Shown: positions 1 to 64,000 of the stretch, piece by piece | Position numbering within the stretch: the first letter of the stretch is position 1 | Layout of the letters: each line of letters opens with the position of its first letter | The notes under the pieces: model-generated | The model's input: the letters and a program-made list of their open reading frames with translations, nothing else | What the model was told of the DNA's origin: nothing | The model's database searches: none | Program-made: the position numbers and the translations under genes | Source: Jaapia argillacea MUCL 33604 | Taxonomy: Eukaryota > Basidiomycota > Agaricomycetes > Jaapiales > Jaapiaceae | NCBI GenBank assembly: GCA_000697665.1 | Contig: KL197729.1 | Location: 164,596-228,595, forward strand | Reading direction: 5' to 3' | Length of the DNA: 64,000 nucleotides

Positions 1-2730
1 CAAATAACATATTGTAATACGAAACATAGATTGTACAAAAAACACATCTGGTTTTATTACATTCTGTTCTACAGAAACACCAGTGCATTTTGTACAAAGC
101 AAGTCTGGTACTATTTCACCAGGACTTATACACCACAGTCTGTGGTCAACTACCACAGTATTGTACAATAGTTAACAGGAACTAGTGTTGCTTCAATCAT
201 CAATCGATTGTAGTCGGTGACGTACTCGTCGACCGTCCTTGTTCCTTGTTTCATCTCCATCATGCAAATGCGTGCCTTTTCTTCCTTGTTGACTTCTCCA
301 AACCTTTTGTCCATCTCCCTGGCGTAGTAATCCCATGAGATAAGACCCTCCAATTGAGTGACTCGTGCTTGGTCTGGATTTACCCAAGCCTTTTCGGTAG
401 CGAGTTCTTGCTCATGTCGCTTCCAAAATGTTCAAAGTTGTTTCTTCCAAGACACCACTGGTCCTCAGAGCAATGACATGGCATAGAGGAATTTAGCTTT
501 ATCGTCATTGTAGAGATTGGAGTTGGCATCGAGATATGAATCAAGGTTGTCGCGCCAATCCTTGTACTCTTTTTTGCCGCCTTCAAATGTCCCAGGCGCA
601 ACAACCTTTTCCACTTTCACTCCTCCTGGTTTGAGGTTCGTAATAAGTGTGTTGAACTGCACATCTGTCATTTGTACAGCCGCCATGATGGATGGTTGTG
701 TTTGGGGTGTTTGGGTTTGAGGAATTCGTGCCAGGGTTACCTCAAGAAGTGGTAACTGAGATAATCGTGCGGGTGGTGATGTGGTTGGTAACGGGGGTGT
801 GACTGCTCCTGACGGTACTACTCATGCGGGAGGTTCAGGTGATTTGACCAGGATCTGTAATGGTTCTCGATATCTATGGATCTCCCAGAAGATATGTTCT
901 GGGGTGACTGGTCGGAATCCTTCTTCTCCCTCCTGTGAGTAGTCGTAGGTGTCGTGCCCAGTGTAAGTGTATCGATTTGGACAGGGTGTGACTTCACAAT
1001 CTACTGAATTGTCATTGTTGAAAGGGGGAAAAGTGACGTCACTTCTGTCACTTTTGTGGAAATTATGGAGACGACTGAAACAAGGGAGTCCTCTGTTTGG
1101 ATTCAAGGTGGCGGTTCAAATGTTTTATGTAATTTAAACTACTTTCGCCTTTCCAATCACAACAGTACAAAGGGGTCTCCTTCAGTTCCGCTTCCTTTTA
1201 TGATTCTGTCGTCGTCCTCTGTCAAATCTATAACTTCGGGATTTACTTCCTCGAAGCGCAGTGGTTGGGGGATGGGGATAAGGACGTCGAGGATGGGATT
1301 TCCTTCGATGTCTTCGTCAGGAGCAAAAAGGGGGTCCTCATCTCCAAAATGATTGTAATGCCTTTTGAGGGCATACTCTGCAACTTCTCGCCTCCACTCT
1401 CCTCTGTTGATGGCCTCTACTAATGCCTCCCAGATATTACGAATATCCTCTGTTGGTCCTTCAATGCGTACTAGTTCGTTGTCGGTGAGGTATGGATGAA
1501 CCTCGGCGAGTGCTAGTAGTAGTGAGTGTAGCGCCTCCAAAAAACAAACAACCCAAAAGATGAGGTGTTCGTTAAATTGAACTGGGGCAAAACGCCTAGC
1601 GTCAATGGGCATCTACTCTTCAACATCAGCAGTTTCGTAGTTTTCGTAGTTGGGGATATTACCACAAGTATCTGGGTAGTCGAGGGTTTGATTGAGTCGG
1701 GTGAGGCATTCTTGAAGAATGTTGAGAGGGTCAAAGGATGGAGAGTGCTGTCGTCGTGCGGCGAGTCGAGTGAGGAATTCCTGTTTGTGGGGGCTAATAG
1801 GTGATGGCGAGTGAGGTGGTGTAGTGGCGAAGTCGGGTGTTCCAACTGATGGTGCTGGTGGTGGTGGGGGAGTGGGTGCTGTGTTCCAATTGCGAAAGAA
1901 ATCCTCCTCGTTATATAGTTGTCCAAAACGGAATTCAATTGGACCACTCGTGTCTACTCGGAATCGGATCTCATGTACCGCAATCGGCTGATATGTGGTG
2001 TGTGTGGTTGATATAACCAATTGGAGTAATTGGTTATGAATGTGTATGAGGGCCTCGCAGGCGTGGGTGCAGAGGATGATCAGAAGGTGGAGTCCTTCCA
2101 ATAGGGTGAGAATGATTCGACAGATAAAATTGATGATGGTGTCGATTTCACACGGTGGCATGTGAAACGGGGTTGGTTCTCGTGTGAAGCAGGGTATGTG
2201 AAATTCGGAATTCCAGGCCTAGTGAATTCTGGGAAAATCCCTAGGGTCTGCCATGTGTGTCGGAACGGACTTATGCCTCTAGACAAGTTCCGGAAGAATC
2301 CACTTATGTGGGTGTTGTAAGCTTCTGATAAGGAGAGCTTCTTCGCAGTGTCAAGGCCTAGTCAACACTCTACTAGCACCAATGACTTCCCGGCTGCGGC
2401 CTTACAATATTTTTGTATTTATCTATTTATGTAGTACGTAGACGACGATGGGTGGGAAACCTTTCAACTGTACTTGCTTGAAGTCCTGCGAGTGCGATAG
2501 GGGTATGATGGCCCACTATTCAAACACAAGCTTATTCCGGACCTGATCACTGGCGAAGATGATCAACACAAACCAGGGATCCCTGAGAGTGTACAAGTGG
2601 GAGTAATCAGAAGAACGGCTTTTGTATTCTAGGGGGGACTTTTCCATGTGATGAAATTTTCAGGGAGAGGTGTGGTACCGGCAGTAATAGTTCCGGCAGA
2701 ACAACCAGTACTGAAAGGCGTGTTGAAGTC
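1..2730 (-). mobile_element. Degraded LTR retrotransposon, 5' part (gag and leader ORFs)
   Basis: A virus-like fossil on the minus strand, cut off by the left window edge. Fragments between about 150 and 690 resemble a retrotransposon gag, including an acidic stretch around YKDWRDNLDSYLDAN and a downstream segment with the DEYVTDYNRLM pattern typical of Ty3/Gypsy-type capsid proteins of fungi. Upstream on the element's sense strand are two adjacent ORFs (1613-2161 and 1157-1612) with proline-rich and acidic segments, which I take as its leader or extended gag region. The 5' LTR should lie somewhere in about 2260-2730, but its partner is outside the window so its ends are not fixed. No pol is in view. 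It looks old and broken in several places. The assignment to Gypsy rests on gag style only. Confidence 0.6.
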
Positions 2731-3299
2731 AAAGCCCACGAACGGCTTCAGCGTATGAAAAGGCTGGGTTGCGAAGGTAACTGCAACGATATTTGCTGGT
2801 GTAGATTTTTGTGGTCATATGTTGGATTGTCAAAACTAGTCTTGAGCATCTTGTCGTGATGAAGGTCGATGTCGACGTCAGATACTCTTGTGCTGCCATA
2901 TGCAAGCAACCAGGGCGGTTGGTGAAGAAAGTCTTGAGCTAATGTCAGCAACAAACAACAACCAGGGATGTGACTGGCAGCAGCACCGGAAGAGTAGTGC
3001 GAGTAGCAACAAGGAGTAATGAGGTCAACCGATGACACACCGAGGTGGCTGGTTTGGAATAGACCAGCTCAAGACTGGAGTTTGCATTAAAGTGGTACAA
3101 GCTTATATACTACATGGTTGGTCTAATAATAGTCTGATGGTGCAATAAGGCATCATACCGAGTCATAAGAGTCCTTAATGCTACAGGTTATAATAGTAAG
3201 GAATATTCTATGAATCACGTGATGAAAAGTAAAAAGAATGTGACAACCTTCCACTACCATATATGACTGCCACCATGTGTATCCACGTGACCATGCACC
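2731..3299. other. Intergenic, no gene seen
   Basis: Only short shadow ORFs are present. This is the flank between the retrotransposon fossil and the hAT-like insertion. I see no conserved domain. Confidence 0.5.
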
Positions 3300-3307
3300 A
3301 TTCTCAC
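3300..3307 (+). repeat. Target site duplication, left copy (ATTCTCAC)
   Basis: Identical to 4353-4360 and directly abuts the left terminal inverted repeat. Confidence 0.85.
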
Positions 3308-4352
3308 TAGTGTTCCAGGGATAACTCACAGGTTCTCCACCAGTGGTTATCCACAAGGGTTATCCACGTGGATATCTACGTGGATAACTGGCAGGTCAGA
3401 AAATGGGCGGTGGTTAACCCATTATCCACCAATGTGCATCAACACCGTGACTTGGAGGTCACGATATTGTCAATGGTGAGTCTCTTCGTCTGCGAGATCT
3501 GCGAACTCTGCAGAATATCATATCTCGATTCTTGCTGGGCAATGGTCCTGTGGTCCCTGGTCCAGAACCTGATAAGACCACTGATAAGATTACTTCACAG
3601 TGTTTTCGCCATCTTCCATCCCTTGCATCTGGCGGCGGCGGCACTGCCCTCAACGACCTTGCCAACTGCGATACACCCTCCCACGTCAATAGTGTGCTCC
3701 ACGCTTGATTTGGAGGCCACTCATTCCACTGTTCTCCACTCATTCCACTGTTCTCCACTCAGTCTCATGTACACTCTGCACCCATCAACTTCGAGCCTCC
3801 CATCACGCCACTGCTGCCATTGTCGCCCCTTGCCCGTGTTCAAGAGATGCAAAACTCTACTGTGGCTACAGTACTAGTATCCAGCATGTTCTCGCACTGC
3901 TGACCTTCCCATGCGATGTGTGCTGATAATCATTCCTTCAGCTCTGTCTACTTGACGACCTATGGGTTTTACAACTTGTCAGGTGGGTCAGCATCTTTCC
4001 CAAGCTCCTGTGCCAAGTCCATTCTAGATGAGCCATTTGTTGCAGCTAGAATTTTAGCGTCCTCGTGGTGGTGATGTGTCTTGGCTCAGAGGTGTCGCAA
4101 CAAAGAAAGTGGGGTAGATCTTGCCAATAAGACTCTGTCACCGGTTCTTTATTCTCATCAGGTCGGGCTGCTAAAGTGTTTGATGTTTTTCAGTAGGTTG
4201 GTAGTTCAAGATTGTAGTTACGGATTCAAAGTTAGCCATATATTACAGTCAGTGGATATCTAGTTCTCCACCTGGTGGATATCCACCGAAAAAGTACCCC
4301 TTGTGGATAACCACCGTGGACAACTTGCCAGAGGGTTATCCATGGAACACTA
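3308..4352. mobile_element. Non-autonomous hAT-like DNA transposon (1045 bp)
   Basis: The element starts with TAGTGTTCCAGGGATAAC (3308-3325) and ends with the inverted match of TAGTGTTCCATGGATAAC (4335-4352), 17 of 18 bases identical. It is bounded by a perfect 8-bp direct repeat, ATTCTCAC, at 3300-3307 and 4353-4360. An 8-bp target duplication and short TIRs starting TAG are the hAT superfamily signature. Both ends carry several copies of the subterminal word TTATCCAC on both strands, a likely transposase-binding motif. No transposase is recognisable inside. A 19-bp unit is repeated twice in tandem near 3719-3757. Confidence 0.85.
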
Positions 4353-4360
4353 ATTCTCAC
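4353..4360 (+). repeat. Target site duplication, right copy (ATTCTCAC)
   Basis: Identical to 3300-3307 and directly abuts the right terminal inverted repeat. Confidence 0.85.
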
Positions 4361-4918
4361 CAACCACCGCTTGCTCCTTCAGCCTCCACCATCACTTTCA
4401 CCTTCAGCCTTCACTTTCTCTTCCTGCTTCATCATGCCTGTCACCGCTTGCTCCTTCTGCCTCCTTAATCTTCTCGGTTTCCACTTATAATGTTCTGCAG
4501 CGACGACTATCCCTAAACAACTGACATGCCTACCATCACAAATGATGAGGAAAACGGTGATGTACCCCCCCTTATTCATCATCGGTCAATTGTTTATCAA
4601 CTCTTCAGTGGAATCGGAGTACTTGCAGATCGTTCGATTCGATTCCTCTCCGGTTCCAATCGAGACACCTTTCTTTTTCTGTGCCTTCATAGTCCATGTC
4701 CGCAATTGTGACCTGTCCATGCAGTTTCACCAACGCGAACCAGCACTTTGTGTAATATTGATCGCTGAGTTTCAAATGCGAGGATCGCTTTACACACATG
4801 TCGTTCTGCAGGTATGCTGTCGTTCTTGCTGCACGTGGTGTTCACCGTTCATTGTTTCCTTCCTCAGTGCTTTTCCCGACCTCATTTCTTCCTGACTATT
4901 GTTCCTCTTCAATAGATC

Positions 4919-5848
4919 TTGCCTTATTGGTTGTCAATTAGCTACTCCACTTATGCTGTTCCGTTGAATGCGATGACATGGTCTCCACGAATGCCTGGAT
5001 CCACCGTCGTCGTCACCAACACAATTTTGCATTATATCAAGATGCTGTACCGCGAAATTATTATTACCCAACCTTCTCATCACCTCTCCACTATCATGGC
5101 AACTTCATGCATCTTTGTCAGAGGTGTTGGCATCACTAACGTTCAACAAGACGCTGTCAAAAAGAGAGGATACACTGCTGACGCCTTCATCCCCCTACCT
5201 GATAACGAAGATGTTGCTGCCATCCTCCACTTCTACACAAGCCAGGGTTCTGCTCCACCTGAAGACAGAATCTACATGATATGCGCTCACGTGGCTGTCC
5301 TGAAGGATGGAGATGGCGACACAATCAACTTATATGGAAATGGGGTATGTTTCGATGCTGTTTTGATTGCTATACTGGTGATGACAAGTACAAAACAGGA
5401 CATGCAGTTACTTCCTCAAGGCTGCCATTTCATTGGATTGTTTTGTACTGCTGGACGTGCCTCTCCATCTCCCGACACTCTCAACCAGGAGCATCAGTTC
5501 GACATGAACATTGCTCAATTCACGGGTGATGCCGAGCACCCCGTTCGGATGAGGTTCACATTACCTTGCAATCATCCTTGATTTTGCAACACTGCTCTTC
5601 CTAAACAGAATGATCCCATCAATGTTGTCAGGTCTTTGGTGATGGTCGATGGTGACCGCCTTCACATGGACGTCGTTGACATCACCATCGTAAAGCAAAT
5701 GGAATTTGGGACAGCAAAGCCCAGTGTTTCCGCTACGTCTTCTTCATCTACATCGTCAAAACCCACCTTCAATTGGAGCAGCAAAGGGAAAGGGAAGCGT
5801 CCTGCTGAGGAGCCAGTGGCGAGTATGAGCAAGCAGTCCAAGGATTAG
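4919..5848 (+). pseudogene. Helitron-associated accessory ORF, possible OB-fold ssDNA-binding protein
   Basis: One frame is open from about 4919 to 5848 apart from a single TGA at 5579-5581. A natural start is the ATG at 5096. Around the stop the frame reads NHP-stop-FCNTALPK and then continues as VVRSLVMVDGDRLHMDVVDITIVKQ, so an Arg codon changed from CGA to TGA is the simplest explanation. The C-terminus is Ser/Thr- and Lys-rich (SSSSTSSK, KGKGKRPAEE), like a nuclear localisation tail. The beta-strand-rich central part and its place just upstream of a Helitron Rep suggest an OB-fold or RPA-like helper protein, as other Helitrons carry. That function is inference only. The N-terminal part upstream of 5096 may be non-coding. 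Confidence 0.45.
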
Positions 5849-7404
5849 TGACTTCAGTTTGGTTCTAGATTCTTTTTGTAAATCAGTTGTACAACTATCG
5901 GTGACGTCGAAAGTGTGTGTATAAAGAATTCAATGTAATCACATCGTTTTTCCTTTACCTTCTTCATGCCCCTCACACCTGAACAAGACTGGGTCCGTGC
6001 ATTGCGACGACGCCGGAGTCAAACTGATGAACAACGTGAAGCAGAGTGAAATCATAGTCAAAGGCGTCGAGATGTATGGCGATGTGGAGTTAACACCGCA
6101 AACCACCAAGCCTCTGCTCACGCAAATCATGAACAATCACGTCAAAGTCGCCACCAAGCTTTCCACAAGACACATGCTCTGCAGTGGTGGACAAAACTCA
6201 CCACAAATCCTCCTCAGCCATTACCTGCTGCTCAGTGGAACAGACATTGCCCCCACTGCGACACACTATTACTGTCTTCAGAAATCGACTCCATTTGCTG
6301 TGGGAATGGACGATGGGTGTTTCCTTGACTCCAACTGCTTCCTCTGCAGTTTCGAAACCTCCTGAATCACCCACGATTTGGCTCCCATTTTATTGAACAC
6401 TGTCAAGCAGTCAACAATCAATTCACGTTTGCTGGGATCGGAGTCACTGGACAGTTCACAAAATTCTCCACAGGTGAAGGTCCCCCAGCCGTCACTATCA
6501 CAGGCTGAACCTACCATCTCATGCAAGATGTGGAATATGAAGATCACTCCATCAATTAGTTTCTCTATGACGAGAAGGAGAGGGAACGAAATGCTGCAGC
6601 GTTCGGTGTGGAGGCCACTATCATTCAAGGTGTACGAGATGCATTAAGAGAAGTCAATCCTTATGTGTCCAAACTACACCATTTTCGTCGACAAAATAAT
6701 CCTCGGGCATGTCACCTCGAACTCCAGGACGTGACCTCAAATGGCGACTTCACTGCCATCCTCCATACCAGCAATTCAACAAAAATTCAACCTCGATCCA
6801 TAGTCATCCATAAGCATTCCTCTCATCGACCTGAGTTCATCAATATCCTGTCACGGCACTACAAACCCCTCCACTATGTCCTGTTTTTCCCACACGGTGA
6901 GCCTGGCTGGGGAACATCACCGCTTGCCAATGGTCCCAACCTCTCTCTCAAATTGAATGGTATCGTTCGCGTCTTTATGATGCCGACGACAATCGATTTA
7001 CCACCTTTGGAAGGCTGTGTTGCAAATATTTAGTGGACATGTATTCTCACACAGAAGAAGAACGGTTATCCTACCTCCTTCGTGAACAAACATTTCAAAT
7101 CGAGAGCGGTGACTACCATGAAACCAACAACCGCGACATCACTCTCCCATCAAGCTTCATTGGTTCACGGGCTTGGGCATCAGAAGAGATAGCGGATTCT
7201 ATGGCCCTTGGTCGAGCTTTCGGAAAGCCATCATTCTTCTGTACAATGACCTTTAATCCAGATTGGCCTGAAGTTCGTGCGAGACTGAAACCGAGACAGA
7301 ATGCTTCCGACATCCCATTCGTTTGCAATTGCATGTTCAAATACCGACTAGAAAAGGTCCTTCATCTCTTGCGAACTCGATTTGGCACACCAGTCTACAT
7401 CCAT

Positions 7405-7420
7405 CAGCAAACTTACGGAT
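7405..7420 (+). repeat. Plavaka left terminal inverted repeat
   Basis: Pairs with 13663-13678 with three mismatches. A second, looser inverted match starts at the GCTTGT of 7429. Confidence 0.7.
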
Positions 7421-7538
7421 TTCTGGAGGCTTGTCTAGGCTGTTTTCGGCCTTTTAGCTGGTGGGCAAGATGCCCGCTTCAACAAGCTGTACACAAGCAG
7501 GACCAGAGCGACAAGCTCACAAGTTTCCGTAGTTACAA

Positions 7539-10500
7539 CTAGTACACCAAGAATTCGTGCATGTGGTGGTCTGCATATTTACTAATGTAGAAAGCTCCAA
7601 ACACGTCAAGTGAATCTTCATGTGGAAAGTCCGGAGGCAGGAATGCTGACCCATACACCCCTATGAGATGAGCTGCTCGCTCGATGGAGTCAACGGGAAT
7701 AACAGCAAGGCTCTGGCGACCATTTCCAGTGAATTCTGGTCGAACTACCCACATTCCCGTCGCTTCATCCTTCATGATGGGGACTAGCCAATGAACCAAT
7801 GCACATGAGTACTGTTTGTCATTGTAGATAAACGAGAAAACGAGAAAAACTCGGCCAACAACCATGCCATGCATCCCAGGTTGTTCCGGGTCCAATAAGA
7901 TAAAGACAGTATCTCGCCTCGGATGTTCGCCTCGCCAACAAGGATTGGACCAAATGCATTCTTGATGCATCCCTCCAGCTCCGCAGAGAGGTCGCTAGGG
8001 GCATAGAATCGAGCAATAGCTGAGTGAAAGACGGAGACGGAGCCACTGAAGTAGGGTAAGTCATTGAGGGCAACAGCGGAGGATGGAATTTCAGAATCGG
8101 GATTGAGTTCGTCGAACAAGAAGCGCCTGACCAACTCCGGAAATTTGGGTTGGCCGATGAAAGCTGCGAGGAGATTGATGTTTTTGGGATAACCACGTTC
8201 TAGCTGAATGTGAGTTGTAGCTCGCTTCTCTCAACAAAATTCAACTCACCAGCAGTGTGAGCAAGCTCAACCCATGACAGCACCCTTGGACCCGGTGACG
8301 GTCGGTCGTCATCATCGTTGTTGTCATCCTCCTGCGGAAGGTTGAGCGGCTCTGGGCGCTCTCCTCGTAACATCTTGGCTGTATATGATAACGTAGTACC
8401 CTCCATCTGTCCACGTATTGCAAACTGATGACAGGCACTGGTCATCTTATCGAGGCAGCAGTTAGTTCGCAACATTTGTTTGAGTGCCTTGAATCGGCTT
8501 GATCTTCGCCACGGTTCTTTGACTGCCTTTATATGTTTTGATTCGGTGATGGACGAGCAGAGACCGTTAGGGGAGCCAAAGAGCTGAATCGAGCGACTGT
8601 AGTGTCGGAGTGAATGCTGTCGTGGTAGCGAGATATCTGTGCGAACTCCGGTTTCGATGAAAATTACTCAGTGCTCGTGAAACCGTGAGAGGGCTGCCTC
8701 TAGCTCCTGCAGCGTATTTGTACTGAGGGCGTTACGATGGGCAAGATAACAAAAATCCAGAAATGCCGCGACACATTGGACCATCTTCGGAGGTACATGT
8801 CCTGCGATTGCCGGAAGATAGACCTGGTATGGAACATATGAGTAAATTCACAACTGGAAGTTGTTTGACTCACCTTCATAAGGGCCTTCAAATCATCACC
8901 TGTCCACTGAGTAAAGTCACGGCCATCCGGGAACCGACGAAGTCCAGGGAAGGGGGGGACAGCGGAGATTCTGATATGGGATTAAGCATAGATTTTCTCA
9001 GAGATAGAAAGAATGTACCTGCGGTCAATGTCATCGATAATTTCGTTGGCTCGCGTCTCACCGTGGACCAAGTGCAGATACTCATTGACCCAGCTGATGA
9101 TGTGGTCCTTGAATGTGCCTTTAATAACTTGATGAAGAAGATCTGGTGAGAGAAGGTCATGAATATCCGCGCGCGGAAATCCGTATGTGAACGGCTAGAC
9201 TATTACTCAGGTGCGGATGAAATGTGATATCGACGATGTACTTACGACAACGTCAGCCCGAATGCCATAGTCATCCCATAATACGGCTGGATTGAAAGAG
9301 TTGAGGAGAATGTCGGTGATGTCGTGTGATCGCCGGTGGGCTCCTGCTCCATCAAGATTGTCTGGGTGTGCATCACATCTATACTTTGATGGTAAGAGGA
9401 AGAATAGTCAAAAAGAAGTTTCCACATACTTGGGACACCACCTGGAGACGACGCCAGCAAGCCAGACTTGCTCAGGATAGTTGGCGATATAAGGACCCAA
9501 TCCAAATACGGCACGGCGAAAATGCCTGTCAGGGCAGCGAATGACTTTTGGCGTTGTCATCGCCGGTTTCAAAGGAGCAAATACCCGAGCTAGACAGGTG
9601 TGGTACAGTTGCTGGCTGAATTTTTGAAAGGCGGCTGTCTTCCACTGCCTTCGATTGGTCTTTGGGATGGGAAGGAAGGCGACGGGCAAAACACCATTGC
9701 CGCGCACGCGTCGAGCAGTGTTTGTGAGGATTCCCGGAGACATGTACACTGGATGGTACTCTTGATGTCCAGTGGCGACGGAAACGGTGGTCTTATCGCT
9801 GCCGGCGACAATGGGAACGAACATCGCTCCATGGGTATTGGGGTCCTTTGCAATCTCGGTCTGTGAGAGTCGGTCAGAGATTTGACATGTCTTCACACAA
9901 TCGGAAAACAGTAACATACTGCTTGATTATAAGCCCAGTCAGCGGACATCAAGTTCGACCAGATGCGCTGTCCCCCCTTGTCAAACTGCTGGTAGGGAAT
10001 TGGATTGATGTCCCGTTTCCAGTCGGTGGTCAAAATCTGATTTTCGACAAGCTTGAGTGAGTCTCGTGTGACGAGCTCATACGTTTCGGTCATCCATTTC
10101 AGTGGGGTGCCTACTGGAAGGGGACCTTGGTAGCTGATTTTGTAAGTTTTCCAGGGTGAATCACCCGTTTGAATACTATCAATGCTGTCGTACAACTCCT
10201 GCGCATTCCTCCAGGGCGGGCTGTTGTCATGTTCGAGAAGTGAGGTTGCCCACATCTCCAGCGCTTTGTTAATCGACCCTTCAGAGTCCTGGATCTCAAT
10301 GAAATGATGGTATGCAAAATCAAAGTCGAGGCGAGATTCAAACGGATACCATTCCGAGCGGCCATCCTCGGGAGGTGGCTGAGGCCGAGTGTGAGGGTCG
10401 ATATATTGGCCATTTTCATCACACTTTTGAGCTAGTTTGACGATCCACCATGTCCATGAGCACAAGAATTTTGATTCAATATATATAGCAAATACCTGTC

Positions 10501-10652
10501 AGATGGGGATGGTAGACAAAAGTGGAAGCGGCGAGGTCATCATCTTCATTGGAGGCCACAGAGGGGGCACGGTGTTTTGCATTACAATGTTGAGTCAATC
10601 CGGCTCCAGTCCTGAAAATTTTTCCTGGACATTGTGGGCAAGATAGGGCCAT
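7539..10652 (-). pseudogene. Plavaka transposase
   Basis: The start ATG at 10652 (minus) opens MALSCPQCPGKIFRTGAGLT and is followed by QHCNAKH, a C2H2 zinc finger at the N-terminus. An intron at 10432-10495 joins it to a long exon with the family-typical YPFESRLDFDFAYHHFIE, KALEMWATSLLEHDN and GPLPVGTPLKWMTETYEL segments. Next come PNTHGAMFVPIVAGSDKTTV and HFRRAVFGLGPYIANYPEQV (9410-9870), then DLLSPDLLHQVIKGTFKDH and GLRRFPDGRDFTQWTGDD (8890-9200), and ITESKHIKAVKEPWRRSSR near 8500. The C-terminal exon (7539-7970) ends in AAHLIGVYGSAFLPPDFPHE and a HH-containing tail. The order and length match full-length basidiomycete Plavaka transposases. A TGA at 8668-8670 sits where Arg is expected (FHEH-stop-VIFIETG), so this copy is probably inactive. 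Not all intron borders were resolved. Confidence 0.82.
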
Positions 10653-10923
10653 AGAAATTGGGTGTATTGGGTGGGTGATAGACGTGATGAGGAGTACAGT
10701 TGAGTGGAGACAGGATGACAGTAAGAAGATAATCTGTATGTAACGAGAACAGGAACAAGTTTTGTGGTGTCGACGAGGTTGCGGAGGGCTGTTACTCTAA
10801 GGGAGGGAGGACTTGTCACCGAAATCATTGAGTGGAACAAAACAACAACAAATACTGACCGAAGCAACGCCTCACGACAACACCATTTTTACATTGACAA
10901 TCAGCCCTCAGTCTTTGATCTTG
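10653..10923. promoter_or_regulatory. Bidirectional promoter of the Plavaka element
   Basis: A 271-bp gap lies between the divergent starts of the transposase (10652, minus) and the second transposon gene (10924, plus). No other gene is visible, so it must hold both promoters. Confidence 0.5.
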
Positions 10924-13440
10924 ATGCCTCCTCGACGATCGTCTTCTCGAGTTGCAAAGATGTTGGAGCCAGCTCCACCCGACCCTATGCCTCCCTCAGA
11001 AGATACGACAAATCTAAAGACGACACCAGCTGAGCTCCCGAATAAAACGAAACGGAAGCAGAAAATCACCATCAAAGGGCCATCTGTAGATTACCAGCAT
11101 ACTACCGCAGAACCATGAGCTGACGAGGGTGTCGTGAAGTCAACGAAAAGGGGTCCTTGGCAGAAGAAAGACGCGGACTCAGGGGGAACCAATTCGGTGC
11201 AGACAAGCTCTGCTCTCACCACATCTGAACTTGACAGTCAAAAACGCGCCTGAGCAGCGAGTGTGCCCGAAGGGATGAATCCTCCTGCAAAGAAGCCGAG
11301 AGGGATTCAAGATCCCACCAGTACTCCAGCTGTTGCAGCGCCCCCCACACCAGTGATGGCTCCTCCGACTCGAGACCCCCTTCCTCCTCGTGCTAAGTGT
11401 GTCACAAATCCAGGTGCCCCTGACAAACCTGCGGCTAGACGAACCTCTGAAGAGGTAACTGCAGCACAACGTCGACAGGCCGAATTGGAGGCAGAGTTGA
11501 TCGAATTGGATGCAAAAAGGATTGCCGCTGTTGCGAAGCTGAGGGTGGAGAGGCTGTTGGCAGATGCAGAGGAGGATAAGAATGTGGTCAGGTGCCTTAG
11601 TGACCTTCAAGATTCGGATGCCGAGGGGGCAGAGGGTATGCTTTCCCTCGATCTCAGAGAGGACTCTAAGCTGATTTGTCCGGAATAGACGGGGTTGAAG
11701 AGTTGGAGGAGATTGATATTCGAGTCGATCCAGATGATGTGATGGACGTTGACGCGGAGACTGTTGAGAATGAGGCGCCCAAGAAAGGTGGTGCCAAGGG
11801 GAAATCGGTGGGATCATGTAATTCAAAAGAGTGGATATTGGCTAACTGCCAGTGGTATTCAGGCTCAGAAGAAGAAAAAGGAAAAGGGTAAACTTCGAGC
11901 TGCTATCGACACCACTGGCAAGATGGCGGTTGATGCGTTGAGTAAGAACCAAGTGTCAACGTAAGTTTGTGAACAGCTTCCCACGCAGCGCAACTCACAC
12001 GGGCTGCAGTTCTGCGGGCGCTAAGCCGCTCTACCTATCAGGACTCACCGCATTGTACAAGAAAAGAGCTGCCCAGAAGCCCAAGGAGCAGTCCACGGTG
12101 CTGGGTGGTCTTATTGACGAGGACGCCGAAGGCATACCCCCACCCAACGACTTGAAGCTTCAGAACACACCACGTGTAAACGAGGTGAGTCGATGTTCTC
12201 TTCATTGACTTGCTTGGGCACCTACATATGTCTCGTTTAGCTGGTTGTCATTCACTCCAGCAATCCCGAGTCTGAGGTGGAGACTCCTTCCAAACCGGTT
12301 GCACGCAAGAGCAGACCCAAGACAGCTGTTTCCCATACACCGAACATTGCGAAGCTCACTGCAACACCCCCCACTGTCAAGAAGGGCCCCGCTATCAAAA
12401 GCAATCATCCATCAACCGACATACTCCTATTCAACCAGCTTTCTGTTTCGCCTCAAGATGATTCTAAGATTCCGACCTTCGCATCGCCCACATGGGCAAC
12501 TGTCTTCGTCCCTGGGTTGTATGCTCAGTTTGGCTGCTGTACGAGACCATGGGACCTGTGGACAATGACCAAAGAAGTTGTTCCGGTCGTTCAAGAAGTA
12601 TTTAATGATTCCTTCCCGAGTATGAAGTTTACGGTGAAGTTGAACGGGAAAGTTTGTGAGACGGTATGTCTAATCATCAACATTTTCGCTACTGTTCTTT
12701 GACATTACCGGTCCCCATCCAGGCCATCGACCATATCAACGAGAAGCGCTCCTTCTTTGGTCGCCGGGCGCTTGAAATCGTGGCGGAGCTTTTTGCAAAG
12801 GCTCCGTATGCTGGCGACAACGAAAAAATCGCCGAATACGCTCAATGGGCTTCTCGCCCCGATGGGCCTGGGATTTTCAAAGTCCCAGCAAAGAAAATCA
12901 TCACTGTCTCGCCCGACGGTTCTCACCAAATCTCCTACACTGTATGTCTTCTTCGCTGTGTTCTACCCCCTCCAGCTCACGGCGATTTTTCAGAAACCTG
13001 AGGACATATTTGAGTCACAATACGTCATTTCAATCCTGACCACATTTCTCAAGGGTACCAGAGGCTCGAAGAAGGACTATGGCTATCCGCGGGGTGCCGT
13101 AGCAATGGCTGCTGCTGCTGTAAGTGCTATCACCACTTGCCATGACATGACCTGATGAGCGGGTTCTTAGATCGAGCGTGCGTTTGACACGTATACCAGT
13201 GGGGCTCTCGGGACACCAAAAAAATTCTCAAGAGTGATTTATGGTGATGTCGTCAACCAGTATCTCAAGAATGCTCAGATGCTCAGTGATTGTCGGTGGA
13301 AGAGGATCTTGGAAGAATGCGATCATGTGCGTGAGGCTACCCAACCATTGGTAGTAAGTACCACATCGCACCAGGTGCAGCGGCACTCCCTATACACTCC
13401 GAGTAGCCCAATTGAAGGCTCTGGTGATGAGTTCGAGTAG
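10924..13440 (+). pseudogene. Second Plavaka gene, possible DNA-binding accessory protein
   Basis: The ATG at 10924 opens MPPRRSSSRVAKMLEP, a basic Pro-rich start. The frame continues through TGA at 11116-11118 and 11251-11253, both readable as former CGA (Arg). A coiled-coil-like stretch follows at about 11440-11600 (AAQRRQAELEAELIELDAKR), then an acidic segment with a frame change near 11680. The conserved C-terminal part is on several exons with introns at about 11962, 12185, 12664, 12942 and 13120. It includes FFGRRALEIVAELFAKAPYA, YPRGAVAMAAAAIERAFDTY and VIYGDVVNQYLKNAQ. This pattern loosely resembles the DUF6532-type domain common in Basidiomycota. Its place in the element suggests a TnpA-like role binding subterminal repeats, which is inference. 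Confidence 0.55.
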
Positions 13441-13662
13441 TCGATGATCCGAATATAAAATAATCTAAGCCAGCTCAAATGAATATCCCGCCTTGCGTAC
13501 ATCGCTTGTGAGCTTGTGGGCTTGTGTGTCCCTGGTGCATCCGTATTTCACGACTTATCTCGATGTTCTGGGCCACAAAAAGGCCCTACTTGTTGCTTGC
13601 CACTTTTCGGCTTGTCTGGACTGGAGCAAGCGCTAAAAAGCCTCAATAAGCTCTAACAAGCG

Positions 13663-13678
13663 ATCTGTAGGTTTACTG
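13663..13678 (-). repeat. Plavaka right terminal inverted repeat
   Basis: Inverse complement matches 7405-7420 at 13 of 16 positions. It is followed by AT at 13679-13680. Confidence 0.7.
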
Positions 13679-16541
13679 ATGTCATCAGAGTCATCGAATT
13701 CCAGAAGCGTGGCTTCCCTCACGCACACATCGTGTTTAAGGTGTGTATACTGTGTTTTGCATCCTGTCGTCACTGACAAACAGCAACCCTCATTAGGTCG
13801 ACCCCGATGTTCCTTTTGACCAACTGGACCCCATCATCAGCGCTGAACTGCCGCGAAACAACCCTGCTCTTCGCGCCAAAGTATTAAAATACAACATGCA
13901 TGCGACAAACCACCTGCAACGATCCAGCAGTCGCTGCAACAAAAACGGACGCTGTATTTACGGATTCCCCCACCAAGTCCAGGAGCAAACGACAATCGAT
14001 GACCACGGCCGTGTTCAATGGAGACGAAGGGAGGAAGAAGACGCAAATGTCGTCCCTTACTGTCCCGCCATCCTTGACTTTGCCGACTGCCACTTTCACT
14101 TCGAGGTCGTCTTCACGTCCTACATCTTCATGTACCTCTACAAGTACCTCCACAAAGGACCAGACCACGCTTTCTTTAGCATTGACGCATCGATGCGAGA
14201 ACCCATCAACGAGATAGAAGATTATCGTAAAGGTCGCTACCTCTCCTCATTCAAAGCCGTGTGGAGAATTTCCGGATACGATATAACACGCAAAGAGCCA
14301 TCCGTCGATTGCTTGCCAATCCACTTGCAGGGACAAAACCTCCCGCAATTTCGCCCCAAATCGGGAGAACGCTCACAAGCATCCCTCCTCGATCGCTACT
14401 TTCTCCGCCCCCCTCACCTTTATCACCTTCGATATGAAGATTACTATGCTCAATACCTCCTGTATCCTCACAAACCAGGAGATCCCTTAAAACAAAATGA
14501 GTGTTTAGAACTTGCTCGAGAAGGAGTGATCCAAAAGAAAATCTCAGAAAGAGTGAAGGGAGAAAAGGTCACTCGAATCAATACGGTCCCGATCGCATCG
14601 GGAGAAGTGTTCTACCTTCGCCTCATACTACAACACAAGCCTGCTGTCTCATTCAAAGATGCCCGCACGGTTGAAGGACAACCTTACAAAACCTACCATG
14701 AAGCTGCCGTTCAGATGGGATTGGTGGACGACAATAATGAAGGGATGTTGGTAATGACTGAGGCTGTGGAATCCCTACGAACCCCACACCAACTCCGATT
14801 CCTGTTTGCACGCATTGTCCTCGAAGGATATCCGGCCACTCCACTCTGGGACAAATTGCAAGAGCCGATGATGCTCGACCACCTCGACCACACCGGGGAC
14901 CCTGTCGAATCGAAGAGCCTACTCCTACAAACAATCGCAGACTTTCTCTCCGACGCAGGTAAACGACTCCGTGACTTCGGTTTGCCCGAGCCCCAACGGC
15001 GAAGAATCGAAGTTGACAGCGAACGAGTGTTCTTTCGCTCCCAGCGTGACGCTCTCATGACAGAAGTTGACAATAACCTGGAATCAATGACGAATGAGCA
15101 ATCCACACTGTTCAACAAAATATGCCAGGCTGCGACCGACCATGACCAGGACGCGCAATTCTTCGTCGAGGGCAAACCAGGGTGAGGCAAAACCTTTGTT
15201 GTCAACGCCATTGCTGCTGCCCTCAGAAGTCTCGACAAAATCGTCCTCATCGTTGGTAGCAGTGCCCTTGCAGCCTCCCTTTACCCGCGAGGTCGAACGG
15301 CCCATCTTCTTTTCGGAATTCCCGTCACCGAGGTGAGTTTCCCTGAATCAGCTTTACACTTACCCTGATGATGAATGCGCTGAAAGGACAACACGAACCT
15401 CCGGTCCACTGTACACCTTCGGGGACCAAGAGCCGATCTTATCTCAGAAGCATCCCTCATCATCTGGGACGAGCTTCCCATGGCTAACAAGGCGGCTTGG
15501 GAATGTGCTGACATACTATGCCGAGATATAACATCTGTTCGCAAACCCTTCGGAGGCATTCCGTTCCTTGGCGTTGGTGATTTTCGCCAAGTCGCACCTG
15601 TTGTCCCCAGCGGCGGCCCTAGAGCCACTCTCGACGCGTCTGTAAAATCATCATTTCTGTGGCGTCACATGAAGATTGAGACTCTCACGATTCCCATACG
15701 AAGCGCCGCCGACCCTGAATACACTGACTTCGTTGACCGCATAGGAGAAGACACCACACACCAACGTGTTACGCTCGACCTGCTCAAAACCATATACGAC
15801 GTAGACGACGCCGTTGACTTCCTTTTCCCCCCTCACATACTGGCAGACCCTGAAACGTGCCTCAAACGCGCCTTTCTTACACCAAAGAACATCTTCGTTG
15901 ACGAATTCAATGACAAACTTCTCGACATGGTACCCGGCGACACCGGTAATTGTCCTCCGCATTATCCTCGAAACCTTCTAACAGCCAAACAGTCACTTAC
16001 TATAGTTCCGACGATCTCAAAGAATGCGACAACGCCGCTCCACCCCACGTGGAAGAACGCTCCCCCGAATATCTCGCACTATTGAACCACCCCGGCATAC
16101 CCCCACACCGCATCGACCTCAAAATAGGTGCCATATGCGCTCTGCAACGAAACATGTCTGTCGAAAAGGGCTTAGTCAAAAATGCCCGAGTATCAATCGT
16201 CCGCATCCATCGCCGCTTTGTCGAGGTCAAAGTCATCGGCCACAACGAAATTCACTGCATACCAAGAATTATGTTCACCTTTCAACCACTCCATTCGAGC
16301 TGGACAGTCAACAGACAACAATATCCGTTACGATTGGCCTACGCCTCTACTTTCAATGGATGCCAAGGACTCACTCTCGAGCGAACCGTACTAGATGTGA
16401 GAACGGATGTCTTCGCCCACGGTCAACTGTACACCGCTGTATCACGAGTTCGCAAACGAGAAGACTCCATTGCCCTGTTTTCTATTAGCAACGAACACTG
16501 TGATACGGCAAATGTAGTCTACGAAGAACTGCTTTTGTAAT

Positions 16542-16632
16542 ACATCCACCACGTCCGAAGGATCATACTTGTAAATGATAGCAACGGACAAGACAACACA
16601 GAAACAAGGGTGACGAAGCAACTGGCACAGAG
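16542..16632. other. Short spacer between Helitron helicase stop and NLR 1
   Basis: Resembles the 3' flank of the second NLR (about 41130-41239), for example TCCACCACGTCCGAAG against TCCACCACTTCCGACG. The homology runs to within a few bases of the Helitron stop codon at 16540. Confidence 0.45.
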
Positions 16633-19600
16633 TCAGCCAGCAAGTATGATATCCATCTCTTCAGCAACCTGCGTCATACTCGGCCGCTTATCTGGATCGT
16701 AGTAACCACACCTGGTAATAAGCTCCCAGAGTTTATCGCCCATCTCTCTTCCACGACAATCCTTCGACTCAGGTCGCTTCGGCCTCGTCCCCCTATAGAC
16801 CAAACTCATAACATCCATCGGACTCCGAATATACCAAAACGGCACTTTTTCCGTGTACAACTGTAATAAAGCGCTGACACATGAGTCAACTGACATAAAT
16901 GAAAAAGAAATCCACGAACTTCAACACAGAGTTGGCCATAAGCATACACATCCGTGCTATAATTCCGTCCTTGGTTGGCATTGAAAATTTCAGGAGCTTG
17001 CCATCTCGCCTCATCCATGGCGGCCTCCGATGGCATACAGCCTCCACCATCAAGTTCAATGTCGGAAGCCGTAAAACCAACCAGTCGCGGATGGAACATA
17101 TCATCAATGACAACGTTAGCCTAATGGAAAGAACATATGTGAACTGCGCAAGACGAACCGAGTCAGATATGACTCACTCCTTGGAGTCCACCATGGAGAA
17201 CGTTCTCTTGGTGGAGATACTCAACCCCTCTCGCAATTTGTGCCAGCTTCTTGGTATCAGTTGGTCAACAATATTTTCAACAATAACAGTAAAATCGAAC
17301 CAAGCGGTTAACCTCCATCGACGTCAGCTTCCTACTCGCCATATATTCCAAAATGCTCCCGTTTTCCGTCCATGGAGAGATTATGCATAGATCTTCTGGC
17401 CCAAAAAGCGCAGAGTCGACTCCTAAACACGGGAGAACATACGGATTTGAAAGTTGCTTCCAGATCAGCACCTCACGATATGACTAACTGCCATTCATCA
17501 GCTGTGAAACTCCAATGAATAAACATAGACATACACGACGGCGCCATTCTGAAACACCACTATAATCATACTGAACACGCTTCAGAGTCACTTTGCGGCC
17601 TTTCCATGATCCTAGAACTGGATCGCGAGTCATAAAATCGTCGCCGTTAAAGGTGACGCCCGTGATGAAAAAGTTTGCTGGTAAATGCCCCGATGCAACA
17701 GAAACCCTAACCAAGATCCTATGAACGGAAAGCTGGGAAGCTCGGGAAGGCCTCAGTTTGGATTCATATGATTCGAAGGGCAAAAGGGAGGCAGCCCCGC
17801 GACAATATTGATGACGTTTCTCAAAGGATTGAAGGATCTACGGAAATGGAGGCGGACAAGTGTGAATATCAATCTTTCGCATGGAGAGCAGCGACATACT
17901 CGTTGTAGCAAGTCGACAAGGTGCTGAGAACACTCTTTTGGCAGAGAAGAAATGAATTCGGAATCACGTAATGTCGCTCCCAATGAAGTGGTGTCAATAA
18001 TGGCGTCTGTTACCAGAGAATTGAAGATGGTGCATAATTTGGTCGCCTCTAGTTTCTCCAATTCCTGTCGAGGAGTAGATGACATGAGAACAAACCCTAG
18101 TTGATGCTGGGCACATACCGGGAGTGAAATGCACTCTGAACTATCCATGGGAGAGGCAGAGTCGGCTGACTTCCCGAGCAAAACGCCAATCTGACGCTCA
18201 CAACGCCGAATAAGATCCTGATAGCGAATAGCAAGCCATAGATGGGCGAAAGGTATATCGACAAGGAACGGCGAATGCTTCCCGGAATCCGTCAGGTATC
18301 GATAAAACGAAGGGTGGATGACTTGGACAGTTTCATTGTGTTCTAGCTTTTGTGATGGTATTGAATGGTGATCGGAGTACGGCGTGAAGGGATGAAATGA
18401 TGGCTTCTGCAACTCCCTTCGAAACTCCTGTAATGTCAGACAATTCTGCGAGAGTGAGAGGTTCAGAGACGCCCAGTATCGCAGCAAGCAGTGGTCGGAA
18501 CCCGTCCTGAAATACGGCCCGCTTTGTACTGTTATATGCCCGATCAACAATGACTCGATAAACATTCCACAAACTCTCCTCTGGGTCGTCTCTTGCTCCA
18601 GTGAGCGGATCAAGAATGAGACGCAAATCTGCGTCGAAGTCGAGCGATTGAGAAAGGAAGTCGCATACGGTCGATGCCCAGATGAAAAGGCCACCCGCAC
18701 GTTCCAGGAGGCGCTGCCTAGGTCGCGAATCGGGCCGGTCTATCAGAGGGACCTTGTTAAATCGTACAGCGAAATATTCGTTCAAGTCCCTGATGTTTGA
18801 AGAAGCTTCAAGATCGATAGAGAGTCGATAATTCCGAACATTCTGAATGATTGTTTCAAAACGAGTCTCCGGACGACTTGTGACAAAGAATTTGACATGG
18901 CTTTGGAGTTCGTCAAGTGCGTCACAGAAGGACTGAAGGATATCCGTGGCGTCGTCACATTCGTCCAACGCATCCATCACGATTATCAGTGGCGAGGGGG
19001 GCAATTTCGATTTCTTCAACGGCGCGAGGAGGAGTTCGCCGAATTGACGGTCAGATGTCGATGGGAGCGACCGTTTCAAGACTTCACAAAGGTGAGTCCT
19101 GAAGGAATGATGGTTGTCGGCGAGCTGATACGCAATAGTAGCCCAAACCTTGTGTCCGCTCCGACGAGCGGCGTCATCGCGAGAGAAGAAAAAGCTACCT
19201 CCAAGGAGGTCACAAGCATGGAAGGAACGAGCCGCACTGTGGGAGACCGTAGTTTTCCCAAGTCCTGCGATCCCGCAAAGGTATGCAAGGGGAGCGGTAG
19301 ACGGAACACCCCACTTCTCGATTTCGTCAAGGATCTCAGTGCGTGTGTTCTCGTAGCAAGCGAGTCTCGGCTGCCAATGAGCGCGCTCGACGCAGGCAGT
19401 TCGAAGTTGTCCAAGAAGTATGATTTCATCTATCGTTGTGAGATATCGTTAACTTACACCTGGATAGGATGGAGAGTATCGACATACTCTGGGTTTTTTG
19501 GTTGAGATTACCCTCCTTCACTTCAACCTGGAGCTCTGTAATCCTGTCCGGTAACTTCACAACGACTTCCTTGATCACTGCCGCTTTGAAGTTCGTATCC

Positions 19601-20452
19601 AAAGCGACATCGAGCTGTGTTGATGACGGGGAGAGAATCAGACATTCCACTCCCCGCGTTCGCTAGTGGCTATGGGACCTTACCTGGAATATACCGCAAA
19701 GTCCTTGGAGAAGCTTCTCGAAATCTGCCTGGAGACCCTGATCCAGCTGATGGAGGCTTAACCGCTTGCCGATGCCCTCCATCTGCTTGGATTTCGCGCG
19801 ATCGAAAAGCCGTTTAAGATTCCTGTCACGTACATGGTCAGGATATTATTGACAGCCAGGCTCAAAGGAGAATCTGACTCGACCAGCGCAATACAGGGCT
19901 GTCGTATATCCAAATCCACGTCCTTCGGTGCGTTCGATAAACTTCTCTCAAGAACGCGAAATGTTCGAAGTGTGGAATTGGCCAAACTTTCCCATCTTCC
20001 AGGGTTATCCCTTACATCCTACATCGTGACTGGTGACTGTGTGGGAGGGCTCCAAAGGCGGTATGACGAACCTCAAAGATGGTAAGAATTTGTACCATCA
20101 ATCCCCCGATGGTTTTCACAAATGGGAACTGTCCAAGAACTTCCCCGATATCCTTCAACGCTCCAGCGACCTCTTTGCCCAAAGAGGTGGTAAGATCTGG
20201 AAGATCTGGATCTGGTGGAAGGTCGACGATTGCTGACGGAGATTGGGAGGCTGCTTGGTTGGATGAACTTGGTGATGTGTTCGATGATGGTGTCATATTT
20301 GACGAGGTTGTTGGTGGTAGAGACGGTGAACCGGTTGGAGTAGGATCGGACGGAGGTAGAGAAGTGGGAGTAAGAGACGGAGATCTTGACCATCCAAGCT
20401 TGGTTGCTATGGTACGGAGGAACTTCCCAGATCGACGTTTGCTTTGAGGCAT
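16633..20452 (-). pseudogene. NLR copy 1: helical N-terminus, NACHT, C-terminal pseudokinase; one frameshift
   Basis: The start MPQSKRRSGKFLRTIATKLG (ATG 20452) leads into a Ser/Pro-rich linker and a helical block (EVAGALKDIGEVLGQFPFVK) of the kind that precedes NACHT in basidiomycete NLRs. The NACHT has P-loop GIAGLGKTT (about 19245-19275), Walker B IIVMDALDEC (about 18965-18995) and TSRPE. Then comes a helical region, and then a kinase fold: GSWKGRKVTLKRVQ, REVLIWKQLSNPYVLP, HGGLQGANVV in place of HRDLxxxN, and LVGFTAS in place of DFG, ending at the TGA 16633-16635. The catalytic Asp and the metal-binding Asp are both absent. Compared with copy 2 there is one extra A in the run at 18348-18351, which breaks the frame between NACHT and kinase. 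Clean introns include one of about 60 nt ending just before ILQSFEKRH. Confidence 0.75.
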
Positions 20453-21020
20453 GGCGAAAACGACTGCAAGGCCGGAAGACGCAGTGCGATTGTAAGTGTT
20501 GACAATCACCAGGAGGAGCCAGGAGTCGTAACCAGAGGATGGAGATTCCGTCGTCTCAAGAGCTCCGAGGCGACTGAGATAGCTGAGAAGGACAGCTTTA
20601 TGATGGCAGTGCGCACCCGGTTTGTCGTTGATAAACTAGATTCGGCCTCCACACGAGAGAAGCGCCCTTGACGGGCGCTTGTTACCAGTAGGAGAGAAAT
20701 CTGGGTTAGACCGGCATGCGCCAGATAAGTAGACCGTCAGTAGGAAGGATATTTTAGGTCGACGGAGGTCGACGGAGGGACAGTTCGGATATCGGCAACG
20801 TAAGTACAGTATCACCCAACGGTCGTTCGACAAGTGTAACCAGTACTACTGTTGGGCTAGGACTGGCAAAGGCAAGTCGAAGAACGTTCATCGATGTTTG
20901 TCGCAATGTAAATACTGCACACCACGGTCGACGAGACCCTCTGGCATGAACACAAGCTGCTTGTTGTCTCCCTTCACTTGTCACAAGTCGAGAAATTCCA
21001 AATCCCAAGGTCCAATTCGA
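20453..21020. other. NLR 1 promoter region and flank
   Basis: No gene seen. About 200 bp upstream of the start is recognisably similar to the region upstream of NLR 2 (45050-45290), so the promoter was duplicated with the gene. Confidence 0.5.
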
Positions 21021-21152
21021 CCGAACAAGTATGATCAATCAACAACAGAACCCAGAATTCTCAATGACATGTATCTAGCCAAGTATCCTAAGCATCTCAA
21101 CTCGTTTCGATCGTGCCCCGCACAATTGGGTAGTCCCCAATCATTACGCCCG

Positions 21153-22567
21153 TTACCTATGCTCCAACGTGATGGGAATGTGTACCTCCTTTTCCACAGG
21201 CCCCATCTCCAATTCTGATTGATATATCCCGTGCGGCACGTGCGGGGAGTGGGTGAGAACTTCAACGCCCTGTTGTTTGAGTGACTCTGGATCCTTTCCG
21301 AGAGAATCAACACTGGATGAACGAGCCCTGCGCTCAGAGCCTCCGAGACGGCACGTCAGAGCTCGAACCCAAGTAAGGTTCCAGAACCAACCGGGCAGTC
21401 GGGGAAGGAAGGTCAGGAGCGATAGGAATGGCGGGACAGCGACCGATACCGCCAAGATCTTTGATGAGAAGGACATTAGACGTATGATCAAGCACGATCG
21501 GAGTTATAGACGTACCTGGCCAAAGGAGGCTTGAGAATTGACACCATCGTTAATTTGAAGGTGGGCGCCATACTCGAGGGTGACGATCCAGTAAGTGAAG
21601 GGGAATACCACCACAGTGACCAAGTGGACGAAATGATACTTGTCGCAAACAGCTCGCCTGTTGGGAATGGGAATGTCATGTTCAGCCTATTGATCATACC
21701 ACGATCGGCCACTCACCACATCCGCCAGACAGGGAACATTCCGTTGCCTATCCATATCTCCTTTCGCCTCAGAACGATGCAGGTGATCCAAACCACCAAC
21801 AGAACAACCCATGGGATAAGGCCAATCAAGCCCCATCTCACTGAAAATGCGAAGGGTAATATTGGCGTCACGAGCATGAAGATGAGAAGGGCTTGGGCGT
21901 AGCCCAACGAGTCACACGCGACTTGGCTCAAGGATCCGCGTTTATCGGCAATGGATAGGTAGATGAAGATCCCAACCCAGAACGGGATCATCAAGAGGAC
22001 AAGGAGACGGTTGAACCACCACCGCGCTTTCCCTTTCTCGAAAACCTCGTTCATCCGCGTTTCCTGTCCAGATAGCGAACGAAGAGCGTAAATAACCAGT
22101 GAAATTGATAACGGAGAACCAGTTGTTATCAATGCGTAGGTTCCGTGGAAGCGAGTGAGGGAGTGGTCGGCGATCGAGATGCAGGTGGTAATGAAGAGAG
22201 AGTAAACCGACAGTATTTGCGCGTAGAAAGTTGTTGCCACATCGTCGGGTGAGTGCAGAATTACGAGTGCGAGGCAGACGTTCGTCACATAAGCTGTTAC
22301 GTGGGAGATCAGCCCCACAACTACCACAAAAATGAAAGATGGCTCACTCGATATGCGCACATACAAGCCGGCCACATCAGTGTTTGGACAGTATCCGAAT
22401 TCGCAAGAATCCCGAGGAGGGTTGAGGCAGTAATACTGAACATAACTGGCCTGAGAGGAAGAAATGTTGAGAAAATTCAACATATCCATCGTGGCGGGGC
22501 AATGGTCGTTGGTATCCCAGCATGTAGGGAGAGGAGGGTAGAGTGTGCCGTTGATAGTGCCGTTCAT
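21153..22567 (-). CDS. Multi-pass membrane protein, tandem copy 1 (432 aa)
   Basis: Three exons: 21717-22567, 21516-21657 and 21153-21458, all with GT-AG borders and matching phases, give 432 residues. The N-terminus has likely N-glycosylation sites (NGT, NIS) and five cysteines (about residues 16, 23, 47, 55 and 60), suggesting an extracellular cap. About seven or eight hydrophobic segments follow, for example FIFVVVVGLISHVTAYV, LLVLLMIPFWVGIFIYLSI, LIPWVVLLVVWITCIVL and ILAVSVAVPPFLSLL. The C-terminal tail of about 75 residues is polar and probably cytoplasmic. The layout is receptor-like or transporter-like, but I recognise no named family. It is intact and lies in a 2.86-kb tandem duplication. 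Confidence 0.8.
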
Positions 22568-23984
22568 TGCAGTGGAACGCCAGCGGGAACGAGGTTGAGG
22601 ATCGAGTGAGAGCCTGAGAGGCTGCTACTAGTACTAACGGGATCTTGACTCGTGCAAGATTAGCTCGTAGGAGCGCCCAGGGCGATGGGGTGGATAAGGT
22701 TGGTCACAGAGACCATCCAACGTGGCTGCAATGAATTGCTTGCCAGGGTACGGCTTATGAAACCGATATCACATCGACACCGTCCCCGACGATTTAGCTA
22801 TTCCATTCCTAGAAAGACGTCCGTTTTCACTCGAAAGGTACAACCCTCGACATCCTTGTTTGCGACAAAAGGCACGGTGAGTAACTAACTCGGACCCTAC
22901 AAGTCACCGCGTCAATAACGAGAGCACCAGGAGGAATATACACGTACCTCGATGGCACTGAGCCAATCAGCACACCGCCCGAGATCCCATTCAACCAGAA
23001 ACATCTCGTTCGGCGGTCGTTACTACTGAGATTACTACACAGTAACTGTCAGTAAGGAACAACAAACATCCAGCGCAAGTAAACATCCGAGGGGCATGTG
23101 ACATGCTCGAGCTAAAAATAGCTCAGCGCTCGGGATTTCGTCGTTGACCTCTATCTCACGAATCCCAAGACAGCCCGATGTGGCTTAGCTCTATATCTAT
23201 GGCCTGGATTTAATTGATTAATGGACTCGGAACGGTGAGTTGAGTGGCCTAGGAATTCTGATTGAATGTGAGGTCCAAAGCCGGCGGTAGGGAATGCGGG
23301 AATGCGAACGCGGTGAAATTGCATCGGACAGTGCAGGCTCCATAAAGCAAGGACGAGTTGTGGGTGATTAGTCGGTTGACTCTCAGTGTATTGATTGGTT
23401 GATCGCTCGTCGCCATTATCATGGCGCGAGGTACTCTCATTGCCTCCCCACACTCTTTGGACGAGAACTTGCCGGTAGGGAGGTCGAGATAAGATTGCCG
23501 ATAGCTGATAGAGAGAGGGAGGATGTATCCCTTAACAAAACGCAGTAACGTGTGAACATGTTAATCGTCATTGCGACGGCGATGGTTCCAGAGGGGATGG
23601 GGGATAGCAACTTGGACTCGGTGGTTTTGCGAACTACCTGGACTGTGAGAAACCGGATCCTTCAAATCGACGAACTAACAGGGACCAAAGAATGGGAACT
23701 TACACATACAGTCACTTCTCCTCCGCTGGGCGAATATGGACACTCTCTACGCCAGGATTTGGCCATCCGGAGCTCGAGAACGAGAGAATGGAAGCTATCG
23801 AGCCAACAATACGGTATGACTCTGTCGGGGTTAGGAGACACCGGTCTCGACAAGCTGGGACTAGCATATCAAGGGAAATCAAAGGTCCAAAGGTAAATCG
23901 ACTGAACAAGTATGACTATCAACAGTGGAACCCAGAATTCCCAGCACCGTGTATCTATCTAAGTATCTCAACTCATACTGGCGG
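22568..23984. repeat. Upstream half of tandem duplication unit 1
   Basis: No convincing gene. The stretch matches 25430-26800 throughout, with the same order of landmarks at an offset of about 2862 bp. It holds the promoter of membrane copy 1 and low-coding repeat sequence. Confidence 0.65.
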
Positions 23985-25429
23985 TCAAGCCCCGCTCAAC
24001 TGGGTCGTCCCATTCACCACTCCCGTTACCGCCAACGGGGCGTGCTCTTTCATTTCTACGGGCCCCAATTCCAAGTGAGGTTGATATATCCCGTGTTCCT
24101 CGTGGGAAGAGCAAATCGGAAGCCCCAAACCCTGTTGGTTGAGCGACTCTGGATCCTTTCCGAGGGAATCAACACTGGATGAACGAGTCATGCGCTTAGA
24201 CCGTCCGAGACGGGACTTCAGAGCGCGAACCCAAGTAAGGTTCCAGAACCAACCGGGCAGTCGGGGAAGGAAGGTCAGGAACGATAGGAATGGCGGGACA
24301 GCGACAGAGACCGCCAAGATCTTGATGAGAAGGACGTTAGAGGTATGATCAAGCACGATCGGAGTTATAGACGTACCTGGCCAAAAGAGGCTTGAGAATT
24401 AACACCATCGTTAACCTGAAGGTGGGCGCCATACTCGAGGGTGACGATCCAGTAACTGAAGGGGAATACCACCACAGTGACCAAGTGGACGAAATGATAA
24501 TTATCACAAACAACTCGCCTATTGAGAATGGGAATGTCAGGTTTGGCCTACTGATCGTACCACATTCGGCGCACTCACCACATCCGCCAGACAGGGAAAA
24601 TTCCGTTGCCTGACCATATCTCTTTTCGCCTCAGAACGATGCAGGTGATCCAAACCACCAACAGAACAACCCATGGGATAAGGCCAATTAACCCCCATCT
24701 CACTGAAAATGCGAAGGGTAATATTGGCGTCGCGAGCATGAAGATGAGAAGGGCTTGGGTGTAGCCCATCTCGTCGCACGCGACTTGGCTTAAGGATCCG
24801 CGTTGATAGGCGATGGATAGGTAGATGAATATCCCAATCCAGAACGGGATCATCAAGAGGACGAGGAGACGATTGATCCACCACCGTGGTTTATCTTTCT
24901 TGAAAACCTCGTTCATCCGCGTATCCAGCCCGCATACCGAATGAATAGCGTAAATAACCAGTGAAATTGACAACGGGGAACCAGTTGTTATCAGTGCGTA
25001 GGTTCCGTGGAAGCGAGTGAGGGAGCGGTCGGCGATCGAGATGCAGGTGGTGATGAAGAGAGAGTAAACCGACAATATTTGCGCGTAGAAAGTTGTTGCT
25101 ACATCGTCGGGTGAGTGCAGAATTACGAGTGCGAGGCAGACGTTCGTCACATAAGCTGTTATGTGGGAGATCAGTCCCACAACTACCACGAAAATGAAAG
25201 ATGGCTCACTCGATATGCGCACATACAAGCCGGCCACATCAGTGTTTGGACAGTATCCAAAGTCGCAAGAATCCTGAGGAGGGTTGAGGCAGTAGTACTG
25301 AACATAACTGGCCGGAGAGGAAGAAATGTTGAGAAAATTCAACATATCCATCGTGGCGGGGCAATGGTCGTTGGTATCCCAGCATGTAGGGAGAGGAGGG
25401 TAGAATGTGTCGTTGATAGTGCCGTTCAT
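23985..25429 (-). CDS. Multi-pass membrane protein, tandem copy 2 (442 aa)
   Basis: Exons 24579-25429 (851 nt), 24377-24518 (142 nt) and 23985-24320 (336 nt) give 442 residues. The first two exons have exactly the same lengths as in copy 1, and most residues are identical. Differences cluster in the C-terminal tail, which is ten residues longer and ends in VNGTTQLSGA. The five N-terminal cysteines and all hydrophobic segments are kept. The gene is open and spliceable, so this is a recent functional-looking duplicate. Function unknown. Confidence 0.8.
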
Positions 25430-26850
25430 TGCAGTAGAACGCCAGCGGGAACGGGGCTGAGTATTGAGTGAGAGCCTGAGAGGCAGCTATTTGTACTAGC
25501 GGGATCTTGACCTGTACGAAATTAGCTCATAGGAGCGCCCAGGGCGATGGGATGGATAACATTGGTCACAGAGATCATCGAACGTGGATGCAATGAATTG
25601 CTTGCCAAGGTACGGCTTATGAGACTGATGTCACATCGACACCGTTGAGCTACTCCGTTCCTAGAAAGACGTGTGTTTTCACTCGAAAGGTACAACCCTG
25701 TACATCCTGTTCGTGACAAAAGGTACGGTCAGTGGGCAACTCGGACCCTACAAGTCACCGCGTCAATAACGAAAGCACCGTGAGGAATATACACGTACCT
25801 CGATGGCACTGAGCCAATCAGCATGCCGCCCATAATCCCGTTCAACCAGAAACATCTCGTTCAGCGGTCGTTACTATTGAGATTACGCGGTAAGGAACAA
25901 GAATCCTTTACAAGCGTCAAACGCCAGTGAACCTCCGATGGTCACGTGACAGGCTTAAGCTGGAAATAGGCGCTCGGGCTCGGGGCTCGGGATTTCGACC
26001 TCTATCCTTCTCACAAATGCGCATTCTATCCAAAGACAGCCCGAAGGGGCTTAGCTCTACGGCCTGGCTTTAATTTATTGATTGATTGGTGGGTTGAGTG
26101 GACTAGGATTTCTTATCGAATGTGAGGTCCAAAGCCGGGGTTACGGAATGCGAGAATGCGAGCGCGGTGAAATTGCGTCGGAGAGTGCAAGGCTCCATAT
26201 AGCAAGGACGAGTTGTGGGTGATTAGTGGGTTGACTAGAGTGTATTGATTGGTTGATCGCTCGTCGCTATCATCATGGCGCGACGTACTCTCAATGCCTC
26301 CCCACACTCTTTGGTTTAGAACTGGCCGGCACGGAGGTCGAGATAAGATCGCCGATACCTGATAGAGAGAGGCGGGATGGATCAGCCACGCCGATTATCT
26401 TGACATTGAGAAAGGACATATGGTGCCCGTGCGCGACCGTCACAAAACCTAGTACCGCCATTCGAACATATTAATCATCACTGCGACGGCGATTGTTCGA
26501 TGCAAAGCAGAGGAGATCGAATGCGAGGGGGGGGGAGATAATCAACTTGGACTCAGTGGTTATACGAACTAACTGGACTGTGAGAAAACGGATGCTTCAA
26601 ATCGACGAACCGAAAGGAACAAAAGAATGGAGAACTCACGCATACAGTCACTTCTCCTCCGCTGGTTTGAACATGGACACTTCCTACGTCAGGAGTTGGC
26701 CATACCGGAGCTGGAGAACGAGAGAATGGAAGCTATCGGGCCAACAATACTGTGCGACTCCGTCGCGGCGACATCTCGCTGCCGTTCCTACCTACTGTGA
26801 CCGTTCGTTAGGCACTGATTGTCATTGAGGGTACGCGGTTTTTTGCAACA
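25430..26850. repeat. Upstream half of tandem duplication unit 2
   Basis: Direct repeat of 22568-23900. Contains the promoter region of membrane copy 2. No gene seen. Confidence 0.65.
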
Positions 26851-27590
26851 GCGTCAAAGAGGGAAGCCCTTCCCAACATCAAACCCCGCAAGTGGAATCA
26901 GGTGCATATAGCATCGTCGTAGAATCGGAAATATCTTGCAGGAGGAGTAGAAGCATCGCGGGAGAAGGAAAGACTGGGTGGAGGGTGGATTACTTTCATC
27001 GATACTCACCGACAAGAAAGGACATACCAAGCTTCTTCGATAGACAACAGCCATCCGACCCCGATCTCCAAATGTCTCAATAACTCGAAGCCCCAAACCA
27101 CCACCGGAGAAGTAGAAGTCTTCGCCATCCCATACCATTGGAACGCATTTCGTTACACAGTCGCTATCATTGATAGCGAGTGGCAGGATGGAACGAGGAC
27201 CGCGGATGGGCGGCAAAGCACATGAATGAAGATCCTGGTGTGTACGGGATATTGTCCGATTCTGCACCAGAAATAGCTCGTGTAGAAGGGGGAAAGAGGT
27301 GGCAGTGGAAGTAGAAGGGTAGCAGGAGAGGGAAACACTGCGTTCGTATTTGTGCTTCGTGCAATACGTATGGAAGATCCGGTCGGTAGGATTAGTGCCA
27401 GGCTTTGATATCTCAGCTTGGGCTTCTGGGGTGGATATGCTGGTCTCGGTATGGGTATGTGGGTGAAGGACTTGATGGTAGGAAGTGATCTTCACCGCGG
27501 AGCGTCGTGGGCTTGGGAACGTATGTAGCTGAGATTGTGAGTCGAAAATATTGCGAACATTGGGACCCGTCAGCATTCCCTCCACGGCTT
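26851..27590. repeat. Degenerate repeat segment
   Basis: The stretch near 26815-27110 recurs at about 38080-38460 and 38960-39240 (shared words such as GAAGCATCGCGGG and CGATACTCAC). A long minus-strand ORF here has no protein-like domain, and I take it as chance. Confidence 0.5.
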
Positions 27591-27965
27591 AAAATGACGA
27601 GCCTCTTGTGATGGTGGTACGATGTACCCCCATATGATCCTGCTGGGTAAGGAGTTTGAGGGTTCTTGAGGCCAGTGGCTGTTTTTACATGGCAGTATAC
27701 ATGGGGTGACGGTCGGGTGGTCCCACGAACTACGTGTTGGCAACGATAAGACGATTCTTTCAATCCATAAAACAAAGAGTGACAAAATCGGGAGGACCCA
27801 CGAGGCTTCTCATTGATTATGTTTTCGTCCAATGTGTGGTTATCGTAGAGTGGAGTAGACCGCGTAGGAGTTTCTTGACCATGATGCAACGAGAACGAGA
27901 TAAGCCTAAAGGTCAAAACATCCCTTGATAGCACTAGGATGGCGAAGGCATGACGGCGATTATCT
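27591..27965 (-). repeat. Inverted copy of the 506-bp repeat unit
   Basis: The reverse complement resembles both 59990-60360 and 60500-60850, including CTCGTTCTCGTT, AAGAAACTCCTACGC and CGTGGGTCCTCCC. Confidence 0.6.
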
Positions 27966-29786
27966 GATAAAGTAGAAGGAGGGGGGGTAGTTGCCCCTCC
28001 ATATATTGTAAGCCAAGAATCGGCTCACCAGAAAGACGAAGGAGTCGTTCCACTGAACAGGCGATCTGATACAAACACACTTTGATCTCCAGAAAGAGCT
28101 GTATAATCGTTACCTTGATTAATGATCAAGAGCAGCAAAATTGGGAGGAACCCACGGGGATTCTCAAATCTCCTTCACGCTACTCTGATACTAGTATCCA
28201 TAGATGAACGCCCGCCCCACGTACGGCCCAAATGGCACTCATCGTGATGCTGGCACGATGTTACCACCACCAACACCCGCAGATATCCGGGATGGCGAAA
28301 GTAGGATGGCCGATATCTGATAAAATCGGAGGATAGATCACTCTCCCGTGCCTATATATAGGTTTCGACCAACACTCGTCCACGAACAATGACGGATACT
28401 TACACTCAAAAAAAACCGCCGTCACACCATCCCGACTCCAAGGGACGAAAAGGTCCCCCCAAAATCAATCCATACGCGTAGCACAACTACAACAGACTCG
28501 GAGGGGAGTCTAAAGTGCTGTTCGCCGATATCTGATAAAGACAGAAGGAAGATCAGTTGCCCCCTCCCTAAATTTACGCCAAGAATTGCCTACCAGATAG
28601 ACGTATCAATAGTTCCATTCAACTCAACAATCCGATTCCAACGCCCATTGATCTCCAGAACTCTCTATATTTGAACCTTGTGGATTCCATCCGCAAACGG
28701 AAATCGCGAATCATGATTGCGGTGGGTCCTACTAGTAGACTCTATGAGTTTCGCGAATTGAATGAGCTAGTATAAGAGGTTCGTTCGATATGGGGGGAAG
28801 GGGGAGGGAGGTCCAGGGGAACTTACGTGTATAAGTCCGAGTTGGAGGGGTTCTCCCGGGTGGGTTCGACAATTGATAGATACCTCCCCCCTCCGTGTTC
28901 CCGCGGAACACACAGCCAAGGAGGAAAGACAACCATCGTCGGGTTGATATCTCTCCGGAGAAGTTGTCTGACCATGCCGCGATGATGTCCCATGGAAGTT
29001 CGGCTGGTCGTTATCGTTGAAGGTGGCATCATGAAACGAGAATACCTCGCGGAGTCCGGACGTCAAACCTGGCAAGTACGATGGGAATGAATATCCGGTG
29101 TGTATGGGATATTGACCTGAAATAGGTCGGGTCTTGTGGGGCGGTGACCTCGAGGGATTGTGGCAGTGGAAGTACATCGAAGGAAGCATATGCATCGCGG
29201 GAGAAGGATACATCACACAATGTCTCGTGAACAATAGCATGTGTATCCTACGCATCTCGCGTTACGGAGATATGGAAGAGCCAATCATGATGGGGTGGGT
29301 TTGGGCGGCGGTGACGTTTTGGTCGTACTCATTGCGAACCTTTCGGAGTTGCATATGTATCAGGCGTACAATGCGTGTTGTGCGTCCTTGGAAGGATACA
29401 TTAGATGACAACTTTGGGTTGTCCAGAGACGTATGAACTCACAACATATGCAGACCACTCGGCGCTAAATGAGGTTTCGACCACTATGCTTCTCGGTAAC
29501 CTCCATCCGTCTCCTGCCCGATTCCAATCCTGGCAGCCCATTGAAGACCCCGTCGGATTGGATCCCCGCTCATACCTCCCGCCCACTAACTATCGCTGGA
29601 ATGGGCCTGGTGAACCAGAGTGTTGGTGGCAGCGTTTACGGGTGATAAGTAGGCTTGGTTCATTCCTTGGCATGATTGGCACGGCGCATTGGGTTCCTGA
29701 TTGATTGCTTCGACTATAGCCAGGAGTCCGTTAAGAATTTGCGGTGCAAGGAGCGAGCACGATGAACGTGCGTCAGATTGTGGATT
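27966..29786. repeat. Repeat-rich arm of a large inverted duplication
   Basis: Contains several degenerate units (from about 27966, 28300 and 28510) sharing ATCTGATAAA, GCCAAGAAT and a CAATTTTGGGAGGA-type word. The part 28760-29240 reverse-complement matches about 58610-59130 almost throughout. No gene supported. Confidence 0.6.
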
Positions 29787-30055
29787 CCGACTGGCAGGGA
29801 GAGTGTTAGTGATTGGTCGGGTGGCGGGGATGTGTTGATTGGTCGCCGTTCCTCTCAACCTGTGCTCCTCTGCCATCGATATCGAACAACCTTGCATTCT
29901 GCTACATACAATCCTACGTCGCTACTCCGAGTACTCAGTTGCGCATCACACCATCCCGTTATGGTATCCAACCTTCCAAACCAGGCAATATTTCCGCCGC
30001 TTGTCCACCGGCGCTTGCGTCTCTCCTCGGCCGCTGACGCCATCCAACCATCCCG

Positions 30056-30062
30056 CATAAAA
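30056..30062 (+). promoter_or_regulatory. TATA-like box of SDR gene 1
   Basis: CATAAAA, 38 nt upstream of the ATG, conserved in position in the other two SDR copies. Confidence 0.5.
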
Positions 30063-30099
30063 CACCCTCCCACCTCCAATTAATCCCTAACTACTCACA

Positions 30100-31173
30100 A
30101 TGCCTTCCCTCGTAGCAGTCCGAGCAGCAAACATCGCAACTCTCGCTTCCTTCCCTCCCTCCTTCACACCCACCGCACTCTTCCTAGGCGGAACTTCAGG
30201 AATAGGCCAAGCGATGGCCCAATCCTTTTCCCAGAAAACAAAAGGAAATTCCAAGATAATCATAGTCGGTCGAAATCGCTCGTCAGCGGAATCTACCATC
30301 GCTTCGTTCCCTCCGCCCGAGAGGGAGGAACTGAGAGGGAAGGAGGAAGTTAGGCATGAGTTTGTAGAGTGCGATGCTACGTTGATGGAGAATGTGCATA
30401 AGACTACCAAAGAGTTGTTGGGGAAGTTGACGAGGTTGAATTACCTCGTCCTCTCACCTGGGTTCTTGACTATCAAAGGGAGGAACGAAACTTCCGAAGG
30501 TCCGTCCCACCCCCTCCCTCCTCCCTCTTCACCCACTGAGTCCTACCAAAGGCATCGACAAGAAACTCGCGTTAAACTACTACGCCCGCTGGACCTTCAT
30601 CCACGACCTCCTCCCCCTCCTCCTCAAAACCAAGCAATCCGGCGAAGACGTAAGCGTCCTCACCATCCTTGGCGCAGGCTCAGGTGGTCAAGTCGATTCG
30701 GAAGACCTGGGTCTAAGAAAAGGTTATGGGTTATTAGCAGCTGGTAAAGCCGCAGTCACGTACACCGATTACATGCTCGAGGTTCGTCTCCCCCTCTTCC
30801 TCCTTTCTCACTCCCATCAAATAACTAATTGATGACCACGAAGTCATTCTCGTCTCAAAACCCAAGTATCCCGTTCGTGCATACCTACCCAGGTATAGTC
30901 CGTACCCCAATGTCAGCAAACGTATCCGGCATACCAAAACCTATCACCACACTCCTCAACACTTTACTCTACCCAATCCAAACCACCCCAGAAGACTGTG
31001 CAGAATGGATGTTGTATTCGATGTGGCAGGGGAGTGAGGCGGGTGGTGGGGCGTGGAGGAGGGGAGCGAAGGGTGATGATCTTGGGAGGCCCAGTTTTAT
31101 TGAGGAGGGCGGGGGAGAGAAGGGGGTTAGGTTGTGGGAGCATACGATGAGGGAGACGAGGAGTGCGGCGTAG
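30100..31173 (+). CDS. Atypical short-chain dehydrogenase/reductase, copy 1 (319 aa)
   Basis: Exons 30100-30499, 30552-30781 and 30844-31173 splice with correct phases to 319 residues. A Rossmann NAD(P)-binding motif GGTSGIG follows the first strand (TALFLGG), and VGRN is a typical second strand. The usual NNAG is replaced by LSPG, and the usual YxxxK is not present: the matching place reads GYGLLAAGKAAVTYTDY, with Lys kept and no Tyr four residues before it. Such SDRs occur in large fungal families and may use other residues or act as non-catalytic binders. The C-terminus is Gly/Glu/Arg-rich. One of three intact paralogues in the window. Confidence 0.85.
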
Positions 31174-31370
31174 GTGGGGGTGGTGTTGGTTGGTCTATTT
31201 ATATATGGTCTTGTTTACTGTACCCATACTCCTCGATGTAATTCTAATACCGCACGTGAATCCCCTCCCTTAACGTCACCACACATTCAAACATTTCGAA
31301 CCAACCCCAGGTACGCCATACCCAGTTGAACCCCCATATAAGAGTTGGGGTAACGCAATCCAGTGAAACG
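31174..31370. other. 3' flank of SDR gene 1
   Basis: Short non-coding stretch. Nothing further seen. Confidence 0.5.
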
Positions 31371-31700
31371 TACTAAAATTGATACATAATAGAACCCGGA
31401 ATTTTCAACGACATATCTCTCTAACGCAGCCACTATCTAAGCGTCTTAACTCATACCGACCACACCTTACCCACCTGGGTCGTCCCATTCACCACTTCCC
31501 TTACCTACGCTCCATCGCCAGGGGAGTGTCCTCCTTGCCATATGCCCCATTTCCAATTCCGTTTGATATATCTCGTGCTCCTTGTGGGGAGAATGGATGA
31601 GAATGTCAACACCTTGTTTGTCAGCGATACCGGATCCGTTCCGAAAGAATCGACACTCAATGAACGGGTCCTGCGCTCAGAGTCTCTAGTAGGATTCTCG
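31371..31700 (-). pseudogene. Relic of membrane protein gene, 3' end only
   Basis: Matches the last exon and 3' flank of the tandem membrane genes (21040-21400 and 23920-24210) in the same orientation, including the words for GIYQ and the Ser-rich SVDSLGKDPES segment in decayed form. Exons 1 and 2 are missing. Confidence 0.6.
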
Positions 31701-32111
31701 TCGAAAAGCCTGGTGGCTTTTTCCCAAATTGCAGTTGTTGGTGTTCATATTCTTGCCAGTGCTTCATTCCATTCTCATCTCAGGCCCATATGAAACAAAC
31801 GAAATGCAAACAATGGGATTCTCAGAATGGCGGGTGGGATTCCGGGAAATAGATGATTGGGAGGGAGTCGCAGACTCTCAAGTTTGTGTTCGTCATCACG
31901 TCACTTCTGAGCCGGTACGATTCACTCATCACCAATTCAATCTGATGTCCGCGCCAACCCACGAGGCATGATTTCGGTGATTTTCCCAGTAACCATGAAA
32001 ACAAAATACTTCAAGACGCCAGTCCGTATATTCTATATCCACCATGCTCTGAAAGGAGAATTGTGTAGCTGTGGACCTCAGCTCGACTCGCTGTTGGTCG
32101 TAAACTTGGTT
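31701..32111. other. Intergenic, no gene seen
   Basis: Flank between the membrane-gene relic and the 3' end of the kinase-TPR gene. No conserved ORF. Confidence 0.4.
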
Positions 32112-34433
32112 TTAAACGCCTGCGCCGTCGGGTTCTTGTTCGGGCTCGGCTTCCTCAGCCCACAACACCTCCAACTCTTCCAAGTCCCCAGGTCTTCCAA
32201 GTTGTTTATATCGGGCAGCAAGAACGGCGATGAGGACTTTGAGACCGCGCTCTTTCCGTATTCCAGGGAAAAGACCAAGGGCTTGACGGACATGCATAAG
32301 TGACTCGTCCGAGTCCTCTATCCGGCCAGCATGGATGAATCGATCATTAAGGTGGGCTGCAACGTTTAAGAGTGTCGTAGCTCGAGAATCAACGGGGTCC
32401 ATCTCAAGTTTGAGGGCTTCACGATCGCACTCGATAGCCTCATCCAAGTCCTCGACCTTCTTGTAGTGGTCAAATCGAAGACTGAGGTAATATGCAAGTC
32501 CAGTAAGGGACCATGCTCGTTCAGTGGGTTCCGATAGGAGAGTCGTAATTTCGCGACGAAGTCGGATTTGTTCTTCCAAGTCAACCAGCTTTGGAGTGCG
32601 TTTGAATTCATTGTCCAGGCGTCCAATCTGGAGCAAGAGAGATCGGAGTCTGGTGACATGAGCTAAGGTGGGAGATGAGATATGTATGTGATGATACACC
32701 TAAGGCAACTCACGTCTAGCGATAGCATTCATTGTTGATTGCCTTCCTGATTCGGCGGCTCCCTGAGTCGGAGATGGGTTAACGCTGTGGTCCGTAGGGA
32801 AAGTGTGAGCGTATTCCTACTCTGAAAGGCTGTCCAGTGCTCACCTGTTGGTTGCCGTGACCGGCCTCGAGGATTCTCCATAATGAATTGTTGTGATCTG
32901 TCTTGAAGTTTCACCCTCAGCATCCGAAGCAATGCCACCCGCGACAATAACTTGTGGGGTTCTTGCTCGGTATTGGGGGGCTTGAGGCGGACTACGGTCC
33001 AGGAAGAAACTATAGGTATATTTCTTACTCTGAAAGGCAATTCGGTACTCACCTGTTGATCGTCGTGGCCAGCCTCGAGGATTGATCATAATGAATTGTT
33101 GTGATCTGCCTTGAAGTTTCACCCTCATCATCGGAAACAGGTGTTGAGATGGGTAGCCCCTGATTTGCGGGAATAGATTCATGAGCAGGCCTGGGGCCAT
33201 CACTTTGGCTTTCGATGGTCGGTTGTAGCTGGATACTACCCAATGACGCCGATATGTCGTCGGAGTCGTTGTGTGATTTCTCTGGAGGATGCAGTGTACG
33301 TTGTGAAATCTCCTGTTCCCCTGCATACGACACGGCAAGCACCTCGAGTCGATGGACCAAATCAGCTGCAGGGGGTCTTGTCCGTGGTTCCTGACTCCAA
33401 CATTCCTCCACAAGAGACCACATGGCGTCGTCCAAACCGCGGTGCGTGATCTCCGACTGAGAAGGGCGGATAGGGCGCCCACCTTCGTTTCTAACATAAG
33501 CAAAAACTGTGTTGTTCGGGAGTAGACCGAAGGGTGCGTGTCCAACAAATATCTAGATAGGGGTCAAGACCATATTGATGCTATCAGTAACCAAACGTAC
33601 CTCATATATCGTCATGCCAAAGCTGTACACATCGGACCGTTTGTTAACGCCGCTCCCGCTCATTTGCTCTGGGGCCATCCATTGCAAAGTCCCTTGTCCG
33701 CCAGCATTGGTGGCATTCGAAGTTGAATGCATTCTCACTAAAGATAACCCAAAATCGGATAAACAGGCGACTCCATGTTTGTCCACCAATATGTTAAGCT
33801 GCCATTAGCCAATAAGTTGGCAATAACCGTCGGTCAGTGTTAACGTGTGGATCAGAGATGGGGAAACTCACTCCCTTCAGATCACCATGTACGATTGAGT
33901 GACGATGAAGATATTGTAGGCCCAGAGCTGCTTCATGCAGCTAATCAGGAGGCGAACCTTGAACATCGAGTAGTAACTATGGCGATGAGAGCTGTACGCA
34001 CCAACTTTGGTCTATCAGCATCGGGATGTCTCAGAACAAAACTCAGTGCGTTGCCTCTCTGCTTGAGAGCGGACACTAGGAACAGCGGAGCCGAAGACGA
34101 GTTGTATCCAAAGAACTCCGCGATGTTCGGGTGTCGAATGGATTTCCATACATCAACTTCCCTCCGTAAAAGCTGGTGGAGGCAATGAGGAAATCAAAGA
34201 AAAACCAAACGAAGACGACACACTTCAGCTGGGATACCCTTCTGTAAGACCTTAACTGCCACGTCGTGCCCCCCCCAACGTCCACGATACACGGATCCAA
34301 ACCCCCCTTCTCCAAGGAGGTCTTTGTAGTTGATATCCACCTCGTCCGGCCCGATCACAAAAGCACTTGGCCTTCTTTCGGTTCGAGTACGACTACCAGC
34401 GGGCGTCATGGAGTCTGATAGTTGACGAATCAT
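32112..34433 (-). CDS. TKL-like protein kinase with C-terminal TPR region
   Basis: The ATG at 34433 is followed within 50 residues by a glycine loop GEGGFGSVYRG and the ATP-anchoring Lys in VAVKVL. Split over short exons come REVDVWKSIRHPNIAEFFGY, catalytic loop HGDLKG plus LNILVD, DFG in SDFGLS, and MAPEQ as the APE motif. The kinase closes with WSLVEECWSQEPRTRPPAAD. All catalytic residues are present, with HGD for HRD as in many fungal TKL kinases. A linker with a duplicated exon-intron unit (about 32750-33130) leads to a helical repeat part (32112-32699) with TPR-like periodicity (DLDEAIECDREALKLE, DSDESLMHVRQALGLF). It probably phosphorylates partners recruited by the TPRs. Intron borders are partly approximate. 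Confidence 0.78.
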
Positions 34434-35687
34434 CTTGAAAGTGGGCGGTATCGGCTCTGGTGGTAAAGGCTATTGGACAGGCAGCGCTGAGAAGATAAAT
34501 CATCGGCTTTGTTAGAACAGCAAGAATGATTCATATGAGATTCGCGTACGCACCCGAATGTGGTGGTGATGGTAATCGTTGAGATCCAGCAAGTACCTGT
34601 ATGTGAGTTGTGGGAGTAAGAGCTCTGAGAGGGTGGAAGGATAGTCAAGAGCCACGTCAGCGCGTACTGTGCTTGCTATAAGGAAAGGACCTCCACAGTG
34701 GGCGCTTGACAGTACCGCCAATGCTTACGGAACCATTTCTTCATGTAATCTGTGTCACTACACGGATACAGGGACCACTAGCTACATAGTCTGTGTTGTG
34801 GTGCGGGTTTGGATTAAAGATGGAGGTTTTGGAGGCGGCGGTGCTATGTAATCACGAGGTATGGCGAATGCGGAGAGCGGGGGTATGGCGGCCACAGGCG
34901 TGCGACGGACAATGTTGACAACATCTAGAAAGTTCGGTCTCCCTGAACCCCTTCGGGGCGACTGTTCTCGGCACAACGGAAATTTTCAGAGTATCGAACA
35001 ACTTCCGTTGAGATCCAACGAAATGCCGGACAGGCAAGGATCATACTCCGAAGGTCGGTGCAAGGGAGGTAAACACAACACATTTCCCAGAGCTCTGAGT
35101 GAAGTATTTCGTCGATGGACTGAAGCCTGCCAATTTCCGGTGGTTAACATATGATTCATCCACGGCTTGAATAAGGCTTTACATTGGGAGATTTGATTCG
35201 ATCGAAACCTCTGGGGACTATGGTGCAGGTGAAGTGGCTGGACCCTATGATCTTGTGTGGAGTCGAACAATTATATATGGGAACGACGGAGAGTGCAAGA
35301 CTCCATGCTCTTGATTACCTGAGTGCACAACGACGGAGAGAGATACGAAAGGTCGAGGAGCGGCGCGCGATAATACACCCGTGTCCAGTTCACGAAGATT
35401 GGATATTTTAGCGAAGATTCTGCGACCGTGTGACTGCTACGGTGTCTTCGACAGCGGGGACCTAGTATATGAGAGAGTAAAGCCGGTCTTACAAATGGTC
35501 CCCCTCATGCACGAATGTCCACCCGATACAGGTGATCGACAGAAGCTCGAATCTCGGGGACAAAACACCCACAGGTGAGCATCCAGACGCTTTCAACGTT
35601 GGAGGCGCTCGAGGGTAGACAAGGAGATATTTTTGATTGATGGCGTATCACGTTGGGAAATGGCGATTTCCCAGGAGCCATAGATGC
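34434..35687. other. Intergenic, no gene recognised
   Basis: Holds the presumed kinase-TPR promoter. Several ORFs of up to 97 codons lack any recognisable domain. Confidence 0.4.
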
Positions 35688-35701
35688 AAGATTTGTCGAG
35701 G
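35688..35701 (+). repeat. LINE target site duplication, left copy
   Basis: AAGATTTGTCGAGG, repeated at 36524-36537 after the poly(A) run. Confidence 0.8.
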
Positions 35702-36523
35702 CCGGCAGAAAATCTGGCAATTACTGTTCTCGTCGCTACACCAGAAGCAGAAGATTGGTGAGTCCTGGAAAAACATACCGAACTACGAGAAAAGAGGTCT
35801 ATGCAGAGCCTGTGACGACGCAGACGAGAGGATGGAACACATCCTCCTAGAGTGCTCAGCCCGTGAGGGCCCCCTTGTCTGGGCACTGGCTGGAAACCTC
35901 TGGCCGAAGGATGGGGGACCCTGGCCCGAAATGACGATCAGCACAATCATCGGGTGTGGATCGATGCGGATTCGCCCGACGGAAGACGATGCTGGAGACG
36001 TCGATGGGTGAATAAAGGACGCTGGAGCAGGAGGGGCCTTCAGGCTCCTCCGGATCATTATCTCGGAATCAGCTCACCTAATATGGGCGGTTAGATGCCT
36101 GCGAGTAATCCAGGGGTTAGAGCTCTCATCAGAGGTCATAACGAAATGGTGGGTGAGCGCGATCAACCAGCAACTAACGATTGACAGGATCAACGCAGCA
36201 AGGAAGCGGGGATGTAAGCACAGGAACATGCCGGAGTCGGTTCGCTTGACCTGACAGGGCACGCTTGCTGACGAGCAGGATCTGCCAAGAAATTGGGCGG
36301 AAGCCTTTGAGGTTTTAGTGGGTGTCAAGGCTCTAGGGTCCCTTTACCAGGATGACGAGAGCTCACTTGCAGCCCCACACTCTGGGATACATCCTAGGTC
36401 ATGCGTTTGTGCATTTTTCCTCGGACCGGAGGTCCTTCTGTTACTCCTCTTAAGTGTAGTAGGCTCGACCGATTGTTGTTTACTACCTAGCAAAATAACG
36501 CACTTTTTTTCTAAAAAAAAAAA
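35702..36523 (+). mobile_element. 5'-truncated LINE (non-LTR retrotransposon) fragment
   Basis: A short plus-strand piece with the C-terminal coding part of a fungal non-LTR element. It reads IWQLLFSSLHQKQKIGESWK, then a CxxC zinc patch CRACDDADERMEHILLEC and VWALAGNLWP, typical of the region near the RNase H end. Later pieces in other frames read ISESAHLIWAVRCLRV and INQQLTIDRINAARKRG. The 3' end is a run of A (about 36513-36525). A 14-bp direct repeat brackets it, so this is a target-primed insertion truncated at its 5' end. TGA codons and at least one frame change are present after DDAGDVDG (about 36009). Confidence 0.82.
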
Positions 36524-36537
36524 AAGATTTGTCGAGG
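36524..36537 (+). repeat. LINE target site duplication, right copy
   Basis: AAGATTTGTCGAGG, same as 35688-35701. The first two A are shared with the poly(A) run. Confidence 0.8.
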
Positions 36538-36707
36538 AAAGAGGATTGCGATACACTTGATAGAATCAGCCAGATTCGCTGATAGTTCGAGACGCTCGTC
36601 AGGAGCTGAATTCACTGTGAGGACAGAAAAATCTCAGTCAGTGTAAAAGGCAAGGACACAGAAAAGAGAACGAAGGTCTGGAATCATCAAGTACCATTAG
36701 ACAAACG
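36538..36707. other. Short flank, nothing seen
   Basis: No gene or repeat recognised. Confidence 0.4.
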
Positions 36708-38170
36708 TAGAGTGAGCCATTAGTAGTGACGTTCATCGCGATGGAACGCCAGACGGGAGCGGGGTTGAGAGAGTGAGGGTCTGAGGGGGTACTATTAGAA
36801 CTAACGGATTCTTCTTGACTGGTGCGAGATTAGCCCGTAGGAGCGCACAGGTCATGGGTGCATAAGGTTGGTCGCAGAGACCACGCAACGCTGATGCAAA
36901 GAAGTGTTTGCCAAGGTACGGCTTGTGAGGCCGATATCGTATAGACACCACCCCAACACATCGATACTCCATTCCCACAGATGGCGGTCTTCTCTCGAAG
37001 TGTGGGACTGTCCATCCTAGTTGTGAACGGAGCACGGTCAGTGGACGACTCGGACACTAGAAGTCACCGCGTCAATGACGAAAGCACAGCGAGGAATATA
37101 CACATACCTCAACGACGCTGCGCTCATCAGCACACCGCCTGGAGTCCCACTCGACTGAAAACATCTTGTCCTGGTGTCGTTACTGTTAAGATGATGCAGT
37201 AAGGAGCAAGAATAGCGTCAAACGCACAATGAGAGTATGACATCATGAAGGCGGAAATAGTTCAGGCGGTCAGGTCGACCTCTATCCTCGTCACGAACAC
37301 CAATTCTATTCCAAGAAAGCCCGTGAAGAGAGCATGTGGATGACGCTTGGCACTACGGGTTCGGTTTGATCGACCGGCTGATTGATTGGCCAGGGACTCC
37401 TACAGAATGCGGGGCCCGAAGCCGTGGGTTGGGAATACGGGGATGCGACGGCGTTGAAACTGCGATGGATGGTGCAGGCTCCATAAAGCAAGGAAGAATT
37501 GTGGGTTATCAGTCATTTGAATAACCAAAAGCCTATTGATCGGTTGATCCCTCGTCGTCGTCGTGATGTCACGACGAACCCTCCTCGCCCACACTCCCTG
37601 GATGAGAATTTGCTGGTACGGAGGTCGAGATAGGATCGCCGATAGCTGATAAATGGAGGGAGGATGGTCTAGTCGCAAAGATTCTCTCGACATCGAGAGT
37701 CGCCCACAAGAATGGAGATACTGTGACCGCGCACGCCGTCAACGTGATTCGAATATGGTAATCTTCGTTGCGAGGGCGATGGTTCGATGTAAGGCTGAGG
37801 AGATTGAATGTGGGGGATATCATTTTGGACTCGGTTGGTTTCCGAACTAACTGTTCGGCGGTAAAACGTATCTTTCAATTGAAGCACCAAAAGGAACTAA
37901 AGGATGGGGAACTCACGCATAAAGACACAACTCCTGCGCCGATTCGACGATGCATACTTACTACGCCCGGAGTTGTTGATCCCAGAACTTGAGAACTTGA
38001 GAATGTACGCAGTTGGGCCGACAATACGGTACGACTTCGCCGCAGTAACATCTCGCTGCCCTGCCATCCTACTGGAACCATTCGTTAGGCGCTCTTCATC
38101 ATTGAGGGTGGATGGTTTGGGGCAAGAAGCCCTTACTGGCGTCACGAGAGAAGTCCTTCCCAGCTTCAAA
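36708..38170 (-). pseudogene. Relic of membrane protein unit: first ten codons plus upstream flank
   Basis: On the minus strand the sequence reads MNVTTNGSLY (against MNGTINGTLY in the intact copies), then diverges at about 36708. Everything upstream of that ATG (36740-38050) aligns with 22570-23870 and 25430-26760. This is therefore a promoter and start codon without a gene body. Confidence 0.65.
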
Positions 38171-39838
38171 CCTGAAGATCGGGTACATTTAGCAGCAAGA
38201 AGCCCTTACCGGCGTCAACGAGAGAAGCCGTTCCCAGCGGCAAGCCTAGAAATCAGGTGCATATAGCAGTATCCAGAACCCGATATAGCTGACAGGCGGA
38301 GTAGAAGGATCGTGTGAAGAGTATACAATGGATGGATGGTGGATGAGTTGTATCGACATCCGAGCACGAAGAAGGACATACTAAGCCCCCTAGTAAAATG
38401 CAAATAGCGATCTGACTCCGATCTCCAGAACCTTCCAACTCGAAGTTCCGAAACCGCCGGTCATTATCATAATGGCACGACGAACACCCCAACAACCTCG
38501 CTCCAAATCTGGGTATGCAGTCAAAATAAGCTCGCGTGTACTAATATGGGGTGGATGGTGTTCATTTTGCTGTTTACGAGATAATAAGTTAGTCCACGGT
38601 TTGGAGTTGGAGACTGCTTGTTGGATTCGAGCGAGGAGTTGACAACCTATTGAGCGGAGAGTCGAATGAGGGATATCATCTTCACTCAACGGTTTTACGA
38701 CCTAACAAAGGCTAAATTGAACCTCTCCATTCGATGCATACTAAAAGGAATAAACGAATGGGGAACTCACGCATACAACCACTTCTCCACTTCCTAAACT
38801 CGGAGTTGACGATACTCTACATGCCGAGCGAAGACTCCGCCGTTCGCACGGAAACGGAGCTAGAGAACCAGAGAACGTACGCAGTTGGACCGACAATACA
38901 GTACAGCCCGCCGCAGTGACATCCGGCAGCTGCTCCACCCTAGGAGCCATTCGTTAGGCGCTCGTCATCATTGAGGGTACACAATTTGCAAGAAGCCCTT
39001 ACCGGCCTCAAAGAGGTAAGCCCCTCCCAGCGTCAAACCTGGCAAGTGGAATCAGCTGCGTCCTAGAATCGGAGATAGCAAGCAGGAGGAGTGGAAGCAT
39101 CGCGGGCGAAAGGAAGGGTGGATTAGCCGCATCGATACTCACTCAAAAGGAAAGACACGTCGAAATTCGTCGATAGACAGCAAGTACAATCCGACACCCA
39201 TCTCCAAACCCTCCATAACTCGAGTCTCCTAGCTCTTAACTCAGTGGTTTGAGGAACTAAACGGACGACGATCAAACAGATTTTTCGATACAGTGTCAGT
39301 ATCACAGAAAGAAACCAGCAAATGGGGGACTCACACGTATAGTCACTTGTCCTAGATAGACTCGACGATAGATATATAAGTTCACCCCACCAATCACGCG
39401 GGAGACAGGATATCGATGAGAAGGAGTCCGGAGAAGTATGTAGCATCATATCAACTGTCGTTGCCATTCCATAACATTGGAACTTCGCATTTCGCTTCAT
39501 GGTCGTTATTATCGATGCAGGATGGAACGAGAGTTTGCTACTCGCGTCAAAGTACAAGAGATCCGAGTGCGTGTGGGATTAATTCTGATTTGACCTCCCT
39601 GGACGATTCCTCCAACACCCCCTGCCAATGCACTCGTTTCTAACGCACCTCAGGCAACCATCTCAACGACAACCCTTCGTACTGGTACTCTGTTGCATCC
39701 CACTATCCCATTATGATATCCAACTTGCCAAGCACAGAAGCAACCTCGGCCCCATCTGCACCGACCTCGACCCCCGACTTAGCACCCTCCGCTATAAAAC
39801 ACCCTCTCCTTGCCTCCTAGTCACCCGACGCAACCACA
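38171..39838. repeat. Further degenerate copies of the membrane-gene upstream repeats
   Basis: Pieces at 38080-38460, 38690-38980 and 38960-39240 repeat one another and 26500-27110. No gene supported. The last 250 bp hold the SDR 2 promoter. Confidence 0.5.
39793..39799 (+). promoter_or_regulatory. TATA box of SDR gene 2
   Basis: TATAAAA, 40 nt upstream of the ATG at 39839. Confidence 0.6.
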
Positions 39839-40931
39839 ATGCCCTCCCTCGCCACAGTCAAAGCCTCCAACACCACAACCCTCGCCTCCTTCCCTCGCTC
39901 CTTCACCCCCACCGCCCTCTTCCTCGGCGGAACCTCAGGAATAGGCCAAGCAATGGCCCAATCATTCGCTCATCACACAAACGGCAACTCTCGTATCATC
40001 ATCATCGGTCGTAACCGCCACGCAGCCGAATCCACCATCGCTTCCTTTCCACCTCCCTCACGAGAAGAACTGAGAGGGACGGAGGAAGTGAGACATGAAT
40101 TTGTAGAGTGTGATGCTACGTTGATGGAGAACGTGCATAAGACTACGAAAGAGTTGTTGGGGAGACTGAATAAGTTGAACTATCTGGTTCTCTCCCCTGG
40201 GTTCTTGTCCATTAAAGGCAGAGACGAAACTTCCGAGGGTAAGTCCTCTTCCCTATCTCTCTCCACGCCACCCCCGCTTACCTCACCACAGGCATCGACA
40301 AGAAACTCGCTTTATATTATTACGCGCGCTGGACTTTCATCCACGACCTCCTCCCTCTCCTCCTCAAAACCAAACAAAGCGGCGAAGACGTAAGCGTCAT
40401 CACCATCCTAGCCGCAGACACAGGTGGAGAAATCAATTGGGAAGACTTAGGGTTGAAACACGGTTATGGGTTCGTATCATCCAATAAAGCAGCTATAACT
40501 TATACCGATTACATGCTCGAGGTTCGTCCCCTCCCCCCTGATCCTCCTTCTCTCCCCTCACTTCATCATCCTAACAAATCCAATCCCAGTCATTCTCAAC
40601 TCGAAACCCAAATATCCCATTCACGCATACGTACCCAGGCCCAGTCCGAACCCCTCTAACATCCCACATAACCGGCCTACCCAAACCTCTCAGCGTAATA
40701 ATCAACGCCCTTCTCTACCCCGTCCAAATTACCCCTCAAGATTGTGCGGAATGGATGTTGTATGCTATGTGGGAGGGGGGTAAAGGTGGCGGAGGGGCTT
40801 GGAGGCGGGGAGCGAGAGGTGAGGAATTGGGTAGACCGAGGTTTGTTGAGGAGGGGGGTGGGGAGAAGGGGGAGAGGTTGTGGGAGCATACGATGAGGGA
40901 GACGAGGAGTGGGGTGGAAGGGGAGTTGTGA
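39839..40931 (+). CDS. Atypical short-chain dehydrogenase/reductase, copy 2 (323 aa)
   Basis: Exons 39839-40238, 40292-40521 and 40590-40931. The first two exons have the same lengths (400 and 230 nt) as in the other copies. Rossmann motif GGTSGIG, then IGRN and LSPG. The usual catalytic Tyr position is again lost (GYGFVSSNKAAITYTDY). This copy is the most diverged of the three, for example EINWEDLGLKHG and a different C-terminal end (SGVEGEL). Intact and spliceable. Confidence 0.85.
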
Positions 40932-41239
40932 GGGAGGTTGGATAATGGTTAGATTTGGTATGATGGACTCTGCTATGTTCTTTTGCTTGTATTGTAGCTT
41001 CTGTATCCTCGTATCGTGGCTTCTGTATCCTGTATCTTCGTGTATCTTACATCAGAGCTCCATTTCGTACCCTTTGTAATCCTAATACCGAAATCAATTA
41101 TTGATTCTGAGGAGAGGGTCGATGAATCTACGAATCCACCACTTCCGACGAGTCTACCGTCCAAAGAAAATCCAAAATCACTCATACGATAGCATCGGAC
41201 ATGTCAATACACATAAACTAGATGTAGCAACACACAGGG
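40932..41239. other. Intergenic between SDR 2 and NLR 2, tail to tail
   Basis: Contains a short direct repeat, GTATCGTGGCTTCTGTATCC-like words near 41000-41045. The right end resembles the spacer at 16542-16632. Confidence 0.5.
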
Positions 41240-44200
41240 TCACCCAGCAACTATGATATCCATCTCTTCAGCAACCTGTTCCATACTCGGCCGCTTGCCC
41301 GGATCGTAATCACCACACCTGGTAATAAGCTCCCAGAGTTTATCACCCATCTCTCTTCCACGACAATCCTTTGGCTCAGGTCGCTTCGGCCTCGTCCCCT
41401 TATAGACCATCCTAATAACTTCTATCGGACTGCCAATATACCAAAACGGCACTTTTTCGGTGTACAGCTGTAATAAACCGCTGATACATGAGTCAACGGC
41501 CATAATGAAGATGAAATCTACGAACTTCAAGACAGAGTTGGCCGTAAGCGTAGGCGTCCGTACTATAATTCCGTGCTTGGCCGGGATTGATAATTTCAGG
41601 AGCTTGCCATCTCGCTTCACCCATGGCGGCCAGCGATGGGTTACAGCCTCCACCGTCAAGTTCAAGGTCTGACGCGGTACAACCAACCAGCCGTGGACGG
41701 AACATATCATCAATGACAATATTAGCCTAACAAAAAGAACATGTGTGAACTGAGAGAGAATGATCTCAGATAGGACTCACTCCACGGAGTCCACCATGGA
41801 GGACATTCTCTTGGTGGAGATACTCAACCCCTCTCGCAATTTGGGCCAGCTGCATGGTGTCAATTCGTCAACAATAGCTTGGTCTGTGAAATCGGCAAAC
41901 AAACCAATTGGTTAACCTCCATTGACGTCAGTGTCCTAGTCTCCATCCATTGTAGAATGCTCCCGTTTTCCATCCACGGAGAGACGATGCATAGACCTGC
42001 TTGCCCAAAGAGCGAAGAGTCAACCCCTAAGCACGGGAGGACATACGGATGCGAAAGCTGTTTCCAAATCAACACTTCACGATATGTCTAAACCGCCTTT
42101 CGTCAGCCGTCAACTCCTGGGGAACAACAGTAGACATACACGACTGTACCATTCTGGAACGTCGGTATCATCATACTGAATGCGCTTCAGAGTTACTTTT
42201 CGACCTTTCCATGATCCTCGAACCGGACTCCAATCCAGAAGATCGCCATGTTGAAAATCGACGCCTGTGAGGAAAAAGTTCGCTGGCAAATGCCCTGATG
42301 CTACAGAAACCGTGACCAAAATCCTGTGAACAGAAAGCCGGGAAGCTCGAGAGGGCCTCAGTTTGAATCCATATGGTTCGAGGGCCGGAAGAGAGGCAGC
42401 CCTGCGACAATATTCATGACGTTTCTCAAGGGATTGAAGGATCTGCGGAGACGGTCAAGGGTGAATATCAACATCCACATGGAAAGCAACAACGTACTCG
42501 TTGTAGCAAGTCGACAAGGTGCTGACAACACTCTTTCGGCAGAGAAGATACGAATTCGGAATGACCTAATGTCACTTCCAACAAATTGGTGTCAATAACG
42601 GTCTTTGTTACAAGAGAATTGAGGAGGTTGCATAATTCGGTTGTCTCGAGTTTCTGCAATACCTGTCAAGGAGTAAATTATATGAGAATGGGTATGGTTG
42701 ATGCCAGCCACATACCGGTAGTGAAATGCACTCCGAATTATCCTTGGGGGAGACAGATACTGCTCCCTTCCCGAGCAAAACGTCAATCTGACGCCCACAA
42801 CGCCGGATAAGATCCTGATACCTAAAACCAAGCCATAAATGGGCGAAAGCTATATCGATAAGGAACGGCGAGTGCTTTGCAGGATCTGTTAGATATCGGT
42901 AAAATGAAGGATGAATGACTTGAACAGTTTCATCGTGTTCTAGCTTTGTGGTGGTATTGAACGGCGATCGGAGCACTGCATGAAGGGATGTAATGATTGC
43001 TTCTGCAACTCCCTTTGAAATCCCTGTAATCTCGGACAATTCCATGAGGGTGAGGGGTTCAGAGACGGCCAGTATCGCAGCAAGCAGTGGTCGGAACCCA
43101 TCCTGAAATACGGCCCGCTTTGTACTGTTATATGCCCGATCAACGATGACTCGATAGACATCCCACAAACTCTCCTCTGGGTCGTCTCTTGCTCCAGTGA
43201 GCGGATCAAGGATGAGACGCAAATCTGTGTCGAAGTCGAGCGATTGAGAAAGGAAGTCACATACGGTCGATGCCCAGATGAAAAGGCCACCGGCACGTTC
43301 CAGGAGGCGCTGCCTAAGTCGTGAATCGGGCCGGTCCATCAGAGGGATCTTGTTAAATCGTATAGTGAAATATTCGTTCAAGTCCCGGATGTTTGAAGGA
43401 GCTTCAAGATCGATGGAGAGTCGATAATTCCGAACATTCCGAATGATTGTTTCAAAACGAGTCTCCGGACGACTTGTAAAGAACAATTTGACATGGCCTT
43501 GGAGGTCGTCAAGTGCGTCACAGAAGGACTGAAGGATATCCGTGGCGTCGTCACATTCGTCCAACGCATCCATCACGATTATCAGAGGCGAGGGGGGCAA
43601 TTCGGATTTCTTCAGTGGCGCGAGGAGAAGTTCGTCGAATTGACGGTCGGACGTCGATGGGAGCGACCGTTTCAAGACTTCGCAAAGGCGAGTCCTGAAG
43701 GAATGGTGGTTGTCGGCAAGCTGATACGCGATAGTGGCCCAAACCTTGTGTCCACTCCGACGAGCCGCGTCATCGCGAGAGAAGAAAAAGCTACCTCCAA
43801 GGAGGTCACGAGCATGGAAGGAACGAGCTGCGCTGTGAGAAACCGTCGTTTTTCCAAGTCCTGCAATCGCGCAAAGGTAAGCAAGGGGAGCAGTAGACGG
43901 AACACCCCACTCCTCTATTTCGCCAAGGATCTCTGTGCGTGTGTTCTCGTAGCAAGCGAACCTGGGTTGCCAATGGGCGCGCTCAACACAGGCAGTTCGA
44001 AGTTGTCCAAGAAGTGTGATTTCATCTATCATTGTGAGATATCGTTAACTAAGGTTGGATGTGATCGAGAGTGTCGGCATACTCTGGCTTTTTTGGTTGA
44101 GATTACCCTCCTTCACGTCAAACTGGAGCTCGTTAATCCTATCCGGTAATGTCACGACGGCCTCCTTGATCACAGCCGCTTTGAAGTTTGTATCCAAGGC

Positions 44201-45049
44201 GATATTGAGCTGTGGTGAAGGCGGGGAGACAATCAGCCATTCCACTCCCCGCATTCTAGCCACTATGAGACCTTACCTGGAATGTACCACGAAGTTCTTG
44301 GAGAAGCTTCTGGAAGTCTTCCTGGAGACCCTGATCCAGCTGATGTAACCTTAATCGCTTGCCGATGCCCTCCTTCTGCTTGGATTTCGCTGCATCGAGA
44401 AGCCGTTGGAGATTCCTGTCGCGAATGCGGTGAGGACACCATCGACCGACGGACCCAGATGGGAATCTGACTTTGCCAGCTCATCACAGGACTGTCGTAT
44501 ACCCAAATCCACGCCCTTTGGAGCGTTCAATAGCCTCTCCTCAATAACGCGAAAGGTTCGAAGTGTGGAGCTGGCCAAGTATTCCCATCTTCCAGGGTTA
44601 TCCCTTACGTCCTACGATTGTGACTGATAAGTTTGTGGCAGGGCATGAACGGTGGGGTAACGAACCTCGAAGATGGTTAGGATTTGTACCGTCAGTCCCC
44701 CAATGGTTTTCACAAACGGGAATTGTCCGAGAATCTCTCCGATATCCTTCAGCGCTCCAGCGACTTCTTTCCCCAACGACGTTGCAAATTCCGGAAGATC
44801 AGCGTCTGGTGGGATATCGACGGGTCCGGAAGTGCATTGGGGCGGTGTTCGGTCGAATGATGGTGATGGATTGGATGGCGGCGTCACATTTGGTGAGGGT
44901 ATTGGTTTGGACAGTTGAGCACGCAGTAGATTGGTTAGAGTTAGATCAGATGAAGGTATTGTATGCACAACGGAAGGTGCAGATCTTGACCATCTCAGTT
45001 TGGTCGCTATAGTGCGTAGCAATCCAGATCGATTCTTGCTGTGAGTCAT
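41240..45049 (-). CDS. NLR copy 2: helical N-terminus, NACHT NTPase, C-terminal pseudokinase
   Basis: The start MTHSKNRSGLLRTIATKLRW (ATG 45049) is followed by a Pro/Ser linker and a helical block EVAGALKDIGEILGQFPFVK. The exon at 42608-44032 alone encodes 474 residues with P-loop AIAGLGKTT (about 43840-43875), Walker B IIVMDALDEC (about 43560-43590), TSRPE, and the winged-helix-like region expected after NACHT. After two introns a kinase fold follows: GSWKGRKVTLKRIQ, REVLIWKQLSHPYVLP, CIVSPWMENGSI, HGGLRG plus N, VGCTAS for DFG, ARWQAPEI, and an intact C-lobe ending EEMDIIVAG. The HRD Asp and DFG Asp are missing, so it is predicted to be a pseudokinase. NACHT exon and kinase are open in this copy. 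A frame change near 44400-44430 is unresolved (see findings). Likely role: NTP-switched sensor passing a signal through kinase-fold contacts. Confidence 0.78.
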
Positions 45050-45758
45050 GGATAAATCGACTGAAGAAAGGTGTGGCGACAGAGTTGCCATTGAACGATT
45101 TGAATGTTGGCAGGAGTCGTAGAAACAGGGTGGAGATTCACTTGTTTCGATAGATGAATGGACTGAGATAGACAAAACAATCCCATGATGGCAGCACTGC
45201 TAGTTGTCGAGAAAATAGATTCGGGCTGTACATGGGGCGCATGACAGCCACGGCGGCCAGCGCCTAGAGACGAGCGCTTACTAAGGAGAAAAGTTGGACA
45301 TGGAATAAGTGAAGTAGGACGGGCGGATGCACCCGCGACGGTCCCAAACGTGAAGTTCGTTGGTTCATCTGCACTCGCACACATGTGCAGACGTAGTGAA
45401 ATAGTAATTTTCAAAATTATCCTCTGTTCCGACACAATTGTTGAACTCGCCAGAGCCAGACACGATCAAGCAAACGCGAATGGCCTTCACAATCGGATAG
45501 TACAATCCACTCATCCTCTATCAATGAAGTCGCCTTCGGTCGTCGTGAATGTTTGAGTCGGAGTCGCGGCAGCGGGAATCCGCACTTTAGCTATTTCAAA
45601 TTTGGTTCAACCCGTCCAACCTGCAGCGACGATAACTTGAACGTTAGAACCCACTTTAAGGCTTTGAAATGGATGGCGTTGTGTCTCACAGGCCTCACCG
45701 ATGTTAAAAAAGGCGTCACATATCTCCTATGGGCTACAGTTAGGTATCGAACGACACC
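45050..45758. other. Divergent promoter region between NLR 2 and IMPACT-like gene
   Basis: The NLR-proximal part is similar to the region upstream of NLR 1. No gene seen. Confidence 0.45.
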
Positions 45759-46351
45759 ATGGAGGACGGGCCTACGTCGTTACTCTTCGGAAGGGTTGAA
45801 TGGTTAGTCTTTTAAATCCTGCTGCATCTCTCCTCCTCTCCCGTTATAGCTAATTGAGTTCCTCCCGCTTTCTCTGCTATCTTTCGACGACTCCATCAAA
45901 TCCAGGATGGCCTCACCCAATACAATCATCCACCTGCCTCACAGACCGAAAATCAACGTTCCAAGCCCACGTCTCCCATCTCCCATCTCCCATACTCATC
46001 CCTCCCTTTCTCGACCATCTAAAGCATATGGAGAGCAGGAACAAGAGGGCTACGCATTGCATGTATGCTTTTCGATGCTCCCAAGGTAGTGCAAGTGGTC
46101 AATCCGACGGAGGCGAATCAGGCAGCGGAGACCGACTCGCGCGTCTCCTCGCCCTCAACAAATGTGAGGATTTGATAGTGGTGGTTTATAGGTGGTATGG
46201 AGGTGTACAGCTTGGGTCGGATAGGTGGAGATGGATCTCGGAGGTTGCGAAGGATGCTCTTGGAGAGGGGGGATATTTGAAGAAGGGGGAGGTGGGAGGT
46301 GGGAAGGAGGGAGTGGGTCTGAAAGGAGGGAAAGGGAAGAAGAGGAGATGA
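45759..46351 (+). CDS. IMPACT/YIH1-type UPF0029 domain protein (178 aa)
   Basis: Exon 1 is 45759-45802 (ATG in the context caccATG) and exon 2 is 45859-46351, joined by a 56-nt intron in matching phase. The protein has the IMPACT family core: DRKSTFQAHV, then ATHCMYAFR, GESGSGDRLARLL, DLIVVVYRWYGGVQLGSDRW, and VAKDALGEGGYL, ending in a Lys/Gly-rich tail. YIH1/IMPACT proteins bind GCN1 and dampen GCN2 kinase signalling. The usual N-terminal RWD domain, needed for GCN1 binding, is not seen here, so this is a short form or a truncated duplicate. The start is inferred from phase and context. Confidence 0.75.
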
Positions 46352-46730
46352 GTGAGCTGAGTGGGGAGTATTCCTTTGGACTAAGTAGTGAGCGTTCCCC
46401 CCGATTTCCGTCTCGCTAAGCTCACATTTGCATCAAAGGTATCTTGGGTAACCTTTGACCACCCCAAGTCCATCTGTGGGTTCTCCAGCCACCATCTCGC
46501 CTCGGCTGCCACGAGTCCCGATATGCAATTTACATCTTCGATGGCATGAAGGTCATATCCAAGTTCTTCGTCCGTCCCCCTGGCGGACCGCATGTCGACT
46601 TTTCATGCATCGCGTCCCATCTTCCCTCTACTCCCTTCCTCTCACATCTGAAAACCTTTGAACCAGAAATCGACGAGTCAGTTACATGCGCTATCTGATC
46701 TATAGTCGCGTCCCGATTCGTCGTAGATGT
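46352..46730. other. Spacer, no gene seen
   Basis: Short ORFs only, without domains. Confidence 0.4.
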
Positions 46731-47010
46731 TGGTCCTTTCCACCCAGATAGAATTATGGTGGGGAGCTGGCAGTGGCGGGCATCTCATCTATCTAATCCT
46801 GCTGGATGCAGCGAGGACGTGGATGTGGTGGTATGTATGTTTAAACTCGGGCAGGGTTGGTGAAAGAGGATCTCAGGCGTTCCGAAGGATGTTTTCAGAA
46901 GGGTAGTCATTGGAGGAAACTATGGTGAAGGGAGCCAAGGCGAAGAAGCAAAGGTGAGCTACGTGGAATATATTTCTTTGGGATGAAAGGTGAATGGCTC
47001 TCTCGTTTCA
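46731..47010 (+). pseudogene. Decayed second copy of the IMPACT-like domain
   Basis: Pieces align in order and spacing with 46100-46400: AGSGG against ESGSG, CSEDVDVVVCM against KCEDLIVVVYR (in shifted frames), GGATCTCAGGCGTT against GGATCTCGGAGGTT, and a Lys-rich end (VKGAKAKKQR) against GGKGKKRR. Frames are broken, so it is a dead tandem duplicate. Confidence 0.6.
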
Positions 47011-48166
47011 TGGTCCACCCGAACTCATAATTTAAGAAGGGAATTTTCTGCGTATGGAGGTACCCATTACCGATCATCACCGTTTGACATCTAGCCAGTA
47101 AATCTACGACATATAACTCTGGTATAAACCGAACCTGTTATGCTGCGTCTTCGATGTCGATTATTGCCGAACATCGTCCCTGCAACTGCGTTCGACCTTT
47201 GCATAGCGACGAGAACATGCATGCCACCCCCCATCACTCTGTATTGAACGTGTTTCGTCGGCGCTGTTTGGATTTCAACGCCTTTGTGCCGTTACATCTG
47301 GAGAGGTTCTGTTGGTTCACCGGTTACGGTGCTCCTTCATCATCGGTATGCAGAAACGGTTGCATTTTTTTTGGCTTTCATTTCATTACGGAGCAAACTC
47401 TGGTCAGAATGAATCGTCGATCATTTTATCCTGTTGCTCGGAGTCCGATACATTCCACGTGTCGAAAGTCTATTTGAGTTTAAACGTTTGCCTACCTGTT
47501 TCTCGTATCTTCATCAGGCAGTGCATTGCTCGTTCCGTGATCCCTCCAGAGGCTGCAGATGACGGTGACGAGAGCAGACACCAGTGCGAGCCTCGAGGCG
47601 GTGTGGCGCCCTGCGGGCGGTGTCGCCTAAAGTGGAAATTTCTGCAGATGTGTTCATCGCCATGGCTCCCAAGCCCAATATTCCCATTACTGCATACATC
47701 ACATCATTCATTTACGTCGGTCTCTACGACGATAGCGAATAGTCCAAGGTGCGTCTGATGACCGGTGCTATGGGAGCCAACTATCAAAAAGGCGCCTGAC
47801 AAATCTATCAGATAACCCAAGTACAGATAAATGGGCGCCCATCGCCCTTTGGCTCTTTCTCCCACTTCATCCCCCACCCTCTCCACCCTCAGCTCCACGT
47901 ATCAGGCCCTTTCAGCTTTCATCCTTGACTGCGGGCGACACGTCCCTCCATCGTCAACAAAGCAGTGAAGTTCCTACGTGGGCGGTGACTCCGACGCTGA
48001 CTCGGTCCGTCGTCTCCTTTTTAACCCACCTGCGCAGCCTCACCCGACCACTCTAAAAAGGCTGAAGACGGGAGCTCGGAGTTCGAAACACGTTTCCCAT
48101 TCACCACCCACTTCTACCGCCCACGCGAAACCTCATTGTAACTTTACTCGATAACGACACCAAATA
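47011..48166. other. Intergenic, no gene recognised
   Basis: ORFs at 47154-47477 and 47312-47758 overlap in different frames and show no domain. The last 200 bp hold the promoter of the DUF6699 gene. Confidence 0.4.
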
Positions 48167-49120
48167 ATGACCACGCCATTCGTTTATACCCCAGTTTTCT
48201 ACCAACCCACTCCATATCTTGATCCCTACACCGTTCAAACCCATACTCCATTCATACCGCCCACCGCCAACCTCGCTCCATCTGCACCGAATACTCCTCC
48301 AAGGCGTGTCGTACATTTCGAGGATGATTGTCCTGCTGTGCCACGACCTCGAGTCGTATCATGGCACGCAGGGATGCCTACACCTCCCACATCCGTCCCG
48401 TTCATCATAACCGCTCCTCCGCAGCCAGTCCCCATATATGGACATGGTCGTCGGCACTCTTTCGGGAATGCAAATTTCACCCATCCTTGGGCGTACAACG
48501 CCAACGTATCACCCTGGGTTTGGCCTTCCCAGCCCTTACCCCAGGCTTTGATCCATCCACTCCTCAATGGTGAATCTCCACCTCCGATCTTGTTCGATCT
48601 CTCCGTTTCGACGTTCAGTCCACACAAGTTCATTTCTGTTGGGCAAACGATCGCTCTTTCGAGAGACGATTTAGCTCAGCCTGCTACACACCCTCCCACT
48701 ACCCATATGCGGATTACGTGCGATGCGATCCCCCAATGGCCAATTGACTTACAATTTCCTTCCACCCCTTCCATTCCTACCAACTCCCTTCTCCTTCAAG
48801 TCCCCGTTCATCCACAAGCTATAACACCCATCACTCTGGGTGATGTCCTCACCGCCATCCACCGCTCTCTCCAAACCCAAATCACTCATCTCGATTGGGC
48901 AAAATTGAACATGTCCCAAGAGATGGAGATTTCGAGGGCGTATAGGAGGAGATGTAAAACTTTTCCTAGTGTGGAACAGTTTGAAGCGAGTCAGGGAGTG
49001 AGGAGAGTGGATTATCTGGGGAAGAAGGTTTGTTTCAGAGGGTTGGTTAGGGAGAGAGGGACCGATGGGTTTGAGAATCTGAAGTTGATTGTTGGAGAGC
49101 GGCCGACTAACGCTACATGA
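48167..49120 (+). CDS. DUF6699-type protein (317 aa), intronless
   Basis: Single exon of 317 codons. The N-terminal third is Pro-rich and low complexity. From about residue 135 it matches the layout of the basidiomycete DUF6699 domain: IHPLLNGESPPPILFDLSVS, the THMRITCDAIPQWPIDL strand pair, ITPITLGDVLTAIHRSLQTQ, and a basic AYRRRC segment followed by GVRRVDYLGKKVCFRGLV. The function of the family is unknown and no catalytic residues are suggested. It is transcribed toward the 3' end of Myb gene A. Confidence 0.8.
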   Translation: MTTPFVYTPVFYQPTPYLDPYTVQTHTPFIPPTANLAPSAPNTPPRRVVHFEDDCPAVPRPRVVSWHAGMPTPPTSVPFIITAPPQPVPIYGHGRRHSFGNANFTHPWAYNANVSPWVWPSQPLPQALIHPLLNGESPPPILFDLSVSTFSPHKFISVGQTIALSRDDLAQPATHPPTTHMRITCDAIPQWPIDLQFPSTPSIPTNSLLLQVPVHPQAITPITLGDVLTAIHRSLQTQITHLDWAKLNMSQEMEISRAYRRRCKTFPSVEQFEASQGVRRVDYLGKKVCFRGLVRERGTDGFENLKLIVGERPTNAT

Positions 49121-49534
49121 GCGAATTGTTGAGATATTGGATAAATGGATTGTTTGCGTTGATTTATTCGTTATTCGTCGCTATGTTGTAACTTTGATCA
49201 TTCCTGGCCGATTGGACTTGTTGGAGTTCTGTCCCATGCGACCCTGGCTTATCCGCTTTCATATATGTTGATGGATGTATCGTATACGAGTTGATGTATA
49301 ATAGCTCAGCTAACTATGCAAGTATGGATCTATGTGTATGCCATCAGAGGGAAGAATCGACGCTGTCGTGAATATCATAAGATGGGCGTCGCGGCACGCG
49401 ATACAGTGATGCATCTAGGCTACAGTAATATTAGATAACTCTATGGGGAACAGATACGTAGTACAATCTAAAATACAGGTCGGACTTGAGAAGTGCAAGA
49501 AAGAGGACTGGTGAGAGTATGGTAGCAGGGCCGA
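49121..49534. terminator. Convergent 3' region between DUF6699 gene and Myb gene A
   Basis: No ORF of note. This is tail-to-tail spacing of 414 bp that should hold both polyadenylation signals. Confidence 0.35.
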
Positions 49535-51111
49535 TCAACCGAATTGTGAATGGATCGGGCCAAAAGAGGTATCGCCCAATTGGCCTCCTCCCAACGACTC
49601 GATGACATTAAAAGGCGTAAAGTTCGTGGGTACCGGCAACGAAAATCCAGGGCTCGTGGTAGTCTTCCCTGCGTTAGGTAGGGAGCGAGAGCCCTCGAAC
49701 CAAGGCCAGGAGGTGGAACTCATCTGGCCGATGGAAGATGGGACAACAGAGGTTGAGCTCATGTTTAAATCGCTGAATGCGATCAGTTGGTCTGGTGTGA
49801 ACGAGGGCGAGCGGGATATCGGGAAAGAAGTTTGTGGTTGCGGGTCGTGTGTAAATGTAGATGATGAAGTACGATGGTTGGTGGGGATATGTACGCCGAG
49901 AGATCCCTCGTGCCATCCCGTAGAACCGGATGGTAGGCCGAGTTGTGTCGACGAAGAACATTGAAAGATGGCGGCCATTTCTGGGCTCCATGGTTCACTT
50001 GTATTGAACAACTCGGGCCACGGCGAGTTTGGATGAAGAGTAGCCGTATTGGCAGGCGGTGTGTTTGGGGTTGGAAGGGGTGAAGAAAAGGGAGGTAGGG
50101 TTGGTAGTGGATGAGCGTATGGGGATGATGATACCGAATAGCATGAGCCAAGTGATGGCGATGGTGACGGTGCTTGGGAGGAGGACGAAGACCATCCGCT
50201 GGGTGTGTGATGATCGAAGACATCTGGGAACTGAGCGGAGGTTGAGAGGTCGGGAATGAAAGTCGAGGAAGAAGGTTGTCGTGATAGAGTCCCGGATAAA
50301 TCGTAAGATGGGAGAGTACCCAAGGTAATCGTCCCTTCAAGAGGGGAAGCCCATGCCGGAGTATGAGCGTCCGTATGAGTGGCAGGGATCTCAGCCTGAG
50401 GTGGAAAACCGTTAAGATCGTCTTCATACTAGGGACTTTTGACAACGCACCAACACTTCATTCATATCCCAGGGCGGAGAGACGGAAGGTGACCTCGAAC
50501 TCGCAGCAGCCCGTCGATGCTGAGCCCTCAGCAGACTCTGACACCTGTTCCTACAATGAACGGCAGGTCTGCCGTTCAACAACCCGGCAATGGTGTTCCA
50601 TTTCTTCCCATGAACCTTGAACCCACCCATCAAGATCAAATCCTCCTCTTTGGACCAAGGTGTCTTCGTAATGGACGGATCAAGCTTCTCTCTCCACCTC
50701 TTCGCACACTGATCGTCCGTGCGTCCGGGGACTTGTTTCGCTATTTTCCACCATTGAGATCCGTGCTGATGGACGGCTTTGATGAGCTTGGTATCTTCGG
50801 CTGCGGACCAGCGACCTTTGTGTAGGGATGGATCGAGAGAATGGATCCATCGTTTGCGACAGCTCTTGTTGGTTCGACCTGATATGATGAGGGTCAACAC
50901 TGGGTATGAGTCGCAGGTGAGACGAGGGACAGACCTGGTAAACACTCGGATATCTGCTGCCAGGTACTTCGTGTACCGTCTACGATAGAATGTCAAGATT
51001 ATCAGGGCGGCGATATGATCGAGATAGCTTACACTTTTCAACGGCCACCTTGAGGATCTCATCTTCATACGACGTCCACCTTGTCTCTAGTTTATGTTCA
51101 GAGGTAGGCAT
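49535..51111 (-). CDS. Three-repeat Myb transcription factor A (468 aa)
   Basis: Exons 51033-51111, 50935-50979, 50457-50878 and 49535-50395 splice in phase to 468 residues. Three Myb repeats fill the first 165 residues: R1 RWTSYEDEILKVAVEKYG to LPGRTNKSCRKRW; R2 KGRWSAAEDTKLIKAV to GRTDDQCAKRW; R3 TPWSKEEDLILMGGF to HCRNRC. Tryptophan spacing is canonical. The rest is Ser/Pro/Thr-rich and probably a regulatory region. It acts in the nucleus as a sequence-specific DNA-binding factor, targets unknown. It is divergent from Myb gene B and shares its first two intron positions. Confidence 0.88.
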
Positions 51112-52213
51112 AATTGGATGTTGAAATGACGAGGAGAAGATAGATTGGCAGGGGGTATCGCCGAGCTTTGCCTTTTATCCTTTCCCTGCCACATCTCGTC
51201 AGATCTATTTGGAGTAGAAACAACAAGAAGCTGCACCGGTTCCGTGGTAGACGCTGATGAACTTGCTTGCACCACCTGAAGAATGATCGTCTGCATGCAA
51301 GGTATCGGGCTTTCATATGGCCGCCTGTGGGAGATTCACTGAACATGGCCGGCTTCGCGAAGTGTACCAAGCAAGTCCGTTCAGCTGCCGGGATGACCTC
51401 AGCATCACGACAAACACATGGAGAGAAACAGCCTCATGGAGCGGCAATTTTGCCCAAATGCAGATGGTGAGGCGATGTCAGCAAGAAATGCAAAGTCAAG
51501 AATGTATGGCGAGCAGGGCCAACAATGATTCACTGATGACATTACGAGAGGCAGTTGTTCGGCAACATACTGAACCATGTTGAACCGTTGAGCGCTGGTG
51601 CTGTTATCGCCCAGGACTCCAAAAGCCAGTCATCCCACCTCGCAGCCGATCGTAGAAGGTGACTGGCAGTACGCCGACACCATAGGAGAATACCATCGGT
51701 TGGTTGGAGCACCGATGGAAGGCCGATGAGAGCGGCTTGAAACCAGTACCGCGTCCTTGTGAGCATGCATGAGGTCGATATCAGTATCTTGAATAGCAGC
51801 CACGGTAGAATGAGAACGATTTAGAACAGCGGCGACTTTGAGGTTCGGGTTTGGGGGTTCGGGTTGCACGGGTGACGATACCGTCAGAGATGCAAGTGGT
51901 GGACAACAAGTAACATTAGGAACGGACCGGACCGGTCTGTTGCGACCAGAATAACACTGTTGCACAGACCTTCGGGACTTGAGGCAAAGGCTTCGCCGCA
52001 TAGCGCAAGAACAAGAAGCAGATCTGCACGTGCTGTTCGGAGTACACCGTGGATGAACCTAAGTTCGACGCGTGAGCAAAATGGCATCTCGCCGGGGATA
52101 GGGTGGTCGTGGGTATTTTGGTCTTCTTGCAAGAATGGCCACTGACGGTTAGCACGAGGGTAGCACCGCTAGTTCGAGGGTGCGACTTTCGGTTTCGAAG
52201 CAATCATTGCATA
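51112..52213. other. Promoter side of Myb A and unassigned sequence
   Basis: Minus-strand ORFs at 51630-52203 lack domains. No gene supported. Confidence 0.4.
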
Positions 52214-52579
52214 CTTATCGAGAAGTCAGCATTAAGACCAGAAATGCAGGCGAAACCAAGTATAGCAACGTGCTAAGAATATGAAGACGGATCGTCAAAT
52301 GCAGTGAATGAGAATTTAAGACTGACGCTTACCATTCGAGTGTTCTGCGGGGTAAAGTGGGGCCGAAGACTAGTTCCCATCACACCGTCCCTAGTGGGAA
52401 GCACGCGAATAAGAGCATCCTGCCTGAGTTGGCGCGACTCGCGCAAATGGACGAATTCGTCATGTTCATCAGTGATAAGGTCAGTCTAGTCCAGCCAGAG
52501 CGAATAAGAATCCAAGAATCCACCAATCACTATGAGCCCTCAAGTGGATGACGACACGGATGTGTCGCCACAACAGTAC

Positions 52580-53165
52580 AGGAGTAGTCAAGGAGTATAA
52601 GCCAAGAAGACGGCTAGTCGACCAAGGTGAGACTAATACGTTTATGGCCGTTGACGGGTGTACCTTGGACGAATACACGGTGGGTGAACGTTGAAGGAGC
52701 GAGAGAATCACCGGGGTGACGAAATATGATGGGGGGAGTTGAGCGCATGGTGTGAAATAGCCTCGTAAAATCCCAGGAAATGAGTTTCGGATGGATGATT
52801 GGGGAATGGAAGTCAGCGAGCCATTCGTCAGTCAGCCTTCTAGCGTCGAGGACGTCAGACGTAGCGGAAGAAGCAGATTGAGCTTGTAAAGCAGCTCGAC
52901 TAATCTTGCTGGACCGCCCAGTAGGGATGGCGAGAGAGAGTTGGTCGGCTGCGCGACGACGGAACAATCCTATTCATTAAGAATTCGGCAGTGATTCCGT
53001 TTCGAATAATCTTTCAGGGTTCAGGGGCTTGAACGGTTGAGAAAATAGAGGGTACATACCGCGCGGGTGTTCCCGCGTCTGGGCTGTGATGGGTGGAAAA
53101 AGGGCTCCGAGGAAATACCTGCAGAAAAGATGGAAAAAACAGCGAGGAGGTGGGTAGGCTGGCAA
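52580..53165 (-). CDS. Possible unrecognised gene between the Myb genes
   Basis: Two ORF segments join in phase across a plausible GT-AG intron (52970-53059): one ending in TAQTREHPRG and one reading LFRRRAADQLSLAIPTGR to HPGDSLAPSTFTHRVFVQ. A further donor GTACAC at about 52663 and acceptor TAG near 52616 would end the protein soon after. The composition (Arg-rich start, then Ser/Ala) is protein-like and could be a mitochondrial protein. The start codon is not settled and no family is recognised. Confidence 0.3.
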
Positions 53166-53846
53166 AAACAGCGGAAGCAGATCTTCTAGCTCCGCGAATA
53201 AGGATTCACCTACACGAATAACAACAATGGCGAAATCTGATAAGATACATCAGGATTTAAGCACCACGACGTGTCGGAGGAGAGACAGCTCAGGGTCCAA
53301 GATTTGTCACACTTCGCAAGCGAGTCACAGAATGTCACATGCCGAGAGGTCTTGTGAGAAGCCGAAGCTGAGATCTAATCTGACAAATGGTTATCTAAGG
53401 AAATGTTTATCTAATCAGATAGACATGAGGTCAGTTTCTATCCTGTTCCAAACTTTCAACGCTCTCACCACCACCAGCAACACCACGTTTCCTCCACGAC
53501 TGCTGCGTCCTGCTCAAATATTCCTTTATTATTTTCTTTCGCATGCCCTACCGAGCACATCACTGCCTCCCGACAAACAGCCCTCGTCGACTCCGCCAAG
53601 ACGTCCACCTCACCAGGCTGTAACTGCATTTTTTGTCGGTTGTAATCGGACTTGTCCTGGGGAGTATCTGGGACGGCTCATTAAGAGCATACCACATTCA
53701 GAAGTGACCCTCGTTATTTTGAAGCGTTTCGCGGAATTTTTATTCCTCACCTCCTTTCCTCCATCACCGACGCAGCGGGATTTTGGTAATTCTGAAACCA
53801 GGTACCGGGGGAACATATTTCGAGCTGGAAGACATTGCCATTCGAG
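53166..53846. promoter_or_regulatory. Upstream region of Myb gene B
   Basis: No domain in the ORFs here. Presumed promoter and 5' UTR. Confidence 0.4.
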
Positions 53847-56079
53847 ATGTCGATTGCGCATAAGTTGGAGAAGAAATGGGGAGAAGAGGAAGACGAGGTA
53901 CTCAAGGCTGCAGTTGCCGAATACACGAGTTCGCATGTCTCACTCTCTCCTCGCGCGCAACATTCTCACCTCATGTCTCGCTCCCTCTCCCAATAGATGG
54001 GGCCAAGATAAACTGGCAAAAGATCTCCGAATGCCTACCTGGTAGGTCTCCCGGCGGTTTTCGTCGTCCGTCGACTAACGTTACTTTCCAAGGTCGTTCA
54101 AATAAGAGCTGTCGAAAACGCTGGATCCACTCTCTCGATCCCAACCTCCGAAAAGGCCGCTGGTCAGCGTCCGAAGACTCTATCCTCCTTGACGCCGTAG
54201 CCAAACATGGTCAAAACTGGTCCAAAGTCGCCCGGCACGTCGACGGTCGAACAGACGACCAATGCGCCAAACGTTGGCGCGAAAACCTCGACCCTGCGAT
54301 ATCTCGCGAACCGTGGACGTCCGAAGAAGACAAAATCCTCGTCGAAGCTCTGAAACAACACGGTCAAAAGTGGAATACTATCTCTGCGTTGTTACCTGGT
54401 CGCGCTTCGGTTCACTGTCGGAATCGATTCAGTCACCTGAAGAGAGCCAGAGCTTCCACGTCTGGTCAGCAATTGATGAGCAACCATGACTCTCCTGGGT
54501 CATCTGCTACCTCCCCCGTGGCAGATACCCCACCGGCGGTCCCTGCAACTGTGAGTAATGGTTCGATACTCGGATCTTCCCAACCCCCTTTAGAGTTACC
54601 AACTGACCTTCTTCGCGTGGGTTCTGGTTTTATCAGATTGGACGCGGGGAATCTAGCTCTGGCAATAACATGCAGCTTGTTTCCCCACACGAACCTGACT
54701 TGGAGGATTTCCCATGGTCTAGTAGCTTCTTATGCCCCAATAAGGGTATAGATCCACCCACCGTACCACCAATACACCACCACCACCACCATCACCCTCA
54801 TACCCATCCCCAACAACAACACAACTCAATCCCCGCACTTCACCCCTCCCAAATTTTATCTTCCTCGCCGTCGGCTACTCACGACCCGAATGAATCATAT
54901 GCTTCCACTTCGGCTTCGGCGTCGAACGATCCTGGAGGAGGGTCGTTCCCAATGGAATGTAACGACCCGACTTGTTTTCGGTTCGTAATGCCTGATTCGC
55001 ACCAGGACCACCTCCATCACCAACCCCACGCATCTTCCTCTTCATCCTCCTCGTCATCCACAACTCAAACCCGCCCGCCCGATTTCGGACCTTATTCGGA
55101 CATGCGTGAGCATCATGGTTCTGGACGCACAGACCAGTTCGACCATACGCACCTATCGAATCGATTCTTGCAGTCGTTCTTCCAGTATCCGGATAGTATG
55201 AACCAAGACGCGAGGTGGTACCCTCAATCAGCTGGTGACAAGGTCATTTCGTTTAGTTCAGAGTCTTTGGGAAACCAAAACGCGCCGAGCGAGATGGCTT
55301 CGCTTCAGGATCCGTCTTTTCCTACCTTTCATTCGCGGCAACATCCACCAGCTCCTCCACCACACTCGGGCGACTCGTTGTCGGATTTTTCGAGGATGTT
55401 CGGTCAGGGTATCTTACCGCCCATGGGATCAACGGTAGACGCCATCCACGATCCTTCGTTATTCGTTTCCGGGCCCGGCCAATTTGATCAAAGTCGTAGG
55501 AGGCAGTTGTCACCTGGAGGAGGAGTTACGGGGCGATCATCAACTGGGACTCCCATGTCTGTCGAAATGGGGTTCCCATCTCCACCTTCTAGTACACCAA
55601 CTTGGGTTTCACAATATGGTGCGACGAGGGATGGGAGGAGTCCCGGACAGGTTCAACGGTCATTGGCGAGTGGTTCGAATCCCCATTCACCGATATATGA
55701 TGGTGGTCGGTATGATCCTTCGACTATATTCTGGCCTCCTCATCCCTCCCAAACCCACCCGCCGCCTTCCTCACCATACACCACCACCGCCGCCAGCAAC
55801 CACTATCGCCAACCCGAAGTGATCCAAATCCCATCCCACCCCGAGATCATCCAATTAAAGATGGAAGAAACCGATTCTCCCAATCTCTCCACGCCTTCTT
55901 CAACACCACCGATCTCAGCAACCGGGTCGGGGGTAGGGGTGGGTAGCGCCTTTGATGTTGCTGGGTCCGCTTTTGATGGTATGAGTGTTGGAGGAGGGAC
56001 GGGGGGGTATAGGCAGGATGGATGGATGGGCTATCATGATTGGGACGCTATCAAAACTGAGACTGCTAGAGCTTCATAG
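53847..56079 (+). CDS. Three-repeat Myb transcription factor B (675 aa)
   Basis: Exons 53847-53928, 53997-54041, 54093-54550 and 54637-56079 splice in phase to 675 residues. R1 opens KKWGEEEDEVLKAAVAEY and ends LPGRSNKSCRKRW. R2 is KGRWSASEDSILLDAV to GRTDDQCAKRW. R3 is EPWTSEEDKILVEAL to HCRNRF. The second exon is 45 nt in both Myb genes and intron positions 1 and 2 match, so A and B are paralogues. The long C-terminal part has a His run with interspersed Pro and Gln (about 54775-54830), Ser-rich tracts, and a Gly-rich end. Nuclear regulator, targets unknown. Confidence 0.88.
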
Positions 56080-56609
56080 GCGAGTTTGTTTCGGGCTTAC
56101 GTCATCGTTACTTCTGGGGCGTCGGGGGTGTTTGAGAGAGGAGATTGAAGGGGGAACGAGGGAGGGAGTGGTTAGGTTTTTTTCGTTCCTTAACACCTCT
56201 TTTACCCTGGTTTTCACTCCTCCTCTGTCCTCGACTTGTAACACTCGATTGGTTCTCTTCTAGAACTACACCCATTGCTTCGTCTTTTTTTTTGGGTCTG
56301 CGTCTCTCGCATCTCACTCGATAGAAATGTAGCTGTACGAATCTCTTTTTTGTCTTTTGTGTTTCTTATTTACTTACCTCGGTATCAGTATTAGTACGAT
56401 TCAATGGATTGCGTTATCCCGACTCTTATGAGATGCTTGGGTGTATGCCGTACCTTGGGCTTGGTTGGAATGGCTGAGACGCTACGAAGCAAGAGGGATG
56501 AATGGGTCGAGATATGTTGTTACTAGGATTACATAGATTATACGAAAGACATGGGTACACTATTTAAACAAGACCATAAACAAATACACCAACCAACTCC
56601 ACCCCAACC
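56080..56609. terminator. Convergent 3' region of Myb B and SDR 3
   Basis: T-rich tracts near 56285 and 56345 follow the Myb stop. No gene seen. Confidence 0.4.
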
Positions 56610-57681
56610 TCACGACTCCTGCACCTCCCGACTCCTAGTCGTCTCAACCGTATGCTCCCACAACCTAACCCCCTTCTCTCCCCCACCCTCCTCAATAAAC
56701 ACCGGTCTGCCCAAATCATCACCTTTCGCTCCCCTCCTCCACGCCCCTCCTCCAGCCTTACTCCCCTGCCACATAGCATACAACATCCATTCTGCACAGT
56801 CTTCTGGGGTGGTTTGGATTGGGTAGAGTAGGGCGTTGAGGATGGCGTTGAGAGGTTTGGGTATGCCGGTTACGTTTGCTGTTATTGGGGTACGGACTAT
56901 ACCTGGGTAGGTATGCACGAATGGGATACTTGGGTTTTGTTTTGAGAACGACTGCGGGTTATCGATCAGTTAGTTTGTGGGAGTGAGGAAGGAGGTGACG
57001 AACCTCGAGCATATAATCGGTATAGGTGACTGCGGTTTTAGCAGCTGCTACTAACCCATAACCTTTTTTTAGACCTAGGTCTTCCCAATCGACTTGACCA
57101 CCTGTGCCTGCTGCTAGGATAGTGATGACGCTTACGTCTTCGCCGGATTGTTTGGTTTTGAGGAGGAGGGGGAGGAGGTCATGGATGAAGGTCCAGCGGG
57201 CGTAGTAGTTCAACGCAAGTTTCTTGTCGATACCTTGGGAGGGTTTAGTGGAGGAGGAGGGAGGGAGCCGGTGGCACCTACCTTCGGTAGTTTCGTGCCT
57301 GCCTTTGATGGTTAAGAACCCAGGAGAGAGAACGAGGTAATTCAACTTCTTCAGCCTCCCCAACAACTCTTTGGTGGTCTTATGCACATTCTCCATCAAC
57401 GTAGCATCGCACTCTACAAACTCATGCCTAACTTCCTCCTTCCCTCTTAGTTCTTCCCTCTGCGGTTGGGGGAACGAAGCAATAGTGGATTCAGCCGAGG
57501 AACGATTCCGACCGACTATGATTATCTTGGAATTTCCTTTTGTTTTTTGAGAAAAGGAAAGTGCCATTGCTTTGCCTATTCCTGAGGTTCCGCCTAGGAA
57601 GAGTGCGGTGGGTGTGAAGGAGGGAGGAAATGAAGCGAGAGTTGCGGTGTTGGCTGCTCGGACTGCTGCGAGGTAGGGCAT
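56610..57681 (-). CDS. Atypical short-chain dehydrogenase/reductase, copy 3 (323 aa)
   Basis: Exons 57282-57681, 57004-57233 and 56610-56951 give 323 residues. It is very close to copy 1, for example SQKTKGNSKIIIVGRNRSSA and LYPIQTTPEDCAEWMLY in both, but on the opposite strand. Rossmann GGTSGIG is present, and the Tyr position of YxxxK reads Val (GYGLVAAAKTAVT). The C-terminus (TTRSREVQES) differs from the other two. It lies in one arm of a large inverted duplication. Confidence 0.85.
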
Positions 57682-57724
57682 TGTGGGTAGTTAGGGATTG
57701 ACTAGCACTGGAGGTGGGAGGGTG

Positions 57725-57731
57725 TTTTATG
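57725..57731 (-). promoter_or_regulatory. TATA-like box of SDR gene 3
   Basis: CATAAAA on the minus strand, 44 nt upstream of the ATG at 57681, same word as in SDR 1. Confidence 0.5.
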
Positions 57732-59220
57732 CGGTGGCGAGGAGGTTTGGTTGGATGGCGTCAGTGGCCGAGGAGAAACGCAAGCGCCGGTAATGACAGG
57801 GCCGGGATATTGCCTTGTTTGGAAGGTTGGATACCATAACGGGATAGGGAGATGCGCAACGGAGTACTGGTAGTACTCTACGTGTGTAGGGATACATAGA
57901 ACAGAAAGCAAGGTTGTTTGATATCGATGGCAGTGGATTTGAGGTTGAGAGGAATGGCGACCAACCAACACATCGCCGACACCCGACCAATCGCCACGAC
58001 ACAACTTTCCACCTGGTCACAATGTACCATCTGACGCACGTTCACCGTTTTGGCATCCGCGATGGAACGGACTCCTGGCTATAGTTGAAGCAATCAATCA
58101 CGAAACCAGGGCGCCGTGCCGAGTAATGAATCAAACCTATCATCCATATGGCTCAAGCCTGCCACCAACACTCAGATTCACGAGGTCCATTCCGGCGATC
58201 GTAGAGGGCGGGAGGTATGAGCGGGGATCCACTCCGATGGGCTCGTCAGTGGCGTCCCAAGATTAAAATTGGGCAAGATGGGTGAAGGTTTGGAAGGAGC
58301 GTAATGGTCGAAACATCTTTTGGCGCCGGGCGGTGTGCATATTCCGTGAGTTCATACGTCTTTCGATCACCGAAGTCACCATCTAATCTATCCTTCCAAG
58401 TACACACAACATGCGTTGTCAAGTACACGACCCCGGGCCCGCATAGGTCCCTCACTTCATTCCGTCATCGAGGACTTCTCACACGCATGGTACCCTGATA
58501 CATGCAATCCGTAATAAGTGTAACCAAAGCATAACGACCACCCAACCCACACAAATTCACCGGCTCTTCTATGTCCCCGTAAAGCAGATGCATAGGACAC
58601 ATGTGCTATTGTTCACGAAACAAGTATTCATTGTATGATGCATCCTTCTCCCGCGATCCTTCGCTCTACTTTCACTGCCACAATACCTCAAGGTCACCGC
58701 CCCATGACACCCGTCCTATTTCAGTTCCACCTCCCATACGCACCGGATCGTCATTCCTATCTATCTCACTTGCACCCGCAAAAGATTCTCGTTTCATGAT
58801 GTTACTCTCAATGATAACGACCGGTCGAACAACGACAACTGTTTCCATAGGAGATCATCGCGGTTTCATTCCTATCTCACTTGCGCCGGCAAGGGATTCT
58901 CGTTTCATGACACTACCCTCAATGATAACGACCAACCGAACTTCTATGGTACATCATCCCTGCATAGGTCAAACAACTTCTCCGGAGAGATATTCACCCG
59001 ATCATGGTTGTCTTCAATTCCTCCTTGGCTCTGTATTCCGCGTGAACACGGAGGGGTTGTCGTTCGGCATGCATTTCGTCATTGTACTTCGGGGGTATCT
59101 ATCAATTGTCGAACCCACCCGGGACTATACGCGTAAGTTCCCCCCGACCCCCTTCTCCTTTCCCGCCATATCGAACGAACCACTTACACCAGTCTATTCG
59201 GTTCGCGAAGCCACATAATC
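57732..59220. repeat. Second arm of the large inverted duplication
   Basis: The reverse complement of 57732-58340 matches about 29440-30050. The forward strand at 58610-59130 matches the reverse complement of 28760-29240. No independent gene seen. Confidence 0.6.
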
Positions 59221-59862
59221 TAGTACCGTCACAATCTTATTCGCGATTGTGATTTGTGGAGGGTTCCAGTATAGAGAGAGAGTTCTGGAGATCAATGTGC
59301 GTTGGAATCGGATTACGAGTTGAATGGAACTACTCGTACGTCTTTCTGGCGGTGAGGTGATTCTTGGCTTCTTGAATGCCATTTCGACCGTATGTGGTAC
59401 GGGCGCCCAGGCGCTCATATCATCTATCAATTGTCGAACCCACCCGGGAGAACCCCTCCAAATCGGACTTCTACGTAAGTTCCCCTTCGAACGTTCGGAA
59501 CCACTATATACCAGTTCATTCAGTTCGCGAAACCATATATTCAAGGACCCATCACAATCATGATTCGCGATGTTGGTTTGTGGATGGAATCCCCAGGGTT
59601 CCAATATACAGAGCGAGAGAGTTCTGGAGATCAATGTGCGTCGGAAGCGGATTAATATTACGAGTTGAACGGAACTGCTGATACGCCTTTCTGGTGGTGA
59701 GCTGATTCTTGGCTTCATGAACGCCATCTGGGCCGCATGGGGTGCGAGCGTTCGTGTATGGATCTTAATGTCAGAGTAACAAGGAGAACTTAGTCCCGTG
59801 GGTTCCTCCCAAATTCGTTGCTCCTGATCATTACCAGTTTACCAATTATACCCTTCGTTCTA
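59221..59862 (+). repeat. Degenerate repeat units
   Basis: Two imperfect units (about 59245-59480 and 59560-59780) share GAGAGTTCTGGAGATCAATG, CGGATTA, and a TGATTCTTGGCTTC word. They are inverse to repeats at 28510-28760. Confidence 0.5.
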
Positions 59863-60368
59863 GAGATCAAAGTGCGTTTGAATCGGGCCCGTTCAATGGA
59901 ACGACTCCTTCGTCTTTTCTGGTAAGCCGATTCTTGGCTTAAAATATAGGGAGGGCTAACTGATTCCTGCTTCTCTTTGTATCAGATCTCGGCGGTCCTG
60001 CATTCGCTGGTGCGAAGGGATATTTTGGCCTTCAGGCTTATCTCGTTAAGGTTCCTCGTTCTCGTTCCATCACAGTCAAGAAGCTCCTACGCGCTCTGCT
60101 CTACTCTATGGTAACCACTCACTAGACGAAACATAATCAAGGAGAAGCCGAAGAGAAGCTTCGTGGGTCCTCCCAATTTTTTTATGAGGCTGAAACTACC
60201 GTCTTATCGTTGTCAACATGCAGTTCGTGAGGCCACCTGACCCTCCCACATGTATACTGCCACTGGCTCCAAGACCCTCCAAACCCCTAAGGGATCATAT
60301 GGGGGTTATGTCGCCATTTTAGGCTGTGGAGGGAATGTCGCATGGTTCCATACCGTACTGTGGTTCTG
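59863..60368 (+). repeat. 506-bp tandem repeat, unit 1
   Basis: Starts GAGATCAAAGTGCGTTTG and is followed directly by unit 2, with the same landmarks in the same order: CGTCTTTTCTGGTAAGCC, AAAATATAGGGAGGG, CTCGTTCTCGTTCCA, GGGTCCTCCCAATTTT. Confidence 0.7.
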
Positions 60369-60890
60369 GAGATCAAAGTGCGTTTGAATCGGATTGCCCG
60401 TTTAATGGAAAGACTCCTTCGTCTTCTCTGGTAAGCCAGTTCTTGGCTTAAAATATAGGGAGGGTCAACTGAACCCTCGTTCTCTTTTATCAGATATCAG
60501 CCGTACTACTACCTTTGCCATCCCGGTGGTGCGAAGGTATATTTTGATAATCAGGCTTGTCTCGTCAAGGGTTCTCTCGTTCTCGTTCCACCATGGTCAA
60601 GAAACTCCTACGCACTCTACTCGACTCTATGGTAACCACATCCAAAGAGAAGCCCCACGGGTCCTCCCAATTTTGTTTCTCTTTGTTTCTATGAGATTGA
60701 AAGAACTGTTTCATCGTTGTCAGTATGTAGTTGGTGAGACCACTTCACCCTCATCCCCCCCATATCAAAATGGCCACTGGCTTCCAGACCCCAAAACTTC
60801 TAACTCAGCGTGTGAGGGATTATATGGGGTTTACGTCGCGAGCGTAGGTCCTTTCAGGTTGACAAGCGTCGGCCCAAAACCAAATATAGG
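60369..60890 (+). repeat. 506-bp tandem repeat, unit 2
   Basis: Repeats 59863-60368 at a period of 506 bp. A partial third unit begins at about 60880 (ATATAGGTAGGG, ATCAGATATCGGCC). Confidence 0.7.
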
Positions 60891-62964
60891 TAGGGTTTAT
60901 CAGATATCGGCCATCGACTTTGTTTGACCTTCGCCGTCGCAGGGTGCGAGGAATATTTTTGGGCCTGGATCACGAAGGTGAGCGATTTTGGCCGTACATG
61001 GAGTTCATGCATGGAAGGTTTTGGAGACCTTTTGTTTCCTTGTGTTCGAACCGCGTTACTTTTGTTGAGGGAACGAGGTATGTCCTACATGTGAACGAGT
61101 TCGACGCGACTGATCTATCCTCCACTCAGTTTTACCTTGACCCGAGACGTTTCTATCACCAAACCTCATGTTCACCGTCCCGAGCTATTTCTGGTTCCAT
61201 TGGGATCCCATATTCACATGGTACTTCATGCCTATCTGACTTGTCCGTAAGGGTTCTCGGTGCGTCGTGGCGAAACGCTACCGCGAGCTCGATGATAATA
61301 AATCATGATGCCAAGAGTCATCCGACTTCTTCGGAGCCTCAGGTGTGTAGATATCATGGTTTTCTGTGTTCCGCCAGGTTCGGTTTGACCTGCGAGTCGG
61401 TGGTATTTCGTTCCAGTCTTGGTGGGAGGCGCCGCGCTTTTATATTCTCGTCGGCGATAAAATCGAGTATGGGTTGGATCAAGTTAAGCGAAAACAAAAA
61501 TGGTTGAACCCTTCTTCATGGCTGAGTGCTGAGCGCCGGAAATTGGAGTCACATATAGGTGAGTTCATATGCACCTTCTAGTCCTCGAGAGCTAGAAATG
61601 ATAATCTTACGGAAGGTATCATTCCATAATCCAAGCATCCCATTCTCAAAACACTTCCACCCTCCGAGGTAAGTATACAACTTCATTCTACCTTCAAGTG
61701 CTTCACATTCACACTCACACACTTCATAGTTCATACACATTTAACCGCATCCTGAGAGACGCAAGTTCCACAAGCGCCTAAGGTTTCGTCCCATCCGAGC
61801 GACCGCACATCCCATAGCCACCGGCGCTCTTCTATCTCCATCCGAGATTCACCTTGTACAGGCCATTGCTACACAGCAAATCTCACACGAGACAGACTAC
61901 AGTATTCATTTCCTTCTCCCGCGATGCTTCTACTTCCACTGCCACACGTTCCCGTCAATCCGTCCCATGACAAACGAACTATTTCTGGTCTGGGGGTTCT
62001 TCGTTCCCATCTCACTTGGCTTCATACCTCGTATGACGAAATTCTCGTTTCATGATTGCAGCAACCCTTAATGATACCGGGGTTTCTAGTAACATGGAAC
62101 AGGAGATCATAAACCTCCGGAGGCATATCATCTGTTTTCCGCGTGCTCGGCGGAGTCGTGGGCCATGCTTTGACTTGATATGTTTCCTCTACCATCATTT
62201 GACAACTCAGGTGCTACGGACCTATCTATCGTGGACTCAACCCCCTCCAGAGAGGCAACTATATCCGCGAGTCGACAAATTTCGTTGTCATTGAAAGGTC
62301 TATTTAATCCCAATCCACTTAATTCGAGAAACCACCTTCTTATCAGATATCGGTGGTCACCCCTTGACCTCCATACGGACAAGTTCTCGTCTATCATACC
62401 CCTGGAATGTTAACCATTGATTTGGGCTGATTGGTTCCAAGCTGTATCGATCAACCACCTGGTCTTACTCCGTTTTGTTGGGAAACGTGCTTGGTCTTTC
62501 CTTCCTGGCGGGGCGAATGGGAGATTCAAATATGGATTGGTTATGCGTGTGATCGGTTTCGACTTTGCAGATGATGGGTCCGAAATGCTGACGAAATGTT
62601 CTGGGACACTCCGTTGCAAGCTCACCTTTCTTGTCAGAACCAAGGGCAAAGCCAGGATAGGACCCATGTCTCGAACCGAGATGGAGAGTGCTTGCGAGGG
62701 TGACACTCAAACGCCGATGAGGGTGCGTAGAAGCCATGCAACGCACTAGCTTCAAACCGAATGACCAGTGACAGTTAACCACCCGCACTTTGAGTGAGAC
62801 ATGGAAAGCATTCGGTAGGAGCAACGGAGTAGCGCCACAGCCACTTTACTTGATAGATGGTCTACCTAGGCTATTATAATAATATCGAAACAAATCGACA
62901 TTCCGAGATGACGGGGGCAGGTCGTGGTGAGTAAACCGTGATATACACAACTGGAGAATCAAAG
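60891..62964. other. Repeat remnants and unassigned sequence
   Basis: 61880-62120 repeats the 58640-58880 sequence in degenerate form (TTCTCCCGCGAT, CTTCCACTGCCACA). Pieces of 61000-61560 have protein-like composition but no domain I know, and two overlapping frames compete. No gene supported. Confidence 0.4.
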
Positions 62965-63590
62965 TCATCGATTCGCAACGGCAGCCGGGAGGTCAACGAC
63001 TCGGCCAACGACATTGTAGCGCTTCCTGAGAGGTTATCAGAGCGATGAACTAGTGAAAGTGAGAGAGTACTGACGTGAAGAAAGCGTGCCAATCATTCAA
63101 CACCTTTAGCTCATTGTCCGGCAGATCACTGTAGTCAGGTACAGCATGCTCCGGCTTCAGACTCGACATCCCTAACCCCTTCGACCCGTCTTTGCCAGCA
63201 AAAATGTTATAAGATCTCCCAGGTCCATACACATCTTTCTTGTGTGTCACATCAAACACAGTCCCTGGGCAAACCGTCAAGGCTCCATAAAGGAGCAGCA
63301 AGGCTTTCGGTGCTACGAAACTGACCTTTTATCGATACATAGATAGGCTTTGACTCATCTGAGCCATCGTATCCTTTCAATTGTTCAAGGGTGAACGGGT
63401 CGTCTTTGGGGGGAGCAAGGTCGTCTCGAGGAGCCTGCATGATCGACTTCTGCTCTTGTTTCTTCTCTGTCGGATTGCTAGGAGCTGGGTTCGTGGATCG
63501 AGCAAGGACACGATGGCGACGATATAGATAAGCGACAGGAATCAGAATTGCACCCAGGTAGATGACAAGTTCAAGAGAGAAAGTCGCCAT
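62965..63590 (-). CDS. Dap1/MAPR-family cytochrome b5-like heme protein (171 aa)
   Basis: Exons 63326-63590, 63075-63264 and 62965-63025 splice in phase to 171 residues. The N-terminal segment FSLELVIYLGAILIPVAYLY is a membrane anchor. A charged linker is followed by the MAPR cytochrome b5 fold: FTLEQLKGYDGSD, KPIYVSIKGTVFDVT, VYGPGRSYNIFAGKD, and LNDWHAFFTKRYNVVGRV. Tyr of GPGRSYNIFAG matches a heme-ligand region of the family. Dap1 proteins bind heme and support cytochrome P450 enzymes of sterol synthesis at the ER. An upstream in-frame ATG at 63614 is possible; I prefer 63590 because it starts just before the anchor. Confidence 0.9.
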
Positions 63591-63875
63591 ACGGCAATTG
63601 CCGACCAAAGCCATCGTGGTGGCCTTGGACGTTGGGACCCACGGTGGCAACGGGAACTGTGGGAGTCAGAATAAGTAACACTGCTTTGTTACACCAGGCC
63701 CTCAGGGGACAAAGCGAGTATTGTGGAAGGTGGTATTGCATTCCACGATGTTCTTTATACAAAAGCGATGGTGGCTTGACCGCAACACCCTTAGTATAAA
63801 GGTACCCAAGTTCGCAACAAACCGCACACCAACACCCCCTCGAAGAACACCAGCTCCAATCTGTCCCCGATCACC
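63591..63875. promoter_or_regulatory. Divergent promoter of Dap1-like gene and next gene
   Basis: A 285-bp gap between divergent starts. TATAAA at 63795-63800 is 76 nt upstream of the plus-strand ATG. Confidence 0.5.
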
Positions 63876-64000
63876 ATGTACTCTCCGTTCAATATCCCCA
63901 TCTATCAGCCTTCACCCTATTCCTATTCGGGCCTGAAATTGCACGAGCTCCCCCTCCTCGCACAACATTACCTCGAAACGATCGAGACGCCACATTCGGC
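63876..64000 (+). CDS. N-terminus of an unidentified gene, cut by window end
   Basis: The ATG at 63876 (context tcaccATG) opens MYSPFNIPIYQPSPYSYSGL and the frame stays open to the window edge. It has a Pro/Tyr/Ser-rich start and no recognisable domain in 41 residues. Confidence 0.5.
   Translation, partial: MYSPFNIPIYQPSPYSYSGLKLHELPLLAQHYLETIETPHS

Follow-up and report, generated by a model that had tools for sequence, protein, structure and literature searches.

NLRs generally exchange nucleotide, oligomerize and then signal or kill the cell through their N-terminal domains, and in fungi their sensors are usually taken to be repeats. We know of no settled role for the large expansions of TK-like kinases in mushroom-forming fungi. 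In the available text of a 2014 survey, PKinase is an N-terminal class of fungal NLRs, and 52% of the fungal NLR C-termini carry a Pfam annotation, repeats being usual there without being universal (PMC4986451). Of the 12 kinase domains known from NLRs of Sordariales, 9 stand at the C-terminus; as described in the part of the source consulted, they are related to CHK2/PRD-4 and were proposed to be decoys (PMC12258605). The first-pass annotation of the locus described here stated that the better-known kinase domains of fungal NLRs are N-terminal, which agrees with the survey class but not with the Sordariales set. The accessible portions of other reports describe MLKL-like N-termini (BaMLKL) as common among the NLRs of basidiomycetes (PMC9815663) and HELL domains as occurring together with kinase or pseudokinase domains (a 2025 review, PMC12881547). 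They also describe, in Agaricomycetes, expanded TK-like FslK kinases, of which only 16 of 241 have further domains and the majority a complete catalytic domain (PMC3937382). NACHT occurs with ankyrin, and in no case with a kinase, in the available part of PMC3499355. A basidiomycete NLR with a C-terminal pseudokinase was not found in the literature searched, which covered subscription papers, preprints and supplementary tables poorly. C-terminal kinases in fungal NLRs are thus already published, and the degraded TKL pseudokinase found here in a NACHT clade is a variant.

The window analyzed is a stretch of 64,000 nucleotides from Jaapia argillacea MUCL 33604 (contig KL197729.1). The size of the genome (43.7 Mb), its short introns and its expanded TK-like kinases would fit a fungus of the basidiomycete type. 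On its minus strand lies gene A, for which a splice model was built by hand, with 11 exons and an open frame up to a stop codon ending at 41240 (Table 1). All 10 introns are GT-AG, with lengths of 54, 56, 67, 81, 53, 55, 52, 55, 54, and 58 nt. A custom spliced aligner, given the same protein as the query, recovered the identical model, and the location proposed for the gene beforehand was borne out. Translation could start at 45091 (1088 aa) or at 45049 (1074 aa). The latter is the likelier start because the paralog, gene B, has a Met at the matching place, where the start of B was set by hand. Residue numbers given here are counted from the 45091 start (1088 aa).

Table 1. Predicted features of genes A and B, with positions in the window.
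Feature	Position	Strand	Basis
Gene A: N-terminal region, NACHT-like ATPase, winged-helix region, pseudokinase	41240..45091	-	splice model, paralog introns
Exon 1: short basic-hydrophobic N-terminus, Pro/Ser-rich leader, start of conserved N-terminal domain	44666..45091	-	
Exon 2: conserved N-terminal domain	44472..44611	-	splice model
Exon 3: conserved N-terminal domain	44277..44415	-	splice model
Exon 4: end of N-terminal domain	44107..44209	-	splice model
Exon 5: NACHT-like ATPase (Walker A AIAGLGKTT, Walker B IIVMDALDEC, TSRPE) and winged-helix region	42716..44025	-	Pfam
Exon 6: linker from winged-helix region to pseudokinase; A/B dN/dS 0.99	42498..42662	-	
Exon 7: pre-kinase segment and start of N-lobe; glycine loop lost, VTLK lysine kept	42140..42442	-	
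Exon 8: alpha-C (YREVLIW, Glu kept) to hinge	41905..42087	-	
Exon 9: catalytic loop HGGLRG (Gly replaces HRD Asp)	41781..41849	-	
Exon 10: VGCTAS at DFG position (Asp lost), activation segment, QAPE	41526..41726	-	
Exon 11: end of C-lobe and stop codon	41240..41467	-	splice model
Gene B: paralog of A, same domains and intron positions; pseudokinase HGG / VGFTAS	about 16636..20452	-	

Gene A has a central nucleotide-binding ATPase of the NACHT type, with Walker A AIAGLGKTT and Walker B IIVMDALDEC, and the Pfam scan placed NPHP3_N at residues 306–455 (E 3e-25). Since PF05729 (NACHT) itself matched A neither in the Pfam scan nor in the genome search, the NACHT-type assignment is carried by the related NPHP3_N model. 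PF05729 does match four family copies on contig C8, those at C8:103527 and 140410 over the cut-off and those at 389224 and 132923 under it. A match to the winged helix HTH_TANC1 at residues 580–673 (E 5.5e-4) stayed, at 20.2 bits, under the cut-off of 27. The C-terminal part matched Pkinase at residues 839–1080 of 1088 (E 2.1e-26, profile positions 22–259 of 263) and PK_Tyr_Ser-Thr at 840–1081 (E 4.2e-26), the kinase profile covering both lobes of a fold of the TK/TKL group. Assignment to this group is also indicated by the PDB sequence matches, which were to LCK, CTR1, RAF, and MLK kinases (best E 3.2e-16 for the whole protein and 4e-17 for the kinase part alone). Scanned with Pfam at E values up to 10, the 1088 aa showed no C-terminal WD40, ANK or TPR repeats. 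The first-pass annotation had placed a kinase fold where such repeats normally stand, and the profile and PDB matches, together with the lack of repeats, agree with it.

The N-terminal region, NACHT and kinase of A were each searched against the whole genome. Nine NACHT loci matched A at 43–100% identity and all others at 26–36%. Two of the nine, A and B, belong to contig C21 and fall inside the window; the other seven are on contig C8. In all nine, kinase-like sequence lies behind the NACHT. A list of 60 NACHT places was made by hand from the genome searches, with duplicate pieces dropped; eight of the 60, all in the clade of A, have a listed kinase match within 5 kb downstream on the same strand, as judged against 127 kinase places taken from a longer list of matches. 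The kinase of the ninth locus, C8_104, is too degenerate for the genome kinase search and was recognized by spliced alignment, with a score of 459 versus 82 in C8_152. C8_152 is itself a fragment, with neither NACHT nor kinase.

The N-terminal domain is also present in eight of the nine clade loci; for C8_199 there was no N-terminal match among the matches listed. The latter locus is described from the genome searches, without a gene model, as a NACHT with five stops and a kinase match, while C8_365 has only the start of the kinase. Lesion-free models, with frames open through the kinase, were obtained for A, C8_388, and C8_134 only. Gene B is shifted in frame by one base near the end of its NACHT exon, stops occur in C8_365, C8_235, C8_104, and C8_199, and C8_139 was not counted as intact, having an apparent lesion in exon 3 that persisted when the gene was re-modeled with other intron limits. 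Upstream of C8_375, a kinase-only fragment, NACHT scores were at chance level within 3.7 kb. By eye, most of the nine printed models open with a short stretch that is basic and hydrophobic, and have a leader rich in Pro and Ser. In a maximum likelihood (ML) tree of 25 kinases, made without C8_365 and the related kinase L032 (both too short), the family fell into three well supported groups; a single family group was found in 26% of the bootstrap trees, and a single origin of the family kinases may still apply.

For motif analysis, the family was compared with 18 related kinases of the genome, which were modeled automatically from loci returned by the genome kinase search. In A, the glycine loop is unrecognizable against these kinases, its place reading GDLLDWSPV, and the Asp residues of HRD (HGGLRG) and DFG (VGCTAS) are lost; the VTLK lysine, the alpha-C Glu and QAPE are kept. 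Judged by these motifs, the C-terminal kinase fold of A is a pseudokinase. For A, a complete active kinase was rejected on the loss of both Asp residues and of the glycine loop. The earlier description of a full kinase fold reaching the C-terminus therefore stands for the fold, with Pkinase extending to residue 1080 of 1088, and fails for a complete kinase, as the catalytic residues are lost.

The DFG Asp is kept in one of the six readable family copies versus 18 of the 18 related kinases (Fisher p = 1.4e-4), the latter being among the nearest relatives returned and no random sample. It is lost in A, B, C8_388, C8_134, and C8_139 and kept in C8_235, a broken copy (D in DYG). This count is without C8_104 and C8_365, which are unreadable at that place, C8_199, for which there is no model, and C8_375, which also has no DFG Asp. 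The HRD Asp is kept in four of seven family copies versus 17 of the 18 (p = 0.05), both p values serving as a guide because the family rows are related by descent and thus non-independent. It is lost in A, B, and C8_104, the corresponding triplet being HGD in C8_388, C8_139, and C8_235 and HAD in C8_134. The VAIK Lys is kept in A, B, C8_388, and C8_365; at its place C8_134 has T, C8_139 has H, C8_104 has S, and C8_235, whose N-lobe model is poor, has N. Among the comparison kinases, L023, L032, and L033 likewise have incomplete or doubtful N-lobe models. Both the Lys and the alpha-C Glu are retained in A, B, and C8_388. The replacing residues in the family (G, G, H, and N at the DFG Asp, G and N at the HRD Asp, and T, H, and S at the VAIK Lys) differ between copies, which speaks for separate losses. 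This suggests that loss of catalysis was recurrent in the NACHT–kinase family; the death of all copies would go beyond the motifs kept in some of them.

Between A and B, dN/dS over exons 7–11 is 0.32 (p = 2.5e-10), with 0.32 in the N-lobe and 0.30 in the C-lobe, in a single comparison in which B carries a frameshift. Elsewhere the values are 0.16 for the NACHT, 0.24 for the N-terminal domain, 0.99 for linker exon 6, and 0.55 for the leader. On these substitution rates, the pseudokinase is under purifying selection between A and B. No positive selection was seen between the two genes, and since dN/dS is 0.36 in the activation-loop stretch, no decoy arms race is visible between them. Of the copies without a lesion, C8_134 is the most degenerate, and even there PK_Tyr_Ser-Thr is matched at 8e-10. 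The proposal that the kinase fold acts as a sensor or decoy fits these results, because the fold lacks catalytic residues and is yet conserved.

The conserved part of the N-terminus, residues 95–270, looks helical by eye, and mean column identity among five copies over the region up to the NACHT is 71%. A Pfam scan of the N-terminus in five members gave no credible match (best E 0.037, unrelated families). Searches of the PDB with shallow profiles of five and eight sequences retrieved no MLKL or HeLo structure, the best match being VapD (E 0.045 and 0.28), and hhalign found no match to the N-termini of three other NLRs of the genome. The genome search with Goodbye (PF17109) had no match at this N-terminus nor in 14 controls, which makes it uninformative. 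The resemblance to HeLo/MLKL-type bundles suggested by the first-pass annotation has therefore found no support so far from Pfam, PDB profiles or hhalign, and, these tests being weak, it is not refuted. Since MLKL-like N-termini are common in basidiomycete NLRs according to the part of PMC9815663 consulted, that of A may be of this type.

We weighed several other explanations. That two adjoining genes, a NACHT gene and a kinase gene, were mistaken for one is hardly credible, as the two parts are bridged by short in-frame introns whose positions agree, exactly or nearly so, among A, B, C8_388, and C8_134, and the NACHT–kinase order is identical in nine loci. In A and B, introns lie at residues 143, 189, 236, 270, 707, 762, 863, 924, 947, and 1014; the B model has two more, one in the leader and a false one at the frameshift, and leader introns differ between copies. 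Those of C8_388 are as in A except that the intron at 270 differs in phase and the one at 863 in position, and those of C8_134 are within three residues of A at each position, with the junction pair at 704 and 762. In C8_139, the introns at 189 and 707 differ, 270 is absent and 762 is shared. The NACHT and kinase parts are connected across introns 707 and 762, which speaks for a single gene, and the two-gene reading was rejected because the junction introns are common to paralogs. A fusion in decay, with the kinase part drifting without a role, would account for the lost catalytic residues, the stops in four C8 copies, the fragments C8_152 and C8_375, the frameshift of B, the apparent lesion of C8_139, and the small number of lesion-free copies. 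We consider it improbable, since the kinase region is constrained between A and B and the frames of A, C8_388, and C8_134 are open through the kinase; neutral decay is disfavored by the dN/dS of 0.32 over exons 7–11.

Kinases without canonical residues can be active, and the C-terminal domain could be an unconventional kinase serving as an output enzyme instead of a sensor. In keeping with this, A, B, and C8_388 retain the Lys and the alpha-C Glu, and four C8 copies have HGD or HAD. It is nevertheless very improbable, considering that both catalytic Asp residues are absent in A and B, that C8_134 and C8_139 have no VAIK Lys, and that the losses vary from copy to copy. Unlikely, though less so, is an MLKL-like executioner with a NACHT in between, in which the pseudokinase would latch a membrane-killing N-terminal helical bundle until a RIPK3-like TKL kinase freed it by phosphorylation. 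Animal and plant MLKL, like A, combine an N-terminal domain and a C-terminal pseudokinase in one chain; MLKL is a four-helix bundle joined to the pseudokinase and is not known to have a NACHT, whereas in A a NACHT-like ATPase separates the parts. The MLKL comparison drawn beforehand concerns this layout alone. In favor of the executioner, the genome has related kinases with intact motifs, fungal HELL domains are fused to kinase or pseudokinase domains (PMC12881547, in the part available), and MLKL-like N-termini are common in basidiomycete NLRs (PMC9815663, likewise). Against it, apart from the NACHT and the lack of an MLKL or HeLo match for the N-terminus in Pfam and the PDB, no MLKL chain was among the best 60 of 308 PDB matches of the kinase part.

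The explanation that we prefer, with moderate confidence, is that the product of gene A is an NLR of the NACHT type in which a TKL-type pseudokinase at the C-terminus serves as the sensing or repressing module. The sensor role is the most likely one, assigned by position and by analogy with other NLRs. We infer that a TKL kinase of the type expanded in the genome was fused to a NACHT gene, and that repeated losses of catalysis followed, the fold being retained as a binding surface. At rest, the pseudokinase would keep the NACHT and winged helix closed. The trigger would be a partner that binds or modifies the pseudokinase, which could be an effector targeting TKL kinases (of pathogen or non-self origin), a mismatched allelic partner, or a phosphorylating TKL kinase. 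The NACHT would then exchange nucleotide and oligomerize, and the clustered N-terminal domains would signal or kill the cell. Of the possible functions, we favor two: the pseudokinase may be a decoy that draws factors directed against active TKL kinases, or it may be the site at which a TKL kinase docks.

Extended to the family, the preferred explanation becomes tentative and rather doubtful: an NLR clade of a basidiomycete-type fungus may have captured one TKL kinase as its sole C-terminal sensor, its members losing catalysis independently with the fold kept, and the family would sense when the TKL kinases expanded in such fungi are attacked or send signals. If this is true, those kinases become immune hubs. 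An NLR clade with a catalytically degraded TKL module at the C-terminus would link NLR sensing to the expansions of TK-like kinases. It poses the question of which partner the pseudokinase has, and whether triggering is by active TKL kinases of the same genome or by foreign proteins.

Among described systems, the Sordariales NLRs resemble A in having a C-terminal kinase domain proposed as an integrated decoy; as far as the source is available, their kinases are CHK2/PRD-4-like and of unstated catalytic condition, whereas that of A is TK/TKL-like by Pfam and PDB, with its catalytic residues lost (PMC12258605). At the N-terminal effector position, the family of A has a conserved domain, as do the basidiomycete BaMLKL NLRs (PMC9815663, part available). 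The fusions of kinase or pseudokinase domains described in the available part of PMC12881547 are, as A, cell-death-type fungal proteins with a kinase-like domain, but there the partners are HELL or protease domains, and in A a NACHT is followed by the C-terminal pseudokinase. The FslK kinases are a plausible source of the fused domain, likened to it here by their description in the part of PMC3937382 consulted. Plant receptors offer an analogy only: in the partial descriptions available, kinase domains integrated into plant NLRs, and plant pseudokinase decoys, present kinase-like bait to kinase-targeting effectors, and the plant kinase-bearing receptors are of a different make-up from A. By that analogy, the NACHT–pseudokinase clade would be a fungal counterpart of the plant pseudokinase decoy receptors.

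Base composition separates the broken copies of the family on contig C8 from the others. Nine copies were compared, with the NACHT locus C8_199 left out. In the four broken ones (the NACHT loci C8_365, C8_235, and C8_104, and C8_152, a fragment with neither NACHT nor kinase; together L044, L045, L068, L050, L071, and L051), the observed/expected ratio of CpG was 0.27–0.54 and TpG/CpA was raised, whereas the CpG ratio was 0.90–1.05 in gene A (NACHT-like ATPase with a C-terminal pseudokinase), its paralogue B, C8_388, C8_134, and C8_139. Because of this difference, the four look like silenced copies that would have undergone methylation-linked C-to-T decay. Set against A, gene B has a one-base frameshift towards the end of its NACHT exon, which may be either a real lesion or an assembly error.

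By eye, most copies begin with a short basic-hydrophobic N-terminus (e.g., LLRTIATKLRWSRS), possibly a targeting or signalling motif, followed by a Pro/Ser-rich leader.

Features in the window
Feature	Position	Strand	Remark
Frameshift, gene B	about 18350-18410	-	
ORF pair, closely alike	21713-22624 and 24575-25486	-	
ORF pair, closely alike	30091-30747 and 39821-40393	+	
TKL kinase and TPR-like ORF	33337-34370 and 32112-32699	-	HGDLKGLN, SDFGLS in the kinase; ORF by eye
N-terminus and leader	44800-45049	-	By eye; equivalent place in paralogues

The two ORF pairs, one dehydrogenase-like and the other membrane-protein-like by eye, suggest local duplication within this part of the window. B and A flank a TKL kinase with canonical motifs; farther downstream of it is a TPR-like ORF (by eye), belonging to a separate gene or the same one.

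Two other kinases, L034 and L038, are nearly identical, one with HGG and DLG and the other with HGD and DFG; the pair is a further case of recent loss of a catalytic Asp.
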